From assembly GCA_017999985.1 (NCBI GenBank), contig JAGNKU010000001.1, forward strand, positions 549,276 to 613,275: 64,000 nt of DNA, read 5' to 3'. The notes under the pieces were generated by a model that worked only from the letters and a program-made list of their open reading frames with translations, was not told where the DNA came from and searched no databases. Positions 1 to 64,000 of the stretch are shown piece after piece; the stretch's first letter is position 1; each line of letters opens with the position of its first letter. The translations under genes and the position numbers were made by a program. This DNA is from Phycisphaerae bacterium. Lineage in GTDB: Bacteria; Planctomycetota; Phycisphaerae; UBA1845; Fen-1342.

Positions 1-743
1 AGCTTCGCGGGCCGCACCGACACCGGCGGCTGCACGAACCCGTACATCGGCACCGAGATTTCCGGCACGAGTTCGATCCCCGTCGTCAGGACGACGTTCG
101 CCTGGTAGCGGTCAACCTTGAGCGGCGGCTGCGTCCTGGCCGTCAGCTTGTAGCGCTGCCCCGGTTCGATCTCCTGGATCTCGACCGCGAAGGGCCCGAA
201 GTCCTGGCCCTCCTTCAGCTTGAGGAATAGCTTGTCTGTGTACTTGTTGACGACCTCGACGGCCTTCGATTCCTGCGATTGCTGGTAAAGCTGCCCGAAG
301 ATCATCCCGTCCTTCGGCTCGAGCTCATAGATCGGCTTCACCTCGCCGGTGATCTTGATGACGGTGGAGCCGCGGGCCGGGTCGTTGCATGTCAGCGTGA
401 CGGTCTGGTTAGCCGGTCCCAGCCGGCGCAGCGAGTCATACGTGATCGTCATCGTGTCCGACGCGCCGGGCGCCAGCGGGCTCTTCGGCTTCGTGGGCAC
501 GGTGCAGCCGCAGGAGCTCTTGACCTCGAGGGTCAACGGGGCGTCACCCGTGTTCTTGATGGTGAATTCCTGCTTCAGCGGCTGGCCCTGCCACGCCGTG
601 CCGAAGTTGAACTCGGTCGGGCTGATCTCGAAGCGCGGTCCCGCGCCGGCCGGTGCCGCCGCCGGCGCCTGCGCCCAGGCCGCGCCCCCGCACGCCATCC
701 CCGCAATCCACACCGCGCCCCACGCCCAGTATCGGCTAACCAT
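1..743 (-). CDS. DUF1573 domain protein, secreted, C-terminus cut by window edge
   Basis: The frame is open to the left edge, giving 247 codons; the rest lies outside the window. The ATG at 743 has AGGAG ten bases upstream. A hydrophobic N-terminus ends near AWAQAP, which looks like a signal peptidase site. The DUF1573 hallmark is clear: FNFGTAWQG, a TIKNTGDAPL strand, then SSCGCTVPTKPKSPLAPG around residues 75-92. DUF1573 is an Ig-like domain of unknown function that is abundant in Planctomycetota and Bacteroidota. The gene lies 83 bases downstream of a second DUF1573 gene on the same strand, so the two are probably co-transcribed. No enzyme motif is visible. The family call is strong; the role is unknown. 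Confidence 0.85.
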   Translation of the reverse strand, partial: MVSRYWAWGAVWIAGMACGGAAWAQAPAAAPAGAGPRFEISPTEFNFGTAWQGQPLKQEFTIKNTGDAPLTLEVKSSCGCTVPTKPKSPLAPGASDTMTITYDSLRRLGPANQTVTLTCNDPARGSTVIKITGEVKPIYELEPKDGMIFGQLYQQSQESKAVEVVNKYTDKLFLKLKEGQDFGPFAVEIQEIEPGQRYKLTARTQPPLKVDRYQANVVLTTGIELVPEISVPMYGFVQPPVSVRPAK

Positions 744-826
744 GAACTGCAATCTCCTGCCAAGGCCCCAGGGGTTTCAGGCACACGCGCGGGCCCGCCG
801 CCCGCGCTGCCACCGCCAGCCGGCGA

Positions 827-1918
827 CTATGGCACCGGCTGTTGCGGGCTTTCCGGCGGCCCGCGCAGCTTCAGGTCCCACTCGTGCGGGTCGCTGGTCA
901 CCAGCACTTCAAGCTTCGGAAAGTCCTTGTCGTCGGTCGTGTACGTGATCACGGCCCCCTCGGGCGGCAATGCGCTCGCGGGCGGCAGCTTCACCTGCGT
1001 CCGCACGACACACGTCAGCTTGGGCGTCAGCTTCTCCAGCCCGCCGATCGGTGGCTCCGGCGCCCGCACCGTGACCTTGATATCCGGGTGGTTCGCGGTC
1101 GCGCCGGTGACATTGAACGGGCCGGTGCCGTAGTACTGCAGGCTCACGGCGCGTTCACCGGCCGTCGTGGCCGTCTTCGGGTCCAGGTAGATGATCGGGG
1201 GCATGACTTGGACGCGCGACATGATCTCGACACGCGCGCCGATCGAAACCTGCGACTCCTTGGACAGCCCCGTCGAGAAGATCAGTCGGCCGCGCCGCAG
1301 CGACCCCGGCGGCAACTCGTGCTTCGTCTTGGCCGTCACGATGTACACCAGCCCCGGCGTGACTTCCTGCACCTCAACGTCCAGGTCCGGCAGGTTGGTC
1401 GAGATCAGCTTCAGCTTCATTGGCTCCGACATCTGGTTCTCGAGCCGGATGCTGCCGGTCTGCCCGGCCGACGGATCGAGCGAACGGATGGTGAGCCCGC
1501 CGAGCGGCGTGCGCTTGACGGCGCGGCGGACGACCCCGTCGATCCGCATCTCGACCTTCGGCCGCGCCGGGTCGTTGCTTTCGATGATGACCTTCGAGTC
1601 GACGTGGTCCTGCTTGCCCTCGGAGTTGTACCGCACCTTGACCTCGGTGTTTTCGCCGGCGGGGATGCGGTCGCGGGCCGGCTGGACGACGGTGCAGCCG
1701 CAGGTCGAGGTGACGTTGGTGAGGACGAGCTCGGCGTTGCCTTCGTTCCGGACGATCAGCGTCATCGTCGGGCTGTCGGGGTGCCAGACCTCGCCGAAGT
1801 TCCACGCTTCCTGCGACAGGACCAGCTTGGGGGCCTTGGTCTGCTGTGCCAAGGCCGCGCCGGGCAGGCTCGTGCACGTCAGGAGCACAACCAGCCAGGT
1901 GAATCGGTACATCTGCAT
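827..1918 (-). CDS. DUF1573 domain protein, secreted
   Basis: A 363-residue exported protein. The start was placed at the ATG at 1918 because GGAGGT lies just upstream and a signal peptide follows (MQMYRFTWLVVLLTCTS, then GAALAQ). The open frame continues 28 codons further upstream, but that part is arginine-rich and unlike a leader. The DUF1573 signature is present: AWNFGEVWH, RNEGNAELVLTNV and STCGCTVVQPARDRIPAG near residues 70-88. It is longer than the neighbouring copy and seems to hold two or three Ig-like units. It is first in a two-gene DUF1573 run. A possible promoter lies at 2006-2034. Function is unknown; an envelope or periplasmic structural role is an inference. Confidence 0.85.
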   Translation of the reverse strand: MQMYRFTWLVVLLTCTSLPGAALAQQTKAPKLVLSQEAWNFGEVWHPDSPTMTLIVRNEGNAELVLTNVTSTCGCTVVQPARDRIPAGENTEVKVRYNSEGKQDHVDSKVIIESNDPARPKVEMRIDGVVRRAVKRTPLGGLTIRSLDPSAGQTGSIRLENQMSEPMKLKLISTNLPDLDVEVQEVTPGLVYIVTAKTKHELPPGSLRRGRLIFSTGLSKESQVSIGARVEIMSRVQVMPPIIYLDPKTATTAGERAVSLQYYGTGPFNVTGATANHPDIKVTVRAPEPPIGGLEKLTPKLTCVVRTQVKLPPASALPPEGAVITYTTDDKDFPKLEVLVTSDPHEWDLKLRGPPESPQQPVP

Positions 1919-2005
1919 CCGCGACCTCCGCGGCCAACGCCGTCGGGCGCATACCCCGCACTCACGGGGCCCGCCCGCCGGACCACTCCGTCCCCGGTTC
2001 ACCTT

Positions 2006-2034
2006 AGTATGCGTTGACGCCGCCGCGGCTGCAA
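2006..2034 (-). promoter_or_regulatory. possible sigma70-type promoter for the DUF1573 pair
   Basis: Read on the minus strand, TTGCAG is followed by a 17-base spacer and CATACT. Spacing is ideal but both hexamers are imperfect. It lies about 90 bases upstream of the ATG at 1918. Confidence 0.3.
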
Positions 2035-2073
2035 CCGGCGCAGCGGGCGCGGAATGTCTTCGGGGAAGCGTAC

Positions 2074-2109
2074 GCCGGGCCAGACGTCTGGTTCGCCGTC
2101 TGGCCCGGC
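2074..2109 (-). terminator. 12-bp perfect inverted repeat downstream of the repeat-protein gene
   Basis: GCCGGGCCAGAC and its exact complement flank a 12-base loop. The hairpin begins about 45 bases after the stop of the 972-residue gene on the minus strand. There is no T-tract, so it may be a mRNA 3'-end stabiliser or a Rho-assisted site rather than a classical intrinsic terminator. Confidence 0.4.
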
Positions 2110-2152
2110 CAAGCCGTGGATGCTCTTGCGGCGGGCTGCGACCGCGCCGCCG

Positions 2153-5071
2153 TTACTTGGCCGCCTGTGTAATCAGCGTGACGAACGGGTTGATGTCGCC
2201 GAAGTCCACCGTCCGGTCGCCGTTGATGTCGCCCAGCCCCATGTCGCAGTCCGGGTACATCGCTTCGTAAGCCGCCGGATTCGTCAGCACGAGCACGAAC
2301 GGGTTGATGTCGCCGAACCCGACCCGCCCGCTGCAGTCGAGGTCACCCACCACGCCGGTGCCGCCGTCGCGACGGATGTAACCCTCGTCAAAGGGGATCT
2401 CCGTCTCGCCTGGTTCGAACAGGCTCTGCACATCCACCCACACGCCGCCGATCTTCGCGTAGCAGTTCAGCGCGTTGAGCCGCAGCGTGGAGCCGTTCTT
2501 GATCACCAGCCCGTCCGGGCCCCCCAGTCCGTACAGGTACAGGGCTTCCGGCACGTTGGTGCCGCGGTTGCCGTTGTTCACCACCTCCATGAGCTGCACC
2601 ACCGTCGGCTGCGTGTCCGTGCCGACGATCAACTGGCCCAGGCCGAAGTTCAGCACGCTCTCATCCGGCGGCGGAATGCCCACGTCCGTCCCGCCGATCT
2701 CGAGATACTGCGGCATCGTGCCGTCGAACTCCAGGATGCCCGCCTGAGCGCTCATGTTCGCCTCGGCGGTGTACGCGAACTGGAAGTTCCTACCCACCGA
2801 GACCTGTCCGCCGGCCGCGATGCTGAAGCTGCCCGCGTCGAGGAACAGGTTGCCGGCCACATCCATCGTGGACGTCACGTCGGTCACTGCGATCTGGACG
2901 TTGCTGGAGGCCGTCAGGTTGCCGAACAGCATCGTCGCGGCGCCGCCGATCGTGAACTTCGTCGGGCCGGTGCCGGTGACGGACTGAAGGTGTGAGAGGT
3001 TCACGGTCCCGCCGCTCTCGGCGGTCACCTCAAACCGATCCTCGCCGCGCGCCGGCCCCGCGATGGTCTGCACGCTGGACAGGTCCAGCGTGCCGCCGTT
3101 GGTCGCCGTCACCCGGTGGACGGTCGTGTAGCCCGAATTGTCGTTGAACGCGGCATTGAACGTCTGGAGTGATGACAGGTCGAGCACGCTGCCGGTCCCG
3201 TCCACGGAGAACAACGTGTGCGTCGTGTTGTCCACCGTCAGGCCTTGCGATGAATACGTGGCCGCCGTCACGTCCCCGTATGCGCAGCCGAACTGCAGCC
3301 CGCCCGCCACGGCGATCTTCGAGTTATCCAGGCTCTGCAGCGCGCCGGTCGCGAACGTGCGCGCCGGATTCAGGCTCAGCACCCCGTACTGCACGGTTAC
3401 GAGCTGCGGAGCGTTGATCGCACCGCCGTCCGTGATGTTCACCGTGTTCGTGGAGCCGCTGAGCGCCACCAGGTTGTTCGCGTTGAGCGTCGCGCCGCTC
3501 GGCACGTTGAGCGTCCCGCCCGCAAATGTCGTCAGCACGGGCAGGTCCAGCGTCGTCCCGGCTGCCAGATCAAAGGTCGTGCGCGCCACCTCGCTCAGCG
3601 CCGGCAACATGTAGCTGGGCGCGTTGAGCTGGAACCGCACGTAGCCGCCGTTGACCGACTGCAGCCCCGTCAGGTCCAGCACGCCGCCGCTGTTGAGGAC
3701 GAATTCCAGGCGGTCCTCGCCGCGAATCGGTCCCGTGACGTTCTGCACGCTGGACAAATCCAGCACGCCACCGTTGGTCGCTGCCACCCGGTGGACGGTC
3801 GTGTAGCCTGAGTTGTCGTTGAACGATCCGTTCAGCGTCTGCAGGGACGACAGGTCCAGCACGCTGCCGGTCCCGTCGACCGACAACAGGGTGTGCGTCG
3901 TGTTTTCCGCCGTCAGGCCTTGCGATGAATACGTGGGCGCCACCACGTCCCCGTACGCGCAGCCGAACTGCATCCCCCCCGCCACGGCGAGCTTCGAATT
4001 GTCCAGGCTCTGGAGCGGGCCCGTCACAAACGTGCGCAGTGGGTTCAGACTGACCACCGCGTATTGCAGGCTGACGAGCTGCGGGGCATTCAAGGCACCC
4101 CCATCCGCGATGTTCAAGGCATTGGTGGAACTGCCGAATCCCAGCAGGTTATTCGCGTTCACCGTGGCCGCGCTCGGCACGTTGAGCGTCCCGCCCGAAA
4201 ACGTCGTCAACAGGGGCACGTCCAGCGTCGTCCCCACAGCCAGATCGAAGGTCGTGTTGGCCACCGTTAGCAGCGAAGGCAGCGCGTAGCTCGGCGTGCT
4301 GATCAGGAAGCGGACATAGCCGCCGCTGACCGACTGCAGCCCGGTCAGTGGCAGTGTGCCGTCGTTGCTGATGATGAACTCGAAACGGTCCTCACTGCGC
4401 CAGGGCCCCGTCACATCCTGGAGGCCGGACAGATCCAGCACTCCGCTGTTGGTCGCCAAGACCCGATGAACGGTCACGTACCCCGAGTTGTCGTTAAAGG
4501 ACGCGTTGAGCGTCTGCAACGTAGACAGGTCCAGCACGCTGCCGGCCCCGTGCGCCGAGAACAGCGTGTGCGTCGTGTTGTTCGCCGTCAGGCCTTGGGA
4601 GGAGTACGTGGTCGCGGCCAGCGCGAGTTGCCCGCCGCCGTACGCCGCCAGGCGCGACTGGTTCCCATAGAACGCGGTCCCGGCAGCCAGCGCCAGGAAA
4701 TCGCCGTTGTCCGCGCTGATCACGCCGGCGATGTGGGCATCGTCCAGTACCGTCAGGCTCGTGCCGGGATCAATGTACAACGTGCTGCCGGCCGCCAGGT
4801 TCAGGTCGGTGACCGTACCTGGAACGTCGACGTCGAAATACACCGTGAAGGCGGCCGGAATGACGACGTCGTACGTCGTCATGCCGTCGTTCAGCGGCAC
4901 CATCCCGATGTCCCAGTTCCCCGCGGTGGCATACAGGCCGTCGCCCGCTGCGCCCGTCCACGTGGCGGTCGTCTGTCCAGCCGAAGATGCCGCCAGCCAG
5001 CCCAGCCCCAATAGCAGAATTGCGCAACGGCCAGACAGATGGCGCGCTCCGAGTGAAAGCAGTCGTTTCAT
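2153..5071 (-). CDS. large secreted repeat protein with C-terminal dockerin-like motif pair
   Basis: A 972-residue exported protein of unknown function. It starts with a clear signal peptide (MKRLLSLGARHLSGR, hydrophobic core, SSAGQT) after GGGAGAAGGGAA. Three tandem repeats of about 225 residues begin near residues 155, 380 and 605; each carries TYSSQGLT, NTTHTL, GSVLDLS and FNDNSGY. The third is shortened. The alternating LDLS and short beta patterns suggest a beta-helix or autotransporter-like passenger. The last 60 residues hold two calcium-loop-like motifs, DLDCSGRVGFGDINPF and DINGDRTVDFGDINPF, the dockerin-like ending common on exported planctomycete proteins. No catalytic motif was seen. 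A surface or matrix structural role is an inference. Confidence 0.85.
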   Translation of the reverse strand: MKRLLSLGARHLSGRCAILLLGLGWLAASSAGQTTATWTGAAGDGLYATAGNWDIGMVPLNDGMTTYDVVIPAAFTVYFDVDVPGTVTDLNLAAGSTLYIDPGTSLTVLDDAHIAGVISADNGDFLALAAGTAFYGNQSRLAAYGGGQLALAATTYSSQGLTANNTTHTLFSAHGAGSVLDLSTLQTLNASFNDNSGYVTVHRVLATNSGVLDLSGLQDVTGPWRSEDRFEFIISNDGTLPLTGLQSVSGGYVRFLISTPSYALPSLLTVANTTFDLAVGTTLDVPLLTTFSGGTLNVPSAATVNANNLLGFGSSTNALNIADGGALNAPQLVSLQYAVVSLNPLRTFVTGPLQSLDNSKLAVAGGMQFGCAYGDVVAPTYSSQGLTAENTTHTLLSVDGTGSVLDLSSLQTLNGSFNDNSGYTTVHRVAATNGGVLDLSSVQNVTGPIRGEDRLEFVLNSGGVLDLTGLQSVNGGYVRFQLNAPSYMLPALSEVARTTFDLAAGTTLDLPVLTTFAGGTLNVPSGATLNANNLVALSGSTNTVNITDGGAINAPQLVTVQYGVLSLNPARTFATGALQSLDNSKIAVAGGLQFGCAYGDVTAATYSSQGLTVDNTTHTLFSVDGTGSVLDLSSLQTFNAAFNDNSGYTTVHRVTATNGGTLDLSSVQTIAGPARGEDRFEVTAESGGTVNLSHLQSVTGTGPTKFTIGGAATMLFGNLTASSNVQIAVTDVTSTMDVAGNLFLDAGSFSIAAGGQVSVGRNFQFAYTAEANMSAQAGILEFDGTMPQYLEIGGTDVGIPPPDESVLNFGLGQLIVGTDTQPTVVQLMEVVNNGNRGTNVPEALYLYGLGGPDGLVIKNGSTLRLNALNCYAKIGGVWVDVQSLFEPGETEIPFDEGYIRRDGGTGVVGDLDCSGRVGFGDINPFVLVLTNPAAYEAMYPDCDMGLGDINGDRTVDFGDINPFVTLITQAAK
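2990..4630 (-). repeat. three direct repeats of about 675 bp inside the secreted repeat gene
   Basis: The same DNA pattern returns about every 675 bases; for example, the block encoding SSQGLT occurs near 3245, 3920 and 4592. Copies 1 and 2 are nearly full length and copy 3 is truncated. The repeat keeps the reading frame (225 codons), so it expands the protein rather than breaking it. Confidence 0.85.
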
Positions 5072-5568
5072 TTCCCTTCTCCCATTTGCATGAAATGCAT
5101 TCGTGCGGCCCCCGTTTGGGGCCGTCCAAGGTCATCATACCGCTCCCGGGCCCGTTCCCGCTTATGTTTTCAAGCTTTTTTCGGGCGGGCGCGTGGTCGC
5201 GTAGCCCACCACTGGGCGTGGATCGACGCGTAACGCCGGCACTGCCCACCACTCTCACGCCCATGTGGCACGACCCGAGGTAGCCAGGCCGCGGCGCGAA
5301 TCGCTGTCCTCCTTCTTCCTCAGCCCTGTTGGGGCTCAATGACCGTACCCCCCAGAGGCACCGATCTCACACCGAGCCCGTCGCTCTCTGCGAATGGGTC
5401 CGAAACCCGGCGTCACTGCCGACGGCACCCCTGAGCCTGGTAGGACGTGCGGACGCGGACTGGGTCACGCCGCCCGCGTAAACGCGCCACGAAGCCGTCG
5501 CGCGCCGCGGTCTGCTGACCTATGACTGATCACTGATGGCTGAGGACTTATGACCGCCGCCTTCCGGC
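5072..5568. other. 497-base intergenic region without a convincing gene
   Basis: The part next to the repeat gene is its 5' leader, with a 7-bp hairpin (CGGCCCC/GGGGCCG) at 5106-5124. A short AGCCC/GGGCT hairpin lies at 5322-5336. Bases 5526-5553 are a degenerate run of four heptamers (CTGATCA, CTGATGG, CTGAGGA, CTTATGA) close to the tadC stop. Open frames here lack ribosome-binding sites and recognisable protein signal. Confidence 0.6.
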
Positions 5569-6522
5569 CTACCCGCCCAGGTTCGGGTTTGCCTGCCAGG
5601 CGCGGACTGCGCTGATCGCGGCCGGACCCGCCACCACCACGGCGATCGCCGGGAAGATGAACAGGACCAGCGGGATCATGAGCTTGACCGCGGTCTTCTG
5701 GGCCTTTTCCTCGGCGGCCTGCCGGCGCTTGATGCGCAGCGCGTCCGCCTGGTTCCGCAAGGCGCGCGCGATGCTCGTGCCGAACTTCTCGGCCTGCACC
5801 ACGACTGAGACGAGGCTGCGCATCTCCTCCACGGCCGCCCGGCGGGCCATCTTCTCCAGCGCCTCGTTGCGCTGCAGGCCCATCTGCGTCTCCATCGTGG
5901 CGATGCGCAGCTCTTCGGAGAGTTCCGGATGCACCGAGGCCATCTCGTCGCCGACCCGCTTGAACGCCGCGTCGAGCGCGAGCCCGGACTCGACCGACAC
6001 GACCAGCAGGTCCAGCGTGTCGGGCAAGCCGTGACGGATCTTCTGCTTGCGGTTGCTGGCGGTGACGCTCAGCCAGAGATCGGGCAGCATCAGGCCGGCC
6101 CCGGCGCAGAAGAACGCCAGGCCGGCGACGCTGAGCATCTGCATGTGCGCAGCCCAGCCACCCAACCCGCCCAGCACCAGGCCGGTCAGCGCGAGCGCGG
6201 TCTTGCTAGCCAGAAACGTCATCTGGGCCTGAGCCTGGCGGAAACCGGCACTGGCCAGTTTCATGCGCAGGTTGCTCTGGGCCTCCTCGTTCGTCGGCAT
6301 GACGAGCTTGGAGAGCACCGGGGCCGCCTTGCGCACCAGCTCGTTGGTGGAGGACTCGCGGGCCCGCGCCCGGATCTCGGCCTCTTCGTCGGCGCCGCGC
6401 CGCCCCCACAGGCGCCGCTTGACGGCGTCCTTGTCATTCCGCCGGCGCGGCAGCACGCTGTACGCGATCAGCCCCAGGGCGACGATGAAGAGGATGATGA
6501 CCGTGAGTACGTTCGTGTCCAT
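5569..6522 (-). CDS. tadC: TadC-like inner-membrane platform protein of Tad pilus
   Basis: A 317-residue type II secretion F-family protein. It begins with a membrane helix (residues 4-24) followed by a basic stretch, then a large cytoplasmic T2SSF domain with the typical helical pattern LPDTLDLLVVSVESGLALD and EMRSLVSVVVQAEKFGTSI, and a final membrane helix (LMIPLVLFIFPAIAVVVAG). In Tad systems TadB and TadC form the inner-membrane platform that couples the CpaF/TadA ATPase to pilin assembly. It is the last gene of the Tad run, 46 bases after tadB. Order and length match the family well. The only uncertainty is the B/C naming, which rests on gene order. Confidence 0.92.
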   Translation of the reverse strand: MDTNVLTVIILFIVALGLIAYSVLPRRRNDKDAVKRRLWGRRGADEEAEIRARARESSTNELVRKAAPVLSKLVMPTNEEAQSNLRMKLASAGFRQAQAQMTFLASKTALALTGLVLGGLGGWAAHMQMLSVAGLAFFCAGAGLMLPDLWLSVTASNRKQKIRHGLPDTLDLLVVSVESGLALDAAFKRVGDEMASVHPELSEELRIATMETQMGLQRNEALEKMARRAAVEEMRSLVSVVVQAEKFGTSIARALRNQADALRIKRRQAAEEKAQKTAVKLMIPLVLFIFPAIAVVVAGPAAISAVRAWQANPNLGG

Positions 6523-6568
6523 GGCGTTTTTCCCGGCCGCGCGGGCGGCGCGCGGGCGGCCTCCTTCC

Positions 6569-7579
6569 TCACACCTTGATATTCACGATCTTCTTGATGA
6601 GGGCCCAGCCCATGAGCTGCATCACGATCGCGACGGTCAGCGCCATCTTACCGGTCGAGTCGGTGATCAGCAGGCTCATGTACTCCGGGTTCACCCACAT
6701 CAGAATGAAGAACACCAGCACGGGCAGGGCCAGCAGCACGTAGCCCGACAAGCGTCCCTCCGCCGTCAGGGCCTTCACCGTCCCGAACAGTTGGATACGC
6801 TCGCGGATCACCGAGCTGATCTTGTCCAGCACCTCGGCCAGGTCACCGCCCACCTGGCGCTGGATCAGCACCGCCGTCACGAAGAAGCGTACGTCCAGCA
6901 CGTTGACGCGCTCGGCCAGGTTGCGCAGCGCGTCCTCGATCTTCAGGCCCAGGTTCTGCTCGTGGAAAACGCGGCCGAACTCGGTGCCTGCCGGATCGGG
7001 CAGCTCCTTCGCAATGAGCTGCATCGCCGTCGCCAGCGAGTTGCCGGCCCGCAGCGCCTGCCCCAGCAGCTCGAACACGTCCGGCAATTGCTCGGTGAGC
7101 CGTTTCAGTCGCTTGTTCCGCCGGCGTGTCAGGTACAGGATCGGCAGGACGTAGACGCCGGCCACCACGCCGGCCACCGCCACGGGCGACACCTTGAGGA
7201 CCAGCAGCACCGCCAGGGCAACCGCCGCGACGGCCGTCAGGTTCACGAGGGTCTGCGCCGCCGACCAGGGCATGTTGGCCTGCTCCAGGATGCGCTGGAA
7301 CCGGGCCGTGACACTCAGCTTCGCGATCGCGCGGGCCAGCGCCCCGGTCGCTTCGGCCGTCTGCTTGCGGAAGTTCTCGAAGTCCAGCTCGGTGTCGCGC
7401 TGCTTGCTTGCCCCGCCCTTGAGCCGGTTGACGACGCGCCGCCGGTCGCCGGCGCGCAGGTCCATGACGACATGGAAGACACCATAGGCCAGCAGGATCG
7501 AGCCGAGCAGGGGCAGGAGGATCAGGAACGCCGATTGCACGACGGACCCTGCTCCCAGTAATAGCAGATGTGGAATCAT
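6569..7579 (-). CDS. tadB: TadB-like inner-membrane platform protein of Tad pilus
   Basis: A 336-residue T2SSF-family protein. Membrane helices lie at about residues 10-40, 95-135 and near the C-terminus. The F-domain core LPDVFELLGQALRAGNSLA is followed by RFFVTAVLIQRQVGGDLAEVLD, a pattern highly typical of TadB. It starts four bases after the cpaF stop, with AAGG just before the ATG, so translation is probably coupled. Together with TadC it forms the platform for Flp pilus assembly. Confidence 0.93.
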   Translation of the reverse strand: MIPHLLLLGAGSVVQSAFLILLPLLGSILLAYGVFHVVMDLRAGDRRRVVNRLKGGASKQRDTELDFENFRKQTAEATGALARAIAKLSVTARFQRILEQANMPWSAAQTLVNLTAVAAVALAVLLVLKVSPVAVAGVVAGVYVLPILYLTRRRNKRLKRLTEQLPDVFELLGQALRAGNSLATAMQLIAKELPDPAGTEFGRVFHEQNLGLKIEDALRNLAERVNVLDVRFFVTAVLIQRQVGGDLAEVLDKISSVIRERIQLFGTVKALTAEGRLSGYVLLALPVLVFFILMWVNPEYMSLLITDSTGKMALTVAIVMQLMGWALIKKIVNIKV

Positions 7580-7582
7580 GCC

Positions 7583-9043
7583 TTATTGCTCATCGACCAC
7601 TAGATCACGAGGGTTGAACCAGTCGTTATCGACGACGGCGCCGGCGGAGCGGATCCGGTCCAGGAATCCCGGGCGTACGCCGGTGGAAACGATGCGCCCG
7701 TAAGCCTTCCCGGTGGGGCCCACGCCGTCCTGCTCGAACTTGAAGATGTCCTGCATGGTGACGACGTCGCCCTCCATGCCTTGCACTTCGGTGACCGACA
7801 CGATTTTGCGCGGTCCGCCGGTCAGGCGGGCGGCCTGCACGATCACGTTGACGGCGGAGGCGAACTGCTGGCGGATGGCCCGCGAGGGCAACTCGAAGCC
7901 GGCCATCATGACCATCGTCTCGACGCGCTGCACGGCGTCGCGCGTGCTGTTGGCGTGGATCGTGGTCATTGAGCCCTCGTGGCCGGTGTTCATGGCCTGG
8001 AGCATGTCCAGCGTCTCGCCGCCGCGGCACTCGCCGACGACGATCCGGTCGGGGCGCATGCGCAGGGCGTTGATCAGCAGGTCACGGATGGTGATGCGGC
8101 CCTTGCCCTCGATGTTGGGGGGGCGCGTCTCGAGGCGGACGACGTGCGGCTGGCGGAGCTGCAGTTCGGCCGCGTCTTCGATGGTGACGATGCGCTCGTC
8201 GTCCGGGATGAAGCTGGACAGGTTGTTCAGCAGGGTCGTCTTGCCGGAGCCCGTGCCGCCGAGGATGACGATGTTGAGGCCGGAGACGACGCAGGCCCGC
8301 AGAAACTCGACGATCTGGGGCGCGCAGGAACGAAAACGCAGGTAGTCGTCCCACGTGATGGGGTCTTTGCCGAAGCGCCGGATCGACACCGACGGTCCGT
8401 CGATCGCCAGGGGCGGGATGATCGCGTTCACACGGCTGCCGTCCTTGAGGCGCGCGTCGACCATCGGCGAGACTTCGTCGCAGCGCCGGCCGAGCGGTGA
8501 AACGATCTTGTCGATCACGTGCAGCAGGTGGCCATTGTCCTTGAACTTCACATCGGTGAGCGACAACCGGCCGGCGCGCTCGACGTACACGTGGTGCGGG
8601 CCGTTGATCAGGATGTCCGATACCGCCGGGTCGGCCAGCAGCGACTCGAGCGGCCCGAGCCCGAAGGTCTCGTCCAGGATCTCCTGCACGAGCCGCTGCT
8701 TCTCGGCGAAGTTGAGCAGCGAGTCGGCCTCGTCGCACAGGTCGGTGACGATCTGCCGCACCTGGTTGCGGATCTCCTCGCTGGCGTTCTGGGCCAGCTT
8801 GGTCATGTCGAGCTGGTCGACCAGCTTGCGGTGGATCCCGGCCTTCATCTCCTGGTACTTCCGCAAGCGCTCGTCGGCGAGCGGGTCGGGCCGTGCCTTG
8901 GCGGCCGACGGGGGCGTCGGTCCCCGGGGGGTCGTGACTGGCGCCGCCGGCTCCGGCAGCGGCGGCTTGGTGGTCGGCGGTGATGCGACGCGCGCGGGGT
9001 TTCCCGTGCTTTCCTTGACCGTCTTCTTGGTGAACAGCGCCAT
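7583..9043 (-). CDS. cpaF: CpaF/TadA-type pilus assembly ATPase
   Basis: A 486-residue secretion ATPase that powers Flp pilus extension. The Walker A box GGTGSGKTT is at residues 262-270; the Asp box ([16 protein letters not shown]), Walker B region ([14 protein letters not shown]) and His box ([11 protein letters not shown]) follow in the usual order. Residues 1-60 are a proline-rich linker, and 60-130 an N-terminal helical domain. The ATG at 9043 has GAGGAG seven bases upstream. It lies between cpaE and tadB on the minus strand, as in other Tad loci. The family and role are secure. Confidence 0.96.
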
Positions 9044-9076
9044 CCGATGCTCCTCAGGACCGGCCCGTGCCCCCCG

Positions 9077-10303
9077 CTAGCTGCGAAAGAGGGAGAACAG
9101 GCGTTTCTTCGGCGACTCGTTGCTTTTCTCGGTGTCCGTGGACGCGCCGCTCGGTTGGCCGAGGGCGATCTCCTGGGCCATCTGCTGCAGCGCGGCCCGC
9201 AGCCGCGACTTGGGCGCGAAATCCGCGAGCGGCGTGCCGACGTTCACCGCCGTGCTCACCGTCTTCCAGTCCTCGGGCAACGTCCACTGCAGCTTGCGAT
9301 TGAGCGTCGTCTCGACGTCCCCCGGCTCGAGATACCCGGACTCGCGGTTGAAGCGATTGCACACCAGGCGCACCTGGTCGACGTTGTAACCGCCGCGCCG
9401 CAGCTCGTGCAGCAGCCGGTCCGCGTTGCGCACCGGCGGCACCAGCAGTTGCAGCACGAGCAGGTACAGATCGGTCATGTCGAAGACCGCCCGCGCGGAC
9501 GGGTCGATCCGTACCGGCCCGTCGACGACGACGAAATCGTAGTGTTCGAGCAGCGCGGCCAGCACGCCGGCGCAGTGCGCGGCGCTGATCCGTTCGGCCT
9601 GCTCAACGTCGTTGGGATGTGCGAGCACGTGCACGCCGCTGGGGTGCTTGACCATCACGCGCTCGATCATCTGGGCCTCGATGTGCTCGGGCGTCTCGCA
9701 CAGCTCCGCGATGGTGTAGGTGGGCTGCGCGTCCAGGAACATCGCGACCTGCCCAAAGCGGAAATCCAGGTCGACCACCGCCACCTTCGGCTTGCCCTGG
9801 CCGCCCGCCCAGTTCTCCAACTGCGCCAGCTCGACCGCCAGATTCGTCGCAATCGTGGTCGCGCCCACCCCGCCGCAGCAGCCGACGACCGGCAGCAGGC
9901 GCCCGGCCCGCCGGCCACCGGCAGGAGCTTCGTGCGCGACGCGCCGCAGGATCTCCGCCAGTTGCTCGGGCGGGAACGGCTTCCACAGCAGCTCGCGCAT
10001 GCCTGCCCGCATGGCGCGCATGACCAGCTCCGCGTCGCGGTCCTCGGTCATCGCGATGCTGGCCAGTTGGTCCTTGCGCGGCGTGAGCAGCGGCGCGACG
10101 ACTTCCATCATCGCCGCCGGGTTCGGGTCCAGGTGCAGCAGGACCACCTCGGCCGGGAACTGGTTGAGCGCCTGGACGAGCAGCGCGGGCTCGTCCACCT
10201 CGGCGACGATCTTGACGCCCTCGATGCTCAGCAGCAGCGAGCGCAGTTCCGGCGCGGCCTGCTCGTCGGTGTTGACGACGATGACCCGCACCGGCTTGCT
10301 CAC
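9077..10303 (-). CDS. cpaE: CpaE/TadZ-type pilus localisation ATPase
   Basis: A 408-residue protein with an atypical receiver-like domain (residues 5-125) joined to a ParA/MinD-type ATPase domain. The deviant P-loop is GGVGATT (144-150), without the lysines of classical MinD, as is usual in CpaE/TadZ. Downstream motifs KVAVVDLDFRFGQVAMFLD and YDFVVVDGP match the ParA fold. In Caulobacter and Aggregatibacter, CpaE/TadZ places the secretion apparatus at its cellular site. The C-terminus is a Ser/Lys-rich tail. A long hairpin precedes it at 10342-10386. Gene order supports the call. Confidence 0.92.
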   Translation of the reverse strand: MSKPVRVIVVNTDEQAAPELRSLLLSIEGVKIVAEVDEPALLVQALNQFPAEVVLLHLDPNPAAMMEVVAPLLTPRKDQLASIAMTEDRDAELVMRAMRAGMRELLWKPFPPEQLAEILRRVAHEAPAGGRRAGRLLPVVGCCGGVGATTIATNLAVELAQLENWAGGQGKPKVAVVDLDFRFGQVAMFLDAQPTYTIAELCETPEHIEAQMIERVMVKHPSGVHVLAHPNDVEQAERISAAHCAGVLAALLEHYDFVVVDGPVRIDPSARAVFDMTDLYLLVLQLLVPPVRNADRLLHELRRGGYNVDQVRLVCNRFNRESGYLEPGDVETTLNRKLQWTLPEDWKTVSTAVNVGTPLADFAPKSRLRAALQQMAQEIALGQPSGASTDTEKSNESPKKRLFSLFRS

Positions 10304-10341
10304 GGCTGTCGGACTCCTTCGTGGCCGGCCACCTGCACTCC

Positions 10342-10386
10342 GGCCGCCAGAACAGGGCCTGGTCTTCCAGCCCTGCTCTCGCGGCC
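10342..10386 (-). promoter_or_regulatory. strong two-part hairpin in the cpaE leader
   Basis: On the mRNA strand GGCCGC pairs with GCGGCC, then AGAGCAGGGC pairs with GCCCTGTTCT (one G-U), and an inner TGG/CCA stem closes an AAGA tetraloop. No T-tract follows, so it is not a simple terminator. It lies 39 bases before the cpaE ATG. A role in mRNA processing or stability within the Tad operon is an inference. Confidence 0.55.
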
Positions 10387-10471
10387 ACGGCGGCCCGGGT
10401 GTCGTGTCTCGCGATCGCTCGGGCCGGGCCGCAACCCCGACGGGCCGCGCCCCGCACCGGCGACCGAACGG

Positions 10472-12268
10472 CTACTCGATCAGCGCGACCGTGCGCTTTC
10501 CGCCCAGCGAGCGGAAGATCATGTCAAGCTGATCGGCATACTCCTCCGGCGTGCCTTCCGCGTGGAAGTGCTGACCGCCGGTCATCATCGCGATCTCGGC
10601 CATGAGATCGATATCGGCGTCACCGCTGACGCTGATCGTGTAGATGCGGATCCCCTGATCCGCGGCCAGTTGCGCCATCTCGCGCACGTAACTGAAAACG
10701 TTCTCCGTGAAGCCTTCGTACACGCCGTTCTCATTGACGTTCGGCTTGCCGTCGGACATCAGGACGATGACTTTCGCGGATGAGCTGCGGGCCCGCGCGG
10801 ACTGCAGCTCGGTGATGCCGGCCAGGATGCCGCCCCCGATGTTCGTGTAGCTGTTGTAATGGGCGGACTGCATGTGGTAGAGCCGCTCCGGCACCGCCTG
10901 GAGCTGATCCGTCAGGTCCACCTCGTGGCGGGTCGTCTGGGCGAAGACCTCCAGCGACATGTGGTCCAGGCTATCCAGCCCCACGATCACGTCGGTCATG
11001 GCCTGCACGGCGTCCTTCACGGCGCGCAGCGGCTGCTCGGGCGTCTGCCACAGGATGTTCGTCTGGTTGTACTGCGAGGCCGATTCGAGCAGGTAGTTGG
11101 TGAAGGTCTTCAGCCCGAAGCGGTAACGCAACGCGGAGTTGATCCCGGTCATCGCGTTCGAGCCGGTGACGTAGCTGATGTATCCGGACCACGTCCACGA
11201 GACCCGGTACTCGGGGTACGCGCGCCAGGTGAACTCGCCGGCCACGTTGTCTTCAACGCGGCTGTCGCCGTCGCCCCCGGGCGTGCCGCCCACCCGGCCG
11301 CTTTTCCAGGTCGCCAGGCCGAGGATCACCGCCGTGCGGTTGCGCCACTGGTTCGTGTAGCTGCCGTCCTGGGCCGCACTCGCCAGGCAGGAGATCTCGT
11401 CGGCCGAGTAGCCGCGCGCCGCGAGGCTGGCGAGTCCGGCGGCGTTCGTGAAGTTGTAGCCGCTGCGGCTGTACCACAGACCCGGGTCCGAGGCCGGATC
11501 ATACGTCTGCGGCACCACCGGGCTGCCCCACGTGTCCATCGCGCCGATGGTGGGGCCGAGGTCATCGGCGTACTCGGTTTCATCTTCCGCGCCGGGCACA
11601 TACGGCCGCGACGGCGCCGGACCATCCAGCGCGCACCAGATGTCGCGCAGGTTGATCTGCATGGCCGGCCGCGGGTCCCCCTGATCGCCATAGTAATCCT
11701 TGTAGTGCCGCAGCTCGCTGTCGTCATCCATCGAGCCCGACAGGTCGATCACCACCGCGATGTCACGCGGGATCAGCACGGCCGCGGCCCGCGCTTCGAG
11801 TTCGGTGCCGCTCTGCCCGAAGATCGGAGCAAACAGGAACGGCACGTGCACCGGCGCGGCGCCGTCCTCGCCCCCCACCCGTCGCACGGTCACGCGGACC
11901 GCGTCGTAGTTGGAGCTGCCCGGCTCAAACTGAAACTTGCCCGTCGCCGGGTCCAATATCGCCCGGCCGAACTCGACATCCTGACTCAGCACCGCTGGCG
12001 GCTGGCCGCCCACCGCGTTCTGGCTGGCGTACAAGTTCGCCGCCGCCACCGCAGCCGCCTGCGGATCTCCCCTTTGGTAGTTGCCGACCAGTTCCATCGC
12101 CGCCGCCAGCGCCGCGGCGTCCGCCGCGACCTGCAGTTCGGTCTGCGCAGTGCGCAGGCTCCCGATGTCGAGCACCAGCGCCCCCATTCCCAGGATGACC
12201 GCCGAGCAGACTACCACTTGCACCACCACGGTTCCGCTACGCCGATGGCTGCATCGCGCACGGTACAT
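10472..12268 (-). CDS. TadG-like pilus protein with von Willebrand A domain
   Basis: A 598-residue protein. Residues 10-60 are the TadE/TadG N-terminus: a basic start, one membrane helix (VVVQVVVCSAVILGMGALVLDIGS) and the TELQVAADAAALAAA segment. A VWA domain starts near residue 168, with the MIDAS motif DLSGS (D175, S177, S179) and a later VIVLMSDGKPNVNENG block. It likely acts as an envelope-anchored Tad minor protein whose metal-binding domain contacts other proteins. Its N-terminus is closely similar to the two genes upstream, which lack VWA. The GGAAAGGAGCGTGTC leader gives a good start at 12268. Confidence 0.88.
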   Translation of the reverse strand: MYRARCSHRRSGTVVVQVVVCSAVILGMGALVLDIGSLRTAQTELQVAADAAALAAAMELVGNYQRGDPQAAAVAAANLYASQNAVGGQPPAVLSQDVEFGRAILDPATGKFQFEPGSSNYDAVRVTVRRVGGEDGAAPVHVPFLFAPIFGQSGTELEARAAAVLIPRDIAVVIDLSGSMDDDSELRHYKDYYGDQGDPRPAMQINLRDIWCALDGPAPSRPYVPGAEDETEYADDLGPTIGAMDTWGSPVVPQTYDPASDPGLWYSRSGYNFTNAAGLASLAARGYSADEISCLASAAQDGSYTNQWRNRTAVILGLATWKSGRVGGTPGGDGDSRVEDNVAGEFTWRAYPEYRVSWTWSGYISYVTGSNAMTGINSALRYRFGLKTFTNYLLESASQYNQTNILWQTPEQPLRAVKDAVQAMTDVIVGLDSLDHMSLEVFAQTTRHEVDLTDQLQAVPERLYHMQSAHYNSYTNIGGGILAGITELQSARARSSSAKVIVLMSDGKPNVNENGVYEGFTENVFSYVREMAQLAADQGIRIYTISVSGDADIDLMAEIAMMTGGQHFHAEGTPEEYADQLDMIFRSLGGKRTVALIE

Positions 12269-12323
12269 GACACGCTCCTTTCCCTCTCAAAGCGTCCGGT
12301 CAATCACGATCTGTCCCGAACAT

Positions 12324-12369
12324 CCCGGCTTGGGCAGGACGGTACCGCGCTCTGCCCCTGCCCGCCGGG
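12324..12369 (-). promoter_or_regulatory. conserved intergenic hairpin A of the TadG cluster
   Basis: On the mRNA strand CCCGGC pairs with GCCGGG, and GGGCAGG pairs with CCTGCCC, with a two-base bulge (AA) on the 3' side. It begins exactly 18 bases after the preceding stop codon. The homologous element at 13584-13629 sits at the same 18-base distance and keeps the pairing despite base changes. Confidence 0.6.
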
Positions 12370-12387
12370 CTACAGCAGCATCACCTC

Positions 12388-13527
12388 CTAACGCACGATT
12401 CGCAGCGCACCCACCTGCCCATTGCTGGAAGGTGCGTCATGATGCACGACCACCCCCGGGCCGGTGTACGCCACCGGCTGGATCAGCAATCGCTTGTGGT
12501 TCGGGTTGCCGTGCAGGTCAATCGTCATCACGCGGCCGAAGCGCAGGTCCACGATCCGGTACACCGCGTTCGCGCCGTTGCCCGTCACCTGGTCGTGCAA
12601 AAAGAACCCGATTACATCCCCGATGCGCTGCTCGACCGCATCCGACAGGCCGACCTTCAGTCCGGGCGTGCCGGTAATGTTGTACGTCGTCGGCTGGCCA
12701 GCACTGTCATAAAACGTCAGCTCTGACGTGCCGATCTCCAACTCCAAGTCCGCCGCCGTGACGCCGTACAGGATTTGCTCCTCCAGCGCCGGCACCCCAT
12801 GGTTGGGCGTACCGATGTTGAGCAGACCGAAATTGCCGGGGGCGTTGTCCCAGTACGGATAAAGCTTGACTTCGCGGACGTCATCCGCAGTTTCCAGCAC
12901 GATGTCGCTGTCACTGTCGTAGGAGTACTCGTCCGGCCCGTTCTCCAGCATGTCGGCGTAAACATCGCGGTGGATCGTGAAGGGCACCAGCGGCCCGTAT
13001 TGCGTGGTCTGCCGGTAGCCGGCGAAGCGGTCGTCGAATGCGGCGATCGCGCTGGCCCCCACGCCGCCCTCCGCGAACCCCAGAATCCTGGCGAAATTGT
13101 GGACCACCGCGCCATTGCTGCTGCCGTCCGTCCGCCGGGCGAGCACCCGGACGGCGTTGAACCGCGCATCGCCCGAGGTGTCGAGCGGCGCCGCCGGGTT
13201 GTCCAGGTCCAGTGTGCCGGCGACTACATCGGCGGCGTCCAGCAGCGTGGGCTGGCCCAGCGTCACGTTGAGCGCCGCGTAGGCCTGGGCCCGCTGGATC
13301 GCGATATTCCGCAGGTCGTTGCTCTGCAACAGACCCGCGTTCTCGAGGTAAACCGAAGCGCCCGCCAGCGCGCCTGCATCCGCCGAGCGCTGCAGCTCTG
13401 TGCGGGCGAGATGGAGTTGGGCGATGTCCAGCGCCAGCGCGCAGAATCCGAGCAGGACCGTTGAGCAGACGACGACCTGCACCACCACGGTGCCGACCCG
13501 GCGGTGGTTACGTCGCGCACGGTACAT
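12388..13527 (-). CDS. TadE/TadG-like pilus protein, tandem paralogue 2
   Basis: A 379-residue protein. The ATG at 13527 was chosen because AAGGAG lies nine bases upstream and the frame then opens with MYRARRNHRRVGTVVVQ, matching the VWA paralogue's N-terminus; an upstream extension has no such support. A single membrane helix (VVCSTVLLGFCALALDIA) is followed by TELQRSADAGALAGAS, the TadG signature. The rest is a soluble domain of unknown function ending in GQVGALRIVR. It is clearly a tandem copy of the gene at 13648-14808, with the same ending and domain order. It probably forms part of the envelope portion of the Tad apparatus. Confidence 0.85.
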   Translation of the reverse strand: MYRARRNHRRVGTVVVQVVVCSTVLLGFCALALDIAQLHLARTELQRSADAGALAGASVYLENAGLLQSNDLRNIAIQRAQAYAALNVTLGQPTLLDAADVVAGTLDLDNPAAPLDTSGDARFNAVRVLARRTDGSSNGAVVHNFARILGFAEGGVGASAIAAFDDRFAGYRQTTQYGPLVPFTIHRDVYADMLENGPDEYSYDSDSDIVLETADDVREVKLYPYWDNAPGNFGLLNIGTPNHGVPALEEQILYGVTAADLELEIGTSELTFYDSAGQPTTYNITGTPGLKVGLSDAVEQRIGDVIGFFLHDQVTGNGANAVYRIVDLRFGRVMTIDLHGNPNHKRLLIQPVAYTGPGVVVHHDAPSSNGQVGALRIVR

Positions 13528-13583
13528 GAGTGGCTCCTTTTCCTGGGTCCGCGTCCGGGGGGTCGGCGATTTCGCCCGGACAG

Positions 13584-13629
13584 CCCGGCCAGAGCACTGC
13601 CGTACAGCGTTGTGCCTCTGCTCGCCGGG
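13584..13629 (-). promoter_or_regulatory. conserved intergenic hairpin B of the TadG cluster
   Basis: The same layout as the hairpin at 12324-12369: outer CCCGGC/GCCGGG, a two-base bulge (TG), inner GAGCA/TGCTC. Relative to that copy the second inner pair changed from G-C to A-T on both sides, a compensatory change. It also begins 18 bases after the preceding stop. Confidence 0.6.
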
Positions 13630-13647
13630 TAACAACGGATCATCCTC

Positions 13648-14808
13648 CTAGCGTACGATTCGCAAAGCACCCACCTGCCCGCGGCTGGAGGGTGCGTAGT
13701 CATGAACCACCACGCCCGGGCCGGTGTACGCCACCGGCTGAATCACGAGCCGCTTGGTCTTCGGGGAGCCGGTCAGGTCGATATGCATGATCCGCCCAAA
13801 ACGCATGTCGACGATGTGGTAGATCGCGTTCTGGCCGTCCAGGGTCACCGCGTCGTGCAGGAAAAACCCGACGACGTCGCCCATACGGGCGATGACGGAG
13901 TCCTCCATCGTTACCTTCAGACCGGGTGAGCCGGTAATGTTGTAAGCGATGGGCTGGCCGTTGGGGCCGACAAAAGTCAACTCCGAGGTCCCGATTTCCG
14001 CCTCCAGGTCAGCCGCCGACACGCCGTCGAGAATCTGTTGTTCCAGAAACGTACTGCCCTGGTTGCCGGTGCCGATGTTCAGCACGCCGAAGTTGCCGGC
14101 GCCGTCGCCTTCGCCACTCAGCTTGTACGGGTAGAGATGCACCTCAACGACGTTGTCAGTCCCGTCGTGCACCTGGTCCGCGCTGTGGTCGTAATAGAAC
14201 TGATCGGGTCCGTTCAGCAGTTGCTGGTTGTAGATGTCCCGGTAAATCGTGAACGGGAGCACCAGGTTACACTCCTCGGTCACCCGGTAGCCGCCAAAAC
14301 GATCGTCGAACGCCGCCGTCGCCCAGGCCGTGACGTCGCCCTGGTTGAAGCCGAGGATCTTCGCGAAGCTGAACACGACCGCGCCGTTGGCGCTGTCCGA
14401 CGTCCGGCGGACCAGCACCTGCACGGCGTTGAAACGGTTCGCGCCCGAGGTGTCCAGGGCCGCCTGCGGGTTCTGCCAGTTCAGCGTTCCCGCCACCACG
14501 TCGGCCGGCTCCACGAACGTCGGTGCCCCCAGCGTCAGGTTTGACTGCGAGAACTGCAGGGCCCGCTGGTACGCCAACGCGCCGAGGGTGTCGCTCTGGA
14601 TCAGTCCTTCGTCCTCGGCATACGCCGACGCGCCCGCCAGCGCCGCCGCATCAGCGCTGCGCTGCAGCTCCGTCCGGGCCAGGTGCATCTGGCCGATGTC
14701 CAGCACCAGGGCGCACAGCCCGATCAGCACCGTCGAGCACACGGCTACCTGCGCCACCACGGCCGCTCGCCGTGGCTGGCGCCGCAGAAATCGATGTTTG
14801 GTTTGCAT
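13648..14808 (-). CDS. TadE/TadG-like pilus protein, tandem paralogue 1
   Basis: A 386-residue protein with a basic N-terminus (MQTKHRFLRRQPRR), one membrane helix near residues 17-40, and TELQRSADAAALAGAS at about 43-58. The C-terminal domain of about 330 residues parallels paralogue 2 throughout and ends in the same GQVGALRIVR. The ATG at 14808 has GGAGGT seven bases upstream, and that Shine-Dalgarno abuts a perfect hairpin at 14821-14839. The pair probably arose by tandem duplication; divergence is now considerable. The function is inferred from the locus and N-terminus; the large domain has no recognised motif. Confidence 0.85.
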   Translation of the reverse strand: MQTKHRFLRRQPRRAAVVAQVAVCSTVLIGLCALVLDIGQMHLARTELQRSADAAALAGASAYAEDEGLIQSDTLGALAYQRALQFSQSNLTLGAPTFVEPADVVAGTLNWQNPQAALDTSGANRFNAVQVLVRRTSDSANGAVVFSFAKILGFNQGDVTAWATAAFDDRFGGYRVTEECNLVLPFTIYRDIYNQQLLNGPDQFYYDHSADQVHDGTDNVVEVHLYPYKLSGEGDGAGNFGVLNIGTGNQGSTFLEQQILDGVSAADLEAEIGTSELTFVGPNGQPIAYNITGSPGLKVTMEDSVIARMGDVVGFFLHDAVTLDGQNAIYHIVDMRFGRIMHIDLTGSPKTKRLVIQPVAYTGPGVVVHDYAPSSRGQVGALRIVR

Positions 14809-14820
14809 CTCTCTACCTCC

Positions 14821-14839
14821 AACAGGCCCCCGGCCTGTT
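14821..14839 (-). promoter_or_regulatory. perfect hairpin directly abutting a Shine-Dalgarno
   Basis: AACAGGCC and GGCCTGTT pair around a three-base loop, and the next six bases on the mRNA are GGAGGT, the ribosome-binding site of the gene starting at 14808. Such a placement could block exonucleases or set translation efficiency. The function is an inference. Confidence 0.5.
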
Positions 14840-15033
14840 TTCGCGAACCCGAAGCCGGCTCGACGGCAGGCCGCGTGTCGCCGGCCTCCGGCCGCCGCGG
14901 CGTATCGGGACTGTGCCGATGCCGTCCGACCGCGGGGTCATCGGTGTGGCCGCAGTGAAACCGCGGCTGGCCGGCGCCCCCGGTCGCGCCCGCCAGCGCC
15001 GTACTGCACCTCGGCTCACCCACACCGTCATGC

Positions 15034-16593
15034 CTAAGATCCTTCCTTGCTGCCGGCCAGGCCCATCGGCCCGCGCAGCCGTAGCGCCGCGCTGTCGCCC
15101 ACCCGCTTGGGCTTGGGCGTCGGCTCGGCGGCCTTGTCGTTGCCGTTCGCGGCGCCGTTCGCGGGCGTCTGCCCCTCGAGCTGGCCCAGGCCGAACAGCT
15201 CCCAGTCGTTCGGCGGCCGGTGATCGGCGCCGGGCAGATACGTGACCTGGTCGGGGTTGAGCGGTGCGACCAGCTCCGGCGTCACCAGCACGACCAGCTC
15301 CGTCTGGCTGGATTGATAGTTGACCGAGCTGAACAGCGCCCCGATGACGGGCACGTCGCCCAGCGCGGGGACCTTCGAGCTGGTTGCGCGGCTCCGCTCG
15401 CTGAGCAGTCCGCCGACGGCGAACGTCTGCCCCGAGCCGAGTTCGACCACGGTGTCGACGCGGCGCTGGGTGAGACCCGGGACCACGTAGCCGCCGATGG
15501 TCACGGCGGTGCTGTAGTCCGGTTCGCTCACCTCGGGCGAGACCTTGAGGCGGATGAGATCGTCGCTGAGGACCGTGGGCGTGAAGCGCATCCGCACGCC
15601 GAACTCACGGAACTCGACGGTGATCGAATTGTTGTTGCCGCCCTGCGGGACGGGGATGGGAAACTCACCGCCGGCGAGGAACGTGGCTTCCTGTCCGCTA
15701 ACGGCCACCAGGTTGGGCTCGGCGAGCACCTGCAGCAGGCCGTTCTCGCGCAGGGCCTGGATGAAGACCTGCATCTGCACGCGCGGGAACCCGATCGAGA
15801 GCGTCGGGGTGGCCGTGAGGTTCATCGTCTGCGTGCCGAAGGGAATCCGGCCCGTCGCCGAGTAGCCGTCGACCGCGCTGATGTCCACGGGGTTGATGCC
15901 GCCAAGGTTGGAGACGCCGAAGGCATCGGCGAAGTCATCGCCGGCCAGCCAGCCGTTGAAGCCGAGCTGGCGCGTCGCGGACCGGTTCAGCTCCGCGACG
16001 GTGCAGCGCAGCAGGACCTGGTAGACGCCGGCGACGCGCATCTGGTTGATGACCTGGCGCGAGTAGATCTGGGCGACCTGCAGGATGCGCTCGGCCGACT
16101 CGGCATCCGGCACGGTGCCGGACAGCACCACCGCGTCCATGAGCGCGGAGACCTCGACCCGGGCGCGGGGGACGAGCGCGCGGATGCTGGCGGCCAGGCG
16201 TTCGAGGTCCAGGTCGACCGCCACCGTGAACGTCTGCTGCGCGCCGCCATCCACGGTCGCGACGAGCTGCGTCGTCCCGAAGGCCTTGCCGTTCACGAGG
16301 ATCTGGTTCGGCGCGGTCGCGGTCACGTCCGCGATCTCCGGGTTGGCCAGGTGCACTTCACGCACCGGCTGGCTGAAGTCGACGAGCGCCGCCTGGTTCA
16401 CGGGGACGCTGATCAACTGCGACTGCCCGCGGGCCTGGCGCACCCGGATCTGCAGGCCCTCCGCGGTCGGCGGGGCTGCGGGCGGCGCGGCGGGCTGGGC
16501 CCGCGCTGCGGAGACGCCCAGGAGCGCGACGACTCCCCACACTGTTAGCAGTGAGCACCGGCGAATTTCGGCGATAGCAGTGGGCACGTTCAT
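15034..16593 (-). CDS. cpaC: CpaC/RcpA-type Tad secretin
   Basis: A 519-residue outer-membrane secretin through which the Flp pilus leaves the cell. An N-terminal signal sequence ends near AARAQPAAPP. Residues about 50-115 are the pilus-assembly N-domain (QSQLISVPVNQAALVDFS, VREVHLANPEIADVTA), followed by a BON-like region. The secretin domain runs from about 255 to 430 and contains VGGLLSERSRA and the signature VPALGDVPVIGALFSS. The C-terminal tail is Pro/Ala/Lys-rich. Its ATG overlaps the cpaB stop as ATGA, so translation is probably coupled. Confidence 0.95.
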   Translation of the reverse strand: MNVPTAIAEIRRCSLLTVWGVVALLGVSAARAQPAAPPAAPPTAEGLQIRVRQARGQSQLISVPVNQAALVDFSQPVREVHLANPEIADVTATAPNQILVNGKAFGTTQLVATVDGGAQQTFTVAVDLDLERLAASIRALVPRARVEVSALMDAVVLSGTVPDAESAERILQVAQIYSRQVINQMRVAGVYQVLLRCTVAELNRSATRQLGFNGWLAGDDFADAFGVSNLGGINPVDISAVDGYSATGRIPFGTQTMNLTATPTLSIGFPRVQMQVFIQALRENGLLQVLAEPNLVAVSGQEATFLAGGEFPIPVPQGGNNNSITVEFREFGVRMRFTPTVLSDDLIRLKVSPEVSEPDYSTAVTIGGYVVPGLTQRRVDTVVELGSGQTFAVGGLLSERSRATSSKVPALGDVPVIGALFSSVNYQSSQTELVVLVTPELVAPLNPDQVTYLPGADHRPPNDWELFGLGQLEGQTPANGAANGNDKAAEPTPKPKRVGDSAALRLRGPMGLAGSKEGS

Positions 16594-17729
16594 TCTGAGA
16601 ACTCCTCGGTCTCATCGGGTTCGGTCTGGTTGCTGTCCGGCGTGTCGCTCGCTTCGACGGGCGGGCTCGGCGGCGCGGGCTGCGGCGGCTGGGCCGGCGC
16701 AGGCTGCGGCGGTGCCGGCGGTGCGGCCGGCGCCGGACGCGGCGCGGCGACCGCCCCGCGCGCCTCGATCACCCGCTCGCTCGAATTGCGATCCTTGAAG
16801 GCCACGACCTCTTCGGACTTGCCACGGTAAATGTGCAGGCGCCACGGCTCCGGCTGCGGCTCCACCGCCGCCAGCGCGGCGCGCTCGCCGAGCTTGTCGA
16901 ACAGGCCGCGGACGAACTCCAGCGCGGGGCTCGGTCCCGGCGGCGGCGCGGGCTGGGGCGCGGGCTCGGCCTTGGCTTCCGGCTCCTCATCGCCCAGCAG
17001 TTCGCCGTCGCTGACGCTGGCCGGGTCGTCGAGCGTCACGTTGTCCTCAGAGCCGCGCAGGCTCAGCTTGACGCGTCCCTCCTGCTCGGTCAGCAGCAGC
17101 CTGGGCACGTCCTCGGGCTTCACGAACAGCGTCACCGCCCGGATCATGCGGCTCGGGTCGACCTTCGGCTTCGGGCCCACGCCATCCTCCTCGCGCGACG
17201 TGTCGGGGCTGAGCCGCTGGCCCACCGCGGCCACCTCGGCATTCTCGATGATCGTCTTGGCGATGGTCTCGGTGCGGCCGTTGCGGCGCACCTTGAATGA
17301 ACCCACCACGTCCACGAAACAGCCTGGCTCGATGTTGTAGTCCACACCCGAGCCGGCATCGATCTTCACCGCGATCGCGCGATACCCCGGCTTCACCAGG
17401 ATGCCCGGCCGGCTCCCCGGCGGCGCCAGCATCTCCTCCAGAATCGGCAGGCCGGCCGGCGCCGTCACGCAGGGCACGCGTCCGATCAAGTTCTCTTTCT
17501 TCTGGAACGACCCCGCCGGCACCAGCTCCGTCGGGTATTCCACGGCCTTCAGGAGCTGCTCGGTGATCGCCGTCCCGCGCGAGATGTTCTCGCGGGCCGC
17601 CAGCAGCCTCACTTTGGCCGTGGGCCGCTGCGTCGCACGCGCGTTCTTGAGGGTGTTGATCCCCAGGAAGAGAGCCAGGCCACCAATGCCCAGCCCGGCG
17701 GCCAGCGGTATCAGGGCTTTCGCGTTCAT
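16590..17729 (-). CDS. cpaB: CpaB/RcpC-type pilus assembly protein
   Basis: A 379-residue periplasmic partner of the Tad secretin. The ATG at 17729 was chosen because GGAAGGA lies close upstream and the protein then starts with a membrane segment (ALIPLAAGLGIGGLALFLG). A SAF domain follows at about residues 30-95 (VRLLAARENISRGTAIT, GRVPCVTAPAGLPI), then the RcpC domain with YRAIAVKIDAGSGVDYNIEP and GCFVDVVGSF. The last 45 residues are almost only Pro and Ala, a likely extended linker. The stop overlaps the cpaC start (ATGA). Confidence 0.94.
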   Translation of the reverse strand: MNAKALIPLAAGLGIGGLALFLGINTLKNARATQRPTAKVRLLAARENISRGTAITEQLLKAVEYPTELVPAGSFQKKENLIGRVPCVTAPAGLPILEEMLAPPGSRPGILVKPGYRAIAVKIDAGSGVDYNIEPGCFVDVVGSFKVRRNGRTETIAKTIIENAEVAAVGQRLSPDTSREEDGVGPKPKVDPSRMIRAVTLFVKPEDVPRLLLTEQEGRVKLSLRGSEDNVTLDDPASVSDGELLGDEEPEAKAEPAPQPAPPPGPSPALEFVRGLFDKLGERAALAAVEPQPEPWRLHIYRGKSEEVVAFKDRNSSERVIEARGAVAAPRPAPAAPPAPPQPAPAQPPQPAPPSPPVEASDTPDSNQTEPDETEEFSE

Positions 17730-17792
17730 CGTTGTCCTTCCTCGCGCGACTCCCGGGTCGCGCCTATGCCGCCGCGCGGGCCGATCGACGGC

Positions 17793-17843
17793 CGGGGCGG
17801 CCTGAGCCAAACAAGCACCTGGTCGGCCGGTCGGGCCGCCCCG
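17793..17843 (-). promoter_or_regulatory. 10-bp stem immediately after the tadE stop codon
   Basis: On the mRNA strand CGGGGCGGCC starts directly after the TAG of tadE and pairs with GGCCGCCCCG 31 bases later. There is no T-tract. It belongs to the set of stable stems that punctuate this operon. Confidence 0.5.
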
Positions 17844-18245
17844 CTACTCGACAGCCTCCTTGCGCATCGAGCAGGTCGATTGCAGCGTCCCGTCGACGTT
17901 GCCGAAGTAGCAGCCCACCAGGCTCACGTCCGCGTACGGGATCGAGACGGTCACGACGCCGCTTGGGCGGCCGCTTTCATCGGCCCCGACATCCGTCGTG
18001 CACGTCGTCAGCCCCAGCGGCTGCACGTATGCATTCACGCGCGCCAGCACGTCATCCTGGGTCGCCGCCGGCAACGCCGCGGTGCGCGCACCCTCGCGGG
18101 CCGCGGTCACGATGGCCTGTCGCACGGTGAAGACCCAGCCGTACTCGATGATGCCAAAGAGCATGGTCAGCAAAACGGGCGTGACGATCGCCAGCTCGAC
18201 CGCCGCCGCCCCACGCCTGTGTCGATGAACTAGCTTCTTGATCAC
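17844..18245 (-). CDS. TadE-like minor pilin
   Basis: A 133-residue TadE-family pseudopilin. The GTG at 18245 was chosen because it overlaps the prepilin peptidase stop as GTGA and has GGAGGT nine bases upstream; the longer ATG frame would start inside the previous gene. The N-terminus HRHRRGAAAVELAIVTPVLL contains the typical G-x-x-x-x-E processing context (RGAAAVE) followed by a membrane helix. The C-terminal part is a small beta-rich domain with two cysteines. It probably is cleaved by the neighbouring peptidase and acts in pilus initiation. Confidence 0.88.
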   Translation of the reverse strand: MIKKLVHRHRRGAAAVELAIVTPVLLTMLFGIIEYGWVFTVRQAIVTAAREGARTAALPAATQDDVLARVNAYVQPLGLTTCTTDVGADESGRPSGVVTVSIPYADVSLVGCYFGNVDGTLQSTCSMRKEAVE

Positions 18246-18853
18246 GTGAGCCAACCTCCGAAGTAGTAAGTCAACAGGACTAACCACGTGCCGGCCGTGA
18301 GCGGCACGCCATACGGCAGAAGCTGGCTCGTGTCACCGAACGTCTTCGCGCCGCCGAACTCGCCGAAGGCGGTGTCGAACCGGCGCATCTTGGTCAGGAT
18401 CATCTGCATGTTGGTGAAGGCGTGCACCGTCCGCCCGGACGTGTAAATCATGATGACCGCGGCGATGCCACCGATGATGGCCCCGACCGCAAAGCTCATT
18501 AGCGTCAGCCACGGACCCAGCCAGCAGCCGATCGCCGCCATGAGCTTGACATCCCCCGCGCCCATCCCATGCATGGCCCAGGGTACGATAAGAACGCCGA
18601 ACCCAACCAGTAATCCAAGCAGGCCCCAGCCCACCCCGCCCAGCACGCCATTCTCCCCGGACGTGTACCAACCGAACGCGAGCCCCTGCGCGAGCAGACC
18701 GGCGGCCGCCAGGCTGGCGTTCAGCCAGTTGGGCACGCGCCGCTGGGAGTAGTCGATCCACGAGGCGTACAAGATGCCCGGCCCGAGGATCGCGAAAACT
18801 ATCGTCCAGTAATGAGTTGCGAAGAAACTCATGTTCAGCTCGCGACTTGCCAA
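18242..18853 (-). CDS. cpaA: CpaA/TadV-type prepilin peptidase (A24 family)
   Basis: A 203-residue membrane aspartic peptidase that trims Flp and TadE prepilins. The two catalytic aspartates are visible: SWIDYSQRRVPN (D34) and the GxGD motif MGAGDVKLMAA (D101). About six membrane helices are predicted by eye. The frame starts with TTG at 18853; an ATG seven codons later, at 18832 (MSFFATHYW), is an equally likely start, since neither has a strong ribosome-binding site. The gene lies between flp pilin and tadE, as in Caulobacter-type loci. Confidence 0.93.
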   Translation of the reverse strand: MASRELNMSFFATHYWTIVFAILGPGILYASWIDYSQRRVPNWLNASLAAAGLLAQGLAFGWYTSGENGVLGGVGWGLLGLLVGFGVLIVPWAMHGMGAGDVKLMAAIGCWLGPWLTLMSFAVGAIIGGIAAVIMIYTSGRTVHAFTNMQMILTKMRRFDTAFGEFGGAKTFGDTSQLLPYGVPLTAGTWLVLLTYYFGGWLT

Positions 18854-18940
18854 GCCTGTCGTCTGAAGTCCCGGCCGGAACGTCCGCTACCGGCGACCCA
18901 CCTTTACATCGGACGTTCAGTAGGGTGAGGCGAGAAAGAC

Positions 18941-18975
18941 GAGCGGCGGCTACCGCGTGTGCGGTGCCGCCGCTC
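18941..18975 (-). terminator. very stable hairpin after the Flp pilin gene, likely attenuator
   Basis: On the mRNA strand GAGCGGCGGC pairs perfectly with GCCGCCGCTC and an inner CCGC/GCGG stem closes an ACAC loop. GTCTTTCT follows, a weak T-rich end. Placed after the major pilin and before the assembly genes, it would allow much more pilin mRNA than downstream mRNA. Partial termination or 3'-end protection are both possible. Confidence 0.65.
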
Positions 18976-19013
18976 ACTAGCCTTCTGCCGAGACGACTGC
19001 GCCGCCGCCTGGA

Positions 19014-19211
19014 CTACGGAACGTCCGAACCGTCGCCGGCCGGCATCTGACCCGACAGGGTATTGAACGTACCCTTCAGGGCGCTGCCGAGCGCAGTAAT
19101 CGCGGCAATGCACGCCACGATGATCAGAGCCAGCATCACCGCGTACTCAGTCGCGGTCGGGCCATCCTCGCTCACGAGGAACGCACGCATGCGGGAAACC
19201 AACGCGTTCAT
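19014..19211 (-). CDS. flp: Flp/Fap-type major pilin
   Basis: A 65-residue Flp prepilin. Cleavage is expected after G17 in SEDGPTATEYAVML; the mature protein then has Glu at +5 and Tyr at +6, the hallmark of Flp pilins. A hydrophobic helix (YAVMLALIIVACIAAITALG) fills the rest before a short polar tail. The start has AAGGAAG seven bases upstream. It is the first gene of the Tad run and is followed by a strong hairpin. Confidence 0.96.
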   Translation of the reverse strand: MNALVSRMRAFLVSEDGPTATEYAVMLALIIVACIAAITALGSALKGTFNTLSGQMPAGDGSDVP

Positions 19212-19562
19212 GGATCTTCCTTTCTTCTTCGCAGTTGCAGCGACCGAAGTCGCCAGCCGTGACTTAACGCCTCCCTGCGACCCTCAGCGAATCCACAATC
19301 TTTCCACTCCGGACAGCCCGGGCCAGGAGCCCGGCCGTGCCGAAATTGCTGCCCTCTGAAAGCTGTCTTGCGTTTTCCCCAGATCCAGGCGTCCATGCCC
19401 GGCCTGTCACGCCGGCCGTCGGATGACTTCCAGCGTGACACTCAAAAGGATCCAAAACGGCGAAGGCCTGAGCAAGCCGGATGGGCAAAATAGGTAAGAA
19501 TTTTGCGCGTCCTAAAGCACGATGGCGCGGCCTGCCTGCGCAAGCAATTGCCGTACGGAGGC
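19212..19562 (-). other. 351-base leader region of the Tad locus
   Basis: No gene was recognised between aroDE and flp. On the mRNA strand there is a UUCG-tetraloop hairpin (GCGAC/GTCGC, 19240-19253) about 30 bases before the flp start, and a 6-bp CCGGGC/GCCCGG hairpin at 19318-19334. The distal part (19480-19530) is relatively AT-rich and could hold the promoter, but no well-spaced -35/-10 pair stands out. Confidence 0.5.
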
Positions 19563-21113
19563 TTAGGACTTCACGTCCGACTCGGCATTCATCGAAGGGA
19601 GCGCACTCCGCAGCACGGCCAGCGGGCAGGGCCGCGCCTGCCAGCGCTCAAACTGCGCAGCCGCCTGCCGGATGAACATCTCAACACCATCGATGACCTG
19701 GCAGCCGTGCGCCCGCGCCACGCGCAACAGACGCGTCTCCGCCGGCCGGTACACAGTATCCATCACTAGTGTGCCGGCCCGCAGGCAGTCGTCCGGTAAC
19801 GGCGTGTCGTTCGTGGCGGGCCACAGCCCCACGGAAGTGCAGTTGATGAGGATCTCCCCGACGTAACGCACGCGTGCATCCCACGGCTGCCACGCGCAGC
19901 GCAGCTCATGCGCCAAGTGGGCAGCACGCTCCGCGGAGCGGTTGTACAGAGTGACCGCGCAGCCGGCGTCCACCAGCTCCGCGACGACCGCGCGGGCGAC
20001 GCCGCCGGCACCCAGGACAGCCACCGCGCGCTCGCGACCGAGGCCGGCCCGGGCCGCGTCCAGCGCAGCGCGTGCGCCGAGTCCGTCCGTGTTGTCGCCC
20101 TCCCACGTGCCGTCGGGGCCGCGCGTCAGCGTGTTGACGGCGCCGCAGCGGCGTGCCCGCGGCGTGACGGCGTGGCCCTTTTCGTCCAGCCAGCGAAGTG
20201 CAGATTCTTTGTGCGGCAAAGTGACGCTGAGTCCCATAACGACCGCGGCCGCCGCGCCGCTCACCGCGTCCATGAACGCGGCGAAGGCGCCGTAATCCGG
20301 CAGGACCGGCCAAGGCAGGTAGACGCCATCCACACCAGCGGCGGCCAGCGCGGCATTGTGAATCGCGGGGCTCTGCGAGTGTGCGACCGGCCAGCCGACG
20401 ACGCCGAAAACGCGCGTCTCCGGGCCGAGCGTGTCCCAGCGATAGAGGCTGCGCAGCGCGGCAATCGTAGGCTGTCCGGGGGCAGATGCCTCGTCGGTGC
20501 TCAAACAGGAAAATGTGCCCCACGCGCCGAACTTGCGCGCCAGCACGCGCGTCGACAGGCCGGCCGCGCCCATCGCGAGCGCGATCAGCGGGCGGCCGGC
20601 GGCCCGGCGGCGCAGTTGTTCCAGCACGCGCACGCTGTCCGTGGCGTCGCGGGCGGTGAACACCGCTTTGAGGACGTCGGCCGGCGTTGCGGCCAGGGCA
20701 TCAAAAACCGTAGCGAGGTCAGCCGGCGTCGCCTGCAAATCGTGGTGCGAGATGATGAGCTGATTGCCGCGCCGCGCGCCGGCGATGCGGTCCCGCGCAC
20801 CGGCGGAGCGCTGCCAGGTCGCGAGTTCGACATCGATGTAGTCAGGCTTGTGCAGCGCCAGCCGTTCGAGCAATGCAATGCGCTCGTCTTCGCCGCCCGT
20901 CCATGCCCCACCCTCGGCGGCGCTGCGGACCGTGATGATCAGCGGCACGCTGCGCGACTGCGCGAGCAGCGCTTCGACGGCGGCGACGTCGCCGATGCGA
21001 TCCACGCGCAGTTCGACGACGTCCGCGCCGGCGGCTTGGGCCGCACGCACCTGGTCCGCTAGCGGCACGGCGGCCGACACGATCGGAACCACGATGTGCG
21101 TCGAGGAACACAC
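19563..21113 (-). CDS. aroDE: bifunctional 3-dehydroquinate dehydratase / shikimate dehydrogenase
   Basis: A 516-residue fusion catalysing two consecutive shikimate-pathway steps. Residues about 5-215 are type I dehydroquinase: the Schiff-base lysine is in VLKAVFTARDATDS and the catalytic histidine in LIISHHDLQATP. Residues about 245-516 are shikimate dehydrogenase: SQSPAIHN binds substrate, LPHKESA carries the catalytic lysine, then GAVNTL, GDNTDGLGAR and a Rossmann GAGGVARAV. The GTG at 21113 was chosen because GGAG lies six bases upstream and the domain starts at once; 40 further upstream codons run into a palindromic repeat. The fusion is known from plants, chlamydiae and some planctomycetes. 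aroA lies 6.7 kb away. Confidence 0.93.
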   Translation of the reverse strand: MCSSTHIVVPIVSAAVPLADQVRAAQAAGADVVELRVDRIGDVAAVEALLAQSRSVPLIITVRSAAEGGAWTGGEDERIALLERLALHKPDYIDVELATWQRSAGARDRIAGARRGNQLIISHHDLQATPADLATVFDALAATPADVLKAVFTARDATDSVRVLEQLRRRAAGRPLIALAMGAAGLSTRVLARKFGAWGTFSCLSTDEASAPGQPTIAALRSLYRWDTLGPETRVFGVVGWPVAHSQSPAIHNAALAAAGVDGVYLPWPVLPDYGAFAAFMDAVSGAAAAVVMGLSVTLPHKESALRWLDEKGHAVTPRARRCGAVNTLTRGPDGTWEGDNTDGLGARAALDAARAGLGRERAVAVLGAGGVARAVVAELVDAGCAVTLYNRSAERAAHLAHELRCAWQPWDARVRYVGEILINCTSVGLWPATNDTPLPDDCLRAGTLVMDTVYRPAETRLLRVARAHGCQVIDGVEMFIRQAAAQFERWQARPCPLAVLRSALPSMNAESDVKS

Positions 21114-21168
21114 GCCTGACTCCTGCGCGGCGGCGCGCCAGCGCACCACTCTGGTATCTCGACCATCA

Positions 21169-21227
21169 GGGTGGTACGGGCATCTTGCCCGTTTCTGCCA
21201 CGGGCGGGACGCCCGTACCACCCTACC
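21169..21227. repeat. dispersed double-hairpin palindrome, copy 1
   Basis: The element begins GGGTGGTACGGGCATCTTGC, contains a second hairpin ACGGGCGGGACGCCCGT, and ends GTACCACCC. Outer ends are inverted repeats. An inverted copy lies at 35544-35597, where 25 bases at one end are identical. It sits between the aroDE start and the receiver-XRE gene. Confidence 0.85.
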
Positions 21228-21257
21228 ATCCACGGCGGTCTCCAGCGCGGCGGCGGC

Positions 21258-21863
21258 CTAGAGCGTGTTGAGCAGGCGCTCCAGCGGTGTTTTCAGCGCG
21301 CTGGCGATGCGCGCCAGCGTCCACGTGGAGGTGGCGCTCTTGCCCAGCTCAATCTGCGAGAGTTGAGCCACAGTCAGACCGCATTCGTTCGCGATGTCCG
21401 CGAGGGTGCGTTCGGCGGCGGTGCGCACGGCCCGCAGGCGCGCGCCCAGTCGCTGATTGAAAGCCTGCTCGGAGCGGATGCCGACGCCGATCTCGAGCAG
21501 CTGGCGTTCGACCGCTTCGAGCAGCGTGGCCTGTTGGACGGGTTTTTCGAGCAGGTCGCGGGCCCCGGCGCGCATCGCGGCGATGACCTGGCCGACCTCC
21601 GGGAACGCAGCGATCGCGATCAAACGCGTGTCGGGTGCAACCTGGCGCAGCGACGCCAACACCTCCAGCCCGTCGACGCCTGCCAGGCGGAGATCTACGA
21701 GGGCGACGTGGCACGGGGCGCGGCCGGCGTGCGCGAGCCCATCCCGGGGATCCGTGAAGGTGACGACGTCGCAAGCGGCCTCACGCAGCCACGCGCCGAC
21801 GCGGCGGCAGACCGCCTCCTCATCGTCGATTACCAGGGCCCGGACCGGGATCATCCGCATCAT
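21258..21863 (-). CDS. response-regulator receiver domain fused to XRE-type DNA-binding domain
   Basis: A 201-residue regulator. Residues 6-125 are a receiver domain: acidic pair VIDDEEAV, phospho-acceptor aspartate in VALVDLRLAGVDG, and the conserved lysine in DLLEKPV. Residues about 140-200 are an XRE/HTH_3 domain (RTLADIANECGLTVAQLSQIELGKS). This output domain is unusual; most response regulators use winged-helix, LuxR or Fis types. No histidine kinase lies nearby, so it is an orphan. The DNA target is unknown. The ATG at 21863 is the first in frame; a second in-frame ATG is nearby. Confidence 0.85.
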   Translation of the reverse strand: MMRMIPVRALVIDDEEAVCRRVGAWLREAACDVVTFTDPRDGLAHAGRAPCHVALVDLRLAGVDGLEVLASLRQVAPDTRLIAIAAFPEVGQVIAAMRAGARDLLEKPVQQATLLEAVERQLLEIGVGIRSEQAFNQRLGARLRAVRTAAERTLADIANECGLTVAQLSQIELGKSATSTWTLARIASALKTPLERLLNTL

Positions 21864-21967
21864 GGGCGGGCATTGTCGCGGATTTGAGCACCGCGTGCCA
21901 CCGGGCGGAAACCGGCCCGCGACTTGTGTGTAAAACTGTCACGGCGCGTCGAAACGGCCTAAGTGGG

Positions 21968-21995
21968 CTGGACAAGCGGGCTCCGGGTGTACAAT
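21968..21995 (+). promoter_or_regulatory. possible promoter of the secreted coiled-coil gene
   Basis: A CTGGAC box, 16 bases, then TACAAT, with the ATG 33 bases further on at 22029. The -10 box is good; the -35 box is weak. Confidence 0.3.
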
Positions 21996-22028
21996 TTGCT
22001 GTACGCTGGGAGGTCTGCGGAGACGAAT

Positions 22029-23222
22029 ATGAGCAGGATTGCGACATGGTTGGTGTTGACGGGGCTGGCGACCGCCGGCGCCCTGGCCCAGGGCTACGGG
22101 GAACCGCCCCACCCGGGAAACATGCCGCCGGCCGGCTTCTGGCCGACCGAGAAGATGATGGACGGCTTCATCAACCGGATCACAGACGAGTTGGGCCGGA
22201 TCTATGGGTTCGACGAGGACCAGGTCTGGAACACGCGCGACTCGATCAAGGCCCGCTTCCCGCAGTGGATGCAGGAGCACCGTGCCGAGCTGCAGGAGTT
22301 GACCAACCAGTACCTCGAATCAGTTTTCGCCGACGAGCCGCCGACGCCGGAAGAAGTCGCCGAATGGGCCCGGCGGGCCAAGCCGCTCTTCCAGGAATTC
22401 ACGACGCTGGTCACCGAGACCACGGAAGAGATGCGCACGTACATGACCGATGAGCAGCAGGTGATCCTCGACGGGCAGCGGGCGGCGATGGACGTCGGCC
22501 TGAACTACATGCAGCAGCGGTTGTCGAGCTGGGAGAAGGGCGGCTACGACTGGGAGACCGAGTGGCCACAGAGTGAGAAATTCAAGCGTGTGGAACGGGA
22601 ACGTCGCCAGCGGCTGGAGCGCGAGGCGCGGCAGGCGGAGGCGATCGCGATGGGCCAGAACCCGGACGCGGGCCCGGGCGCAGCGACGGCTCAGCCGGGC
22701 ACCGCGCCCGACGCCAGACCGACGCCCGACAAGGCCACGGCGCCGACGGCGAAGCCCGGCGCCGTGACGCCCAAGGACGAGTGGACGAAGTATGTTGAGG
22801 ACTTCATCCGGCGCTACCAGCTCGAGGCGGACCAGCAAACCAAGGCCCGTCAGTTCCTGCGTGATCAACAGGAACTGCGCGACAAGTACGTCCGCCGCAA
22901 GCTCGACGCGATCCAGGCCGTCGAGAACAAGCTGAAGGCGGCACAAAGCGAGGAAGAGCGCACCAAGGTCAAGGCGGAGCTCGCCGAATTGAACCGGCCA
23001 ATCGAGCGCTACTTCGAACGCTTGAAGGAACGCCTCGATACGTTGCCGACGCGGAAACAGCGGCAGGAGGCGGCGCAGTCCAACGACGGCAAGCGCGGCC
23101 CGGCGCAGGTTTCGGAAGAGAAGCGCACCGCGATGCGCGAGCAGTTGCAGGGGAAGGCGACGGAAGGCAAGGCTGGCTCCGGCGAAAAGCCGGAGCCCGC
23201 GCCGCAGACGCAGCCGAAGTAG
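22029..23222 (+). CDS. secreted helical protein of unknown function
   Basis: A 397-residue exported protein. The ATG at 22029 has GGAG seven bases upstream and begins a clear signal peptide (MSRIATWLVLTGLATAG, ALAQG). The mature protein is strongly helical and charged; two helical regions (residues about 30-210 and 250-370) are joined by a Pro/Ala/Thr-rich linker. The pattern YQLEADQQTKARQFLRDQQE resembles the helical hairpins of CpxP/Spy-like periplasmic proteins, but the match is loose. No catalytic motif is seen. It is a single gene with its own possible promoter. Confidence 0.75.
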   Translation: MSRIATWLVLTGLATAGALAQGYGEPPHPGNMPPAGFWPTEKMMDGFINRITDELGRIYGFDEDQVWNTRDSIKARFPQWMQEHRAELQELTNQYLESVFADEPPTPEEVAEWARRAKPLFQEFTTLVTETTEEMRTYMTDEQQVILDGQRAAMDVGLNYMQQRLSSWEKGGYDWETEWPQSEKFKRVERERRQRLEREARQAEAIAMGQNPDAGPGAATAQPGTAPDARPTPDKATAPTAKPGAVTPKDEWTKYVEDFIRRYQLEADQQTKARQFLRDQQELRDKYVRRKLDAIQAVENKLKAAQSEEERTKVKAELAELNRPIERYFERLKERLDTLPTRKQRQEAAQSNDGKRGPAQVSEEKRTAMREQLQGKATEGKAGSGEKPEPAPQTQPK

Positions 23223-23673
23223 TCTGTCCCCGAGCAGCGCGCAAAAAAAGAGAGTCCGAGCTCGCCGAAACTCGGACCCTCCAAGCCAGGCTGCCCGCTC
23301 AACCGAGCGGTGACCCACAGCCTCAACCACCAGTATCGTTACAGTGACGGCCCGGGCTTAGTAACGCCGCGCGCGGCGCAGCGTCCGAGTCGGCCGAACT
23401 GCGTGGACATGCGGCACGCCGTCTACGAGTGGGGGGCCGACCGTTGCTCAAGCGAGTAACAAGCCAGACGTGCGTTCCCCGGGTTCCGATAGGCGTCTAC
23501 CGAGCGGTCGCGTGCCCACGGCGAAATCAAGACGACGCGCGTCCGAATACCCAGGCAGCGGCAAAGCACCGCCGCCATTGACAGAAGCAGACGGCGTATT
23601 TAGTGTGTTCGATTGGGTTTCGTCGGTGCCAGTGACCGACGCGCGCGGTCGATAGACTCTCCGAGGCTGGTTC
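23223..23673. other. 451-base intergenic region with an unexplained minus-strand terminator
   Basis: The first 120 bases contain two hairpins and a T-tract that read as a small transcript unit on the minus strand (see 23243-23340). The rest shows no convincing gene; open frames there lack ribosome-binding sites. Confidence 0.5.
23243..23340 (-). ncRNA. candidate small RNA with intrinsic terminator
   Basis: Read on the minus strand, hairpin CCGCTC/GAGCGG with a four-base loop (23295-23310) is followed by GTCCGAG/CTCGGAC (23254-23277) and seven T (23243-23249): a good Rho-independent terminator. The next minus-strand gene upstream, hemW, ends 2 kb away, so this terminator does not belong to it. 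The 5' end is a guess and no known RNA family was recognised. Confidence 0.35.
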
Positions 23674-25269
23674 TTGACGCACCTGGTCGAAGTTGTTTGC
23701 CTGGTCCTCTTCCTGCTCCTTGTCGCCCTGCCGAGCATCTACGGTTTTCATATGTACTTGCTCATGTATCTGGCCAGCCGGCGGCGCCGGCGGGTGCGGA
23801 CCCAGCAGCGCGCGGCGATCGAGCGCTACCAGCGCGTGACTCCCGACGACGCCTGGCCGCGCGTCACCACCCAGCTTCCGCTCTACAACGAGATCGACGT
23901 GGCGCGGCGCGTGATCGAGGCCGCTGCCCGCATGGACTACCCCGCCGGCAAGCATGAAGTCCAGGTGCTCGATGACAGCACCGACGGCACGCGCGCTGTG
24001 GTCGATGAGGTCGCAGCGGAGCTGTGCGCCCAGGGCTACGACGTCAAGGTCGTCCGCCGGCCGACGCGGGCCCACTATAAAGCGGGCGCCCTGGCGCATG
24101 GTTTGAAAACCGCCACCGGCGAGTTCGTCGCCATCTTCGACGCCGACTTCGTCCCGGATCGCGGCTTCCTCCGCCGCCTGATCCCGCTGTTCGCCGGCCG
24201 CGACGACGTCTGCGTCGTGCAGGGGCGCTGGGGCCATCTCAACGCCAATGAGAGCTGGATCACCGAGGGTCTGTCGCTGGGCCTCGACATGCACTTCGCC
24301 ATCGAGCAGGCCGCCCGCAACTGGAACGGCCTGCTGATGAACTTCAACGGCACCGGCGGCATCTGGCGCAAAGCCGCGATCGATGACCCGCGCGTCGGCG
24401 GCTGGAGCGGCGATACCATCACCGAAGACCTTGACCTGTCGTACCGCGCGCAGCTCGCCGGCTGGAACATGATCTTCTGCGACGACGTCGTCTGCCCGGC
24501 GGAAATCCCGGCTGATGTGAACGCCCTCAAGGCCCAGCAGCGGCGGTGGGCCGTCGGCATCATGCAGGTCGCCCGCAAGCTGTTGCCGGCGGTGTGGCAT
24601 TCGCCCCGCCTCTCGGTCTGGCAGAAGCTCCAGGCGACTGTGCATCTGACGCAGTACGCGATCGCCGTGCCGATGATCCTGGTCGCCCTGGTCGGGCGCC
24701 TGCTGCCGCTGATGCTGACGGGCGACCGCTGGCCGGCGTGGATTCAGTGGCTGTGCATGGCGTTCCTGCTGGCGGCGGTGGCGCCGTGCATCGCGTACAT
24801 GAACGCCCGCTACGTCATCGGCGGCGGCATCCCCGGCCCGCTGCGCATCCTCAAGCTCATGGTCCTGGGGCTGGGGCTGTGCGTGAACAACGGCGTCGCG
24901 GTGCTCACCGGCCTGGTCCAGAACGGCGGCGAGTTCGTCCGCACGCCGAAGTCCGGCAGCACCACGCAGAAAAGGAGCGGAGGCACCTATGCCAGCCTGC
25001 GCTCACGGCTGTGGATCTTCGAGTTACTGCTGGGCGTGTACTGCCTCGCGCAATGGGTGATCTTCCTGCCGAAGGACGGCATCGGCGGCGTGTTCCTGCT
25101 GCTCTACGCGATCGGCCTGCTGCTGATGGGCTGGGGCTCGCGGCCGCGCCCGGCGCCGCGCGCCGCGGTCGTCGCGCTGCGCACCGTGCCGGCCACGGCG
25201 GTGCCCACGGCTCCGCCACTGGTCCAACCCAGCCCCGGCCGCGTGCCGGTCTCCACGCTCCCCTCATAG
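23674..25269 (+). CDS. membrane glycosyltransferase family 2 (cellulose-synthase-like)
   Basis: A 531-residue polysaccharide-forming glycosyltransferase. An N-terminal membrane helix (about residues 5-30) is followed by the GT2 domain with the D,D,D,QxxRW set: VLDDSTDG, FDADFVPD, TEDLDLSYRA and QQRRWAVG. Four or five membrane helices occupy the C-terminal part. The start is TTG at 23674 with GAGG seven bases upstream; the first ATG is 26 codons later, inside the first helix, so TTG is preferred. The sugar substrate cannot be read from sequence. No PilZ domain or partner gene is adjacent. The 3' end overlaps hemW by six bases. Confidence 0.9.
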   Translation: MTHLVEVVCLVLFLLLVALPSIYGFHMYLLMYLASRRRRRVRTQQRAAIERYQRVTPDDAWPRVTTQLPLYNEIDVARRVIEAAARMDYPAGKHEVQVLDDSTDGTRAVVDEVAAELCAQGYDVKVVRRPTRAHYKAGALAHGLKTATGEFVAIFDADFVPDRGFLRRLIPLFAGRDDVCVVQGRWGHLNANESWITEGLSLGLDMHFAIEQAARNWNGLLMNFNGTGGIWRKAAIDDPRVGGWSGDTITEDLDLSYRAQLAGWNMIFCDDVVCPAEIPADVNALKAQQRRWAVGIMQVARKLLPAVWHSPRLSVWQKLQATVHLTQYAIAVPMILVALVGRLLPLMLTGDRWPAWIQWLCMAFLLAAVAPCIAYMNARYVIGGGIPGPLRILKLMVLGLGLCVNNGVAVLTGLVQNGGEFVRTPKSGSTTQKRSGGTYASLRSRLWIFELLLGVYCLAQWVIFLPKDGIGGVFLLLYAIGLLLMGWGSRPRPAPRAAVVALRTVPATAVPTAPPLVQPSPGRVPVSTLPS

Positions 25270-26397
25270 AAAATCCGCGATCACCGTGTCCGCAAGCAGC
25301 AACCCCCTGCGCGTCAGGCGGATGCCCGTCTCGTCCACGACCAGCAATCCATCCGCGCGGTGCGGCTCGAGCGCCGCAGCGAACAGCGCCGCCGGATCCT
25401 GTCCGTAGCGGTCCGCGAACCGCCGCCGGTCGATCCCGGCCGTCAGACGCATTTCGAGCATGGCTGTTTCGCGCGCTCGTCGCTCGGGCGGCAGACGCTC
25501 TTCTTCGACGCGCGGTGATCGCGCGCCCTGAATCGCCGCCACGTACGCCGCCGTGTCCGCGACGTTCTGATAACGCACCTCGTCGATGAACCCCGCGGCG
25601 GCCGGTCCCAGGCCGACGTACGGCTCGTTGTGCCAGTACCGCAGGTTGTGCCGGCACTCAGCGCCCGGGCGGGCGAAGTTGCTGATCTCGTAGTGGGCCA
25701 GCCCCGCCGCCGCCAGCACGTCGATCGTCGTTTCGTACATGTCCGCTTCGAGGTCGGGGTCGACGCGCAGCACCGCGCCCGCGTCAAGCCGCTCTCGAAG
25801 CAGCGTGCCGGGTTCATAGGTCAACCCGTAGCACGACATGTGCTCCGGCTCCAACTTCAGGGCGGCGTGCAGCGACTGCCGCCAGGAAGCCAGCGTCTGG
25901 CCGGGGATGCCGAAGATGAGGTCCAGGCTGAGTCGCCGGATTCCGGCGCGGCGGCAGGTCGCGAGCGTCTGGCTCACCTGCTCCGGGCGGTGTGTGCGGT
26001 CGAGGACCTTGAGTTCGTCCGGGTTGAAGCTCTGGGCGCCGACGGACACGCGGTTCACGCCCGCGCCGACGAGCACGTCAGCAATCTCTGCGGTAACGGT
26101 GGCCGGGTTCGCCTCAACCGTGAATTCGACGTCCCGCCCCGGCGCGCACGCCCGCAGGGCCGCCAGCAGCCGGGCGAGCTGGTCCGCCGGCAGGACCGTC
26201 GGCGTGCCGCCACCCACAAAAATCGTGTCCACGGCGAAGCCGCCCGTGCAGGTCGCCGCCGCCAGTTCGGCCAGCACGGCATCCACCAGGGGGCCGACCG
26301 CGCCCGGGTCGAGCACCTGTGAGTAGAAGTCGCAATAACCGCACAGCCGGCGGCAAAACGGGACATGGACATAGAGTGAACGGCAGGGGCTGGACAT
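25264..26397 (-). CDS. hemW: HemW-like radical SAM protein
   Basis: A 377-residue radical SAM protein of the HemN/HemW family. The cluster motif is HVPFCRRLCGYCDFYS (CxxxCxxC), followed by FVGGGTPTVLP, the usual SAM-binding glycine motif. The C-terminal HemN_C domain is present (RARETAMLEMRLTAGIDRRR). HemW proteins bind and deliver heme and usually lack coproporphyrinogen oxidase activity; the length and CDF ending fit HemW better than HemN. The ATG at 26397 begins directly before the motif; an 18-codon upstream extension is less likely. The gene ends convergently against the glycosyltransferase. Confidence 0.9.
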   Translation of the reverse strand: MSSPCRSLYVHVPFCRRLCGYCDFYSQVLDPGAVGPLVDAVLAELAAATCTGGFAVDTIFVGGGTPTVLPADQLARLLAALRACAPGRDVEFTVEANPATVTAEIADVLVGAGVNRVSVGAQSFNPDELKVLDRTHRPEQVSQTLATCRRAGIRRLSLDLIFGIPGQTLASWRQSLHAALKLEPEHMSCYGLTYEPGTLLRERLDAGAVLRVDPDLEADMYETTIDVLAAAGLAHYEISNFARPGAECRHNLRYWHNEPYVGLGPAAAGFIDEVRYQNVADTAAYVAAIQGARSPRVEEERLPPERRARETAMLEMRLTAGIDRRRFADRYGQDPAALFAAALEPHRADGLLVVDETGIRLTRRGLLLADTVIADFL

Positions 26398-26544
26398 TGT
26401 CAGGGTACCGGCTTTCGCATAGCATACGGCGTTGCGTCCGTGACGCATCATAGTCGGCGTCGCGAGCCTCCGGGGGGGCGGACTGCGGCTTGGGTCGCTC
26501 CGCCGGCGCAGGTGAGCGCTGCGGCTTTGCGAGGGAAGCTGGGC

Positions 26545-26994
26545 ATGAACGTCGTCTTGGTGATGTTTAAGGACAATGAGCGGCGGGAATTCCCCCTCAG
26601 CGGGGATAAGACCGTGATCGGACGGCGTCAGGACTGCCAGCTACGCATCCCGACGAAGGATGTGTCGCGCCAGCACTGCGTGCTCATCATCGACGACGCG
26701 TCGCTCGTCGCGAAGGACCTGGGCAGCTCGAACGGGACGTTCGTGAACGGCAAGCGGATCGCGGAGTCGGAGCTGAAACCGGGCGACCGGCTCCGGCTGG
26801 GGCCCGTGACCTTTGTCGTGCAGATCAACGGCAAGCCGGCGGAGATCAAGCCCGAGGATGTCACGCTGCAGTCCACGGCCGAGCCGACCGCGGCCGCCGA
26901 CGATGAAGAAACGTTCGACCTCAACGAAGAAGACTTCGATCTGGACGATCCGCTCTCCGCGCTTGAGGACGATGACGACGACGATATGCCGTGA
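26545..26994 (+). CDS. FHA domain protein with acidic tail
   Basis: A 149-residue cytoplasmic protein. The FHA domain occupies residues about 5-95: VIGRRQDCQLRI, the SRQHC strand and the LGSSNGTFVNGKRI loop bind phosphothreonine peptides. The last 40 residues are mostly Asp and Glu. The ATG at 26545 has GAGGGA about eight bases upstream; an earlier ATG would add 35 residues without homology. The stop overlaps the next start (GTGA). It is likely an adaptor in Ser/Thr kinase signalling, but no kinase is encoded nearby. Confidence 0.9.
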   Translation: MNVVLVMFKDNERREFPLSGDKTVIGRRQDCQLRIPTKDVSRQHCVLIIDDASLVAKDLGSSNGTFVNGKRIAESELKPGDRLRLGPVTFVVQINGKPAEIKPEDVTLQSTAEPTAAADDEETFDLNEEDFDLDDPLSALEDDDDDDMP

Positions 26995-27737
26995 CGCGGC
27001 CGTCGCCGGGGTCAGTATCCGCATTTTCAGCCATGTCACCATCCGACACCGATCGGCACACCCGGGTCCGTCCGCGCGCCGCGCGCCGCTGGCGCCTCGT
27101 CCTGCTGAGCGGAGCCTGCCTGGTGCCGGTGCTGCTGCTGGGGGCGTTTCTGGCGCTGACGTTTCGGCCGGCGTGGTATCAGCCCGGGGCGGTGGATCGC
27201 GGTCGGTTGCTCGCGGACAAGACCGCGCTCGCCCAGCTCCAGGACGACATCAGTGCGGCCCTGAACGCCGGCCGCACGGCCCGATTCCGGCTGGATGAGG
27301 CGCAGCTCAACCGGTGGCTGACGGCGCGCGGCGAGCTGTGGCCGGAGCTGGGAGCGGACCCGGAGGGCATCGGGCAACCCGTGGTGCGCCTGGCGGATGG
27401 GGTTATCCGCGTCGCCGTGCTCGCGCGTGTGCGCGGTGCGGAGGCGATTGTTGAGCTGGCCGGACGCGTGGAGCCGACCGCGGAGAGCATCGTGGTGCAC
27501 TGCGCGCACGTGCGGGTGGGTGCGGTGCCCATCCCGCGCGACTGGGTGCTCGGCCAGGTGTCGCGGCGACTCGCGCGGGCGGCGAATACGAAGTTGACTG
27601 TCGCGCATGGAGCGCTGCGGCTGGCGAACGAGTGGGTCTGGCCGAATGGCAAGCGTCGTTTTCGCGCGGCGGAGATCGTCGTGTCGGCCGGCGCGGTCGA
27701 GGTCGCGCTGGAGCCGCTGGGCTCAGCGGGCCGCTGA
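26991..27737 (+). CDS. membrane-anchored protein of unknown function
   Basis: A 248-residue protein, basic at the N-terminus, with one membrane helix (VLLSGACLVPVLLLGAFLAL). The rest is a beta-rich extracytoplasmic domain without cysteine pairs or a known motif. The GTG start overlaps the FHA stop as GTGA; an ATG at 27033 (MSPSDTD) is an alternative, and neither has a strong ribosome-binding site. Close linkage with the FHA gene suggests joint expression. A lipid- or envelope-binding role is possible from the fold pattern, but this is a guess. Confidence 0.7.
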   Translation: MTRPSPGSVSAFSAMSPSDTDRHTRVRPRAARRWRLVLLSGACLVPVLLLGAFLALTFRPAWYQPGAVDRGRLLADKTALAQLQDDISAALNAGRTARFRLDEAQLNRWLTARGELWPELGADPEGIGQPVVRLADGVIRVAVLARVRGAEAIVELAGRVEPTAESIVVHCAHVRVGAVPIPRDWVLGQVSRRLARAANTKLTVAHGALRLANEWVWPNGKRRFRAAEIVVSAGAVEVALEPLGSAGR

Positions 27738-27804
27738 GTTGACGAATCCCGGCTGAAGCGCGCACAGTGATTGCCGCGAGAGTCGCGGGCAGCGGAGGGT
27801 CGGT

Positions 27805-29112
27805 ATGTCCGTGGAGCGGATCGGCGCTGATGTGCGCGTGCACCCCGTGGGCGCGGTGACAGGGACCGTGCGACCGCCGGGGTCGAAGAGCCTGACCAAT
27901 CGGTACCTCGCGTGCGCCGCGCTGGCCGATGGCCGCAGCACGCTGGAGGGGGCCTCGCTCTCGGATGACACACATGCCATGCTCGCAGGGCTCACGGCGC
28001 TGGGCGTGGGGGCCGACGTCGTCGCGGGGCGGCCGGAAATCACCATCGCCGGCGGTCGTGGCAACCTCACGGCGGATGACGTCGAGATTGACGTTGGCAA
28101 CGCTGGCACGGCGATGCGCTTTTTGACGGCGCTCGCGTGCCTGGGGTTCGGCCGGCGGCGGTTGGACGGCTCGCCACGGATGCGGGCGCGGCCGATCGGC
28201 GCGCTGGTCGATGCGCTGACGGCGCTCGGGGCGCAGATCGGCTACGAAGGCACGCCGGGCTGTCCGCCGCTGGGGGTGCTCGCGCGCGGGCTGAGCGGCG
28301 GCGAGGTCGTGTTCAACACGCCGCCGTCGAGCCAGTTCCTCAGCGCGCTGCTGATGGTGGCGCCGTACGCGACGCAGGATGTGCTCATGCGCGTCGAGGG
28401 CCCGCTGACCAGCCGGCCGTACGTGGATATGACCATCGATGTCATGCGCGACATGGGCGTCGAAGCCCTCGCGACCGACGAGGGGCGTTTCGTCGTGCCG
28501 GCATTCCAGCGCTATCAGGCCGGCACATACGCGATCGAACCCGACGCCAGCGCCGCAACGTATTTCTGGGTGGCGGCGGCGATCACCGGCGGGCGTATAC
28601 GCGTGGAGGGCCTGACGCGTCGCAGCCGGCAAGGTGACGTGGGTTTTGTCGATGTGCTGGCGCAGGCGGGGTGCGCGCTCCACGTAGACGACACCGGCCT
28701 GGAGGTCGTCGGGCCGGCGGACGGAAGGCTGGCCGGCATCGACGTCGATCTCAACACAATGCCGGACACGGTGCAGACGCTGGCGGTGGCGGCGCTGTTC
28801 GCCTCCGGCCCGACGCACATCCGCAATGTGGCGAACCTGCGGATCAAGGAGACGGACCGCATCGCCGCCTTGGCGACCGAGCTGACGCGACTGGGGGCGC
28901 GCGTCGAGACGCGCCCGGACGGCCTGACCATTCAACCCCCGGAGCGCTTGCGGCCCGCGGAGATCCGGACGTACGACGACCATCGCATGGCGATGAGCTT
29001 CGCGCTGGCGGGCCTGGTAACGGAGGGCGTCGTGATTCAGGATGCGGACTGCGTGTCAAAGAGCTTTCCGGGGTACTTCGACGTGCTGGGCCGCCTGACG
29101 GGGCGCACGTAG
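27805..29112 (+). CDS. aroA: 3-phosphoshikimate 1-carboxyvinyltransferase (EPSP synthase)
   Basis: A 435-residue enzyme making EPSP from shikimate-3-phosphate and PEP. Motifs follow in order: PPGSKSLTNRYL (substrate lysine), GNAGTAMRFL (PEP site), GSPRMRARPIG, a central catalytic Asp region, NLRIKETDRIAAL and TYDDHRMAMSFAL. GGAGGG stands five bases before the ATG. It shares the shikimate pathway with aroDE upstream, although the two are on opposite strands and not in one operon. Confidence 0.96.
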   Translation: MSVERIGADVRVHPVGAVTGTVRPPGSKSLTNRYLACAALADGRSTLEGASLSDDTHAMLAGLTALGVGADVVAGRPEITIAGGRGNLTADDVEIDVGNAGTAMRFLTALACLGFGRRRLDGSPRMRARPIGALVDALTALGAQIGYEGTPGCPPLGVLARGLSGGEVVFNTPPSSQFLSALLMVAPYATQDVLMRVEGPLTSRPYVDMTIDVMRDMGVEALATDEGRFVVPAFQRYQAGTYAIEPDASAATYFWVAAAITGGRIRVEGLTRRSRQGDVGFVDVLAQAGCALHVDDTGLEVVGPADGRLAGIDVDLNTMPDTVQTLAVAALFASGPTHIRNVANLRIKETDRIAALATELTRLGARVETRPDGLTIQPPERLRPAEIRTYDDHRMAMSFALAGLVTEGVVIQDADCVSKSFPGYFDVLGRLTGRT

Positions 29113-29240
29113 CGTAGTGCAATTCGCGTCTGCCGGCATTTGTCGCGCACACGCGGTGCCCTTCGCGCATTGATAGTGTGGAACGGCGTCCACTGGGCGC
29201 ACGCGGCAGCGGACCGGCGGCAGGCGACGGGACAGGTCGG

Positions 29241-29801
29241 ATGCATACGGGGACGAGCGACCCCAGAACCGGAGACCGGGTGGATATCGCTGCCATCTAC
29301 GAAGCCACCTGGCCGCAGCTACGCCGGATCGCCGCGGGCCTGACGCTGGCGGCCGCCGATGCCGAGGACGCATTGCACGACGCCTATGTCGTGTTGCTGC
29401 AGCGCGGCCCGACGGCGTGCAGTGGCATGTCGGCCACTGATACCGAGCGCTGGCTGGTGCGGGTGCTCGTGAACCGCTGCCTGCTGCTGCACCGCCGGCG
29501 CGGGCGCTGGCGACGCTGGCTGGCCCGGAGCGCAGGGTGGTGGAGATCGGGCCGGACTGTGACCGGTGAGTCAGGCTGCGAGGCATCGGAAGCGCGGCAG
29601 GTGACGCGCGCCGCGCTGGAAAACCTGCCGGAGGACGAACGCGTGTGTGTGGTGTTGCGCCACTTCTGTGAACTGGACTCCGCGGAAATCGCCGCCCTGC
29701 TGGAGATTCCCGCCGGAACGGTGCGCAGCCGGCTGCGGCGTGGACGGCTCGCGTTGGCGGAGCCGCTGCTGGCGAAGGGATTGGTGGACCATGGCGCCTG
29801 A
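29241..29801 (+). CDS. ECF-type RNA polymerase sigma factor
   Basis: A 186-residue sigma-70 family factor. Region 2 (residues about 15-80) contains IYEATWPQLRRIAAG and the DAEDALHDAYVVLLQ helix; region 4 (about 125-180) has LPEDERVCVVLRHFCELD and the HTH segment EIAALLEIPAGTVRSRLRRG. The ATG at 29241 was chosen; a GTG at 29280, with GGAGA upstream, would also leave both domains whole. The stop lies inside the first codons of an anti-sigma gene, the usual arrangement. Confidence 0.88.
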   Translation: MHTGTSDPRTGDRVDIAAIYEATWPQLRRIAAGLTLAAADAEDALHDAYVVLLQRGPTACSGMSATDTERWLVRVLVNRCLLLHRRRGRWRRWLARSAGWWRSGRTVTGESGCEASEARQVTRAALENLPEDERVCVVLRHFCELDSAEIAALLEIPAGTVRSRLRRGRLALAEPLLAKGLVDHGA

Positions 29802-30339
29802 GACCTGCGACCTGATCGCCGAGCGCTTGGTGGACTACGCCGACCGCGAGTTGTCGCCGGCGGAGGCAGCCGGCGTGGCGGAGCACGTTGCGGCGTGCCC
29901 GGCGTGTCGGCGGCGGCTGGCCGCGCTGCGACAGTCGCTGGCGGCGGCGCAAGGTGTCTGGCAGAGCGTGGTGGATGAAGTAAGACCCACCGGCCCGACA
30001 ACCGCGTCGCGCCGGCGGTCGGCGCGCCGGTGGTTACCGCGGGTCGGAGTGGCAGTCACAGCGGCGGCCACCCTGTTGTTTGCCGTTGCGCGTTTCGGCC
30101 GTACGCCGGAGACGGCGCCGGTCAAGCCGGTGGCCATGACAGCCGCGCAGGTGGAGCGTGAGATTCAGGACGCCGGTGCCGCACAAGCGATGCTGCTGGT
30201 GGGTGACCAGCTCGCCGAGACACCCGGCGGCCGGCCGTACGCGGAAGCTCGTTTTTATTACATCACGGAGCACTACCCGGCTACGAGCGCCGCCGCCGAA
30301 GCCCGCGCGCGCCTGGCCGCGCTGACCGAGAGAGGATGA
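29791..30339 (+). CDS. zinc-finger anti-sigma factor
   Basis: A 182-residue membrane anti-sigma protein. The cytoplasmic N-terminus has the ZAS motif HVAACPACRRRL (H-x3-C-x2-C), which binds zinc in this family. One membrane helix (VGVAVTAAATLLFAVA) lies near residue 80. The outer part is about 85 residues with a short helical repeat. It overlaps the sigma gene by 11 bases, so they are translationally coupled. It probably holds the sigma factor inactive until an envelope signal. Confidence 0.88.
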   Translation: MAPETCDLIAERLVDYADRELSPAEAAGVAEHVAACPACRRRLAALRQSLAAAQGVWQSVVDEVRPTGPTTASRRRSARRWLPRVGVAVTAAATLLFAVARFGRTPETAPVKPVAMTAAQVEREIQDAGAAQAMLLVGDQLAETPGGRPYAEARFYYITEHYPATSAAAEARARLAALTERG

Positions 30340-30343
30340 TCCA

Positions 30344-31399
30344 ATGCCGACAATTACGACTCGTCGCGTACTCCTGATCGTGGCACTGGCGTGGTGTGTT
30401 CGCTTGACGTTGGCGCAGCCGACGACGTCGTCGGCGCCCGCGCTGGCGTATGTCCGCGGCGAACCCCGCGCCGCGGAAAAGCGCTGGGATGGCCTACCGG
30501 GCCTGGAGCATCCGCGAGTCGCGGCGACCCTGGAAACGCGGCCGGCACTGGCCGAGCCGCCCGATGGCCGCAAGATGAACATCCCAAGAGAAATCATCAA
30601 GAGCGCACTGGCGAGCGTGTTCGGCTCGCAGCGTCCGATGGGGCCCGTCACGACAGGTGGTCGGGACCGCGAAGCGGATGCCTTCTACGTTTTGAAGACC
30701 GGCGCTGGCATCGAGCGCACCGCGGTGTTTGTTGGCGAGGAGCGGGTGGCAGATCGGTGGACTGTCTACGCGGGAAGTGACGACGAGGCGCAGGCACTGG
30801 TGGAAGCGCTCCTACGTGCCTTCCCCCAGGTCGTTGCGGCCGAACTCGAACCGGCGCGCCAGAAATTCGCGCAGGCCAGCGAGCGGGTTGACGCGACGAA
30901 CCGCACGATCGCCGACTGCGAACAGCAGATTCAGCAGCGCGAGCACGCGTGCCGCAACGCGGGCGTTGCCGAGATGACCGACGAGGCGATTGACGGCGCC
31001 ATCGCGCGCTTCAACCAGGAGCAGCGTCTCAACCAGGTGGATATCGCCGGCATCGAGGCGAGCCTGGCCAGCGCGAAGCAGCGCGGCGGCACTGGCGAAC
31101 TGAGCCCCACGCTGGCCCGCATCCAGGTGGAACTCGAGATCCAGCTCGTAGGCAAGCTGGCGCGCAAGGAGGCGCTGACGCAGGAATTGCAGGCGCTGCA
31201 GCGTGGCCGCACGGAGCGACGACACATCCGTGAGCTGGAGAAGAAGCTCGCAGAAGCGAACACATGGCTGGAAAGATACGGTCAGCGCATCCGTGCCATG
31301 TGCGCGGACGAGGTCGCCGCACTCGAAGACGTCGCGCGCGTTACCGTGGTCGACGACCGCGTTGAGATCAGCCCCATTGTCGCGCCCGGCGCACCATAG
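30344..31399 (+). CDS. secreted coiled-coil protein in the sigma/anti-sigma operon
   Basis: A 351-residue exported protein of unknown function. The signal peptide is MPTITTRRVLLIVALAWC ending near LAQP. Residues about 150-310 are a long coiled coil rich in Ala, Glu, Gln and Arg. It begins five bases after the anti-sigma stop with GAGAGAGGA upstream, so it belongs to the same operon and may be a target or signal partner of the sigma system. No domain was recognised. Confidence 0.78.
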   Translation: MPTITTRRVLLIVALAWCVRLTLAQPTTSSAPALAYVRGEPRAAEKRWDGLPGLEHPRVAATLETRPALAEPPDGRKMNIPREIIKSALASVFGSQRPMGPVTTGGRDREADAFYVLKTGAGIERTAVFVGEERVADRWTVYAGSDDEAQALVEALLRAFPQVVAAELEPARQKFAQASERVDATNRTIADCEQQIQQREHACRNAGVAEMTDEAIDGAIARFNQEQRLNQVDIAGIEASLASAKQRGGTGELSPTLARIQVELEIQLVGKLARKEALTQELQALQRGRTERRHIRELEKKLAEANTWLERYGQRIRAMCADEVAALEDVARVTVVDDRVEISPIVAPGAP

Positions 31400-31575
31400 G
31401 CGGCGCGCCTCCGCCAGCTTGGGCTGTCGCCGCCGCGTCGGCGCCGGGCTGGCCCGGGGGGTTTCGCTGCGCCCGCGCCCGGCGCGATCCGGCGCCCCCC
31501 ACAGCTCTGCACCCAGGTGTGGTATATTGCCGATAGTGAATTTTCGGCAGCCCCGTCCACACCTGGAGGTTGAGC

Positions 31576-33714
31576 GTGAACATCCTGTTGATCATGGCGG
31601 TCGCCGCCCTCGCCTTGATCCTGGGCGGTCGTTTCTACGCGCCCCTGCTGGCGCGCGTGCTAGGCGAGCGGGCGGATCGGCCAACCCCGGCCGCGCTGGT
31701 CAACGACGGACGCGACTACGTACCCACGCCGACGCCGGTTGTCTTCGCACACCACTACGCCTCGATCGCCGGCGCCGGGCCGATCATCGGCCCCGTGCTC
31801 GCGATCTACTACGGCTGGGGCCCGGCCCTGCTGTGGATCGTGCTGGGCGGCATCTTCCTCGGGGCGGTCCACGATTTCGCCGCCACGCACATCACGATGC
31901 GCGAAGGCGGCAAGAACCTCGCCGTCGTGGCCCGCCGCTACATCGGCCCGGCGGCGTTCGCCATGATGCTCGTCATGCTGGTGGCGCTGCTGGTGTTGGT
32001 CTGCGCGGCGTTCCTGGACCTCTCGGCGGCGGCCCTGACGTCCAAGGTGCCGGTGAAGATGCTCGGCCTCGGCGCGGACCAGACGACCTTCCGGACGACG
32101 GACCAGCGGCTCTTCACCCTGGACAGCCAGACGTTGGCCGGTGCGAGCGCCGCCGACGTCGTGGCCCGCCTGCGGCAACCCTTCCTGGCGCACGACCGCC
32201 CGCTGTCGGACGAGGCGCGCGTGACCGCGCTCGACGGTGGCCTGGCCTGGCAGATCGACGACCAGGAGAACCTGTACGTCGTGCGGCCGGACGGCCATCA
32301 ACTGGGCGTTCACGAGCAACAGGCCGTGATCGGCGGCATCGCCTCCACCTCGGTGGTCGTGATCACGATGTTCTCGCCCCTGCTGGGCTTCCTGTACCTG
32401 AAGCGAAAAACGCCGGTCTGGCTGTGTTCGCTGCTCGCGATCGGCATCTGCGGGCTGTCGATCTGGATCGGGTTGCGCCTGCCCATGGCCGTCGAGCCGC
32501 TCACGTGGAAACTGCTGCTCAGCGCCTACGTGCTGGTGGCGGCCGGCGTGCCGGTCTGGCTGTTCCTGCAAAGCCGGGACTTCATCAACGTGCACATCCT
32601 GTACGTCGGCATGGCGTTCCTCGTCGTGGCGCTCGTCGCGGCGGCCATCCGCGGCGGGGGCCAGTTCGCCGGCGCGACGCCGATTCCGTTCAACAACTGG
32701 GCCGTCGCCAGTGCGAGCCCCAAGCTGGGGCCGGGGTGGCCGATCCTGTTCATCACGATCGCCTGCGGCGCGGTCAGCGGGTTTCACAGCCTGTGTGCCG
32801 GCGGGACGACCTGCAAGCAATTGCGCAGCGAGCCGGCCGCGCGGCACGTGGGCTACAACGCCATGCTGCTCGAGAGCTTCCTGGCGGTCTGTGTGGTGTG
32901 CTGCCTGATCGTGGGCCTGTCGCTGGCGGGTTACCAGCACTTCTGCTATCCGGCGGTGGGCAAAGGCAACGCGGTGCTGACCTTCGCGATGAGCGTGGGT
33001 AACACGACGGGGCTCGGCCTGGCCATCCCCGTGGCGTTTGGCGCGCTCGGGGCCATGCTGCTGCTCGAGGGCTTTCTGGTCACGACGCTGGACACCGCGA
33101 TCCGCCTGACGCGGTACATGATCGAGGAAGGCTGGGCCACGCTGTTCCGGCGCTACGACGTTTTCGCGGAAGTCGCGCGCAGCTACGACGCGACATCCGA
33201 GCTGGGCGCGCGCGGCGCGGTCGAGATGACCGGGGCCGGCGGACTGACGATCACCAAGCCGGCGCTCCAGGACGCCCCGGCGCCGGCGCGGCCGCAGGAG
33301 ACGCACGGCGTCCTCCGGGCGTTCTTCCGGCTGCTGCGCCACTACTGGGTCAACTCCGGCATCGCCGTCGGTCTGATGCTGCTGCTCGGCCTCGGCAACG
33401 GCTACAACGTGGTGTGGAAGATTTTCGGCTCGGCGAACCAGCTCCTGGCCGCGCTGGCGCTGATCGTCGCGAGCTGCTGGCTCGTCGCGCGGCAGCGACC
33501 GGTCTGGTACACGCTGCTGCCGGCGGTGTTCATGCTCGCCACGTCGGCGTACTCGCTGATCTACCTGCTGCGCACGCAGTACCTCGCGCAGTGGCCGAGC
33601 GCCGCGCCGCTGGCCATCACGGCGATCATCGTGCTGATCATGACGGCCGGCATCGTGCTGCTGGCGATCGGCCGGTTCGTACGGGACCTGTCGCGGGCCC
33701 CCGCGCCGGCGTGA
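31576..33714 (+). CDS. cstA: CstA-family carbon starvation / peptide transporter
   Basis: A 712-residue multi-span membrane protein. CstA signatures are clear: ASIAGAGPIIGPVLA, LGGIFLGAVHDF and ITIACGAVSGFHSL followed by AGGTTCKQL. The GTG at 31576 has GGAGG at ideal distance; a TTG six bases earlier is possible. CstA and BtsT proteins import pyruvate or peptides in enteric bacteria. Between about residues 155 and 235 there is a soluble insertion (VKMLGLGADQTTFR through DNA encoding QIDDQENLYVVRPDG) that the compact CstA core does not need. The C-terminal third matches the longer CstA form. Confidence 0.93.
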   Translation: MNILLIMAVAALALILGGRFYAPLLARVLGERADRPTPAALVNDGRDYVPTPTPVVFAHHYASIAGAGPIIGPVLAIYYGWGPALLWIVLGGIFLGAVHDFAATHITMREGGKNLAVVARRYIGPAAFAMMLVMLVALLVLVCAAFLDLSAAALTSKVPVKMLGLGADQTTFRTTDQRLFTLDSQTLAGASAADVVARLRQPFLAHDRPLSDEARVTALDGGLAWQIDDQENLYVVRPDGHQLGVHEQQAVIGGIASTSVVVITMFSPLLGFLYLKRKTPVWLCSLLAIGICGLSIWIGLRLPMAVEPLTWKLLLSAYVLVAAGVPVWLFLQSRDFINVHILYVGMAFLVVALVAAAIRGGGQFAGATPIPFNNWAVASASPKLGPGWPILFITIACGAVSGFHSLCAGGTTCKQLRSEPAARHVGYNAMLLESFLAVCVVCCLIVGLSLAGYQHFCYPAVGKGNAVLTFAMSVGNTTGLGLAIPVAFGALGAMLLLEGFLVTTLDTAIRLTRYMIEEGWATLFRRYDVFAEVARSYDATSELGARGAVEMTGAGGLTITKPALQDAPAPARPQETHGVLRAFFRLLRHYWVNSGIAVGLMLLLGLGNGYNVVWKIFGSANQLLAALALIVASCWLVARQRPVWYTLLPAVFMLATSAYSLIYLLRTQYLAQWPSAAPLAITAIIVLIMTAGIVLLAIGRFVRDLSRAPAPA

Positions 33715-33804
33715 ACCGCCGCCCGCAGTTCCGCTATACTGTCGCCGCGCCGGGGGCTCGGTGCGTGACGTCGGGCGCATGCGAGCCGTGCACGGAGTGC
33801 GCTG

Positions 33805-34272
33805 ATGCCGGAGTGGCTGCAAGCTCTGCCCAACAGCCTGAGTGATCCGCTCGTGCGTCGCATCGTCTGGGCGGCGGTGGGGATCATCGTGCTGGTGATC
33901 GTGCTGCGGATCATCCGGCGGGTGCGGTACGGGCTGGCCAACGCGCGTTTGCGGGCGACGCTGGCGCGCGAGCGCGACGAAATGCACCAGCAGCAGGAGG
34001 AGGCCCACCGGCTGGCGGAGCAAATCCTGGCCACCAGCTCGACGGCCCGCATCGCCGGGTACGCGATCGTGCGGCAGGTGGAGACGTTGATCACCGAGGC
34101 GCGGCCGGCGTCGGCCGGCGCGATGGAGCTGTTGAAGGCGACTGCGGCCCGCAAAGGCGCGAATGCCCTGATCAACGTGCAGACGCAGCAGACCGCGGGA
34201 GGCAAGTGGGTGGCCAACGGCGACGCGGTGGTGGTGAAGCTGATCCCGCGCCGCGGCGAAAAGGGGGGCTGA
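33805..34272 (+). CDS. membrane-anchored YbjQ-like protein
   Basis: A 155-residue protein with one N-terminal membrane helix (VWAAVGIIVLVIVLRIIRRV), a short charged coiled coil, and a C-terminal domain of about 75 residues. That domain (GYAIVRQVETLI, ELLKATAARKGANALINVQT, GDAVVVKLI) resembles the YbjQ/DUF74 heavy-metal-binding fold by pattern; the metal role is not proven. The gene is monocistronic. Its stop is immediately followed by an octamer array. Confidence 0.7.
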   Translation: MPEWLQALPNSLSDPLVRRIVWAAVGIIVLVIVLRIIRRVRYGLANARLRATLARERDEMHQQQEEAHRLAEQILATSSTARIAGYAIVRQVETLITEARPASAGAMELLKATAARKGANALINVQTQQTAGGKWVANGDAVVVKLIPRRGEKGG

Positions 34273-34700
34273 GGAAGGGATCGAGGGAATGAGGGATCGA
34301 GGGATCAAGGGACGGGGAACAGGGAACAGAACCCCAAGCGGCAGCGCCGGGCCGGCGCAGCGCGACGATGTTACAGAAGGGTGGCGACGTCGCGGCGGCG
34401 CCAGAACCCCGAGCGGCAGCGAGTGGGTCTTGTGGCACCGGCGTCCCGCCGGTGTCGCTGGCCGCGCTGCGCTCGCCGGCTGGCGCCGCCGCGCGGTAGT
34501 GCGAAGTTGTACTTCGCACAGTCGCGGCTCGCTTCCCCGCGCAGCGCGCCCGTCGCCAATCAGAACCCCGAGCGGCAGCGAGTGGGCCGGCGCAGCGCGC
34601 AGCACACAGCGCGCTCCTCGCTCATCATGGTGGATTATACGTGGCTGTCGCTCGATCTTGTCCCTCGATCTTAAGGGGCCAAGTAGGAACCGGTGTTCTC
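34273..34700. repeat. 428-base repeat cluster after the YbjQ-like gene
   Basis: Right after the stop, five octamers run in tandem: GGGATCGA, GGGAATGA, GGGATCGA, GGGATCAA, GGGACGGG (34277-34316). Copies of CAGAACCCCGAGCGGCAGCG follow near 34326 (diverged), 34402 and 34560. A perfect palindrome GTGCGAAGT/ACTTCGCAC lies at 34499-34519, and a CACCGGCG/CGCCGGTG hairpin near 34436. A related CTCGATCTT tract in inverted sense closes the block (34651-34675). No gene is seen. Confidence 0.8.
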
Positions 34701-35111
34701 ATGAAAAACGTGTCTATGGCACCTATGACGCTGATGATGCTCCTTGTCGTTGGATGCGTTGGCCCATCGGCAGATGAACGGGCCGTAGTGAGAATGGAGG
34801 CGCCCCGGATTAACGTGCACACCTATACGGTTCCGGAGAGGCTAAGAAAGACGATCACTGCGGAAGGATGTTCAGTGGAGGAACCGTCGGGACTAGACGA
34901 AGGGGCGCGACGGCTTCTGATCGTTTCCGGCACTGGCGTAGTGCATTGGCCATCTGCGACAGTCAAAGTTGAGCGCGACCGGGTCATAATCAACGGCACC
35001 GACATCGGATCATGGGGTGAAGGTTACCGTAACGTCACCGTCGCCAAGGATGGTCGTGTGTTTCCGGACTCATCTATCCCGTGGGAGCACCGGTTTTTCA
35101 AGCTCTGGTAG
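34701..35111 (+). CDS. small lipoprotein of unknown function, lower GC
   Basis: A 136-residue lipoprotein: MKNVSMAPMTLMMLLVV leads to the lipobox VVGC. The mature part is short, charged and beta-rich (INVHTYTVPERLRKT, GVVHWPSATVKV). No family was recognised. Base composition and codon use are visibly less GC-rich than in neighbours, and repeat clusters flank both sides, which suggests recent acquisition. The ATG at 34701 was chosen because it opens directly into the signal peptide; an earlier start would put 20 polar residues before it. Confidence 0.7.
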   Translation: MKNVSMAPMTLMMLLVVGCVGPSADERAVVRMEAPRINVHTYTVPERLRKTITAEGCSVEEPSGLDEGARRLLIVSGTGVVHWPSATVKVERDRVIINGTDIGSWGEGYRNVTVAKDGRVFPDSSIPWEHRFFKLW

Positions 35112-35625
35112 GGACCGTCCATTGGTGACGTGTGAGCATCCGGAAGGTTGTCGCAGCGACTATGGCTGGTCTTGCTGCCCTCGGATGCAACGGTTGAGGA
35201 AAATGGGGACATTCTGCCTTCTACTATATTTGTTTATTAGGGACAGCCACCTATAATCTTGGCGTGATCGGGGAAGATCGCACTTTCTTCTGCCCGCTGC
35301 GCTGGCCCGCTCGCTGCCGCTCGGGGTTCTGGCGCAGTCGGCGACCCGCCTCTTCCCCGTGGCTGTTTCGCCCCGTCGCTCCGTCGTTTCCCCTCCGTGC
35401 CTCGGTCGCGCGTCCGGGTCCGGTCAATCGGCCGACTCGGGGGTTGGCCGCTACGCGCGCTGCGCGGGCCCTCGCTGGCGCTTCGGGCTCGATCAGATGC
35501 GTGCGCGCGAGCGTACCGCCTCACTGAAACGGACGCATAACAGGGGTGGGACGGGCGTCCCGCCCGTCGTCGGAACGGGCAAGATGCCCGTACCACCCAG
35601 GCTGGAGTGATCCTGAAACACTTCG
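35112..35625. repeat. 514-base repeat-bearing gap before mutL
   Basis: An AT-richer part (35200-35260) contains GGGGACATTCTG and GGGACAGCCACC, which look like leftovers seen beside transposase genes, though no transposase remains. An inverted copy of the GAGCGGCAGCG element lies at 35308-35333. GGGCCCTCGCTGGCGCTTCG at 35466 recurs inside mutL. The double-hairpin palindrome is at 35544-35597. Apparent open frames are repeat-derived and were not called as genes. Confidence 0.65.
35544..35597. repeat. dispersed double-hairpin palindrome, copy 2 (inverted)
   Basis: It begins GGGTGGGACGGGCGTCCCGC and ends AAGATGCCCGTACCACCC. Its reverse complement matches copy 1 at 21169-21227 over both hairpins, including an identical 25-base end. 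It lies just beyond the 3' end of mutL. Confidence 0.85.
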
Positions 35626-37557
35626 CTAGCGGCGATGGAACTGCCGCTCCAGGTCGCGGAGGGACAGACGCAGCGTCGTCGGGCGGCCGTGCGGACAGTG
35701 GCTGCTGCGCTCCGCTACAGCGCGGCGTTGCAGGAGTGCATCGATTTCCGCCGGCGTCAGCGGGTCGCCCGCCTTCACCGCCGCCTTGCACGCCATCATG
35801 TCCAGCACTTCGTGCAGCAGCGTGTCCGGGTTCGGCCGGGCGCCCTGCTCGGCGAGCAGGTCCAGCAAGTCGCGCACGAACCGCTCGTGGTCCACACGCT
35901 CCAGCAGCAGCGTCGGAAACGACTGCAGCGCCACGCTCTGCGGGCCGGCGGGCGACAGCTCGATCCCCAGCCGGGCGAGGGCCGCGGCGTGCGTCTCCAG
36001 CGCTTCCAGCCGGTCCGGCGGCACGCGGACGAGTTGCGGCAAGAGCAGCCGCTGCGATTCGAGGTTGCGCTCGGCGATGCGCTGCCGCAGCTCCTCGTAC
36101 AGGATGCGCTCGTGCAACGCGTGCTGATCGACGAGCATCAGGCCGTCATCGGTCTCGACCACGAGATACGTGTTGTGGATTTGCAGGGCGCGCGTCGGCG
36201 GGGCTTCGGCCGTGAACTCGCCCGGCTCCGGCGTCAGACGCTCCGACGGCCGCAGGCGCGCGACCTCGGCCGGGGTGGTGCGAACCGGCGGCGACGCCCC
36301 GCTTGAATCGGTGGGCGGTGCCCACCCTACGGCTGAATCGGCGGGCGATGCTGGCCCTGCGGTGGCGGGAGTGATGGGCGGTGCCCACCCTACGGTCGGC
36401 GCGGGCGCGACGTGTGGGGCCCTCGCTTGCGCTTCGGGCTCTGATGGCGTGCCTGCGTGCCTGGGTGCCTCGGCCGCCGGTCCCCGCCGGAAGAAATCCA
36501 CCATCGCCGCCTTCACGCGCTCGCGATAGTCCTCGTCCTCGCGCGGCGTGCGGAGCGGGTGATCCAGGTTGCTCGACAGGAACTTGTCGCGCAGCGCCGC
36601 CAGCACCTGCCCGTGCACGTAGTTCGAGTCCTGCCAGCGCACCTCGACCTTGGTCGGATGCACGTTCACATCCACGTGCCCCGGATCGATCGTGATGAAC
36701 AGGAACGCGACCGGCGAGCGCGACGGATCGATGAGGCTGCGATATGCCTCCTTGATCGCGTGCGAGACGAAGCGGTCGCGCACGAAGCGGCCGTTGACGA
36801 AGACATACTCCCACTTGGTCGAGCCGCGACTCTCCGCGGGCGGCGCGACCAGCCCCTCAACCAGCACGCCGCCGCCCTCCCGGCGAATCGGTAGCAGGAC
36901 CGCGGCGAGTTCCGGCCCGTAGAAGTCGGCGATGCGCTGCCGGCGATCGGTCGTGGAAGCCAGGCGGTGCGTGACGCGGTCCTGGTGTTTCAGCGTGAAG
37001 GCGATCTCTGGCTGGGCGAGGGCGATCCGCGCTAGCTGCTCGGTGATGTGCCCCATTTCGGTCTGGTTGGTGCGGAGGAACTTCCGCCGGGCGGGCACGG
37101 GGTAGAACAGATCGCGGACCTCGACGGTGGTCCCGGGCGGCGCGGAGCAGGGCCGCGGCCCGCGCAGTTGCCCGGCCTCGACCTGCAGCTCGTGCCCCAC
37201 GTCGCTGTCGCGCCGGCGCGAGATCAGTTTCAGGCGTGCGACGGCCGCGATGCTGGCGAGGGCTTCGCCGCGAAAGCCCAGCGTGTGGATGTTGAAGAGG
37301 TCCTCGTCGGTGCGGATCTTGCTGGTGGCGTGTTGCGTGACGGCCAGCTCCAGGTCGGCGGCGTCCATGCCGGCGCCGTCGTCCGTCACCTGGATCAGCC
37401 CCCGGCCGCCGTCGAGAATGGCGATGTCGACGCGCCGGGCCCCGGCGTCCAGCGCGTTTTCCACGAGCTCCTTGACGACGCTGGCCGGCCGCTCGATGCA
37501 CTCGCCGGCGGCGATCCGGCTGATGAGGGCGGGCGGCAGCAGGCGAATCTCACCCAT
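35626..37557 (-). CDS. mutL: DNA mismatch repair protein MutL, endonuclease type
   Basis: A 643-residue MutL. The N-terminal GHKL ATPase has ELVENALDAGA, TDDGAGMD and HTLGFRGEALASI. The C-terminal domain has the latent endonuclease motif DQHALHERILYEE, fitting DQHA-x2-E-x4-E, then MACKAA, CPHGRP and ERQFHRR. So this MutL probably nicks DNA itself, as in bacteria without MutH. The ATG at 37557 was chosen; 127 further upstream codons lack homology. The linker (about residues 361-417) is composed of dispersed repeat elements, giving VGWAPPI and VGWAPPT peptides. A TATACT box sits close upstream on the minus strand. Confidence 0.95.
   Translation of the reverse strand: MGEIRLLPPALISRIAAGECIERPASVVKELVENALDAGARRVDIAILDGGRGLIQVTDDGAGMDAADLELAVTQHATSKIRTDEDLFNIHTLGFRGEALASIAAVARLKLISRRRDSDVGHELQVEAGQLRGPRPCSAPPGTTVEVRDLFYPVPARRKFLRTNQTEMGHITEQLARIALAQPEIAFTLKHQDRVTHRLASTTDRRQRIADFYGPELAAVLLPIRREGGGVLVEGLVAPPAESRGSTKWEYVFVNGRFVRDRFVSHAIKEAYRSLIDPSRSPVAFLFITIDPGHVDVNVHPTKVEVRWQDSNYVHGQVLAALRDKFLSSNLDHPLRTPREDEDYRERVKAAMVDFFRRGPAAEAPRHAGTPSEPEAQARAPHVAPAPTVGWAPPITPATAGPASPADSAVGWAPPTDSSGASPPVRTTPAEVARLRPSERLTPEPGEFTAEAPPTRALQIHNTYLVVETDDGLMLVDQHALHERILYEELRQRIAERNLESQRLLLPQLVRVPPDRLEALETHAAALARLGIELSPAGPQSVALQSFPTLLLERVDHERFVRDLLDLLAEQGARPNPDTLLHEVLDMMACKAAVKAGDPLTPAEIDALLQRRAVAERSSHCPHGRPTTLRLSLRDLERQFHRR
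36305..36473. repeat. dispersed repeats in frame inside the mutL linker
   Basis: Two copies of GGGCGGTGCCCACCCTACGG (near 36312 and 36375) and one decayed copy (36335-36365) are palindromic. GGGCCCTCGCTTGCGCTTCG at 36417 matches the intergenic copy at 35466 with one change. At 36447-36470 three octamers follow: GCGTGCCT, GCGTGCCT, GGGTGCCT. All are translated without breaking mutL. Confidence 0.8.
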
Positions 37558-37683
37558 CGAATCCGGGCCTCCATTCGCCGGAAGTATAGCCGGGAGTGAT
37601 AGAATGCCGCGAACGGGTTGTGGGGTCCCGGCGGGTGTCGCCGGCCGCGCGACCGGACAGGACCTGCGAGCAGGAGCCAGAGC

Positions 37684-39048
37684 GTGGACAGGATCAGTGC
37701 TTATCTGCATGACCATCAGCGTGAGCACCGAGAGTGGATGACCGCGCTGTGCCGGATCCCCAGCATCAGCACGAAGCCCGAGCACAAGGACGATTGTGTC
37801 GCGGCGGCCCGCTGGACGCGGGACCTGTGCACCCGCATCGGGCTCAAGGCCGAGGTGCACGCGACTGGCGGGCATCCGTTGGTGTACGCGGAGCACTGCC
37901 AGGCGGCGGGCGCGCCGACCTTCCTGGTTTATGGCCATCTCGACGTGCAGCCGGAGGGCGACCTGAAGCTGTGGGACGCTGGGCCGTTCGAGCCGGTCGA
38001 GAAGGATGGGCTGTTAATCTGTCGCGGCTCGGCGGATGACAAGGGACAGGTGCTAATTCACCTGCGGGCGGTCGCCGCGTGGCTCGCGGTCGAGAAGCGG
38101 CTGCCGGTGAACCTGAAATTCCTGCTCGAAGGCGAAGAGGAAATCTCGTCGCCGCATCTGGGGCCGTTCCTGGAGAAGCACCGCGACCTGCTGCGCTGCG
38201 AGCACATCCTGATCTCTGACACGGGGATGTACGCGGACGGCTGGCCGACGGTGACGTATGGAACGCGGGGTCTGCTCTACAAGGAAATCCGGCTCAGCGG
38301 GCCGAAGCACGACCTGCACAGCGGATCATTCGGCGGGACGATCGCGAACCCGGCGAACGTGCTGGCGCGGATTATTGCCTCGCTGCACGATGCCGACGGC
38401 CGCGTCACGATTCCGGGATTCTATGACGATGTCGCCGAGGCCAGCTCCGCCGAGCGCGAGCAGCTCCGGTCGCTGCCGTTCGACGAGCAAGAATACCTCG
38501 CGGACACGGGCTGCCCGGGCGTGACCGGCGAAAAGGGTTACAGCACCAACGAACGCCGGTGGATTCGCCCGACGCTCGACGTGAACGGCATTTACGGCGG
38601 GTTCATGGCCGAGGGTGCGAACACGATCATCCCGGCCCGCGCGGGTGCGAAGGTCAGCATGCGGCTGGTCCCCAACCAGAAAGGCGCGCGGATCGGCGAG
38701 CTCTTCGAGCAGGCGATCCGGGCGCGCTGCCCCGACACGGTCCGGCTCGAGATTCTGCACCACGGCTCGGCTGACGCGTACGGGGCCCCGCTCGACAGCC
38801 GGCCGATGCAGGCGGCCCGGCGCGCGCTGCGTGAGGCGTTCGACCGCGAGCCGGCGTTTGTCCGCGAGGGCGGCTCGCTGCCGATCCTGCCGCTGTTCAA
38901 GCGTGTGCTCGGCGCGGACAGCCTGATGCTGGGCTTTGCTGGCCCGAACTGCAACGCGCACGGGCCGAACGAGAACGTGCGGCTGGAGGACCTGGATCGT
39001 GGGGCCGACGCCGTCGCCCGGCTTTACGCGTACTTAACGGAACGCTGA
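37684..39048 (+). CDS. M20-family dipeptidase
   Basis: A 454-residue metallopeptidase of the M20 (CNDP-like) family, hydrolysing di- or short peptides. Zinc ligands are visible: VYGHLDVQP, GSADDKGQ, the catalytic GEEEISSP, SDTGMYADG, and a C-terminal histidine in NCNAHGPNENV. A lid/dimerisation domain lies in the middle (GPKHDLHSGSFGG). The GTG at 37684 has AGGAG seven bases upstream and matches the family N-terminus (VDRISAYLHDHQ); 22 codons upstream have no support. It is first in a plus-strand run of transport genes. Confidence 0.92.
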   Translation: MDRISAYLHDHQREHREWMTALCRIPSISTKPEHKDDCVAAARWTRDLCTRIGLKAEVHATGGHPLVYAEHCQAAGAPTFLVYGHLDVQPEGDLKLWDAGPFEPVEKDGLLICRGSADDKGQVLIHLRAVAAWLAVEKRLPVNLKFLLEGEEEISSPHLGPFLEKHRDLLRCEHILISDTGMYADGWPTVTYGTRGLLYKEIRLSGPKHDLHSGSFGGTIANPANVLARIIASLHDADGRVTIPGFYDDVAEASSAEREQLRSLPFDEQEYLADTGCPGVTGEKGYSTNERRWIRPTLDVNGIYGGFMAEGANTIIPARAGAKVSMRLVPNQKGARIGELFEQAIRARCPDTVRLEILHHGSADAYGAPLDSRPMQAARRALREAFDREPAFVREGGSLPILPLFKRVLGADSLMLGFAGPNCNAHGPNENVRLEDLDRGADAVARLYAYLTER

Positions 39049-39123
39049 CACGCCGGCAGTTGACCGATCGCGCCGCGATCCGGTTCAATACCTGACTCCC
39101 CGGCGTGCAAGCGAGGACGCAGA

Positions 39124-40188
39124 GTGATCCCGGTTTCCATCCGCAGTGTGGTCAAGCGATTCGGCCGCGTCCGGGCGCTCGATGATGTCACCCTGGACAT
39201 CGAGCGCGGCGAGCTGTTTTTTCTGCTCGGTCCGTCCGGCTGTGGCAAGACGACCCTGCTGCGGACGATCGCGGGGTTCTATACGCCGGATGCGGGCCGC
39301 GTGCTGTTCGGTGACACGGATGTAACCGTTTTGCCGCCGCAGCGTCGCAACACGGGCATGGTGTTTCAGAACTATGCGCTCTGGCCGCACATGAGCGTGG
39401 AGGCGAACGTCGCCTTCGGGCTCAAGGTCCGCCATGTGCCGCGCCGGGAGCGCAATCGGCGCGTGGCTGAAGCGCTCGCCACGGTCCGCATGGACCCGTA
39501 CGCCCGCCGCAAGCCGAATCAGCTCTCCGGCGGGCAACAGCAGCGCGTCGCCTTGGCCCGCGCGCTGGTGATCCGCCCGCAGTGTCTGCTGCTCGACGAG
39601 CCGCTGAGCAACCTGGACGCGAAGTTGCGGCTGGAGATGCGCGGCGAGATCCGCCGGCTGTGCAAAGAGGCCGGCCTGACGGGCGTCTATGTGACGCATG
39701 ATCAGAAGGAGGCGCTCTCGATCGCCGACCGGATGGCGGTGATGTTCGACGGGCGAATCGGGCAGGTCGGCACGCCGCGCGAGCTGTATCGTCGGCCGGC
39801 GAACGCGGCGACCGCGGATTTTCTGGGGGAAACGAACTTCCTGGATGCGACGATCCGCAGCGCCGCGGGCGAACGGCGGATCGTCGATACGCCGATGGGC
39901 GCGTTGCACGCGGTGGCGGACGGCGGCGCGCCGACGACCGGCCCGTGCACGCTGTCGATTCGCCCGGAGGCGGTCACGGTGGACGCGGACGAACGAGCGG
40001 AGAACCGGCTGAGCGCGGAAGTGGCCGAGAGCGTGTATCTCGGCGATGCGCTGCAATTGACGCTGACGGTGGGCGACGTGCGCTTGCGGGCGACCGTGGC
40101 CGAGCGTGCCCGGCGCGCGGCGCTCGCGCCCGGCCAGACGCTGGCCTGTGCCGTTGATCCCCATGACGTTGTGATCTTGAGAGACTGA
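39124..40188 (+). CDS. ABC import ATPase (FbpC/PotA-like) with TOBE domain
   Basis: A 354-residue nucleotide-binding subunit. Walker A GPSGCGKTT, Q-loop FQNYALWPHM, signature LSGGQQQR, Walker B LLLDEPLSNLD and switch VTHDQKEA are all intact. Residues about 240-350 form a TOBE domain (SIRPEAVTVD). Sequence pattern fits importers of iron(III), spermidine or thiamine. GTG at 39124 has GAGGA upstream. It stands six bases before a matching binding-protein gene, but no permease gene is present in the window. Confidence 0.92.
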   Translation: MIPVSIRSVVKRFGRVRALDDVTLDIERGELFFLLGPSGCGKTTLLRTIAGFYTPDAGRVLFGDTDVTVLPPQRRNTGMVFQNYALWPHMSVEANVAFGLKVRHVPRRERNRRVAEALATVRMDPYARRKPNQLSGGQQQRVALARALVIRPQCLLLDEPLSNLDAKLRLEMRGEIRRLCKEAGLTGVYVTHDQKEALSIADRMAVMFDGRIGQVGTPRELYRRPANAATADFLGETNFLDATIRSAAGERRIVDTPMGALHAVADGGAPTTGPCTLSIRPEAVTVDADERAENRLSAEVAESVYLGDALQLTLTVGDVRLRATVAERARRAALAPGQTLACAVDPHDVVILRD

Positions 40189-40193
40189 GAGAC

Positions 40194-41525
40194 ATGCGAA
40201 TTGCCATTGGAATGTTGATCGCACTGGTTTTCGGGGCGGCCCTCTTGCCCGGCGCGTACGCCGAGGAATATGACCTGGAGATCATCTCGCCGCACAACGA
40301 GTACATTCAGGCCGAATTCGAACGCGCGTTCGTCGCCCAGGTCGGCCGGCCGTTGAAGATCCGCTGGATCAAGAAGGGCACCGGCCAGATCATGCAGCAG
40401 CTCGACGCCCAGGACCGCGCGACCAAGGGTGGCTCGTTCGGGCTCGATGTGTTCTTCGGCGGCGGCGTCCCCGATCACGACCAGGCGGCGGCGCGGGGCT
40501 ATCTCGAGGTGGCGAACATCCCGGCAGAGATTCTCGCGGGCATTCCCCGGGAAATCGCCGGCGTGGCGAACTATGGCGCCAACAACATCTGGATCGGCTC
40601 GGCGCATTCGGCGTTCGGCATCCTGGAGCATCTGCCGGGCCTGAAGAACCAGAATCTGCCGGAACTCGAGCAGTGGTCCGACCTTGGTGAGCCGCGGATG
40701 TTCAGTTGGGTCGTGATCGCGGACCCGCGCAAATCGTCCAGTGTGCGCGTCAGCTATGAGCTGATCCTTCAGCAGTACGGCTGGGAAAAGGGTTGGCCGC
40801 TGTTAATGCAGATCGCGGCGAACGCGCGGCTGATCACGGACTCGTCCAGCGCTGTGCCGAACGAGATCGCCACGGGCAACGTTCTGGCCGGGCCGTGCAT
40901 CGACTTCTACGCCTACGGCCGCGTGACCCAGGCCGGTGCGGACGTGCTCAAGTACGTCAAACCCGCCGGCGGCTTCTCGGTCACGCCCGATCCGATCTCC
41001 ATGCTGCGTCAGCCGCCGCACCGCGCGCTTGCCGAGCGGTTTATCACGTTCGTCCTCAGTCCCGAGGGACAGCGGCTGTGGATCCTGCCGGCGGGCGTGG
41101 ACGGCGGCCCGGCGCAGAACGCGCTGTATCGGATGCCGGTGCGGCCGGACGTGTGTCGCCAGTATGCCGCGCAGATGCTCGTCATGGACCCGTACCAGAT
41201 GGAGCAGGAGGGCATTCTCCGCAAGGTGGACGACGAGCTGCAGCGCGCCCGCAACACGCTGCTGTCCGAGCTGATGGGGGCGGCGCTGCTGGACCTGCAC
41301 AAGGACCTGCGCGAAACGTGGAAGGCGCTGATCGACGGTGGCATGAAGCCCGCCGCGCTGGAAGAATGGACCAGGCTGCCGTTCAGCGCAGCGGAGTCGC
41401 TCGAGATCGCCAGGAAGCTGGAGGGCGACGAGGGCCAGCGCGAACGCGAGGTTCGCCGCATCGCCCGCGACTGGACCCGGCAGTTCAAAGAGAAGTACGA
41501 CCGCGTGAAGCGGCTCGCGAAGTAG
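40194..41525 (+). CDS. extracellular solute-binding protein, iron/polyamine type
   Basis: A 443-residue periplasmic binding protein. The signal peptide (MRIAIGMLIALVFGAALL, ending near AYAEE) is followed by a bacterial solute-binding family 1 fold: LEIISPHNEYIQAEFERAF, a central DVFFGGGVPDHDQAA strand and VVIADPRKSS. Pattern and partner ATPase suggest FutA/AfuA-like iron or a related ligand; the ligand cannot be fixed. The last 100 residues are an extra charged helical tail, unusual for the family. Only six bases separate it from the ATPase gene and from the next gene. Confidence 0.88.
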   Translation: MRIAIGMLIALVFGAALLPGAYAEEYDLEIISPHNEYIQAEFERAFVAQVGRPLKIRWIKKGTGQIMQQLDAQDRATKGGSFGLDVFFGGGVPDHDQAAARGYLEVANIPAEILAGIPREIAGVANYGANNIWIGSAHSAFGILEHLPGLKNQNLPELEQWSDLGEPRMFSWVVIADPRKSSSVRVSYELILQQYGWEKGWPLLMQIAANARLITDSSSAVPNEIATGNVLAGPCIDFYAYGRVTQAGADVLKYVKPAGGFSVTPDPISMLRQPPHRALAERFITFVLSPEGQRLWILPAGVDGGPAQNALYRMPVRPDVCRQYAAQMLVMDPYQMEQEGILRKVDDELQRARNTLLSELMGAALLDLHKDLRETWKALIDGGMKPAALEEWTRLPFSAAESLEIARKLEGDEGQREREVRRIARDWTRQFKEKYDRVKRLAK

Positions 41526-41531
41526 ACCGGC

Positions 41532-42200
41532 ATGCACAAGCACGGCCCGCTCCAGCTCGCAGTGTTCGTGGAACCGATGTTCCAGGAGAACGCCCTGCTG
41601 CTCTGGACGGCGGACGGGCCGGCGGCGTGGCTGATTGATCCCGGGTTGCCGCCGCACGCGGAACAGATGCGCGCAGCGCTCCGGGCGCGCCAGCTCACCG
41701 CGGCGGCGATCCTGCTCACGCATTGCCACGCCGACCACATCGCCGGTGCGGGCGAGCTGTGCGCGTCACTGGACGGCGTGCAGCTCTATGCGCCGCGCGA
41801 CGAGGAGCACATGCTCTCCGATCCAGAGGCGAACCTCTCCGCGCCGTTCGGGTTCAACGTCACGACGCCGCCGGCCAATCGGCTGCTCGCCCCGGGCGAA
41901 ACGCTCACGCTCGGCGCCCTGACCTGGCAGGTCCTCGACGTCGCCGGCCATTCGCCGGGCGGACTCGCGTTCTACTGCGCCGCCGCCGGCGTGGTCATCA
42001 CGGGTGATGCGCTCTTCGCCGGCAGCATCGGCCGGTACGATTTTCCCGGCAGCTCCGGCGCGCGGCTGCTCGCCAACATCCGTCAACATCTGTTGACGTT
42101 GCCGCCGGAGACGGTGGTCTATGCGGGGCACGGGCCGGCGACGACGATCGGCGACGAGCTCGAAACTAACCCGTTCCTGGACGAGGATTTCCGCGCATGA
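41532..42200 (+). CDS. metallo-beta-lactamase-fold hydrolase, glyoxalase II-like
   Basis: A 222-residue hydrolase. The metal motif is THCHADHIAG (HxHxDH), followed by metal ligands in VAGHSPGG and ITGDALFAGSIGR and a final VYAGHGPATT. The pattern matches the YcbL/glyoxalase-II branch of thioester hydrolases. Its stop overlaps the next start as ATGA. The real substrate is unknown; linkage to the importer genes may be only transcriptional. Confidence 0.9.
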   Translation: MHKHGPLQLAVFVEPMFQENALLLWTADGPAAWLIDPGLPPHAEQMRAALRARQLTAAAILLTHCHADHIAGAGELCASLDGVQLYAPRDEEHMLSDPEANLSAPFGFNVTTPPANRLLAPGETLTLGALTWQVLDVAGHSPGGLAFYCAAAGVVITGDALFAGSIGRYDFPGSSGARLLANIRQHLLTLPPETVVYAGHGPATTIGDELETNPFLDEDFRA

Positions 42201-42703
42201 GGCCGCTGGGGCTGTTGCTGCTCCCGCTCTGCGTCGGCTGCGCGACCGGCGGACGGCAGGTGGCGGACGCATTCCCGCCGGGCAGCGTCGCCGCGCCATG
42301 GGTGCTGCAGAGCGAGGTGTGGGCCGGCAGCTTTGACGCGGCCGCCTCCGCGCTGGGCGACGACGCGGAAATCTGGCGGAAATACAATCCGACCCGCGTG
42401 TGGTTGGCCGTGTATACACATGAGAGCGAGACCGAGCGCAGTCTCAAGGTGCGGTGCTTCGCGTTCGGTTCGGCCGACGATGCCCGCCGGGCGTTCGCGC
42501 GTTTTCAGCCGCTCGAGGCGAAGCCGTTCGCGTACGGCGACGCGGGCTGCTGGACCGAGATCGGCGTGCTGTTCCAGTGGGGGCGGCTGGTGTGCGACAT
42601 CTTCGGCGACCGCGCCTCGTGGGGCAGCCAGGTGCAGTCGTCGCTGCTAGCGGCGCACATCGCGCGGCGCATGCCTCCGGGTGCACCCGGCGATCCGCAA
42701 TGA
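42197..42703 (+). CDS. lipoprotein of unknown function
   Basis: A 168-residue lipoprotein: MRPLGLLLLPLC leads to the lipobox CVGC. The mature part contains VWLAVYTHESETER and FGSADDARRAFARFQP, a ferredoxin-like alpha/beta pattern, with no family recognised. It overlaps its neighbours on both sides by ATGA, so it is translationally coupled to the hydrolase before it and the binding protein after it. Confidence 0.8.
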   Translation: MRPLGLLLLPLCVGCATGGRQVADAFPPGSVAAPWVLQSEVWAGSFDAAASALGDDAEIWRKYNPTRVWLAVYTHESETERSLKVRCFAFGSADDARRAFARFQPLEAKPFAYGDAGCWTEIGVLFQWGRLVCDIFGDRASWGSQVQSSLLAAHIARRMPPGAPGDPQ

Positions 42704-43674
42704 ACGCGGGCGGGCTCATCGCGCACGCGTGTGCGCTGCTCGCCGCGGTGAGCGCGGGCTGCACGCGCCCCCCGGCCACACCGACCGGGCAACCCACGAC
42801 CAGCGCTGCGGTCAGCACGCTGCGCGACTGGGTCGTCGATCCGCCGCTGGTCGACAGCGAGCGCGCGTTGCCTTGTCCGCGGTTGCTCAGTGCCGCCCCG
42901 AACATCACGGAGATCTGCGGCGCGCTCGGCCTGACTGAGCATCTTGTGGGCCGGACGCGCTACTGCCTGTATCCGCCCGCGATCGCGCGCGTGCGCTCCA
43001 TCGGCGCGCTCAACGATCTGAACGTCGAGACACTGCTCCAGATTCGCCCCGAGTTGATCATTGTCTCCGGCGCGAGTCGCGCGATCGCCGACCGACTCAC
43101 ACGGCTTGGCCTGCGGTACGAGGCTGTGCCGGACTGGACGCTGGCCGACTTGTTCACGGCGATCGAGCGGATCGGCGGTCTGACCGGCCGCCCGCGGACC
43201 GCGGCGCGGCTTATCGATGGCATCCGCGCGGACCTGGACACGGTCACGACACGTTACCACACGATGCGTCCGGCCCGCGTGCTGCTGTTGACCGGGCCGC
43301 TGGCCGCTCCGCCGACGCCGCCCGATGCAGCCGGCCCGGGCTCGTTCTACGACGACCTGTTGCGGCGCGTGGGGCACACGAACGTCGTCGCGGCCGGGGG
43401 AGGCGCCTTTGCCCCAGTCGCGCTGGAATTCGTGCTGCGCGCCGATCCGGATGTGATCATCGAGCTGGCCCCGGATGCGACGCAGCGCCCCGCCGGCGAC
43501 GCTGATGCGCTGCGCGCGTGGGCGCAGGTTGGCCCCCTGCGGGCAGTCGCCACCCGGCGCGTGCACGTGCTCATCGGTCCGCAGCATTTTGAGCTTGGGC
43601 CGCGCATTGCGCAGACATTTGAGGCGATTTGCAGCATCATGGCCAACGAGCAACATGAATCCGCCGCCCACTGA
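42700..43674 (+). CDS. BtuF-like ABC substrate-binding lipoprotein
   Basis: A 324-residue periplasmic-binding lipoprotein of the helical-backbone (BtuF/FhuD) class. The ATG at 42700 overlaps the preceding stop, followed by a signal with lipobox SAGC. Typical blocks: RLLSAAPNITEICGALGLT, VGRTRYCLYPP, LNVETLLQIRPELIIV and VEFVLRADPDVIIE-like LEFVLRADPDVIIE. The class binds cobalamin or iron chelates; no ligand can be assigned. It overlaps an ATPase gene by 20 bases. No permease lies between them or nearby. Confidence 0.9.
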   Translation: MNAGGLIAHACALLAAVSAGCTRPPATPTGQPTTSAAVSTLRDWVVDPPLVDSERALPCPRLLSAAPNITEICGALGLTEHLVGRTRYCLYPPAIARVRSIGALNDLNVETLLQIRPELIIVSGASRAIADRLTRLGLRYEAVPDWTLADLFTAIERIGGLTGRPRTAARLIDGIRADLDTVTTRYHTMRPARVLLLTGPLAAPPTPPDAAGPGSFYDDLLRRVGHTNVVAAGGGAFAPVALEFVLRADPDVIIELAPDATQRPAGDADALRAWAQVGPLRAVATRRVHVLIGPQHFELGPRIAQTFEAICSIMANEQHESAAH

Positions 43675-44479
43675 CAACGCGACCGGCCCGCGCCTCGTGT
43701 GCGCGCACCTGCACCTCCGCCGGGGCGGACGCGACGTCGTGCAGGACGTGAACTTCACGCTGGCCGGCGACGAATGCGCGTCGCTGGTGGGACCGAACGG
43801 GTCGGGCAAGACGTCCCTGCTGCTGGCGCTGCTGGGATTGCTGCCGCCGACGAGCGGCACCGTGCGGCTCGACGGCGTGGACGTGGGCCGCCTGGCGCCG
43901 CGCGCCCGGGCACGCTATGCCGCCTACGTGCCGCAAAGCCTCGAACGCGTGCCGGCGTTTCGCGTTGCTGAAGTCGTCGCCGGCGGGCGCTATGCACACG
44001 CCGGTGCCTGGCGACCGCTGGCGGCGCGCGACCACGCGGTGATCGACCAGGCCCTGGCGCGCTGCGGTTTGACCAGCCGCGCGGACCAGCCGTTCGATAC
44101 CGTCAGTGGTGGCGAGCGCCAGAAGACGCTGCTGGCCGCCGCCCTCGCGCAGGATGCGCAAATGTTGTTTCTCGACGAACCGGATACGGCCCTCGATCCG
44201 GCGGTGCAAATCGAACTGGTGGCCATCCTGCGCAGCTGGCACGACACCGGCCGCGGCATCCTGCTCATCAGCCACGACCTGCAAATGCCGGCCGCGCTGG
44301 GCGGTCGTGTCATCGCGCTCCGCGCGGGGCGCATGGTCGCGGACGGGCCGGCGGCGGAAGTGCTGACGCCGGAGCGGCTGGCGTTGGTCTACGACGCCCC
44401 CTTTGGCACGGCGACGACGGCGGACGGCACGCGGGTCGTCTTGCCCGCGTGGTGGCGCGCCGCGTCACCGCGCCTCTGA
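43655..44479 (+). CDS. ABC import ATPase, BtuD/FecE-like
   Basis: A 274-residue nucleotide-binding subunit. Walker A GPNGSGKTS, Q-loop YVPQSLERVPAF, signature TVSGGERQKTLLAAAL, Walker B MLFLDEPDTALD and switch LISHDLQM are all present. It matches the ATPases of vitamin B12 and siderophore importers. The ATG at 43655 lies within the end of the binding-protein gene. The expected BtuC/FecD-type permease is missing from this locus. Its 3' end overlaps plsY convergently by 15 bases. Confidence 0.9.
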   Translation: MNPPPTDNATGPRLVCAHLHLRRGGRDVVQDVNFTLAGDECASLVGPNGSGKTSLLLALLGLLPPTSGTVRLDGVDVGRLAPRARARYAAYVPQSLERVPAFRVAEVVAGGRYAHAGAWRPLAARDHAVIDQALARCGLTSRADQPFDTVSGGERQKTLLAAALAQDAQMLFLDEPDTALDPAVQIELVAILRSWHDTGRGILLISHDLQMPAALGGRVIALRAGRMVADGPAAEVLTPERLALVYDAPFGTATTADGTRVVLPAWWRAASPRL

Positions 44480-45142
44480 TTTACTCTTTGCGCTGAGTTC
44501 TTTTCCGCCGAGCAGTCGCCGGATGTTCTCGCGGTGGCGAACGATGATGACCAGGCCCAGCAGGCAGGCCACGGTCAGCAGCGGCCAGTACTCCGCCAGC
44601 GTCAGGCCGGTCAGGTGGGCATAGGCGAAGAATGCGGCCGGAAAGACGACCGCCAGGGTGAGCGAGCCGGCCGAGACCGCGCCGGTGGTGAAGCGCACCA
44701 GTGCGTAGGCGACGAGCGCCACGGCCATCGCAATGGTGTAGTGGGGCCAGAGGCCGAGCGCGACGCCGACGGTTGTGGCGACGCCCTTGCCGCCGCGGAA
44801 GCGCAGGTACACCGGAAACACGTGGCCAAGCACGGCGGCCAGCGCGACCAGCAACAGCAGCAGGTGACGGCGCGGGTCCGCAGCCTGGCCGGGCAGCAGC
44901 AGGGAGGCGCCGAGCGTCGGGGCGAAACCCTTCAGGATGTCGAGGGCGAGGCAGAGGTAGCCCCACTTGCGGCCGACGACGCGCCCGACGTTCGTGGCCC
45001 CAATGTTGTGGCTGCCCTGCGCACGGATGTCCACGCCGTGGGCGCGGCCGATCAGCAGCCCGAACGGAATGGCCCCGAGCAGGTATGCGCCGACAATGAA
45101 AGCCGCAGCGACCACGCGCGAATACTCCACTCCGCAGCGCAC
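44465..45142 (-). CDS. plsY: glycerol-3-phosphate acyltransferase PlsY
   Basis: A 225-residue membrane acyltransferase transferring the acyl group from acyl-phosphate to glycerol-3-phosphate, the first step of phospholipid synthesis. The three conserved loops are visible: GSHNIGATNVGR, HVFPVYLRFRGGKGVAT and HRENIRRLLGG. About five membrane helices are expected. The frame begins MRCGVEYSRVV. It is convergent with the BtuD-like gene and lies 30 bases after an aminotransferase gene on the same strand. Confidence 0.95.
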   Translation of the reverse strand: MRCGVEYSRVVAAAFIVGAYLLGAIPFGLLIGRAHGVDIRAQGSHNIGATNVGRVVGRKWGYLCLALDILKGFAPTLGASLLLPGQAADPRRHLLLLLVALAAVLGHVFPVYLRFRGGKGVATTVGVALGLWPHYTIAMAVALVAYALVRFTTGAVSAGSLTLAVVFPAAFFAYAHLTGLTLAEYWPLLTVACLLGLVIIVRHRENIRRLLGGKELSAKSKSEAR

Positions 45143-45172
45143 GAGGGCCGGCTCAGTTTCCGGAAGACAAAC

Positions 45173-46378
45173 TCATCCCCGTCTGGCGCCGGAGCCGGAC
45201 GCCTCGTGCAGGGCGGCTTTCAGGCCGGGCAGGCCGCCTTCGATCGTCCGCCGATCGACGCAGTAGCTCAGTCGCATGTGCCCCGGCCGGCCGAAGCCCG
45301 TCCCCGGCACCGCCAAGACCCGGTGTTTCAGCAACAGGTCGACGAACGCCTTGTCGTCCGCGATCGGCGTCTGCGGGAACGCATACAGCGCACCACGCGG
45401 CGTCACCAGCTTGTACCCGAACTCGCGCAGCGCGTTGCACAGCAGGTCCCGGTTCTGCCGGTAGAACGACACGTCGCACAGGGCGTCCGCGCAGCGCGCG
45501 ATCACACGCTGCATGAAGGCCGCGGCGTTCACGAAGCCCATCGTCCGGTTCAGCATCGTCAGCGCCCCGAGCACCAGCTCCCGCTCGGGCACCGTCGCCG
45601 GCACGACGACGTAGCCGGCGCGCTCGCCCGCGATGCTCAGATCCTTCGAATAGCTCGAAACCAGCAGCGTCCGGGGATAGAACTGCGCCGGCGTCGGGCA
45701 CCAGTCGAGGTCGAAAATGATCCGCCGGTACGGATCGTCGCACAGGATGTACAACGGCCGCTCCGGCCGGTCGTGGCGGGCCAGCAGTTCCGCCAGCGCG
45801 CGGCATTTCTCCGCCGTGTAGACCGCCCCGCTCGGATTGTTCGGCGTGTTGATCAGCACGGCGCGCGTGCGGTCGCTGAGCGCCGCGGCGATGGCCGGCA
45901 TGTCGGGCTGAAACTCGGCGTCCGTCTGCACGAGCGTCATCCGGGCGCCGACCTGCTCGATGTAGAAGCGGTACTCGGGAAAGTACGGCGCGAGCACGAT
46001 GACCTCGTCGCCCGGGTTGCAGATCGCCCGCAGGACGACATTCATCGCCCCCGCCGCGCCGCTGGTCATGATCACCGCGCCGGTCTCGATCGGCAGGCGG
46101 TACTCCGCGCTTGCGAAGCGGGCCACCGCCGCCCGGGTCTCATCGAAGCCGACGTTGGGCATGTACCGGTGCAGGGCCGGGCTGAACTCCGCCGCGACGG
46201 CCTTGAGCGCGCCGAAGAACGCCGGGGGCGGGGTCGCATTCGGGTTGCCGAGCGAGAAGTCGAAGACCTGGTCCGCGCCGAACTCGGCCTTCAGTCGCCG
46301 GCCCTTCTCGAACATCTCACGGATGAAGGACGCGCCCGCCATGTCGGCCGCGACCTTCTGTGCGATGGCGTGCGACAT
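45173..46378 (-). CDS. class I/II PLP-dependent aminotransferase
   Basis: A 401-residue aspartate-aminotransferase-fold enzyme. The ATG at 46378 has GGGGAAAGGG directly upstream; the open frame extends far beyond, but only as a shadow of the next gene. The PLP lysine is in SSYSKDLSIAGERAGY; other hallmarks are FSLGNPNATPP, INTPNNPSGAVY, CDDPYRRIIF and the C-terminal arginine in HMRLSYCVD. The amino donor cannot be assigned. It probably shares a transcript with plsY. Confidence 0.92.
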   Translation of the reverse strand: MSHAIAQKVAADMAGASFIREMFEKGRRLKAEFGADQVFDFSLGNPNATPPPAFFGALKAVAAEFSPALHRYMPNVGFDETRAAVARFASAEYRLPIETGAVIMTSGAAGAMNVVLRAICNPGDEVIVLAPYFPEYRFYIEQVGARMTLVQTDAEFQPDMPAIAAALSDRTRAVLINTPNNPSGAVYTAEKCRALAELLARHDRPERPLYILCDDPYRRIIFDLDWCPTPAQFYPRTLLVSSYSKDLSIAGERAGYVVVPATVPERELVLGALTMLNRTMGFVNAAAFMQRVIARCADALCDVSFYRQNRDLLCNALREFGYKLVTPRGALYAFPQTPIADDKAFVDLLLKHRVLAVPGTGFGRPGHMRLSYCVDRRTIEGGLPGLKAALHEASGSGARRG

Positions 46379-46398
46379 CCCTTTCCCCTGCTGCGCGG

Positions 46399-46971
46399 CT
46401 ACTCGTTGGGCAGCTTGTCCTGAATGACTTCGTGATCGATCCGGTATCCGCCGGGGGCGTCGGGATCCTCGACGAACGTGAAGATGACTTGGTCGCCGCA
46501 ACTGTAATCCACGCCCAGCAGCAGCTCCAGGCCCTCGGCCGTGCCCGCGGTCGGCAGGCCCGTGGTGCTGGAATCCTCCAGGTTCTGCGAGAAGTGCACG
46601 ACGGTGTCGAAGATCTCGGGGATGAAGCTGGTCGTGTCGTCCGCCTTGGTGTCGACCACGCGGTCGTACAGGTGTTGCGTGCCGACGGCCAGGTTGCGCG
46701 CACACGCGATCGTGACTTGGCTGCTGACGGCGTGCCCGTCGACGCTGAGCTGCCGGAAATTCACGGCCCCCGGCGACCGATCCCACTCGTCCCACGTCCC
46801 GTACGAGAAGCCGGCGGCAAAGTCCGTCGTGTTGTTGAAGGACACGGTGATGTTGCCGGTTTTCTCTTTCGTCAGGTTTGCGACGATCGTCTGATTGCAC
46901 CCGCACTGGACCCAACCCAACGCCGCCACACACCCCACCAGCCCGGTGCTCACCGTGATTCTGCAGTTCAT
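46399..46971 (-). CDS. lipoprotein-like secreted protein of unknown function
   Basis: A 190-residue exported protein. The ATG at 46971 was preferred over a GTG three codons earlier because AGGTGA then stands at a good distance. The signal segment leads to VQCGCNQ, a plausible lipobox. The mature protein is beta-rich (TGNITVSFNNTTDFAAGF) with two later cysteines. No family was recognised. It ends 20 bases before the aminotransferase start. Confidence 0.7.
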   Translation of the reverse strand: MNCRITVSTGLVGCVAALGWVQCGCNQTIVANLTKEKTGNITVSFNNTTDFAAGFSYGTWDEWDRSPGAVNFRQLSVDGHAVSSQVTIACARNLAVGTQHLYDRVVDTKADDTTSFIPEIFDTVVHFSQNLEDSSTTGLPTAGTAEGLELLLGVDYSCGDQVIFTFVEDPDAPGGYRIDHEVIQDKLPNE

Positions 46972-47256
46972 CGTGTTCACCTGCGAAGCGACTACCTGAG
47001 CCGAACGTTCCGTACACCCTGATTATCGGTTCCACCGGCCAGAGCGTCTGCCGAATCTTACCGGGACCGCGCCGAAACGCCAACCGTGCACCCCGACCGG
47101 GCTGCCCCCGACCGGTGAGGGCTTGACCGGCACTCGCGGCGGCAATTAATGTGCGCGGCGGATCGCGTGGCGTTTTGAGCGCCGGCCGGAAAACGACCGA
47201 TAAGCTCCGCGGCGGGGCGGCCGCACGGAGCCGTCGCGCGTGAAAGGCGAAGGGCT
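46972..47256. other. 285-base divergent intergenic region
   Basis: It separates two outward-reading lipoprotein genes and must hold two promoters. No well-spaced -35/-10 pair or strong hairpin stood out. Confidence 0.4.
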
Positions 47257-48006
47257 ATGCGCATCGGATTGCTGATTACGCTTGGACTGTCCTGGCTGCT
47301 GGTCGGCGGCACCTGCCTGCCCGTGATCGACAACACGCAGCGCGAGCCGGTGCAAGGGCGCGTGCTGGGCATCACCATCATGCAGCCCAACGAGGATGCC
47401 ACCGTGCGCGGCGGGGATTCCGTCAGTATCGAATGGGCCGCAGCCAACCTCAGCGGCGAAGCGGCGACGATCACCATCGTGGCCGAGTCACGCCGCGATC
47501 TCTCGGTCACCACGCTGGTGGACGCCGAGGAGCTGTCCGGGATCGGCGATTCCGACGTCATTACGTGGGATACCATCGGCTTTGACGGGCCATACGCGAT
47601 CATCGGGCGTATCGACACGGCGTCCGATTCGGTGAGTGATACCAGCCGAGGGCTTGTCACGATCGATGCGCCGCCGGCCTTCACGTTCACCGCGCCAACC
47701 GACAACGTCATATTCCGCCCGGATACGGACGGCAGGCTGACGATCGCATGGGTGGGCAGCGATGGCGAAGCGACGGCACGCATCGGGCTGGATCCTGATA
47801 CCGATCACGTGAACGGTAACGAGATTTACATCCACGAGGTCGAGTTACCGCTGACGCCCACTGCCGGCAGCCTGCGCTGGAATGGTACCACCGAGGGCGG
47901 CGTTGATGTGGCGCTCGGCACTTACAACCTTTTCGCGAGCGCAAACGACGGCGTCAACGAGGTTGTTTTTGTTGACGCTCCCGGCCAGATCACGCTCGCC
48001 GACTAG
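47257..48006 (+). CDS. lipoprotein with two Ig-like repeats
   Basis: A 249-residue lipoprotein. The signal MRIGLLITLGLSWLLV leads to GGTC as a lipobox. Two similar beta domains follow: MQPNEDATVRGGDSVSIEWA and TAPTDNVIFRPDTDGR with LTIAWVG. Each resembles bacterial Ig-like modules that start with a P-x(n)-V pattern. No enzymatic motif is present. GGCGAAGGGCT gives the ribosome-binding site. A surface role is likely but not proven. Confidence 0.78.
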   Translation: MRIGLLITLGLSWLLVGGTCLPVIDNTQREPVQGRVLGITIMQPNEDATVRGGDSVSIEWAAANLSGEAATITIVAESRRDLSVTTLVDAEELSGIGDSDVITWDTIGFDGPYAIIGRIDTASDSVSDTSRGLVTIDAPPAFTFTAPTDNVIFRPDTDGRLTIAWVGSDGEATARIGLDPDTDHVNGNEIYIHEVELPLTPTAGSLRWNGTTEGGVDVALGTYNLFASANDGVNEVVFVDAPGQITLAD

Positions 48007-48090
48007 GGTGCGGGGAGGTGGCGGCCGGGCCACGGCCCATATTCACGGCGGGGACCGGACATCTACACCAAAAAACCGCATGGGCCTGGA

Positions 48091-48119
48091 TTGAATCGCT
48101 GTCTAATCCGATGTATAGT
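48091..48119 (+). promoter_or_regulatory. sigma70-type promoter of feoAB
   Basis: TTGAAT, a spacer of exactly 17 bases, then TATAGT. The surrounding 40 bases are unusually AT-rich for this genome. The feoA ATG lies 61 bases downstream of the -10 box. No clear Fur-type palindrome overlaps it. Confidence 0.6.
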
Positions 48120-48180
48120 TAATAAAGCAGGTGTCGTGATTGGTGGCGCGTTGATCACTCGCCGGCAGGGAGATGGCTGG

Positions 48181-48405
48181 ATGTCGCTGGATCTCGTTCC
48201 GCTCGGTAAGCGGTTTCGCGTGACCGGAATCAAGGCTCAGGGCCCGCTGCCCTATCGGCTGATGGAAATGGGCTTCATTGAGGGCACCGAGGTCGAGGTG
48301 GTGCGGCGGGCGCCGCTCGGCGATCCGCTGCAACTCCGCGTGGGCGACTACGAGCTTTCATTGCGCTCCAGCGAGGCCGCGCTGATCGATGTGTCCGCGC
48401 TCTAG
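48181..48405 (+). CDS. feoA: ferrous iron transport protein A
   Basis: A 74-residue SH3-like FeoA that modulates FeoB. The core GKRFRVTGIKAQGPLPYRL, MEMGFIEGTEVEV, then PLGDPLQLRVGDYELSLR is typical. The ATG at 48181 was chosen over a start 30 codons upstream because homology begins here and a GGGAGA box precedes it. It lies 14 bases before feoB and has its own promoter. Confidence 0.93.
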   Translation: MSLDLVPLGKRFRVTGIKAQGPLPYRLMEMGFIEGTEVEVVRRAPLGDPLQLRVGDYELSLRSSEAALIDVSAL

Positions 48406-48419
48406 GCGTCGCGCCCGCA

Positions 48420-50696
48420 GTGAACGCGGTCGCGGCTGCCTCGCCGGGTTTGAAACGGATGGTTCCCACGCGGTGGTGCCGGGGGCGCGCTGACCGAGGT
48501 TTGCCGTTGCCGCCCCCCGCTTCTGCAACCGACTCCCCCCAGCAAGAGTCACCCTCGCCGCGCCCGGATGCTGCGTCGCGCGTCATCGCCTTGGTCGGTA
48601 ACCCCAACACGGGCAAGACCTCGCTCTTCAACGCGCTGACGGGTTTTCGGCGGCACGTCGCGAACTACCCGGGCGTGACCGTCGACGTCGCCCGCGGACC
48701 GATCCGCGGCGCGCGGGTGCCGCTCGAACTGCTGGATTTGCCGGGCACGTACAGCCTGGCGGCGGCCTCGCCGGACGAGATGATCCTGTGCGACGCGCTG
48801 TGCGGGCGGGCGGCGGCGCGTCCGGCGGCGGTGCTGGCGATCATTGATGCGTCCAACCCGGTCCGCAACCTGTATTTGCTCAGCCAGGTGCTCGAAATCG
48901 GCCTGCCGGTCGTGGTCGCGTTGAACATGGTCGACGTGGCGCGGGCCCGCGGGATCGAGGTGGACGCTGTGCGACTCGCCAAGCGGCTGGGCGTGCCAGT
49001 CGTGCCGGTGATCGCGAGCGCGCCGGAGACGGTGGCCCCGCTTGTGCCGGTTCTGGAGGCTGCAGTGGGCGGCGCGGCGCCGGCGACGCGGGTGGATTTG
49101 CCGTCGGAGCTGCGGGCGGAGGCGGACCGGCTGGCTGCCACGTCCGGGCTGCGGATCTGTCCGGCCGAGGCCCTGCGCATTCTCGCGACGCCCGATGGGC
49201 ACGCGGAGCGCTGGTTCGTCGCGCGCGGCGGCGACGCGCAGCCGTTTCGCGCGGCGCGCCTGCGACTGCAGGCGCGCGGGCTGGATCCGGCGCCGAGCGA
49301 AGTGCGGGCACGGTACGCGTGGATCGATCGTACGCTGAGCGGCGTGGTGGCACGGCAACTGGTGACGAGCGCCACGTGGTCGAGCCGGCTGGACCGTGTG
49401 TTGACGCACCGCGTGCTCGGAGCACTGACGCTGCTCGGCGTGCTCTACGGCCTGTTTGTCGCGATCTACGCGGGGGCACAGCCGCTGATGCACGCCTTGG
49501 ATCACGTTTTTGGCTGGCTGGGCGCCGTCGTGACGCAGGTGGTTCCGCCGGGGGTGGTGCGCAGCCTGCTGGTGGACGGGCTGATTGCCGGCGTGGGTGG
49601 GGTCCTGGGCTTTCTGCCCCAGATCCTGATTCTCTTCGCGTTTATCGCCGTGCTGGAGGACTGCGGCTACCTGTCGCGGGCGGCGTTCATGGTGGACCGG
49701 CTCATGCGACCGCTGGGGCTGAGCGGGCGCGCGTTCATCCCGCTGCTGTCCTCGTTCGCCTGCGCGGTGCCGGCGATCATGGGCACGCGGGCGATTGCCG
49801 ACCGGCGCGAGCGGTTCATCACGATCCTGATCGCGCCGTTCATGAGCTGTTCGGCCCGGCTGCCGATTTACGTGCTGCTCACTGGCGCGTTCGTGCCGGC
49901 GCAGGCCTGGATCGGCGGATGGGTGCGGCTGGACGCGCTGGTGATGCTGGGACTGTACCTGGTCGGCGTCGTGGTGGCAGTGCCGATCGCCCTGCTGCTG
50001 CGGCGGACGGTGTTCGCTGGCCCGGCGGCCGGCTTCCTGCTGGAGTTGCCGGCGTACAAGGTGCCGCGTTTCCGCACGGTACTGCAGCGCGTCTACCTGG
50101 CGGGGCGCAGCTTCGTGGTGCGCGCCGGGACCGTGATCCTGGTGGTGAACCTGGTGGTCTGGGCGCTGGCGTACTTTCCGCGCAGCCCGCAGACGCAGGC
50201 GCGGGTTGCGCAGGAGCAGACCTGGGCCGGCTGGGACGCCGCCACGTACGAATCCATGCTCGCCGGGGCGTACCTGCGCGAGAGCTACCTGGGGCAGATG
50301 GGGCACCGGATTGAACCGCTGCTGCGACCGCTGGGCTGGGATTGGCGCATCGGGGTCGGCGTGCTCGCGTCGTTCCCCGCGCGGGAGGTGATCATCGCGA
50401 CGCTGGGGACGATCGCGAACCTCGCGGAGGGGGCCGACGCGCAGTCCCCATCGCTGGAGGGCGCCCTGCGGCGCATGACCTGGGAAGACACGGGGGCTCC
50501 GCTGTTCACGCTGCCGGTCGCGCTGTCCGTGATGGTCTTCTTTGCGCTGTGCGCACAATGCGCGAGCACGCTCGTGGTGATAGGGCGCGAGACCGGGTCG
50601 TGGGGCTGGCCCGTGGCCTCCTTCACCGTCATGACCGCGCTGGCTTACCTCGCGGCCTGGGGCGTCTCGGCCGGCGCGCGGGCCTGCGGATTGTGA
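48420..50696 (+). CDS. feoB: ferrous iron transport GTPase FeoB
   Basis: A 758-residue Fe(II) permease. The N-terminal GTPase has G1 GNPNTGKTS, G3 DLPGTYS and G4 NMVD; two Gate domains and around ten membrane helices follow, with SFACAVPAIMGTR and SCSARLPIYVLL as conserved membrane motifs. The frame opens with GTG at 48420; about 50 Pro/Arg/Ser-rich residues precede the GTPase and may be an over-extension, as no Shine-Dalgarno was seen. It directly follows feoA. Confidence 0.96.
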   Translation: MNAVAAASPGLKRMVPTRWCRGRADRGLPLPPPASATDSPQQESPSPRPDAASRVIALVGNPNTGKTSLFNALTGFRRHVANYPGVTVDVARGPIRGARVPLELLDLPGTYSLAAASPDEMILCDALCGRAAARPAAVLAIIDASNPVRNLYLLSQVLEIGLPVVVALNMVDVARARGIEVDAVRLAKRLGVPVVPVIASAPETVAPLVPVLEAAVGGAAPATRVDLPSELRAEADRLAATSGLRICPAEALRILATPDGHAERWFVARGGDAQPFRAARLRLQARGLDPAPSEVRARYAWIDRTLSGVVARQLVTSATWSSRLDRVLTHRVLGALTLLGVLYGLFVAIYAGAQPLMHALDHVFGWLGAVVTQVVPPGVVRSLLVDGLIAGVGGVLGFLPQILILFAFIAVLEDCGYLSRAAFMVDRLMRPLGLSGRAFIPLLSSFACAVPAIMGTRAIADRRERFITILIAPFMSCSARLPIYVLLTGAFVPAQAWIGGWVRLDALVMLGLYLVGVVVAVPIALLLRRTVFAGPAAGFLLELPAYKVPRFRTVLQRVYLAGRSFVVRAGTVILVVNLVVWALAYFPRSPQTQARVAQEQTWAGWDAATYESMLAGAYLRESYLGQMGHRIEPLLRPLGWDWRIGVGVLASFPAREVIIATLGTIANLAEGADAQSPSLEGALRRMTWEDTGAPLFTLPVALSVMVFFALCAQCASTLVVIGRETGSWGWPVASFTVMTALAYLAAWGVSAGARACGL

Positions 50697-50716
50697 CGCA
50701 CGGGGGCGGTCCGTGC

Positions 50717-50745
50717 TTGGGCAGGGGTTCCCCGGCGGCTACAAT
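50717..50745 (+). promoter_or_regulatory. sigma70-type promoter of the MCE gene
   Basis: TTGGGC, 17 bases, TACAAT, with the ATG 63 bases after the -10 box. Separation from feoB is therefore likely despite the same strand. Confidence 0.5.
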
Positions 50746-50808
50746 GCTGCCGCTGTCGCCGGAGCGGCGGCCGGCGGGCTGACCTGGTGATCGTGCGGGC
50801 AGACGACG

Positions 50809-52158
50809 ATGAAGCAGAAGCGCAAGCAGGACTTTGTGCTCGGCCTGGCCACCATCATTTTCGTGGGGCTCTTCCTGGCAACCGTGATGTTCCTGTATCC
50901 GGCGATGCAGGCGGGGGGCCGGCCGGTTCAGGTCCGCTTTCCGCACGAGGCGGGCCTCGCGCCGCTGAAAGTCGGCAGTGCCGTCCTGCTGGCCGGTTCG
51001 ATCGAAGTGGGCCGCGTGACGAGCATCGCGGTCGAGGAACTCAACATCCCGGTCACGCAGGGCCTCCAGAAGCGCACGTTCTTCGTTGTGAACGCCGAGA
51101 TCCGCGGCGACGTGCCGATTTACGGCAACTGCCAGATCACCACCGATCAGCCGGCGATCGGCGGCAACGGCTACGTTTCGATCCTCAACGTCGGCACGTC
51201 GGACGTACCGCTCACCGGCCCGGTCGAGGGGTTGCCGCCGCAGAGCCTCTCGGCGGCGATCTCGACGCTGTCACGGCGGCTGCTGGGCCCGGGCGGGCTC
51301 GTCGATCGGCTGAATGACGCGGTCGATCCGGACGCCGAGAAATCCATTGTCCACAAGCTGCTGGTCAGCCTGGACGACATCAACACGATGACGCGCACGC
51401 TGCGCGGTCAGATGGACGCGCAGGAGCAGGACGCGCTGCTGCACAAGATCCACCGCGTGCTGGACGACTTCAACGCCACGACCGCGGCGCTGCGCGGCGA
51501 GCTGCAGGCTGGCAATGACGCCGCGCTGCTCAGCAAGGTCCACGTCGCGCTGGGGCACCTGGATGAGGGCCTGAGCGAGGCGGCCGCGCTGCTGAAAGAA
51601 AACCGCCCGGTCGTGCGCGACACGCTCGCCAGCGTCGAGCATGCCACCCGCACGATTGATCGCGAGCTGGTCGCCGCGCTGCGCAATGAGCTCGACCCGG
51701 CCAACGTCACCGGCACGCTCGGCAAGCTGCACACGGCGATGGACCGGGTCAATGCGTCGCTGGCCGATGTGCGCGTCATGACCTCCGAAGGCCAGCGCCT
51801 GGTCGTGCTCAGCCGGCCGGCGATCGAGAAGGCCCTCGGCAACTTCGTGAACATGAGCGAGCAGTTGCGCCTGGCCAGCCAGGAAGTCCTGCTCAATCCG
51901 TCGAAATTGATCTGGGGTCCGACCCGCGCGCGCGAGGACAAGCTGTTGATCTTCCGGGCCGCGAGCAGCTTTGCCGAGGCCGCGAGCCAGCTTGACAACG
52001 CCGCCAGCCGGCTAGAGGCCGTGCTGAAGACGCTGCCCGCCGAGGGCGCGCCGGCCGAACTGGACGACGCGGAGCTGCGGGCGATCTACGAGTCGGTGCA
52101 AGCGGCGTTTCAGCGTTTCGGCCGGGCCGAAGAAGTGCTCTGGGACCAGTTGAAGTGA
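50809..52158 (+). CDS. MCE/MlaD domain protein
   Basis: A 449-residue membrane-anchored lipid-transport protein. One N-terminal membrane helix (LGLATIIFVGLFLATVMFLY) is followed by an MCE domain (VQVRFPHEAGLAPLKVGSAV to about residue 140) and a long helical region with repeated LRGQMDAQEQDALLHK-type segments up to residue 330. This is the layout of MlaD and Mce proteins, which carry lipids across the envelope. No MlaE permease or MlaF ATPase lies in the window. Its stop overlaps the next start. Confidence 0.88.
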   Translation: MKQKRKQDFVLGLATIIFVGLFLATVMFLYPAMQAGGRPVQVRFPHEAGLAPLKVGSAVLLAGSIEVGRVTSIAVEELNIPVTQGLQKRTFFVVNAEIRGDVPIYGNCQITTDQPAIGGNGYVSILNVGTSDVPLTGPVEGLPPQSLSAAISTLSRRLLGPGGLVDRLNDAVDPDAEKSIVHKLLVSLDDINTMTRTLRGQMDAQEQDALLHKIHRVLDDFNATTAALRGELQAGNDAALLSKVHVALGHLDEGLSEAAALLKENRPVVRDTLASVEHATRTIDRELVAALRNELDPANVTGTLGKLHTAMDRVNASLADVRVMTSEGQRLVVLSRPAIEKALGNFVNMSEQLRLASQEVLLNPSKLIWGPTRAREDKLLIFRAASSFAEAASQLDNAASRLEAVLKTLPAEGAPAELDDAELRAIYESVQAAFQRFGRAEEVLWDQLK

Positions 52159-53273
52159 TGGGGGCCTCCGCGATGTCCACACCGGCCGGGTATGACGTCG
52201 TGATCGTCGGCGGCGGCCCTGCCGGCTGTGCCGCGGCCATCGCGGCGCGCCGCCAGCGGCTCGCGGTGTTGCTGGTCGAGCCGCGGGCGCCGGTGGCGTC
52301 GCCGGGTTGCGCCGGCTGGCTCGGGCCGGCGGCTGTGCGGCTGTGCGGCGAGTGCGGCGTGGACGCGCAGTCGGCGGGCGCGGCGACGTTCACCGGCCTG
52401 CGGCTGTGGACCTGGGATCTGGCGACGAAAGTCGCGATTGATGACCCGGAGCTGACGGGCTGGGTCGTCAGTGCGCCGGCCCTGGGCCAGGCGCTGCTCG
52501 CCGCGGCGCGCGTGGCCGGCGCCGAAGTGCGGACCGCCGCCGTCGTGCACGTTCAGCTCGGCGAGACCAACGCGACGCTGCGGCTTTCGGACGGCGAGCA
52601 GGTCAGCGGGCAGGTTGTGTTGATCGCCGATGGGGCCGCCTCGCCCACCGCGCGGCTGGCAAACCTGGCCGGTGCGCCGCCGGACGGTTCGGCCGGCCGC
52701 GCGGCGCGGGTATGCGGCCGGTTGGCAACGGACGGCGTCGGGCTGGACGTGATCATAGGCGCGGGGCGCGCGCTGCGCGTTGCCACGGTGGCCCGGCGAG
52801 GACGCGAGGTCTGCCTGACGCTGGTGACGCACGAGAGCGCATCGCCGGCGGAGGCCCAGCTTGCGGCGCTGCTCGCGACGGTGCGCGCGGCGGGGGCCTG
52901 GCCAATCGCGGAAGCGGATGTGCCGGCGGCGGTGCCCTGTCTGGCCGGGGCCGCGCTCGAGCTCGATTCGCACGTCGGCAAACGCTGCCTGCTTGTGGGT
53001 GATGCCGGCGGATTCAGCGCCGCATTCAGCAATGAGGGCATTTATCCGGCCTTGCGGTCGGGTTGGCTGGCGGCCGAGGCGGTGGCGCGGGCGGTGCGCG
53101 CCCCCGTGCTGCAGGATGAGCTGGGCAGTTTCAGCGCGGCCTGGCGGGCGGACCTGGCGGACTATCTGCGCATGCCCAATACAGACCTGGGTTTGCTGCT
53201 GCCGATGGTATTCAACAATGCCCAGATGTCGCGGCGGGTGGGGCGGGCCTTCCTGCTGGGACAGGCTTTCTGA
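52158..53273 (+). CDS. FAD-dependent oxidoreductase, geranylgeranyl-reductase-like
   Basis: A 371-residue flavoprotein. The FAD-binding motif VVIVGGGPAGCAAAIAARR and the later VGDAGGFSAAFSNEGIYPAL match geranylgeranyl reductase and related lipid reductases. The ATG at 52158 shares a base with the preceding stop; GTG at 52155 or ATG at 52173 are alternatives that leave the domain intact. It is probably co-transcribed with the MCE gene, hinting at lipid metabolism, but the substrate is not known. Confidence 0.85.
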   Translation: MGASAMSTPAGYDVVIVGGGPAGCAAAIAARRQRLAVLLVEPRAPVASPGCAGWLGPAAVRLCGECGVDAQSAGAATFTGLRLWTWDLATKVAIDDPELTGWVVSAPALGQALLAAARVAGAEVRTAAVVHVQLGETNATLRLSDGEQVSGQVVLIADGAASPTARLANLAGAPPDGSAGRAARVCGRLATDGVGLDVIIGAGRALRVATVARRGREVCLTLVTHESASPAEAQLAALLATVRAAGAWPIAEADVPAAVPCLAGAALELDSHVGKRCLLVGDAGGFSAAFSNEGIYPALRSGWLAAEAVARAVRAPVLQDELGSFSAAWRADLADYLRMPNTDLGLLLPMVFNNAQMSRRVGRAFLLGQAF

Positions 53274-53333
53274 CGCCGTTGCGGCAGCCGCCTATGATGT
53301 ATTGCCATGGCCACTGGATTGAAGGATCACCGC

Positions 53334-53864
53334 GTGACGGCAGACTTGAAGGACCTCCGCATTATTCACTATCCCGATCCCCGCCTGCGACAGGTGTGCG
53401 AGCCGGTCACGGAATTCGACGGCGCGCTGGCCGCGCTCGTGCAGCGCATGTTCGAGCTGATGGAGACCGGCAAGGGCGTGGGGCTGGCGGCGTCGCAGGT
53501 GGGCGTCACGAAGCGCGTCATTGTCGTGAATCCCACGGGTGAGCCCGGTGACAACCAGGTCTTCGTCAATCCCGCGATTCACGAGCCGCACGGTTCTGTC
53601 GAGGCCGAGGAAGGCTGCCTGTCGCTACCGGGGATCAATGTCCAGGTCCGCCGGGCCCAGAGCTGCCGCTTGACCGCCCAGGACCTGCACGGCAACCCGG
53701 TCGAACTCGACCTCAAGGACCTCTTTGCCCGCATCTGCCAGCACGAGACCGATCACCTCAACGGCGTCATGATCATCGATCGCATGGGCCCGACGGACCG
53801 CATCGCGACCCGCAAGACGCTCAAGGCCCTCGAAGACTCGTTCAAGTCGCGTTCGAGCCGCTAA
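53334..53864 (+). CDS. def: peptide deformylase
   Basis: A 176-residue metalloenzyme removing the formyl group from new proteins. All three motifs are present: GVGLAASQVG, EEGCLSLPG (metal cysteine) and QHETDHLNG (metal histidines). The GTG at 53334 was preferred because AAGGA lies seven to eight bases upstream; an ATG nine codons earlier lacks a ribosome-binding site. It is followed by fmt and rsmB in the classical order. Confidence 0.95.
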   Translation: MTADLKDLRIIHYPDPRLRQVCEPVTEFDGALAALVQRMFELMETGKGVGLAASQVGVTKRVIVVNPTGEPGDNQVFVNPAIHEPHGSVEAEEGCLSLPGINVQVRRAQSCRLTAQDLHGNPVELDLKDLFARICQHETDHLNGVMIIDRMGPTDRIATRKTLKALEDSFKSRSSR

Positions 53865-53941
53865 ACCGCCGGCGCATTCCCCAGCGTGCCGATCGTGCGT
53901 ACCATGGGTGGTGGCGCGTGCGGCACCGAGGGCGAACGGCG

Positions 53942-54892
53942 ATGCGAATGCTCTTTCTGGGTACGGGTGATTTCGGCGTGCCGGCCCTGCGGGCGTTGAT
54001 GCAGCGCGGCCACGAGTTTGCGGCCGTCATCAGTCAGCCGGACCGTCCCGCCGGGCGCGGCCGCGAAGTGCGCCCGACACCGATCCACGCGCTGGCCGAC
54101 GAACTGCACCTGCGGCACATTCAGACCGAGGACGTCAACGCGCTGGACCTGGCCGACGTGCTGGGCGGCGCGGCGCTCGGCGTCGTGGCGGCGTTCGGCC
54201 AGAAGATCGGGCCGCAGTTGCTCGCGGCACTGCCGCGCGGATGCGTCAACATCCACGGCTCGCTGCTGCCGAAGTACCGCGGCGCCGCCCCATATCAGCG
54301 CGCGATCCTCAACGGCGATGAGGTCACCGGCGTCACGGTGTTCCAGCTCGACGAGCGTTGGGACGCCGGCGGCATCCTGGGGCAGCGCCGCACGCCGATC
54401 GACGACGGCGAGACGGCGGATGAACTGCATGACCGGCTGGCGCTGCTTGGTGCGGAATTGATCATCGATGTCGTCGCGGATGTCGCGGCTGATCGCGTGC
54501 GGCCCGTGCCGCAGGATGTTTCACAGGCCACGCGTGCCCCCAAGCTCTCCAAGGCCGACGGCACCGTGGATTGGGCGCAGCCGGCGCGGCGCGTCGTCCG
54601 CCGTATACATGGCCTGTGGTCGTGGCCGGCCGCGGCGTGCCTGTTCGCTTCGCGTACTGGCAAACAGGAGCGCGTGTTGCTCGCCCGCGCCGCGGTGGCC
54701 GACCAAACCGCGGCGCCGACGGACGCGATTCCGCCGGGCGCGTTCTGTGCGGATCGCACGGTGCAGACCGGGCTGGGTCGCGTGCGACTGCTCGAAGTCC
54801 GACCCGCGGGCGGCAAGCTGATGCCGTTCGAGGCTTTCGCCAACGGCCGGCGCATCGCGCCGCCGGATCGATTTCTGCCGGTGGTGCCGTGA
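53942..54892 (+). CDS. fmt: methionyl-tRNA formyltransferase
   Basis: A 316-residue enzyme formylating initiator Met-tRNA. The start at 53942 (MRMLFLGTGDFGVP) has GAGGG nine bases upstream. Hallmarks are ISQPDRPAGRGR, the catalytic loop VNIHGSLLPKYRGAAP, and a C-terminal OB-like domain (ARAPKLSKADGTVDW). The stop overlaps the rsmB start as GTGA. Its product feeds the cycle closed by the deformylase encoded just upstream. Confidence 0.96.
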   Translation: MRMLFLGTGDFGVPALRALMQRGHEFAAVISQPDRPAGRGREVRPTPIHALADELHLRHIQTEDVNALDLADVLGGAALGVVAAFGQKIGPQLLAALPRGCVNIHGSLLPKYRGAAPYQRAILNGDEVTGVTVFQLDERWDAGGILGQRRTPIDDGETADELHDRLALLGAELIIDVVADVAADRVRPVPQDVSQATRAPKLSKADGTVDWAQPARRVVRRIHGLWSWPAAACLFASRTGKQERVLLARAAVADQTAAPTDAIPPGAFCADRTVQTGLGRVRLLEVRPAGGKLMPFEAFANGRRIAPPDRFLPVVP

Positions 54893-56298
54893 GACGCGAC
54901 GAAGCCCCGCTGGACGGACGGACCGCGGCCGTGTGTGCGGTGAGCGACGCACTCACCGGACGCCGTTTTGTGAGCGAAGCGCTGCGCGCGTGGCGCGCGG
55001 CGGGGCGCCTCGCCGGCCACGAAGCCGCGCTCGCGCTGGAGATCGGGCAGGGCACGCTGCGGCATATCGTCACGATTGAGCACGTGCTGGGGAAGGTCGC
55101 GCGTGTGGAACGCGCGCGGATGCCGGCCCGACTGCGCGCCGTGCTCGACACCGCCGCTTACCAGGTCATCTGGCTGGAGCGCATCCCCGTGTTCGCCGCC
55201 GTCGATGAGGCGGTGGAGCTCGCGCGGCGCCTGGTCCGCGGCCGCGCGCCGGGCATGGTGAACGCCGTGCTGCGGCGACTGGCGGGTGCGATCACTGAGC
55301 GGCGTGTGCCGTGGCGGCGGCTGGATCCGACGCACGTACGCGTGAACTGGGAGCAGGCCTGCGCGTTTTCGCAGCCGGTCCTGCCGGAACCCACCGGCGA
55401 GGCGGGCCGGTGCGCGCATCTCGCCGCGGCGACCGGCGAGCGCCGCCCGCGCTTCGCGGAACTGGTCGCCCGCCATGGACCGGAACGCGCCGAGGCCGCC
55501 ACGTGGGCCGCGCAGGCGCTGCCGCCGACGGCGTTGCACGCGAACACACTGCGGTTGTTGAGCGCGGAGCTCGAGCCGCTTCTACGCGCGGCCCACGGCG
55601 ACGCCGTCCGCGTCGTGGGAGATACAGCGTTTGTTCCGCCGGCCGTGTCCGTGGTGGAGACGCCGCCTTTCGCCGAGGGTCTCGTGTTCGTGCAGGACCC
55701 GACGGCGTACGCGGCCGCGCAGGCCGTCGCGGCCAGCCCCGGCGAGCGCGTGCTCGATCTATGTGCGGCGCCGGGCGGGAAGTCGATCGTGCTCGCGCTG
55801 GCCATGAACGATCGCGGCGAGGTCGTGGCCTGTGACACGGCGCCCGAGCGTCTGGAGCGCCTGGCGGAGAACGTCGCACGCCTGGGCCTGCGCTGCGTGC
55901 AACGGCGCGTGGTGTCGCACTCCGGCGCTGAGCTGAACGCGGAGCACGGACGCTTCGACGCCGCGCTGGTCGATGTACCCTGCTCGAACACGGGGGTCAT
56001 CGCGCGGCGGCCGGAGGCACGGCTGGGCCTGACGCGCCGCAAGCTGGAATCGCTATGCGAAGTGCAGGCGGCGCTGCTGCGGCAGGCGGCGGCGTGTGTT
56101 CGCCCCGGCGGCCGGCTGGTCTACAGCACGTGCAGCATCGAGCCGGAGGAAAACGAACAGATGGTGGCAGCGTTCCTGCGCGACAATCCGGATTGGCGGC
56201 TGGATGAGCAGGTGACGACGCTGCCCGCGGCCGGCCCGCAGTGGTCGGACTGGCATGACGGCGGCTATTACGCGCGGCTGGTCCGGGCGGCGCGTTAG
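54889..56298 (+). CDS. rsmB: 16S rRNA m5C967 methyltransferase RsmB
   Basis: A 469-residue methyltransferase. An N-terminal NusB-like domain (about residues 15-150) is followed by the SAM domain: LDLCAAPGGKS, the VDVPCSNTG catalytic block and YSTCSIEPEENE with the second conserved cysteine. The GTG at 54889 overlaps the fmt stop; the much longer frame upstream only shadows fmt. It ends convergently with a CDGSH gene, overlapping by four bases. Confidence 0.94.
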   Translation: MRRDEAPLDGRTAAVCAVSDALTGRRFVSEALRAWRAAGRLAGHEAALALEIGQGTLRHIVTIEHVLGKVARVERARMPARLRAVLDTAAYQVIWLERIPVFAAVDEAVELARRLVRGRAPGMVNAVLRRLAGAITERRVPWRRLDPTHVRVNWEQACAFSQPVLPEPTGEAGRCAHLAAATGERRPRFAELVARHGPERAEAATWAAQALPPTALHANTLRLLSAELEPLLRAAHGDAVRVVGDTAFVPPAVSVVETPPFAEGLVFVQDPTAYAAAQAVAASPGERVLDLCAAPGGKSIVLALAMNDRGEVVACDTAPERLERLAENVARLGLRCVQRRVVSHSGAELNAEHGRFDAALVDVPCSNTGVIARRPEARLGLTRRKLESLCEVQAALLRQAAACVRPGGRLVYSTCSIEPEENEQMVAAFLRDNPDWRLDEQVTTLPAAGPQWSDWHDGGYYARLVRAAR

Positions 56299-56549
56299 CC
56301 GGACGTCGGCCGCAGCGTCTTGTGCGTGCCGTCACACCACGGCGGGGTCTTGGTCTGGTGGCACTGGCAGACCCACTTCTTGCCGGCTTCGGCCACTTCC
56401 ACCTTGATGGGGTGCGCGCCGGTGTCGCGCCGCTTGTGCGCGCCGTCGCAGTACGGCAACTTCTCAGACCAGCCGCACGCGCAGTAGGCCTTCTTGCCGG
56501 GCGTTTCGTCGATCTCGATAGGCGCGTTGCCGTGTCGGGGAGCGGGCAT
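56295..56549 (-). CDS. protein with two CDGSH iron-sulfur domains
   Basis: An 84-residue protein with two CDGSH-type 2Fe-2S sites: CACGWSEKLPYCDGAH and CQCHQTKTPPWCDGTH. Each gives the three cysteines and one histidine of the family. No membrane segment is present. Such double-CDGSH proteins take part in iron-sulfur or redox handling; the exact role is not known. Confidence 0.93.
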   Translation of the reverse strand: MPAPRHGNAPIEIDETPGKKAYCACGWSEKLPYCDGAHKRRDTGAHPIKVEVAEAGKKWVCQCHQTKTPPWCDGTHKTLRPTSG

Positions 56550-56678
56550 GACGTGTCCTTTCCTGCTGTCGATCGTGCCATTATAGACGCGGCCGGCGGC
56601 GGTGGCATCGCCGCTTGTTCGGTCGCGGCGGCGGGTCTATAACCACGGTGGCCGGTCGCTGGCCCTCGGAGCTGCCTC

Positions 56679-58409
56679 ATGACCAATGCCGACATCGCCC
56701 GCGCGTTCGCCGAGATCGCCGATCTGCTCGAGATTCAGGGGGCCGATGCCTTTCGCGTGAATTCGTATCGGCGTGTGGCGCGCACACTCGAAGACCTCGC
56801 ATCGGACATCCATGACGTGGCCGCACGCGGTGAGTTGGCGTCGCTGCCGGGCGTGGGCAAGAGCTCGGCGCAGAAGATCCAGGAGCTGCTCGACACCGGC
56901 CGGATCGCGATGCGCGACGAGTTGACCGCCGCGGTGCCGGAGTCGCTGCTCGCGCTGCTGTCGATCCCGTCGGTCGGGCCGAAGAAGGTCGCCTTGCTCT
57001 GGAAGGAACGCGGCATCACGTCGGTGGCCGACTTGAAGGCCGCGATCGAGGCCGGCCGGCTCGACGGGCTCAAAGGTTTCGGGGCCAAGAGCATCGAGCA
57101 GATCGCACGCGGGATCGAGTTTCTCGAACGCAGCGCCGGCCGCACGCGCCTCGGCGAAGGCTGGGCCGTCGCGAATCAACTGCGCGCGGCCCTCGCCGAA
57201 ATGAAGGGCGTCACGCGCGTCGAGGCCGCCGGCTCGCTGCGTCGTGGCCGCGAGACGATCGGCGACCTCGATCTGCTGTGCATCGCGGCGGATGGCGAGA
57301 CGATCATCCGGCAATTCACGGAACTGCCGGGTGTGATGCAGGTGCTCGGCGCCGGCGGAACGAAGGGCTCCATCCTTGTCTCGACGCCACGCGGGCGAAC
57401 CGTGCAGGTGGACCTGCGCGTCGTGCCCGCGGAATCGTTCGGCGCCGCGTGGCAGTACTTCACCGGCAGCAAGGAGCACAACGTGCGGCTGCGCGAGCTG
57501 GCGGTGAAACGCGGTTGGAGCCTCAACGAGTACGGGCTCACCGAGGGCAAGAAGGTCATCGCGTCGCGGACCGAGGAGGATGTTTACGCGGCGCTCGATC
57601 TGCCGTGGATTCCGCCGGAGCTGCGCGAAGATCGTGACGAGTTCGAGCCGGGGGCGGTGCCCGACGACCTGCTGACGCTGGAGCACATTCGCGGCGATCT
57701 GCACATGCACACGTACGCGAGCGACGGGCGTAATACGATCGAGGAGATGGCCACCGCCGCGAAGGCCCGCGGCTACAAGTACATCTGCATCACCGATCAT
57801 TCGCCGGCCAGCGCGATCGCGAACGGGCTGAAGCCGGCGCGCCTGCGGGCGCACATCAAGGACGTGCGGGCGGCTGCGGAGAAGGTGAAGGGGCTGACGG
57901 TGTGGATCGGCACGGAGGTGGACATCCACGCCGACGGGACGCTGGACTATCCTGACGAACTGCTCGCGGAGCTGGATTTCGTGACCGCGTCGATTCACGC
58001 CGGCATGGGCAGTGACATGGCGGCGAACACGCGGCGGACGCTGGCGGCGATGAGTAATCCGCACGTGCATTGCATCGGGCATCCGACGGGGCGGCTGATC
58101 AACGAGCGCGACGCGATGCCGCTGGACATGGAGGCGATCGCGCGGGAGGCGGCGCGCACCGGCACGGCGCTGGAGATCAACGCGAACTATTACCGTCTGG
58201 ACCTGAAGGATCAGCACGCCCGGCTGGCCCGCGACCTGGGCGCGACGATCCTGATCAACACCGACGCGCACGCGACCGACCAGCTCGAGCAAATGGAATT
58301 CGGCGTCATCACGGCCCGCCGGGCGGGACTGCGCAAAGGCGACGTGCTGAACACGCGGCCGGCGAAGGAAGTGCAGGCGTTCGCGGCAAAGAAACGCGCG
58401 CGCGGGTGA
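56679..58409 (+). CDS. polX: family X DNA polymerase with PHP domain
   Basis: A 576-residue PolX repair polymerase. The N-terminus has helix-hairpin-helix motifs (LPGVGKSSAQKI, IPSVGPKKVALL); the nucleotidyltransferase centre is AAGSLRRGRETIGDLDLL with the paired aspartates; the PHP 3'-5' exonuclease domain begins at GDLHMHTYASDG and includes ITDHSPAS and INTDAHATD. GGAG precedes the ATG. The stop is directly followed by a four-unit octamer array. Confidence 0.95.
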   Translation: MTNADIARAFAEIADLLEIQGADAFRVNSYRRVARTLEDLASDIHDVAARGELASLPGVGKSSAQKIQELLDTGRIAMRDELTAAVPESLLALLSIPSVGPKKVALLWKERGITSVADLKAAIEAGRLDGLKGFGAKSIEQIARGIEFLERSAGRTRLGEGWAVANQLRAALAEMKGVTRVEAAGSLRRGRETIGDLDLLCIAADGETIIRQFTELPGVMQVLGAGGTKGSILVSTPRGRTVQVDLRVVPAESFGAAWQYFTGSKEHNVRLRELAVKRGWSLNEYGLTEGKKVIASRTEEDVYAALDLPWIPPELREDRDEFEPGAVPDDLLTLEHIRGDLHMHTYASDGRNTIEEMATAAKARGYKYICITDHSPASAIANGLKPARLRAHIKDVRAAAEKVKGLTVWIGTEVDIHADGTLDYPDELLAELDFVTASIHAGMGSDMAANTRRTLAAMSNPHVHCIGHPTGRLINERDAMPLDMEAIAREAARTGTALEINANYYRLDLKDQHARLARDLGATILINTDAHATDQLEQMEFGVITARRAGLRKGDVLNTRPAKEVQAFAAKKRARG

Positions 58410-58441
58410 GTGATACGGTGACAACGTGATAAGGTGGTAAG
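58410..58441 (+). repeat. octamer array, left arm
   Basis: Four octamers in tandem, GTGATACG, GTGACAAC, GTGATAAG and GTGGTAAG, start on the base after the polX stop. The array matches, in inverted sense, the array at 59387-59418; similarity continues about 15 bases inward (GGG-purine-rich). Confidence 0.85.
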
Positions 58442-58498
58442 GGGAGGCGCGCGGGGCCTGTCTTGTGAAGATGCAATCGCGAGCGCCCGCGCCACGCC

Positions 58499-59173
58499 TC
58501 AGCGCGGCGGCACGATTGTGGGGGGCTGGCCGCGGGCCCGTTGGCAGTCGGCTTCGAAACGCCGAAGCTCGCTTGAGAACACCGGCTCGTCGACAAACTC
58601 AACGTGATTGACATAGAGGATCGGCGCGCCTTTGCCCCAGAAATACTGCGGATCCCCGTAGGCAACTATCCACGACACCGGATCAGTCAGGGCAATGCCG
58701 GCAACGTAGCTCCAATGACACGCGGATTGCGTGTGATCAAGCCCCGGCACCACGAGCATGTCGGGCGTTGCGTAGCCGATGGCGACGAGCGTCTGCAGGT
58801 CCGGTGGAAAATTGCCATTGTGCTCTGATGCGAAGATATTCAGCGCTGGAATGAGATAGTGGAGATTCTCAATCGCGCCGATGCGTCGCTTCCAGCGGAC
58901 CGATTCTCGCGTTGTGTATGCCGATCCGATCAATCCCAGAATGCCGAGAACCATGGCGAGTAGCGCGATGTTGTCCCCGCGGAAGTGCACCGGATCACGA
59001 AGCACGCGACGCCGCGCGAGGGCGGCCACTACCACGGCGAGTGCGGCAAGCGGTGCGCCGAGACACGGAATCAGGCCAAGAATCCCGAGGATAAGTGCCT
59101 TGAGCGCAAATGCCATGCTGGGTCTGGCCGGCTCCGTTGCATATTGGACGTTGCCTTGCGTATCAGGCTGCAA
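58499..59173 (-). CDS. membrane protein with DUF4190-like N-terminal part
   Basis: A 224-residue protein of unknown function. Two adjacent membrane helices (ALILGILGLIPCLGAPLAA and LLAMVLGILGLIGSA) surround a basic loop, a DUF4190-like layout. The outer part has YLIPALNIFASEHNGNFPPD, which resembles secreted domains of type-II pseudopilin-like proteins common in planctomycetes. The TTG at 59173 has GAGGG eight bases upstream; ATG at 59116 or an upstream start at 59287 are alternatives. Inverted octamer arrays flank the gene on both sides. Confidence 0.65.
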   Translation of the reverse strand: MQPDTQGNVQYATEPARPSMAFALKALILGILGLIPCLGAPLAALAVVVAALARRRVLRDPVHFRGDNIALLAMVLGILGLIGSAYTTRESVRWKRRIGAIENLHYLIPALNIFASEHNGNFPPDLQTLVAIGYATPDMLVVPGLDHTQSACHWSYVAGIALTDPVSWIVAYGDPQYFWGKGAPILYVNHVEFVDEPVFSSELRRFEADCQRARGQPPTIVPPR

Positions 59174-59386
59174 GTTGAGGTCCCTCGTTGACGGCTGTAC
59201 GTGCCTCGCGTGCGCCCAGCCGGCCGACGCATGGACAGGTTGGGTCAGACGCAGACTTCCATATTCTCCCAAACACGGGTTCAACACAACCGGCTTTGGA
59301 GAGGGCGCAGTCTGAGTTCGCCCACGACCAGCGCTGCGCGGACCCGGCGCTGCCGCTTGGGTTCTGGTGGCCCCACGGCACCACCC

Positions 59387-59418
59387 TTTATCACCTTATC
59401 ACGTTATCACCTTATCAC
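59387..59418 (-). repeat. octamer array, right arm (inverted)
   Basis: On the plus strand TTTATCAC, CTTATCAC, GTTATCAC and CTTATCAC. Read in reverse it is GTGATAAG, GTGATAAC, GTGATAAG, GTGATAAA, aligning unit by unit with the array at 58410-58441, including the C-ending second unit. Confidence 0.85.
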
Positions 59419-59528
59419 CGCGTAGCTCCGCCAAACCCTCGTCCTCGCGCGGCGGCCGCGCTTCTTGTCAGAACTCCCCCGCCGGCCGCTAGGAGTTGGT
59501 GATGGGTGACACGGAATCAAGCCCATAA

Positions 59529-59552
59529 GGAAATCAGGAAATCAGGAGATCG
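59529..59552 (+). repeat. three-unit octamer array at a ribosome-binding site
   Basis: GGAAATCA twice, then GGAGATCG, ending three bases before an ATG. The third unit provides the AGGAG Shine-Dalgarno. Confidence 0.75.
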
Positions 59553-59555
59553 GAC

Positions 59556-59855
59556 ATGAAAGCTCTGGGAAACACGATGCGGCGGATGGCGGTGGTGAGT
59601 GCGATGGCGGCGGTGCTGGTGGCGGCGTGCGGGTGCGACCTGGGCCTGACGAGCCTGCTGAACACGGTCGGCACGCTGAGCAACCTCGGCGGGACGGACC
59701 TGTGGGACACGGGTGGTTGGGATACCGGCGGCTGGGACACCTACCCGGACTCGACGCTGTACGATCCGACTGCCACGATCCAGAGCGTCATCGACTACCG
59801 GCAGGACGTGTACGACAACGTGAACGCCGGCTGGGACGAGTACATCATGCAGTAA
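59556..59855 (+). CDS. small lipoprotein with WDTGG repeats
   Basis: A 99-residue lipoprotein. The signal ends in VAACGC, a lipobox. The mature part contains WDTGGWDTGGWDTYPD, a short direct repeat, and an acidic tail with QSVIDYRQDVYDNVNAG. No family was recognised. It has its own strong terminator and a good ribosome-binding site, so it is probably expressed as a single gene. Confidence 0.8.
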   Translation: MKALGNTMRRMAVVSAMAAVLVAACGCDLGLTSLLNTVGTLSNLGGTDLWDTGGWDTGGWDTYPDSTLYDPTATIQSVIDYRQDVYDNVNAGWDEYIMQ

Positions 59856-59879
59856 CCCGACGAAGCAAGGGTTGGGCCA

Positions 59880-59923
59880 GCGCGGGATCCGCGAGCGCAA
59901 GTTCGCGGATCCCGCGCGTTTTT
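59880..59923 (+). terminator. strong intrinsic terminator
   Basis: GCGCGGGATCCGCGA and its perfect complement enclose an eight-base loop; GTTTTT follows. The 15-bp stem and T-tract make this the clearest terminator of the window. Confidence 0.92.
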
Positions 59924-59951
59924 GGGGGCGGGGCGGAAATCTCAAATTCGC

Positions 59952-59980
59952 TTGACGGCCGCCAAAAGTTAGGTTAATAT
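59952..59980 (+). promoter_or_regulatory. consensus-like promoter of imuA-imuB
   Basis: TTGACG, 17 bases, TAATAT: close to the sigma70 consensus with ideal spacing. The transcript would start some 45 bases before the ATG at 60032. Confidence 0.65.
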
Positions 59981-59986
59981 TAGGTA
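59970..59986 (+). promoter_or_regulatory. candidate operator overlapping the imuA -10 box
   Basis: TTAGGT occurs twice with an 11-base period, one helical turn, and the palindrome TAATATTA lies between. It covers the -10 box, which suits a repressor. Because imuAB operons are LexA-controlled in many bacteria, a LexA-type site is plausible but the motif has not been matched to a known LexA box. Confidence 0.35.
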
Positions 59987-60031
59987 TCTGGTGCGGGACT
60001 CACGCGACCGCATCATCAGTGGGAACGGAAG

Positions 60032-61363
60032 ATGCTCTCGCTCGTAACAGACATCCTGCCGATCGCGCCCGGCGTGTGCGCGCCAACTACCACCACCACA
60101 CGCCGGGCCACCCACCTTGCCGGTGTTTGCCGGCCGGAGTTGGGGGTGAGGTCGAAGGCGGGATCGGCGGAGGCGGGGGCCCTGACCGTTTTGAGTGTGG
60201 ATGCGTGCGCTGGCAACACCCACGATGACACTCCCCTCCCTCACAGGGAGGCGGCAGGGGAAGGGTCGAAAGATCGGGCGCTGCAAGACCGGGCGTTTCA
60301 CCCCCACCCTACCCTCCCCCTCAGAGGGGGAGGGGTTTATCCGTGTCCTTCTCTCCCCTTAAGAGAGGGAGGGGTTCTGAAAGCGACTCCTGTGGCGGGC
60401 GAGCCTCCCGGTGGGTCGTGTTTTCACGAGCGACATTCCGGCGGCGATGGTCGGGAGGTCCACCGCGCGCTGAGTGATACCCTCCTCCCTTGTGGGGAGG
60501 GGGCAGGGGGAGGGTTGAGCGGCGGGGCGTTACACCCCCACCCTGCCCTCCCCCTGGGAAGGATAGGGGCATGCTCGCGCCCTGCTCCCCTGGTCGGAGG
60601 GGAAAGGGGTTGCTCCTCCCTCCCGCTGGAAGAAATAAGGGCTGGCGAGTTTGCAGCTTGGACGCCGCGGAATCCGCGCTTGGCGCAACTGGCCGAGCAG
60701 ATTCGACGCTTGCAGCAGCGCGGGCATGGGCCGCCGGCGCATTGTCCGAGCGGCTTGCCGGCGCTCGATGCAGCGCTGGGCGGCGGGTTCGCGCTGGCCG
60801 CCGTACATGAATTGATCGCGGTCGACGACGGCGTGGCGGCCTGTTCCGTGGCTTTACGGGCCGCGACCCGCGCCGCCGGCGACCACAAGTGGATCGTGTA
60901 TATCGATACGCGGGGTGATCTTTACCCGCCCGGCGTCGCCCAACTGGGCGTGCCACTGGGGCGGCTGTTGATCGTGCGTGCGACACGGGCGGCGGATGCC
61001 CTCTGGGTTGGCGAGCAGACGTTGCGTTGTCGCGCCGTCGCCGCTGTCGTGCTCCCGCTGCGCACGCTCGACGCCTACACCTCGCGACGCCTGCAACTGG
61101 CAGCCGAAGCGGGCAGGGGCCTCGGTCTGCTGATTCGCCGGGACGCGTCCGGCGGGCCGACTTTTGCCGCCAGCCGTGTGCGGTTGGAGGCGCTGGTCGG
61201 CGCGGGCGCCGGCCGCTGTCAGCGGGCTACCGTACTCAAGTTGCGGGAGGGACGACCGGGGGGTGCGTCGATCGTGGAGTTGCCGGATGCGGCGGATGTT
61301 GTGCCTGTACATGCCGTATCTGCCGACGGAGCGGGCGCGCCGCTCCGTCGGGCCAGCGGATGA
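60032..61363 (+). CDS. imuA: ImuA-like protein of the mutagenic repair cassette
   Basis: A RecA/SulA-fold ImuA homologue. The conserved part starts near residue 217 (AQLAEQIRRLQQRG, SGLPALDAALGGGF) and contains KWIVYIDTRGDLYPPG. The P-loop region is degenerate, as in ImuA. The preceding 216 codons are made largely of REP-like repeats giving peptides such as HPHPTLPLRGGG. Two starts are possible: ATG 60032 with GGAACGGAAG and a promoter 45 bases upstream, or TTG 60680, which would give the usual family length of about 227. The 3' end overlaps imuB. Confidence 0.8.
   Translation: MLSLVTDILPIAPGVCAPTTTTTRRATHLAGVCRPELGVRSKAGSAEAGALTVLSVDACAGNTHDDTPLPHREAAGEGSKDRALQDRAFHPHPTLPLRGGGVYPCPSLPLREGGVLKATPVAGEPPGGSCFHERHSGGDGREVHRALSDTLLPCGEGAGGGLSGGALHPHPALPLGRIGACSRPAPLVGGERGCSSLPLEEIRAGEFAAWTPRNPRLAQLAEQIRRLQQRGHGPPAHCPSGLPALDAALGGGFALAAVHELIAVDDGVAACSVALRAATRAAGDHKWIVYIDTRGDLYPPGVAQLGVPLGRLLIVRATRAADALWVGEQTLRCRAVAAVVLPLRTLDAYTSRRLQLAAEAGRGLGLLIRRDASGGPTFAASRVRLEALVGAGAGRCQRATVLKLREGRPGGASIVELPDAADVVPVHAVSADGAGAPLRRASG
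60227..60610. repeat. cluster of REP-like palindromes in the imuA 5' region
   Basis: At least six C-rich/G-rich hairpins occur within 380 bases, e.g. CCTCCCCCTCAGAGGGGGAG (60314) and CCTCCCTCACAGGGAGG (60235). The block GGGCGTT..CACCCCCACCCT appears at 60291 and again at 60526. The cluster is in the open frame leading to imuA. Confidence 0.85.
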
Positions 61364-62798
61364 GCCCGCGCGCCCGTTGGTGCTGACGCGGCCCAGCGGC
61401 TCGTCGCTGGTTGTGGAAGATGTGTGTCCGCGCGCCCGGCAGCTTGGCCTGCGGCCGGGGCTTTCGCTCGGGCAGGCACAGGCCATCGTGCCCGAGCTGG
61501 CGGTTCGGCCATACGAGCCGCAGCGCGATCAGCAGGCGCTGGTGCGTTTGGCGCAGTGGGCGTTGCGGTTCAGTCCGCTGGTCGAGCCCATGCCGCCGGA
61601 CACGCTGCTGCTCGACATCACCGGATGTCAGTTGCTCTTCGGAGGAGAAGAGAACATTGCGCGTCAGGCCGTGGCGGGCCTGGCGTGCTACGGTTTTCAG
61701 GCGCGGGCGGCGATCGCCGACACGGTCGGCGCCGCGTATGCGCTGGCGGCGGCGGGCGGTACGGCGATTCAGATTGCGCCCGCGGGGCAGTTGAGCGCCT
61801 GCTTGGCGCCGTTGCCGCCGGCGGTGTTGCGCATTGAGCCGCGGGTCGTCGCGCGTCTGGACGCGCTCGGCGTCCGCAGCGTCGGCGATCTGCTGATGTT
61901 GCCGCGTGCGTCGTTGCCGGCCCGCTTTGGTGCCCGGCTCGTGTTGCGTTTGCAGCAGGCGCTGGGCGAGGCGCCGGAGCCGGTCTCGCCGTATCGCCCG
62001 GAAGAAGTGCCGAGCGCGGCGCTGCCGTTCGAGGCACCGGTCACGGACGGACAGGCAGTCGCGTGGGCGGTCGAGCGGCTGCTGGCGGAGCTGTTCACGC
62101 AGTTGCGCCGACGGGAGCTGGCGCTGCGGCGGCTGGTGTGCGTGCTGTATGGCGAGCGCATCCCGCCGCGCGTGGTCACCATCGGGCTGGCGCGGGCATC
62201 GCGCGTGCCGGAGCATGTCGGGAAGCTGCTGCACCAGCGCCTGGAGTCGGTGGATCTGGCGCCCGGCGTAACCGGCCTGCGCCTGGTGGCTCGCGAGACG
62301 TCGCGCTGGACCGCCGGGCAGATCGGGCTGTTCGAGCCGTGCACGCCGGACGATGACGAGGCCCTCGGTTGCCTGGTGGATCGCGTCGTCGGGCGTCTGG
62401 GGTATGACGCGGTGGTGCGGCCGCGGTTGCTGGATGATCATCAGCCGGAGAGGGCGTTTCGGTATGTGTCGGTGGCCGAGGCAGGTTGTGCGGCGGAGGC
62501 GGGTACGGAGGAGACGTATGCGTATGTTCCGGCCCGGCCGGTGTGCCTATTTGCGCGGCCGGTGCCGATTCGCGTGATTGCGCTGGTGCCCGACGGGCCG
62601 CCGACGTGGTTCTGGTATTCGGGGCGCGAATACCGGGTGGCTAGCGCCCGGGGTCCGGAGCGGCTGGAAACGGCGTGGTGGCGTGGCCCGGACATGCGCC
62701 GCGACTATTTTCGCGTGACGGCGGAGACCGGCGCGCAATTCTGGATTTTCCGCGCCCTGATCGAAGGGCAGTGGTTCCTGCACGGCGTGTTCGCGTAA
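61287..62798 (+). CDS. imuB: ImuB-like Y-family polymerase homologue, probably inactive
   Basis: A 503-residue Y-family protein of the ImuB class, which acts in damage-induced mutagenesis as a hub with ImuA and DnaE2. LYMPYLPTERARR replaces the active-site DxD motif of DinB, and LLDITGCQLLFGGEENIA lacks the DE pair, so it is probably not catalytic. The C-terminal part is long, as in ImuB. ATG at 61287 has GGAG seven bases upstream and overlaps imuA by 77 bases. No dnaE2 gene is in the window. Confidence 0.88.
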   Translation: MRRMLCLYMPYLPTERARRSVGPADEPARPLVLTRPSGSSLVVEDVCPRARQLGLRPGLSLGQAQAIVPELAVRPYEPQRDQQALVRLAQWALRFSPLVEPMPPDTLLLDITGCQLLFGGEENIARQAVAGLACYGFQARAAIADTVGAAYALAAAGGTAIQIAPAGQLSACLAPLPPAVLRIEPRVVARLDALGVRSVGDLLMLPRASLPARFGARLVLRLQQALGEAPEPVSPYRPEEVPSAALPFEAPVTDGQAVAWAVERLLAELFTQLRRRELALRRLVCVLYGERIPPRVVTIGLARASRVPEHVGKLLHQRLESVDLAPGVTGLRLVARETSRWTAGQIGLFEPCTPDDDEALGCLVDRVVGRLGYDAVVRPRLLDDHQPERAFRYVSVAEAGCAAEAGTEETYAYVPARPVCLFARPVPIRVIALVPDGPPTWFWYSGREYRVASARGPERLETAWWRGPDMRRDYFRVTAETGAQFWIFRALIEGQWFLHGVFA

Positions 62799-62918
62799 AA
62801 AACCGCGGCGCGGCGGTTCCAACATGGCGTGTGGTTTCTAATGGGCGGCCTGCCGCGCTTATGCTCTACTGCACATGGCCCGGTGCCCAACGGCGCCCCA
62901 ACCGCGAGGAGAAGCCGC

Positions 62919-63620
62919 ATGACCGCACGCGACAGCGAACTATGCCTGCAAGAAGAGTTGCTGCTTCTGCTGCTGCGCGATGAGAAGGGTACGGTGGATC
63001 ACCGCGCCGGCATGTACCAGTTCGCGCTGGGAGGGGCCCTGCTCGCCGAACTGCTGCTGGCGGAGCGCGTGACCATCGCCGACGAAAAACGCCGGTTTGT
63101 CACCGTTGTGGAACCCGCGCTGCTGGGTGAACCCGTGCTCGACGACTGCCTGACGCGCCTGCGCGACGCAAAACGCCGGGCGAAAGCCGAGACCTGGGTT
63201 GCGCGTTTCGCCAACCTGCGCCGCCTGCGGCACCGCGTCGCGGCCGGGCTGTGCCGCCGCGGCGTGCTGCACGAGACCGAGGACCGCATCCTGTGGATCT
63301 TCACGCGCCGGCGCTACCCCGAGCGCGATCACCGCTACGAGCAGCGCATCATCAGCCGCCTCGACCGGGCGATCTTCAGCGATACGCAGCAGGTTGACGC
63401 CCGTACGGCCGCGCTGGTCGCGCTCGCGGACAGCGGGCATCTGTTGCCGATCGTGTTTGAGAAAAAGCGGCTGCGCGAGCGCCGCGCGCGGATCAAGGCC
63501 GTGGCCGCCGGCGACTATTCCAGCCGCGCGGTCCGCGCCGCGGTGCAGGCCGCCCGCGCCGCCGCCCAGGCGGCGATGGCCGCCGCGGTAATCGCGGCCA
63601 CGGCAGCGTCGACGAGTTGA
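62919..63620 (+). CDS. GPP34 (GOLPH3-like) domain protein
   Basis: A 233-residue helical protein. LCLQEELLLLLLRDEKGTV, then the YQFALGGALLAELLLAERV block and IFTRRRYPERD match the GPP34 family, whose eukaryotic members bind PI4P. Bacterial copies are found in actinobacteria and some planctomycetes; their role is not established. An Ala-rich helix ends the protein. The ATG at 62919 has AGGAGA upstream. Confidence 0.88.
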   Translation: MTARDSELCLQEELLLLLLRDEKGTVDHRAGMYQFALGGALLAELLLAERVTIADEKRRFVTVVEPALLGEPVLDDCLTRLRDAKRRAKAETWVARFANLRRLRHRVAAGLCRRGVLHETEDRILWIFTRRRYPERDHRYEQRIISRLDRAIFSDTQQVDARTAALVALADSGHLLPIVFEKKRLRERRARIKAVAAGDYSSRAVRAAVQAARAAAQAAMAAAVIAATAASTS

Positions 63621-63636
63621 GATCCCGTAGCGGGTG

Positions 63637-64000
63637 CTACGCCCCCAGCTCGCGGCTGCGGTGAAAGGCGGCCTCAACGCCGGCGATGATGTGCTCAAAG
63701 ACCTGGCTGTCGCGCATGGACGCGAGCGCGGCCGCCGTGGTGCCGCCCGGCGAAGTTACCTTTTCGCGCAGTGTGCCGGGGGCCTCACCGGACTCGAGCA
63801 TCATGCGTGCCGCGCCAAGCGCGGTCTGTTTCGCCAGCAGGCTCGCATAGTGCGGCGAGAGTCCGATGCGCTTCGCCGCCTCCATGAGCGCTTCCGTGAA
63901 AAAGTAGTAGTAGGCCGGTCCGGTCCCCGAGACGGCCGTGACGGCGTCCATGAGAGCCTCGTCGGTGATGTGCACGCTCTTGCCGCCAGCATCGAAGATC
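63637..64000 (-). CDS. proC: pyrroline-5-carboxylate reductase, N-terminus cut by window edge
   Basis: Only the C-terminal part (about 120 residues) is in the window; the frame is open to the right edge. AVSGTGPAYYYFFTEALMEA, GLSPHYASLLAKQT and VTSPGGTTAAAL are the P5CR dimerisation domain signature. The enzyme makes proline from pyrroline-5-carboxylate with NAD(P)H. The NAD-binding domain must lie beyond 64000. It is convergent with the GPP34 gene. Confidence 0.93.
   Translation of the reverse strand, partial: IFDAGGKSVHITDEALMDAVTAVSGTGPAYYYFFTEALMEAAKRIGLSPHYASLLAKQTALGAARMMLESGEAPGTLREKVTSPGGTTAAALASMRDSQVFEHIIAGVEAAFHRSRELGA

Follow-up and report, generated by a model that had tools for sequence, protein, structure and literature searches.

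The closest described relatives of the repeats reported here are the REPs. According to a study published in 2013 (BMC Genomics, PMC3733652), REPs also occur inside genes, with DNA-repair genes prominent among them, and in other species the TAG stop codon of a gene was described as coming from a REP; the main text makes no mention of mutL. A literature search for REPs in Phycisphaerae gave nothing specific. Rickettsia palindromic elements (RPEs) share with the repeats described below that they are palindromic and lie in frame in protein genes, which are likely still functional. However, RPEs end in CGTC, as stated in the same study (PMC3733652), whereas the tag of the mutL repeats is GTAG, and an assignment of these repeats to the RPEs was therefore rejected. 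The palindromes in the mutL gene studied here are very probably GTAG-REPs that were copied by their cognate RAYT, multiplied locally and tolerated in a disordered linker.

The mutL gene and the repeats in its linker

The window (the whole stretch of Phycisphaerae DNA that was analysed, 64,000 nucleotides in length) contains the following features. The five linker elements are given in the order of the coding direction (36476-36449, 36441-36417, 36393-36373, 36360-36340 and 36330-36310).

35626..37557, minus strand: mutL, 643 aa (Pfam PF13589, PF02518, PF01119 and PF08676; TIGR00585)
36199..36486, minus strand: MutL linker, residues 358-453, predicted disordered and hypervariable in 27 family members
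36449..36476, minus strand: period-8 array (GAGGCACC CAGGCACG CAGGCACG), read EAPRHAGTP
36417..36441, minus strand: dispersed repeat 'SASEG', 25-mer GAGCCCGAAGCGCAAGCGAGGGCCC, read SEPEAQARAP
36373..36393, minus strand: GTAG-REP with one mismatch, read VGWAPPI
36340..36360, minus strand: putative decayed GTAG-REP (15/21), read AGPASPA, assigned from its sequence and its register
36310..36330, minus strand: GTAG-REP, exact 21-mer GTAGGGTGGGCACCGCCCACC, read VGWAPPT, with a predicted hairpin
35466..35490, minus strand: second SASEG copy, intergenic, downstream of mutL, 24/25 identical to the element at 36417
35429..35454, minus strand: REP of another RAYT-linked family (GTAGCGGCCAACCCCCGAGTCGGCCG), one mismatch from the REP that flanks the RAYT at G000:C12:12136 on both sides

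MutL matched four Pfam MutL/GHKL domain profiles above the cut-off as well as TIGR00585 (557 bits; cut-off 180). It contains the ATPase motifs, the DQHALHERILYEE endonuclease motif, ACKAAVKAG and CPHGRP, and is by motif an endonuclease-type MutL in which the ATPase and the DQHA(X)2E(X)4E metal site are both intact (sequence, Pfam, NCBIfam). Judged from the sequence, the reading frame looks intact. In an AlphaFold2 model built from 18 sequences (mean pLDDT 69), block-mean pLDDT values were 25-30 over most of the length of the linker, which is accordingly predicted to be disordered. Linker length between fixed anchors was 91-161 aa (median 121) in the 27 family members, whose named relatives are metagenome-assembled Phycisphaerae/Phycisphaerales; with 129 aa, the present linker has thus not been made unusually long by the repeats.

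A sequence-only reading had placed five in-frame elements of at least three families between the ATPase and endonuclease domains. All five, belonging to three families, were located there (36310, 36340, 36373, 36417 and 36449), and the additional copy of the 36417 element that it had noted in the gap at 35466 was recovered (24/25 identity). Its description of the encoded peptides as VGWAPP-type agrees with the MutL-frame reading, EAPRHAGTP / SEPEAQARAP / VGWAPPI / AGPASPA / VGWAPPT, and its view that the linker tolerates insertion is well founded, given the hypervariability and the predicted disorder of this segment. The decayed copy at 36340 and the copy at 36310 stand in a 30-bp (10-codon) tandem register (AGPASPADSA / VGWAPPTDSS), and all GTAG-REP copies in mutL share one orientation and are direct repeats. 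A clean empty site could not be demonstrated among the relatives, because their linkers do not align at this place. In the sister genus G015, the mutL linker is free of REPs; there, the TAG stop of the gene comes from a REP that starts at the last codon (L085:3606-3626). In the gap that separates mutL from its neighbouring gene, the C12-family REP (35429-35454) lies close to the SASEG copy of 35466. SASEG cousins (GAACCCCGAGCGGCAGCGAGTGGG type) are found at 34404-34427, 34563-34586 and 35306-35329, upstream of mutL in window coordinates.

The GTAG-REP and its transposase

Besides its GTAG tag, GTAGGGTGGGCACCGCCCACC (21 nt, written on its own strand) has a perfect stem of 7 bp with a loop of 3 nt; the predicted hairpin energy is -7.9 kcal/mol (z -3.1 compared with shuffles). 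As read from the sequence, only one of its six frames contains a TAG stop, and the other five are open. REP copies were surveyed by pattern search and in stretches around REPs. With up to two mismatches, the 21-mer was found in 24 copies in this genome (G000), with sharp borders and unrelated flanks, and in none for the reversed pattern. Because the copies recur genome-wide and are lacking in reversed controls, the palindromes in mutL do not represent chance matches. Ten of the 27 family genomes contained the 21-mer, in 2 to 137 copies each, the highest number being that of G015. The 21-bp palindrome is a GTAG-REP: a tagged short palindrome that is dispersed, mainly extragenic and RAYT-linked.

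Matches to Y1_Tnp were obtained at seven places in this genome. One of these, at G000:C14:66290-66862 (frame L051:1426-2028), is a RAYT. It scored 184 bits against NCBIfam NF047646 (REP-associated tyrosine transposase; cut-off 80), carries the motifs HIH and EYIHYNPVKHG, and is bracketed by five 21-mer REPs, two upstream (C14:66223 and 66258) and three downstream (66910, 66987 and 67037). In seven other genera, the RAYT orthologue has its own REP variant alongside: the orthologues of G015 and G011 adjoin the same REP, and those of G014, G021, G025, G017 and G019 a different palindrome of the GTAGGGTG type. Tagged palindromes of the GTAGGGTG type, in genome-specific forms, were present near 8 of the 10 RAYT loci of the subfamily; the control loci, 430 kb in total, gave 3, of which two lie at the end of G015 mutL. 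REP variants of 22 nt were confined to 5/27 genomes, including the three whose RAYT has such a variant alongside. The presence of a close RAYT went together with that of the 21-mer (7/8 versus 3/19 genomes; Fisher p 0.0009, with the kinship of the genomes ignored). Exceptions were G005, G006 and G007, with few REPs and without a close RAYT, and G010, with a RAYT and without the REP. At least two further RAYT-REP pairs were identified in this genome (C12; C1:400526), giving at least three in all. RAYT-REP pairs co-vary across related genera.

Intragenic repeats and the origin of the mutL copies

To score REPs inside genes, a crude screen was used, based on codon usage trained on long frames of REP loci and on the highest-scoring window of 60 codons to either side of the REP; with only the adjoining 50 codons, mutL is overlooked, as its linker is itself not coding-like. 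Copies internal to a coding frame amounted to 2/24 in this genome (both in mutL) and 10/93 in G015, where the screened regions were 60 stretches from the top of the hit list. By the same rule, 334/600 random positions in this genome and 454/600 in G015 (56-76%) were in frame, these positions having been drawn near REPs, so that they may not represent the genome. REPs are thus depleted from genes, and the contrast is large despite the crude screen. The expectation that the palindrome would recur elsewhere in the genome was borne out by its 24 copies, which lie mostly outside genes.

In this genome, mutL is the only gene in which any of the 24 REP copies lie between recognised domains. Few other frames had Pfam support: in GT87 and YhcG the REP is found at the C-terminus, and in an epimerase and an M2 peptidase it precedes the domain, so that all four were rejected as clear internal insertions. 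In G015, the seven affected frames encode MalQ, an aminoacetone-oxidase-like FAD protein, NuoH, a PMT-like (glycosyltransferase-like) protein, a dynamin-like GTPase and two membrane proteins. The REP of nuoH is N-terminal to the domain. In the FAD oxidase, about 29 residues including one REP have nothing comparable in the orthologues of 9/10 relatives, and the remaining orthologue, from G017, carries an insert of another kind. Beside the REP in the G015 insert (L318) lies a second palindrome, CGTCGGCCTCGGAGGGCCGACG. In malQ (L234:613-2211), an inverted REP pair with a 14-bp spacer occupies a loop within the GH77 domain. A pure insertion was rejected in this case, as the pair takes the place of a loop of similar or greater length, which suggests a replacement rather than a simple insertion.

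These data bear on the idea that mutL, or DNA-repair genes as a class, are a preferred target of REPs, perhaps with an effect on the mutation rate. The singular position of mutL among the 24 copies, the REP-derived stop codon of G015 mutL and the numerous REPs that PMC3733652 describes within replication and repair genes would fit such a preference, but there are no repair genes among the seven affected frames of G015, the cases are few and linker disorder is an evident confounder, making it unlikely. The proposal of the sequence-only reading that the repair gene itself became a repeat target therefore holds in so far as mutL does contain REPs, but not in the sense of a special role, as the in-frame copies of G015 are in metabolic and other genes. 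The mutL case is a good example of an already described type of event and is not special to DNA repair.

A different view would be that the linker peptides are functional and selected, for instance as proline-rich partner-binding motifs, and that their likeness to genomic repeats is secondary. VGWAPP is present twice in the linker, and MLH linkers can carry essential short stretches, such as residues 594-613 of yeast Pms1 (PMC6393296). However, VGWAPP was absent from the MutL linkers of all 26 family relatives, most REP copies are outside genes, and the repeat is kept as a 21-bp DNA hairpin, for which other proteins use three or more different reading frames (VGWAPPT, VGGAHPT, GGQCPPY). Since the relatives do not have the peptide and other proteins read the REP in different frames, the unit is the DNA repeat rather than the peptide, and selection for the peptides is very unlikely to be the explanation. 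Neither of the two observations that would have contradicted the sequence-only reading, linker peptides shared by homologues or a lack of further palindrome copies, was made, and its interpretation is supported. Shortening of the E. coli MutL linker from 100 to 60 residues produced no mutator phenotype (PMC6902014), although the linkers of yeast MLH proteins respond sensitively when they are shortened, scrambled or lengthened (PMC6393296); MutL function therefore likely tolerates the repeats in the linker.

SASEG was found in 22 copies in this genome (up to 3 mismatches; reversed-pattern control 0). There is no support for classing it as a REP, because it is without a GTAG or CGTC tag and folds no better than shuffles (z -0.5). 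One 21-mer REP copy directly abuts a SASEG copy (L008). SASEG copies near RAYT-like frames are seen in L029 (G000:C1:179807-180170) and at G016:C249:6398-6846. It was only in these two genomes, G000 (C1:179807/180146) and G016 (C249:6398/6822), that SASEG lay no more than 450 bp from a RAYT-like match, which hints at a transposase partner for SASEG as well. The linker of G018 contains a SASEG-like stretch, GAGCCCCGAGCGCAAGCGACGGGCC, whose GACGGGCC end matches a SASEG variant in the G018 genome. The octamer array is less specific, with 23 matches in this genome and 5 in the reversed control. Period-8 arrays directly follow the AMVDFF motif in MutL of several related genera; on the MutL tree, with labels set by eye, they did not form a single clade, the 8 labels needing 7 changes, which does not improve on shuffled labels, and their scattered occurrence fits repeated gain and loss. 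Of the dispersed palindromes and octamer array noted at the outset, the palindromes are indeed dispersed, but the array is not unique to this genome. An origin of the repeats by chance or slippage, as low-complexity GC-rich sequence in a hypervariable linker without a mobile element, would suit the octamer array, similar arrays being found at the same place in the linkers of relatives, but is refuted for the REP and SASEG elements by the recurrence of exact 21-/25-mers about 20 times genome-wide with unrelated flanks and empty reversed controls, is at odds with the RAYT linkage and is extremely improbable as a general account.

For the preferred origin, from REPs copied by their cognate RAYT, the following course is proposed. 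Non-autonomous REP hairpins would be copied by the HUH/Y1 RAYT at G000:C14:66290-66862, and in the lineage leading to this genome, copying of a single-stranded hairpin would have placed at least one REP in the mutL linker. Local multiplication would then have generated direct repeats whose 30-bp unit and 63-bp spacing are each divisible by three. The second and third copies probably arose by local duplication rather than by separate transposition, because mobile units usually take the form of an inverted pair (REPIN), whereas the copies in mutL are direct repeats. The SASEG repeat and the octamer array would have reached the same tolerant stretch separately. As 21 bases equal seven codons and one in six frames contains TAG, most in-frame landings are readable; the REPs may have persisted because they cause no frame shift, are stop-free in most frames and lie in a predicted disordered linker that is free in length and sequence. 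We infer that the RAYT mobilised these particular mutL copies, and likewise the order of events and their selective neutrality. It is highly doubtful that the in-frame direct 21-bp repeats, which are spaced by 63 bp, allow the length of the mutL linker to be switched reversibly. If they did, recombination or slippage would add or remove exactly 21 residues and alter mismatch repair, and a RAYT-spread element would feed back on genome stability.

Comparison with known systems

The locus offers a clear, checkable case in which transposase-spread hairpins have become part of the sequence of a conserved repair protein, and comes from a bacterial class in which REPs are little described. It suggests that such events survive where the length of the element is divisible by three, its frames are open and the host segment is disordered, and the family provides a natural series of RAYTs and REPs that changed in step with each other. 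With the GTAG-tagged REPs of PMC3733652, the elements share the GTAG tag, a short perfect stem, a dispersed and mainly extragenic distribution and the association with a RAYT; the difference lies in the organism group, here Phycisphaerae. The intragenic REPs in that source are similar in having in-frame copies in some genes, including DNA-repair genes, and in providing a TAG stop (here in G015 mutL). REPINs (PMC3116915) are likewise made of REP units, and the inverted pair in G015 MalQ has the REPIN layout; the mutL copies, being direct repeats and not an inverted pair, were rejected as a REPIN. As in the REPtrons of TnpAREP/RAYT (PMC8266576), the RAYT gene is bracketed by its own REPs, here as known from the sequence, and the REPtron Sm of Stenotrophomonas (PMC8266576) is very similar in that GTAG is immediately followed by a perfect stem of 7-8 bp with a 3-nt loop.
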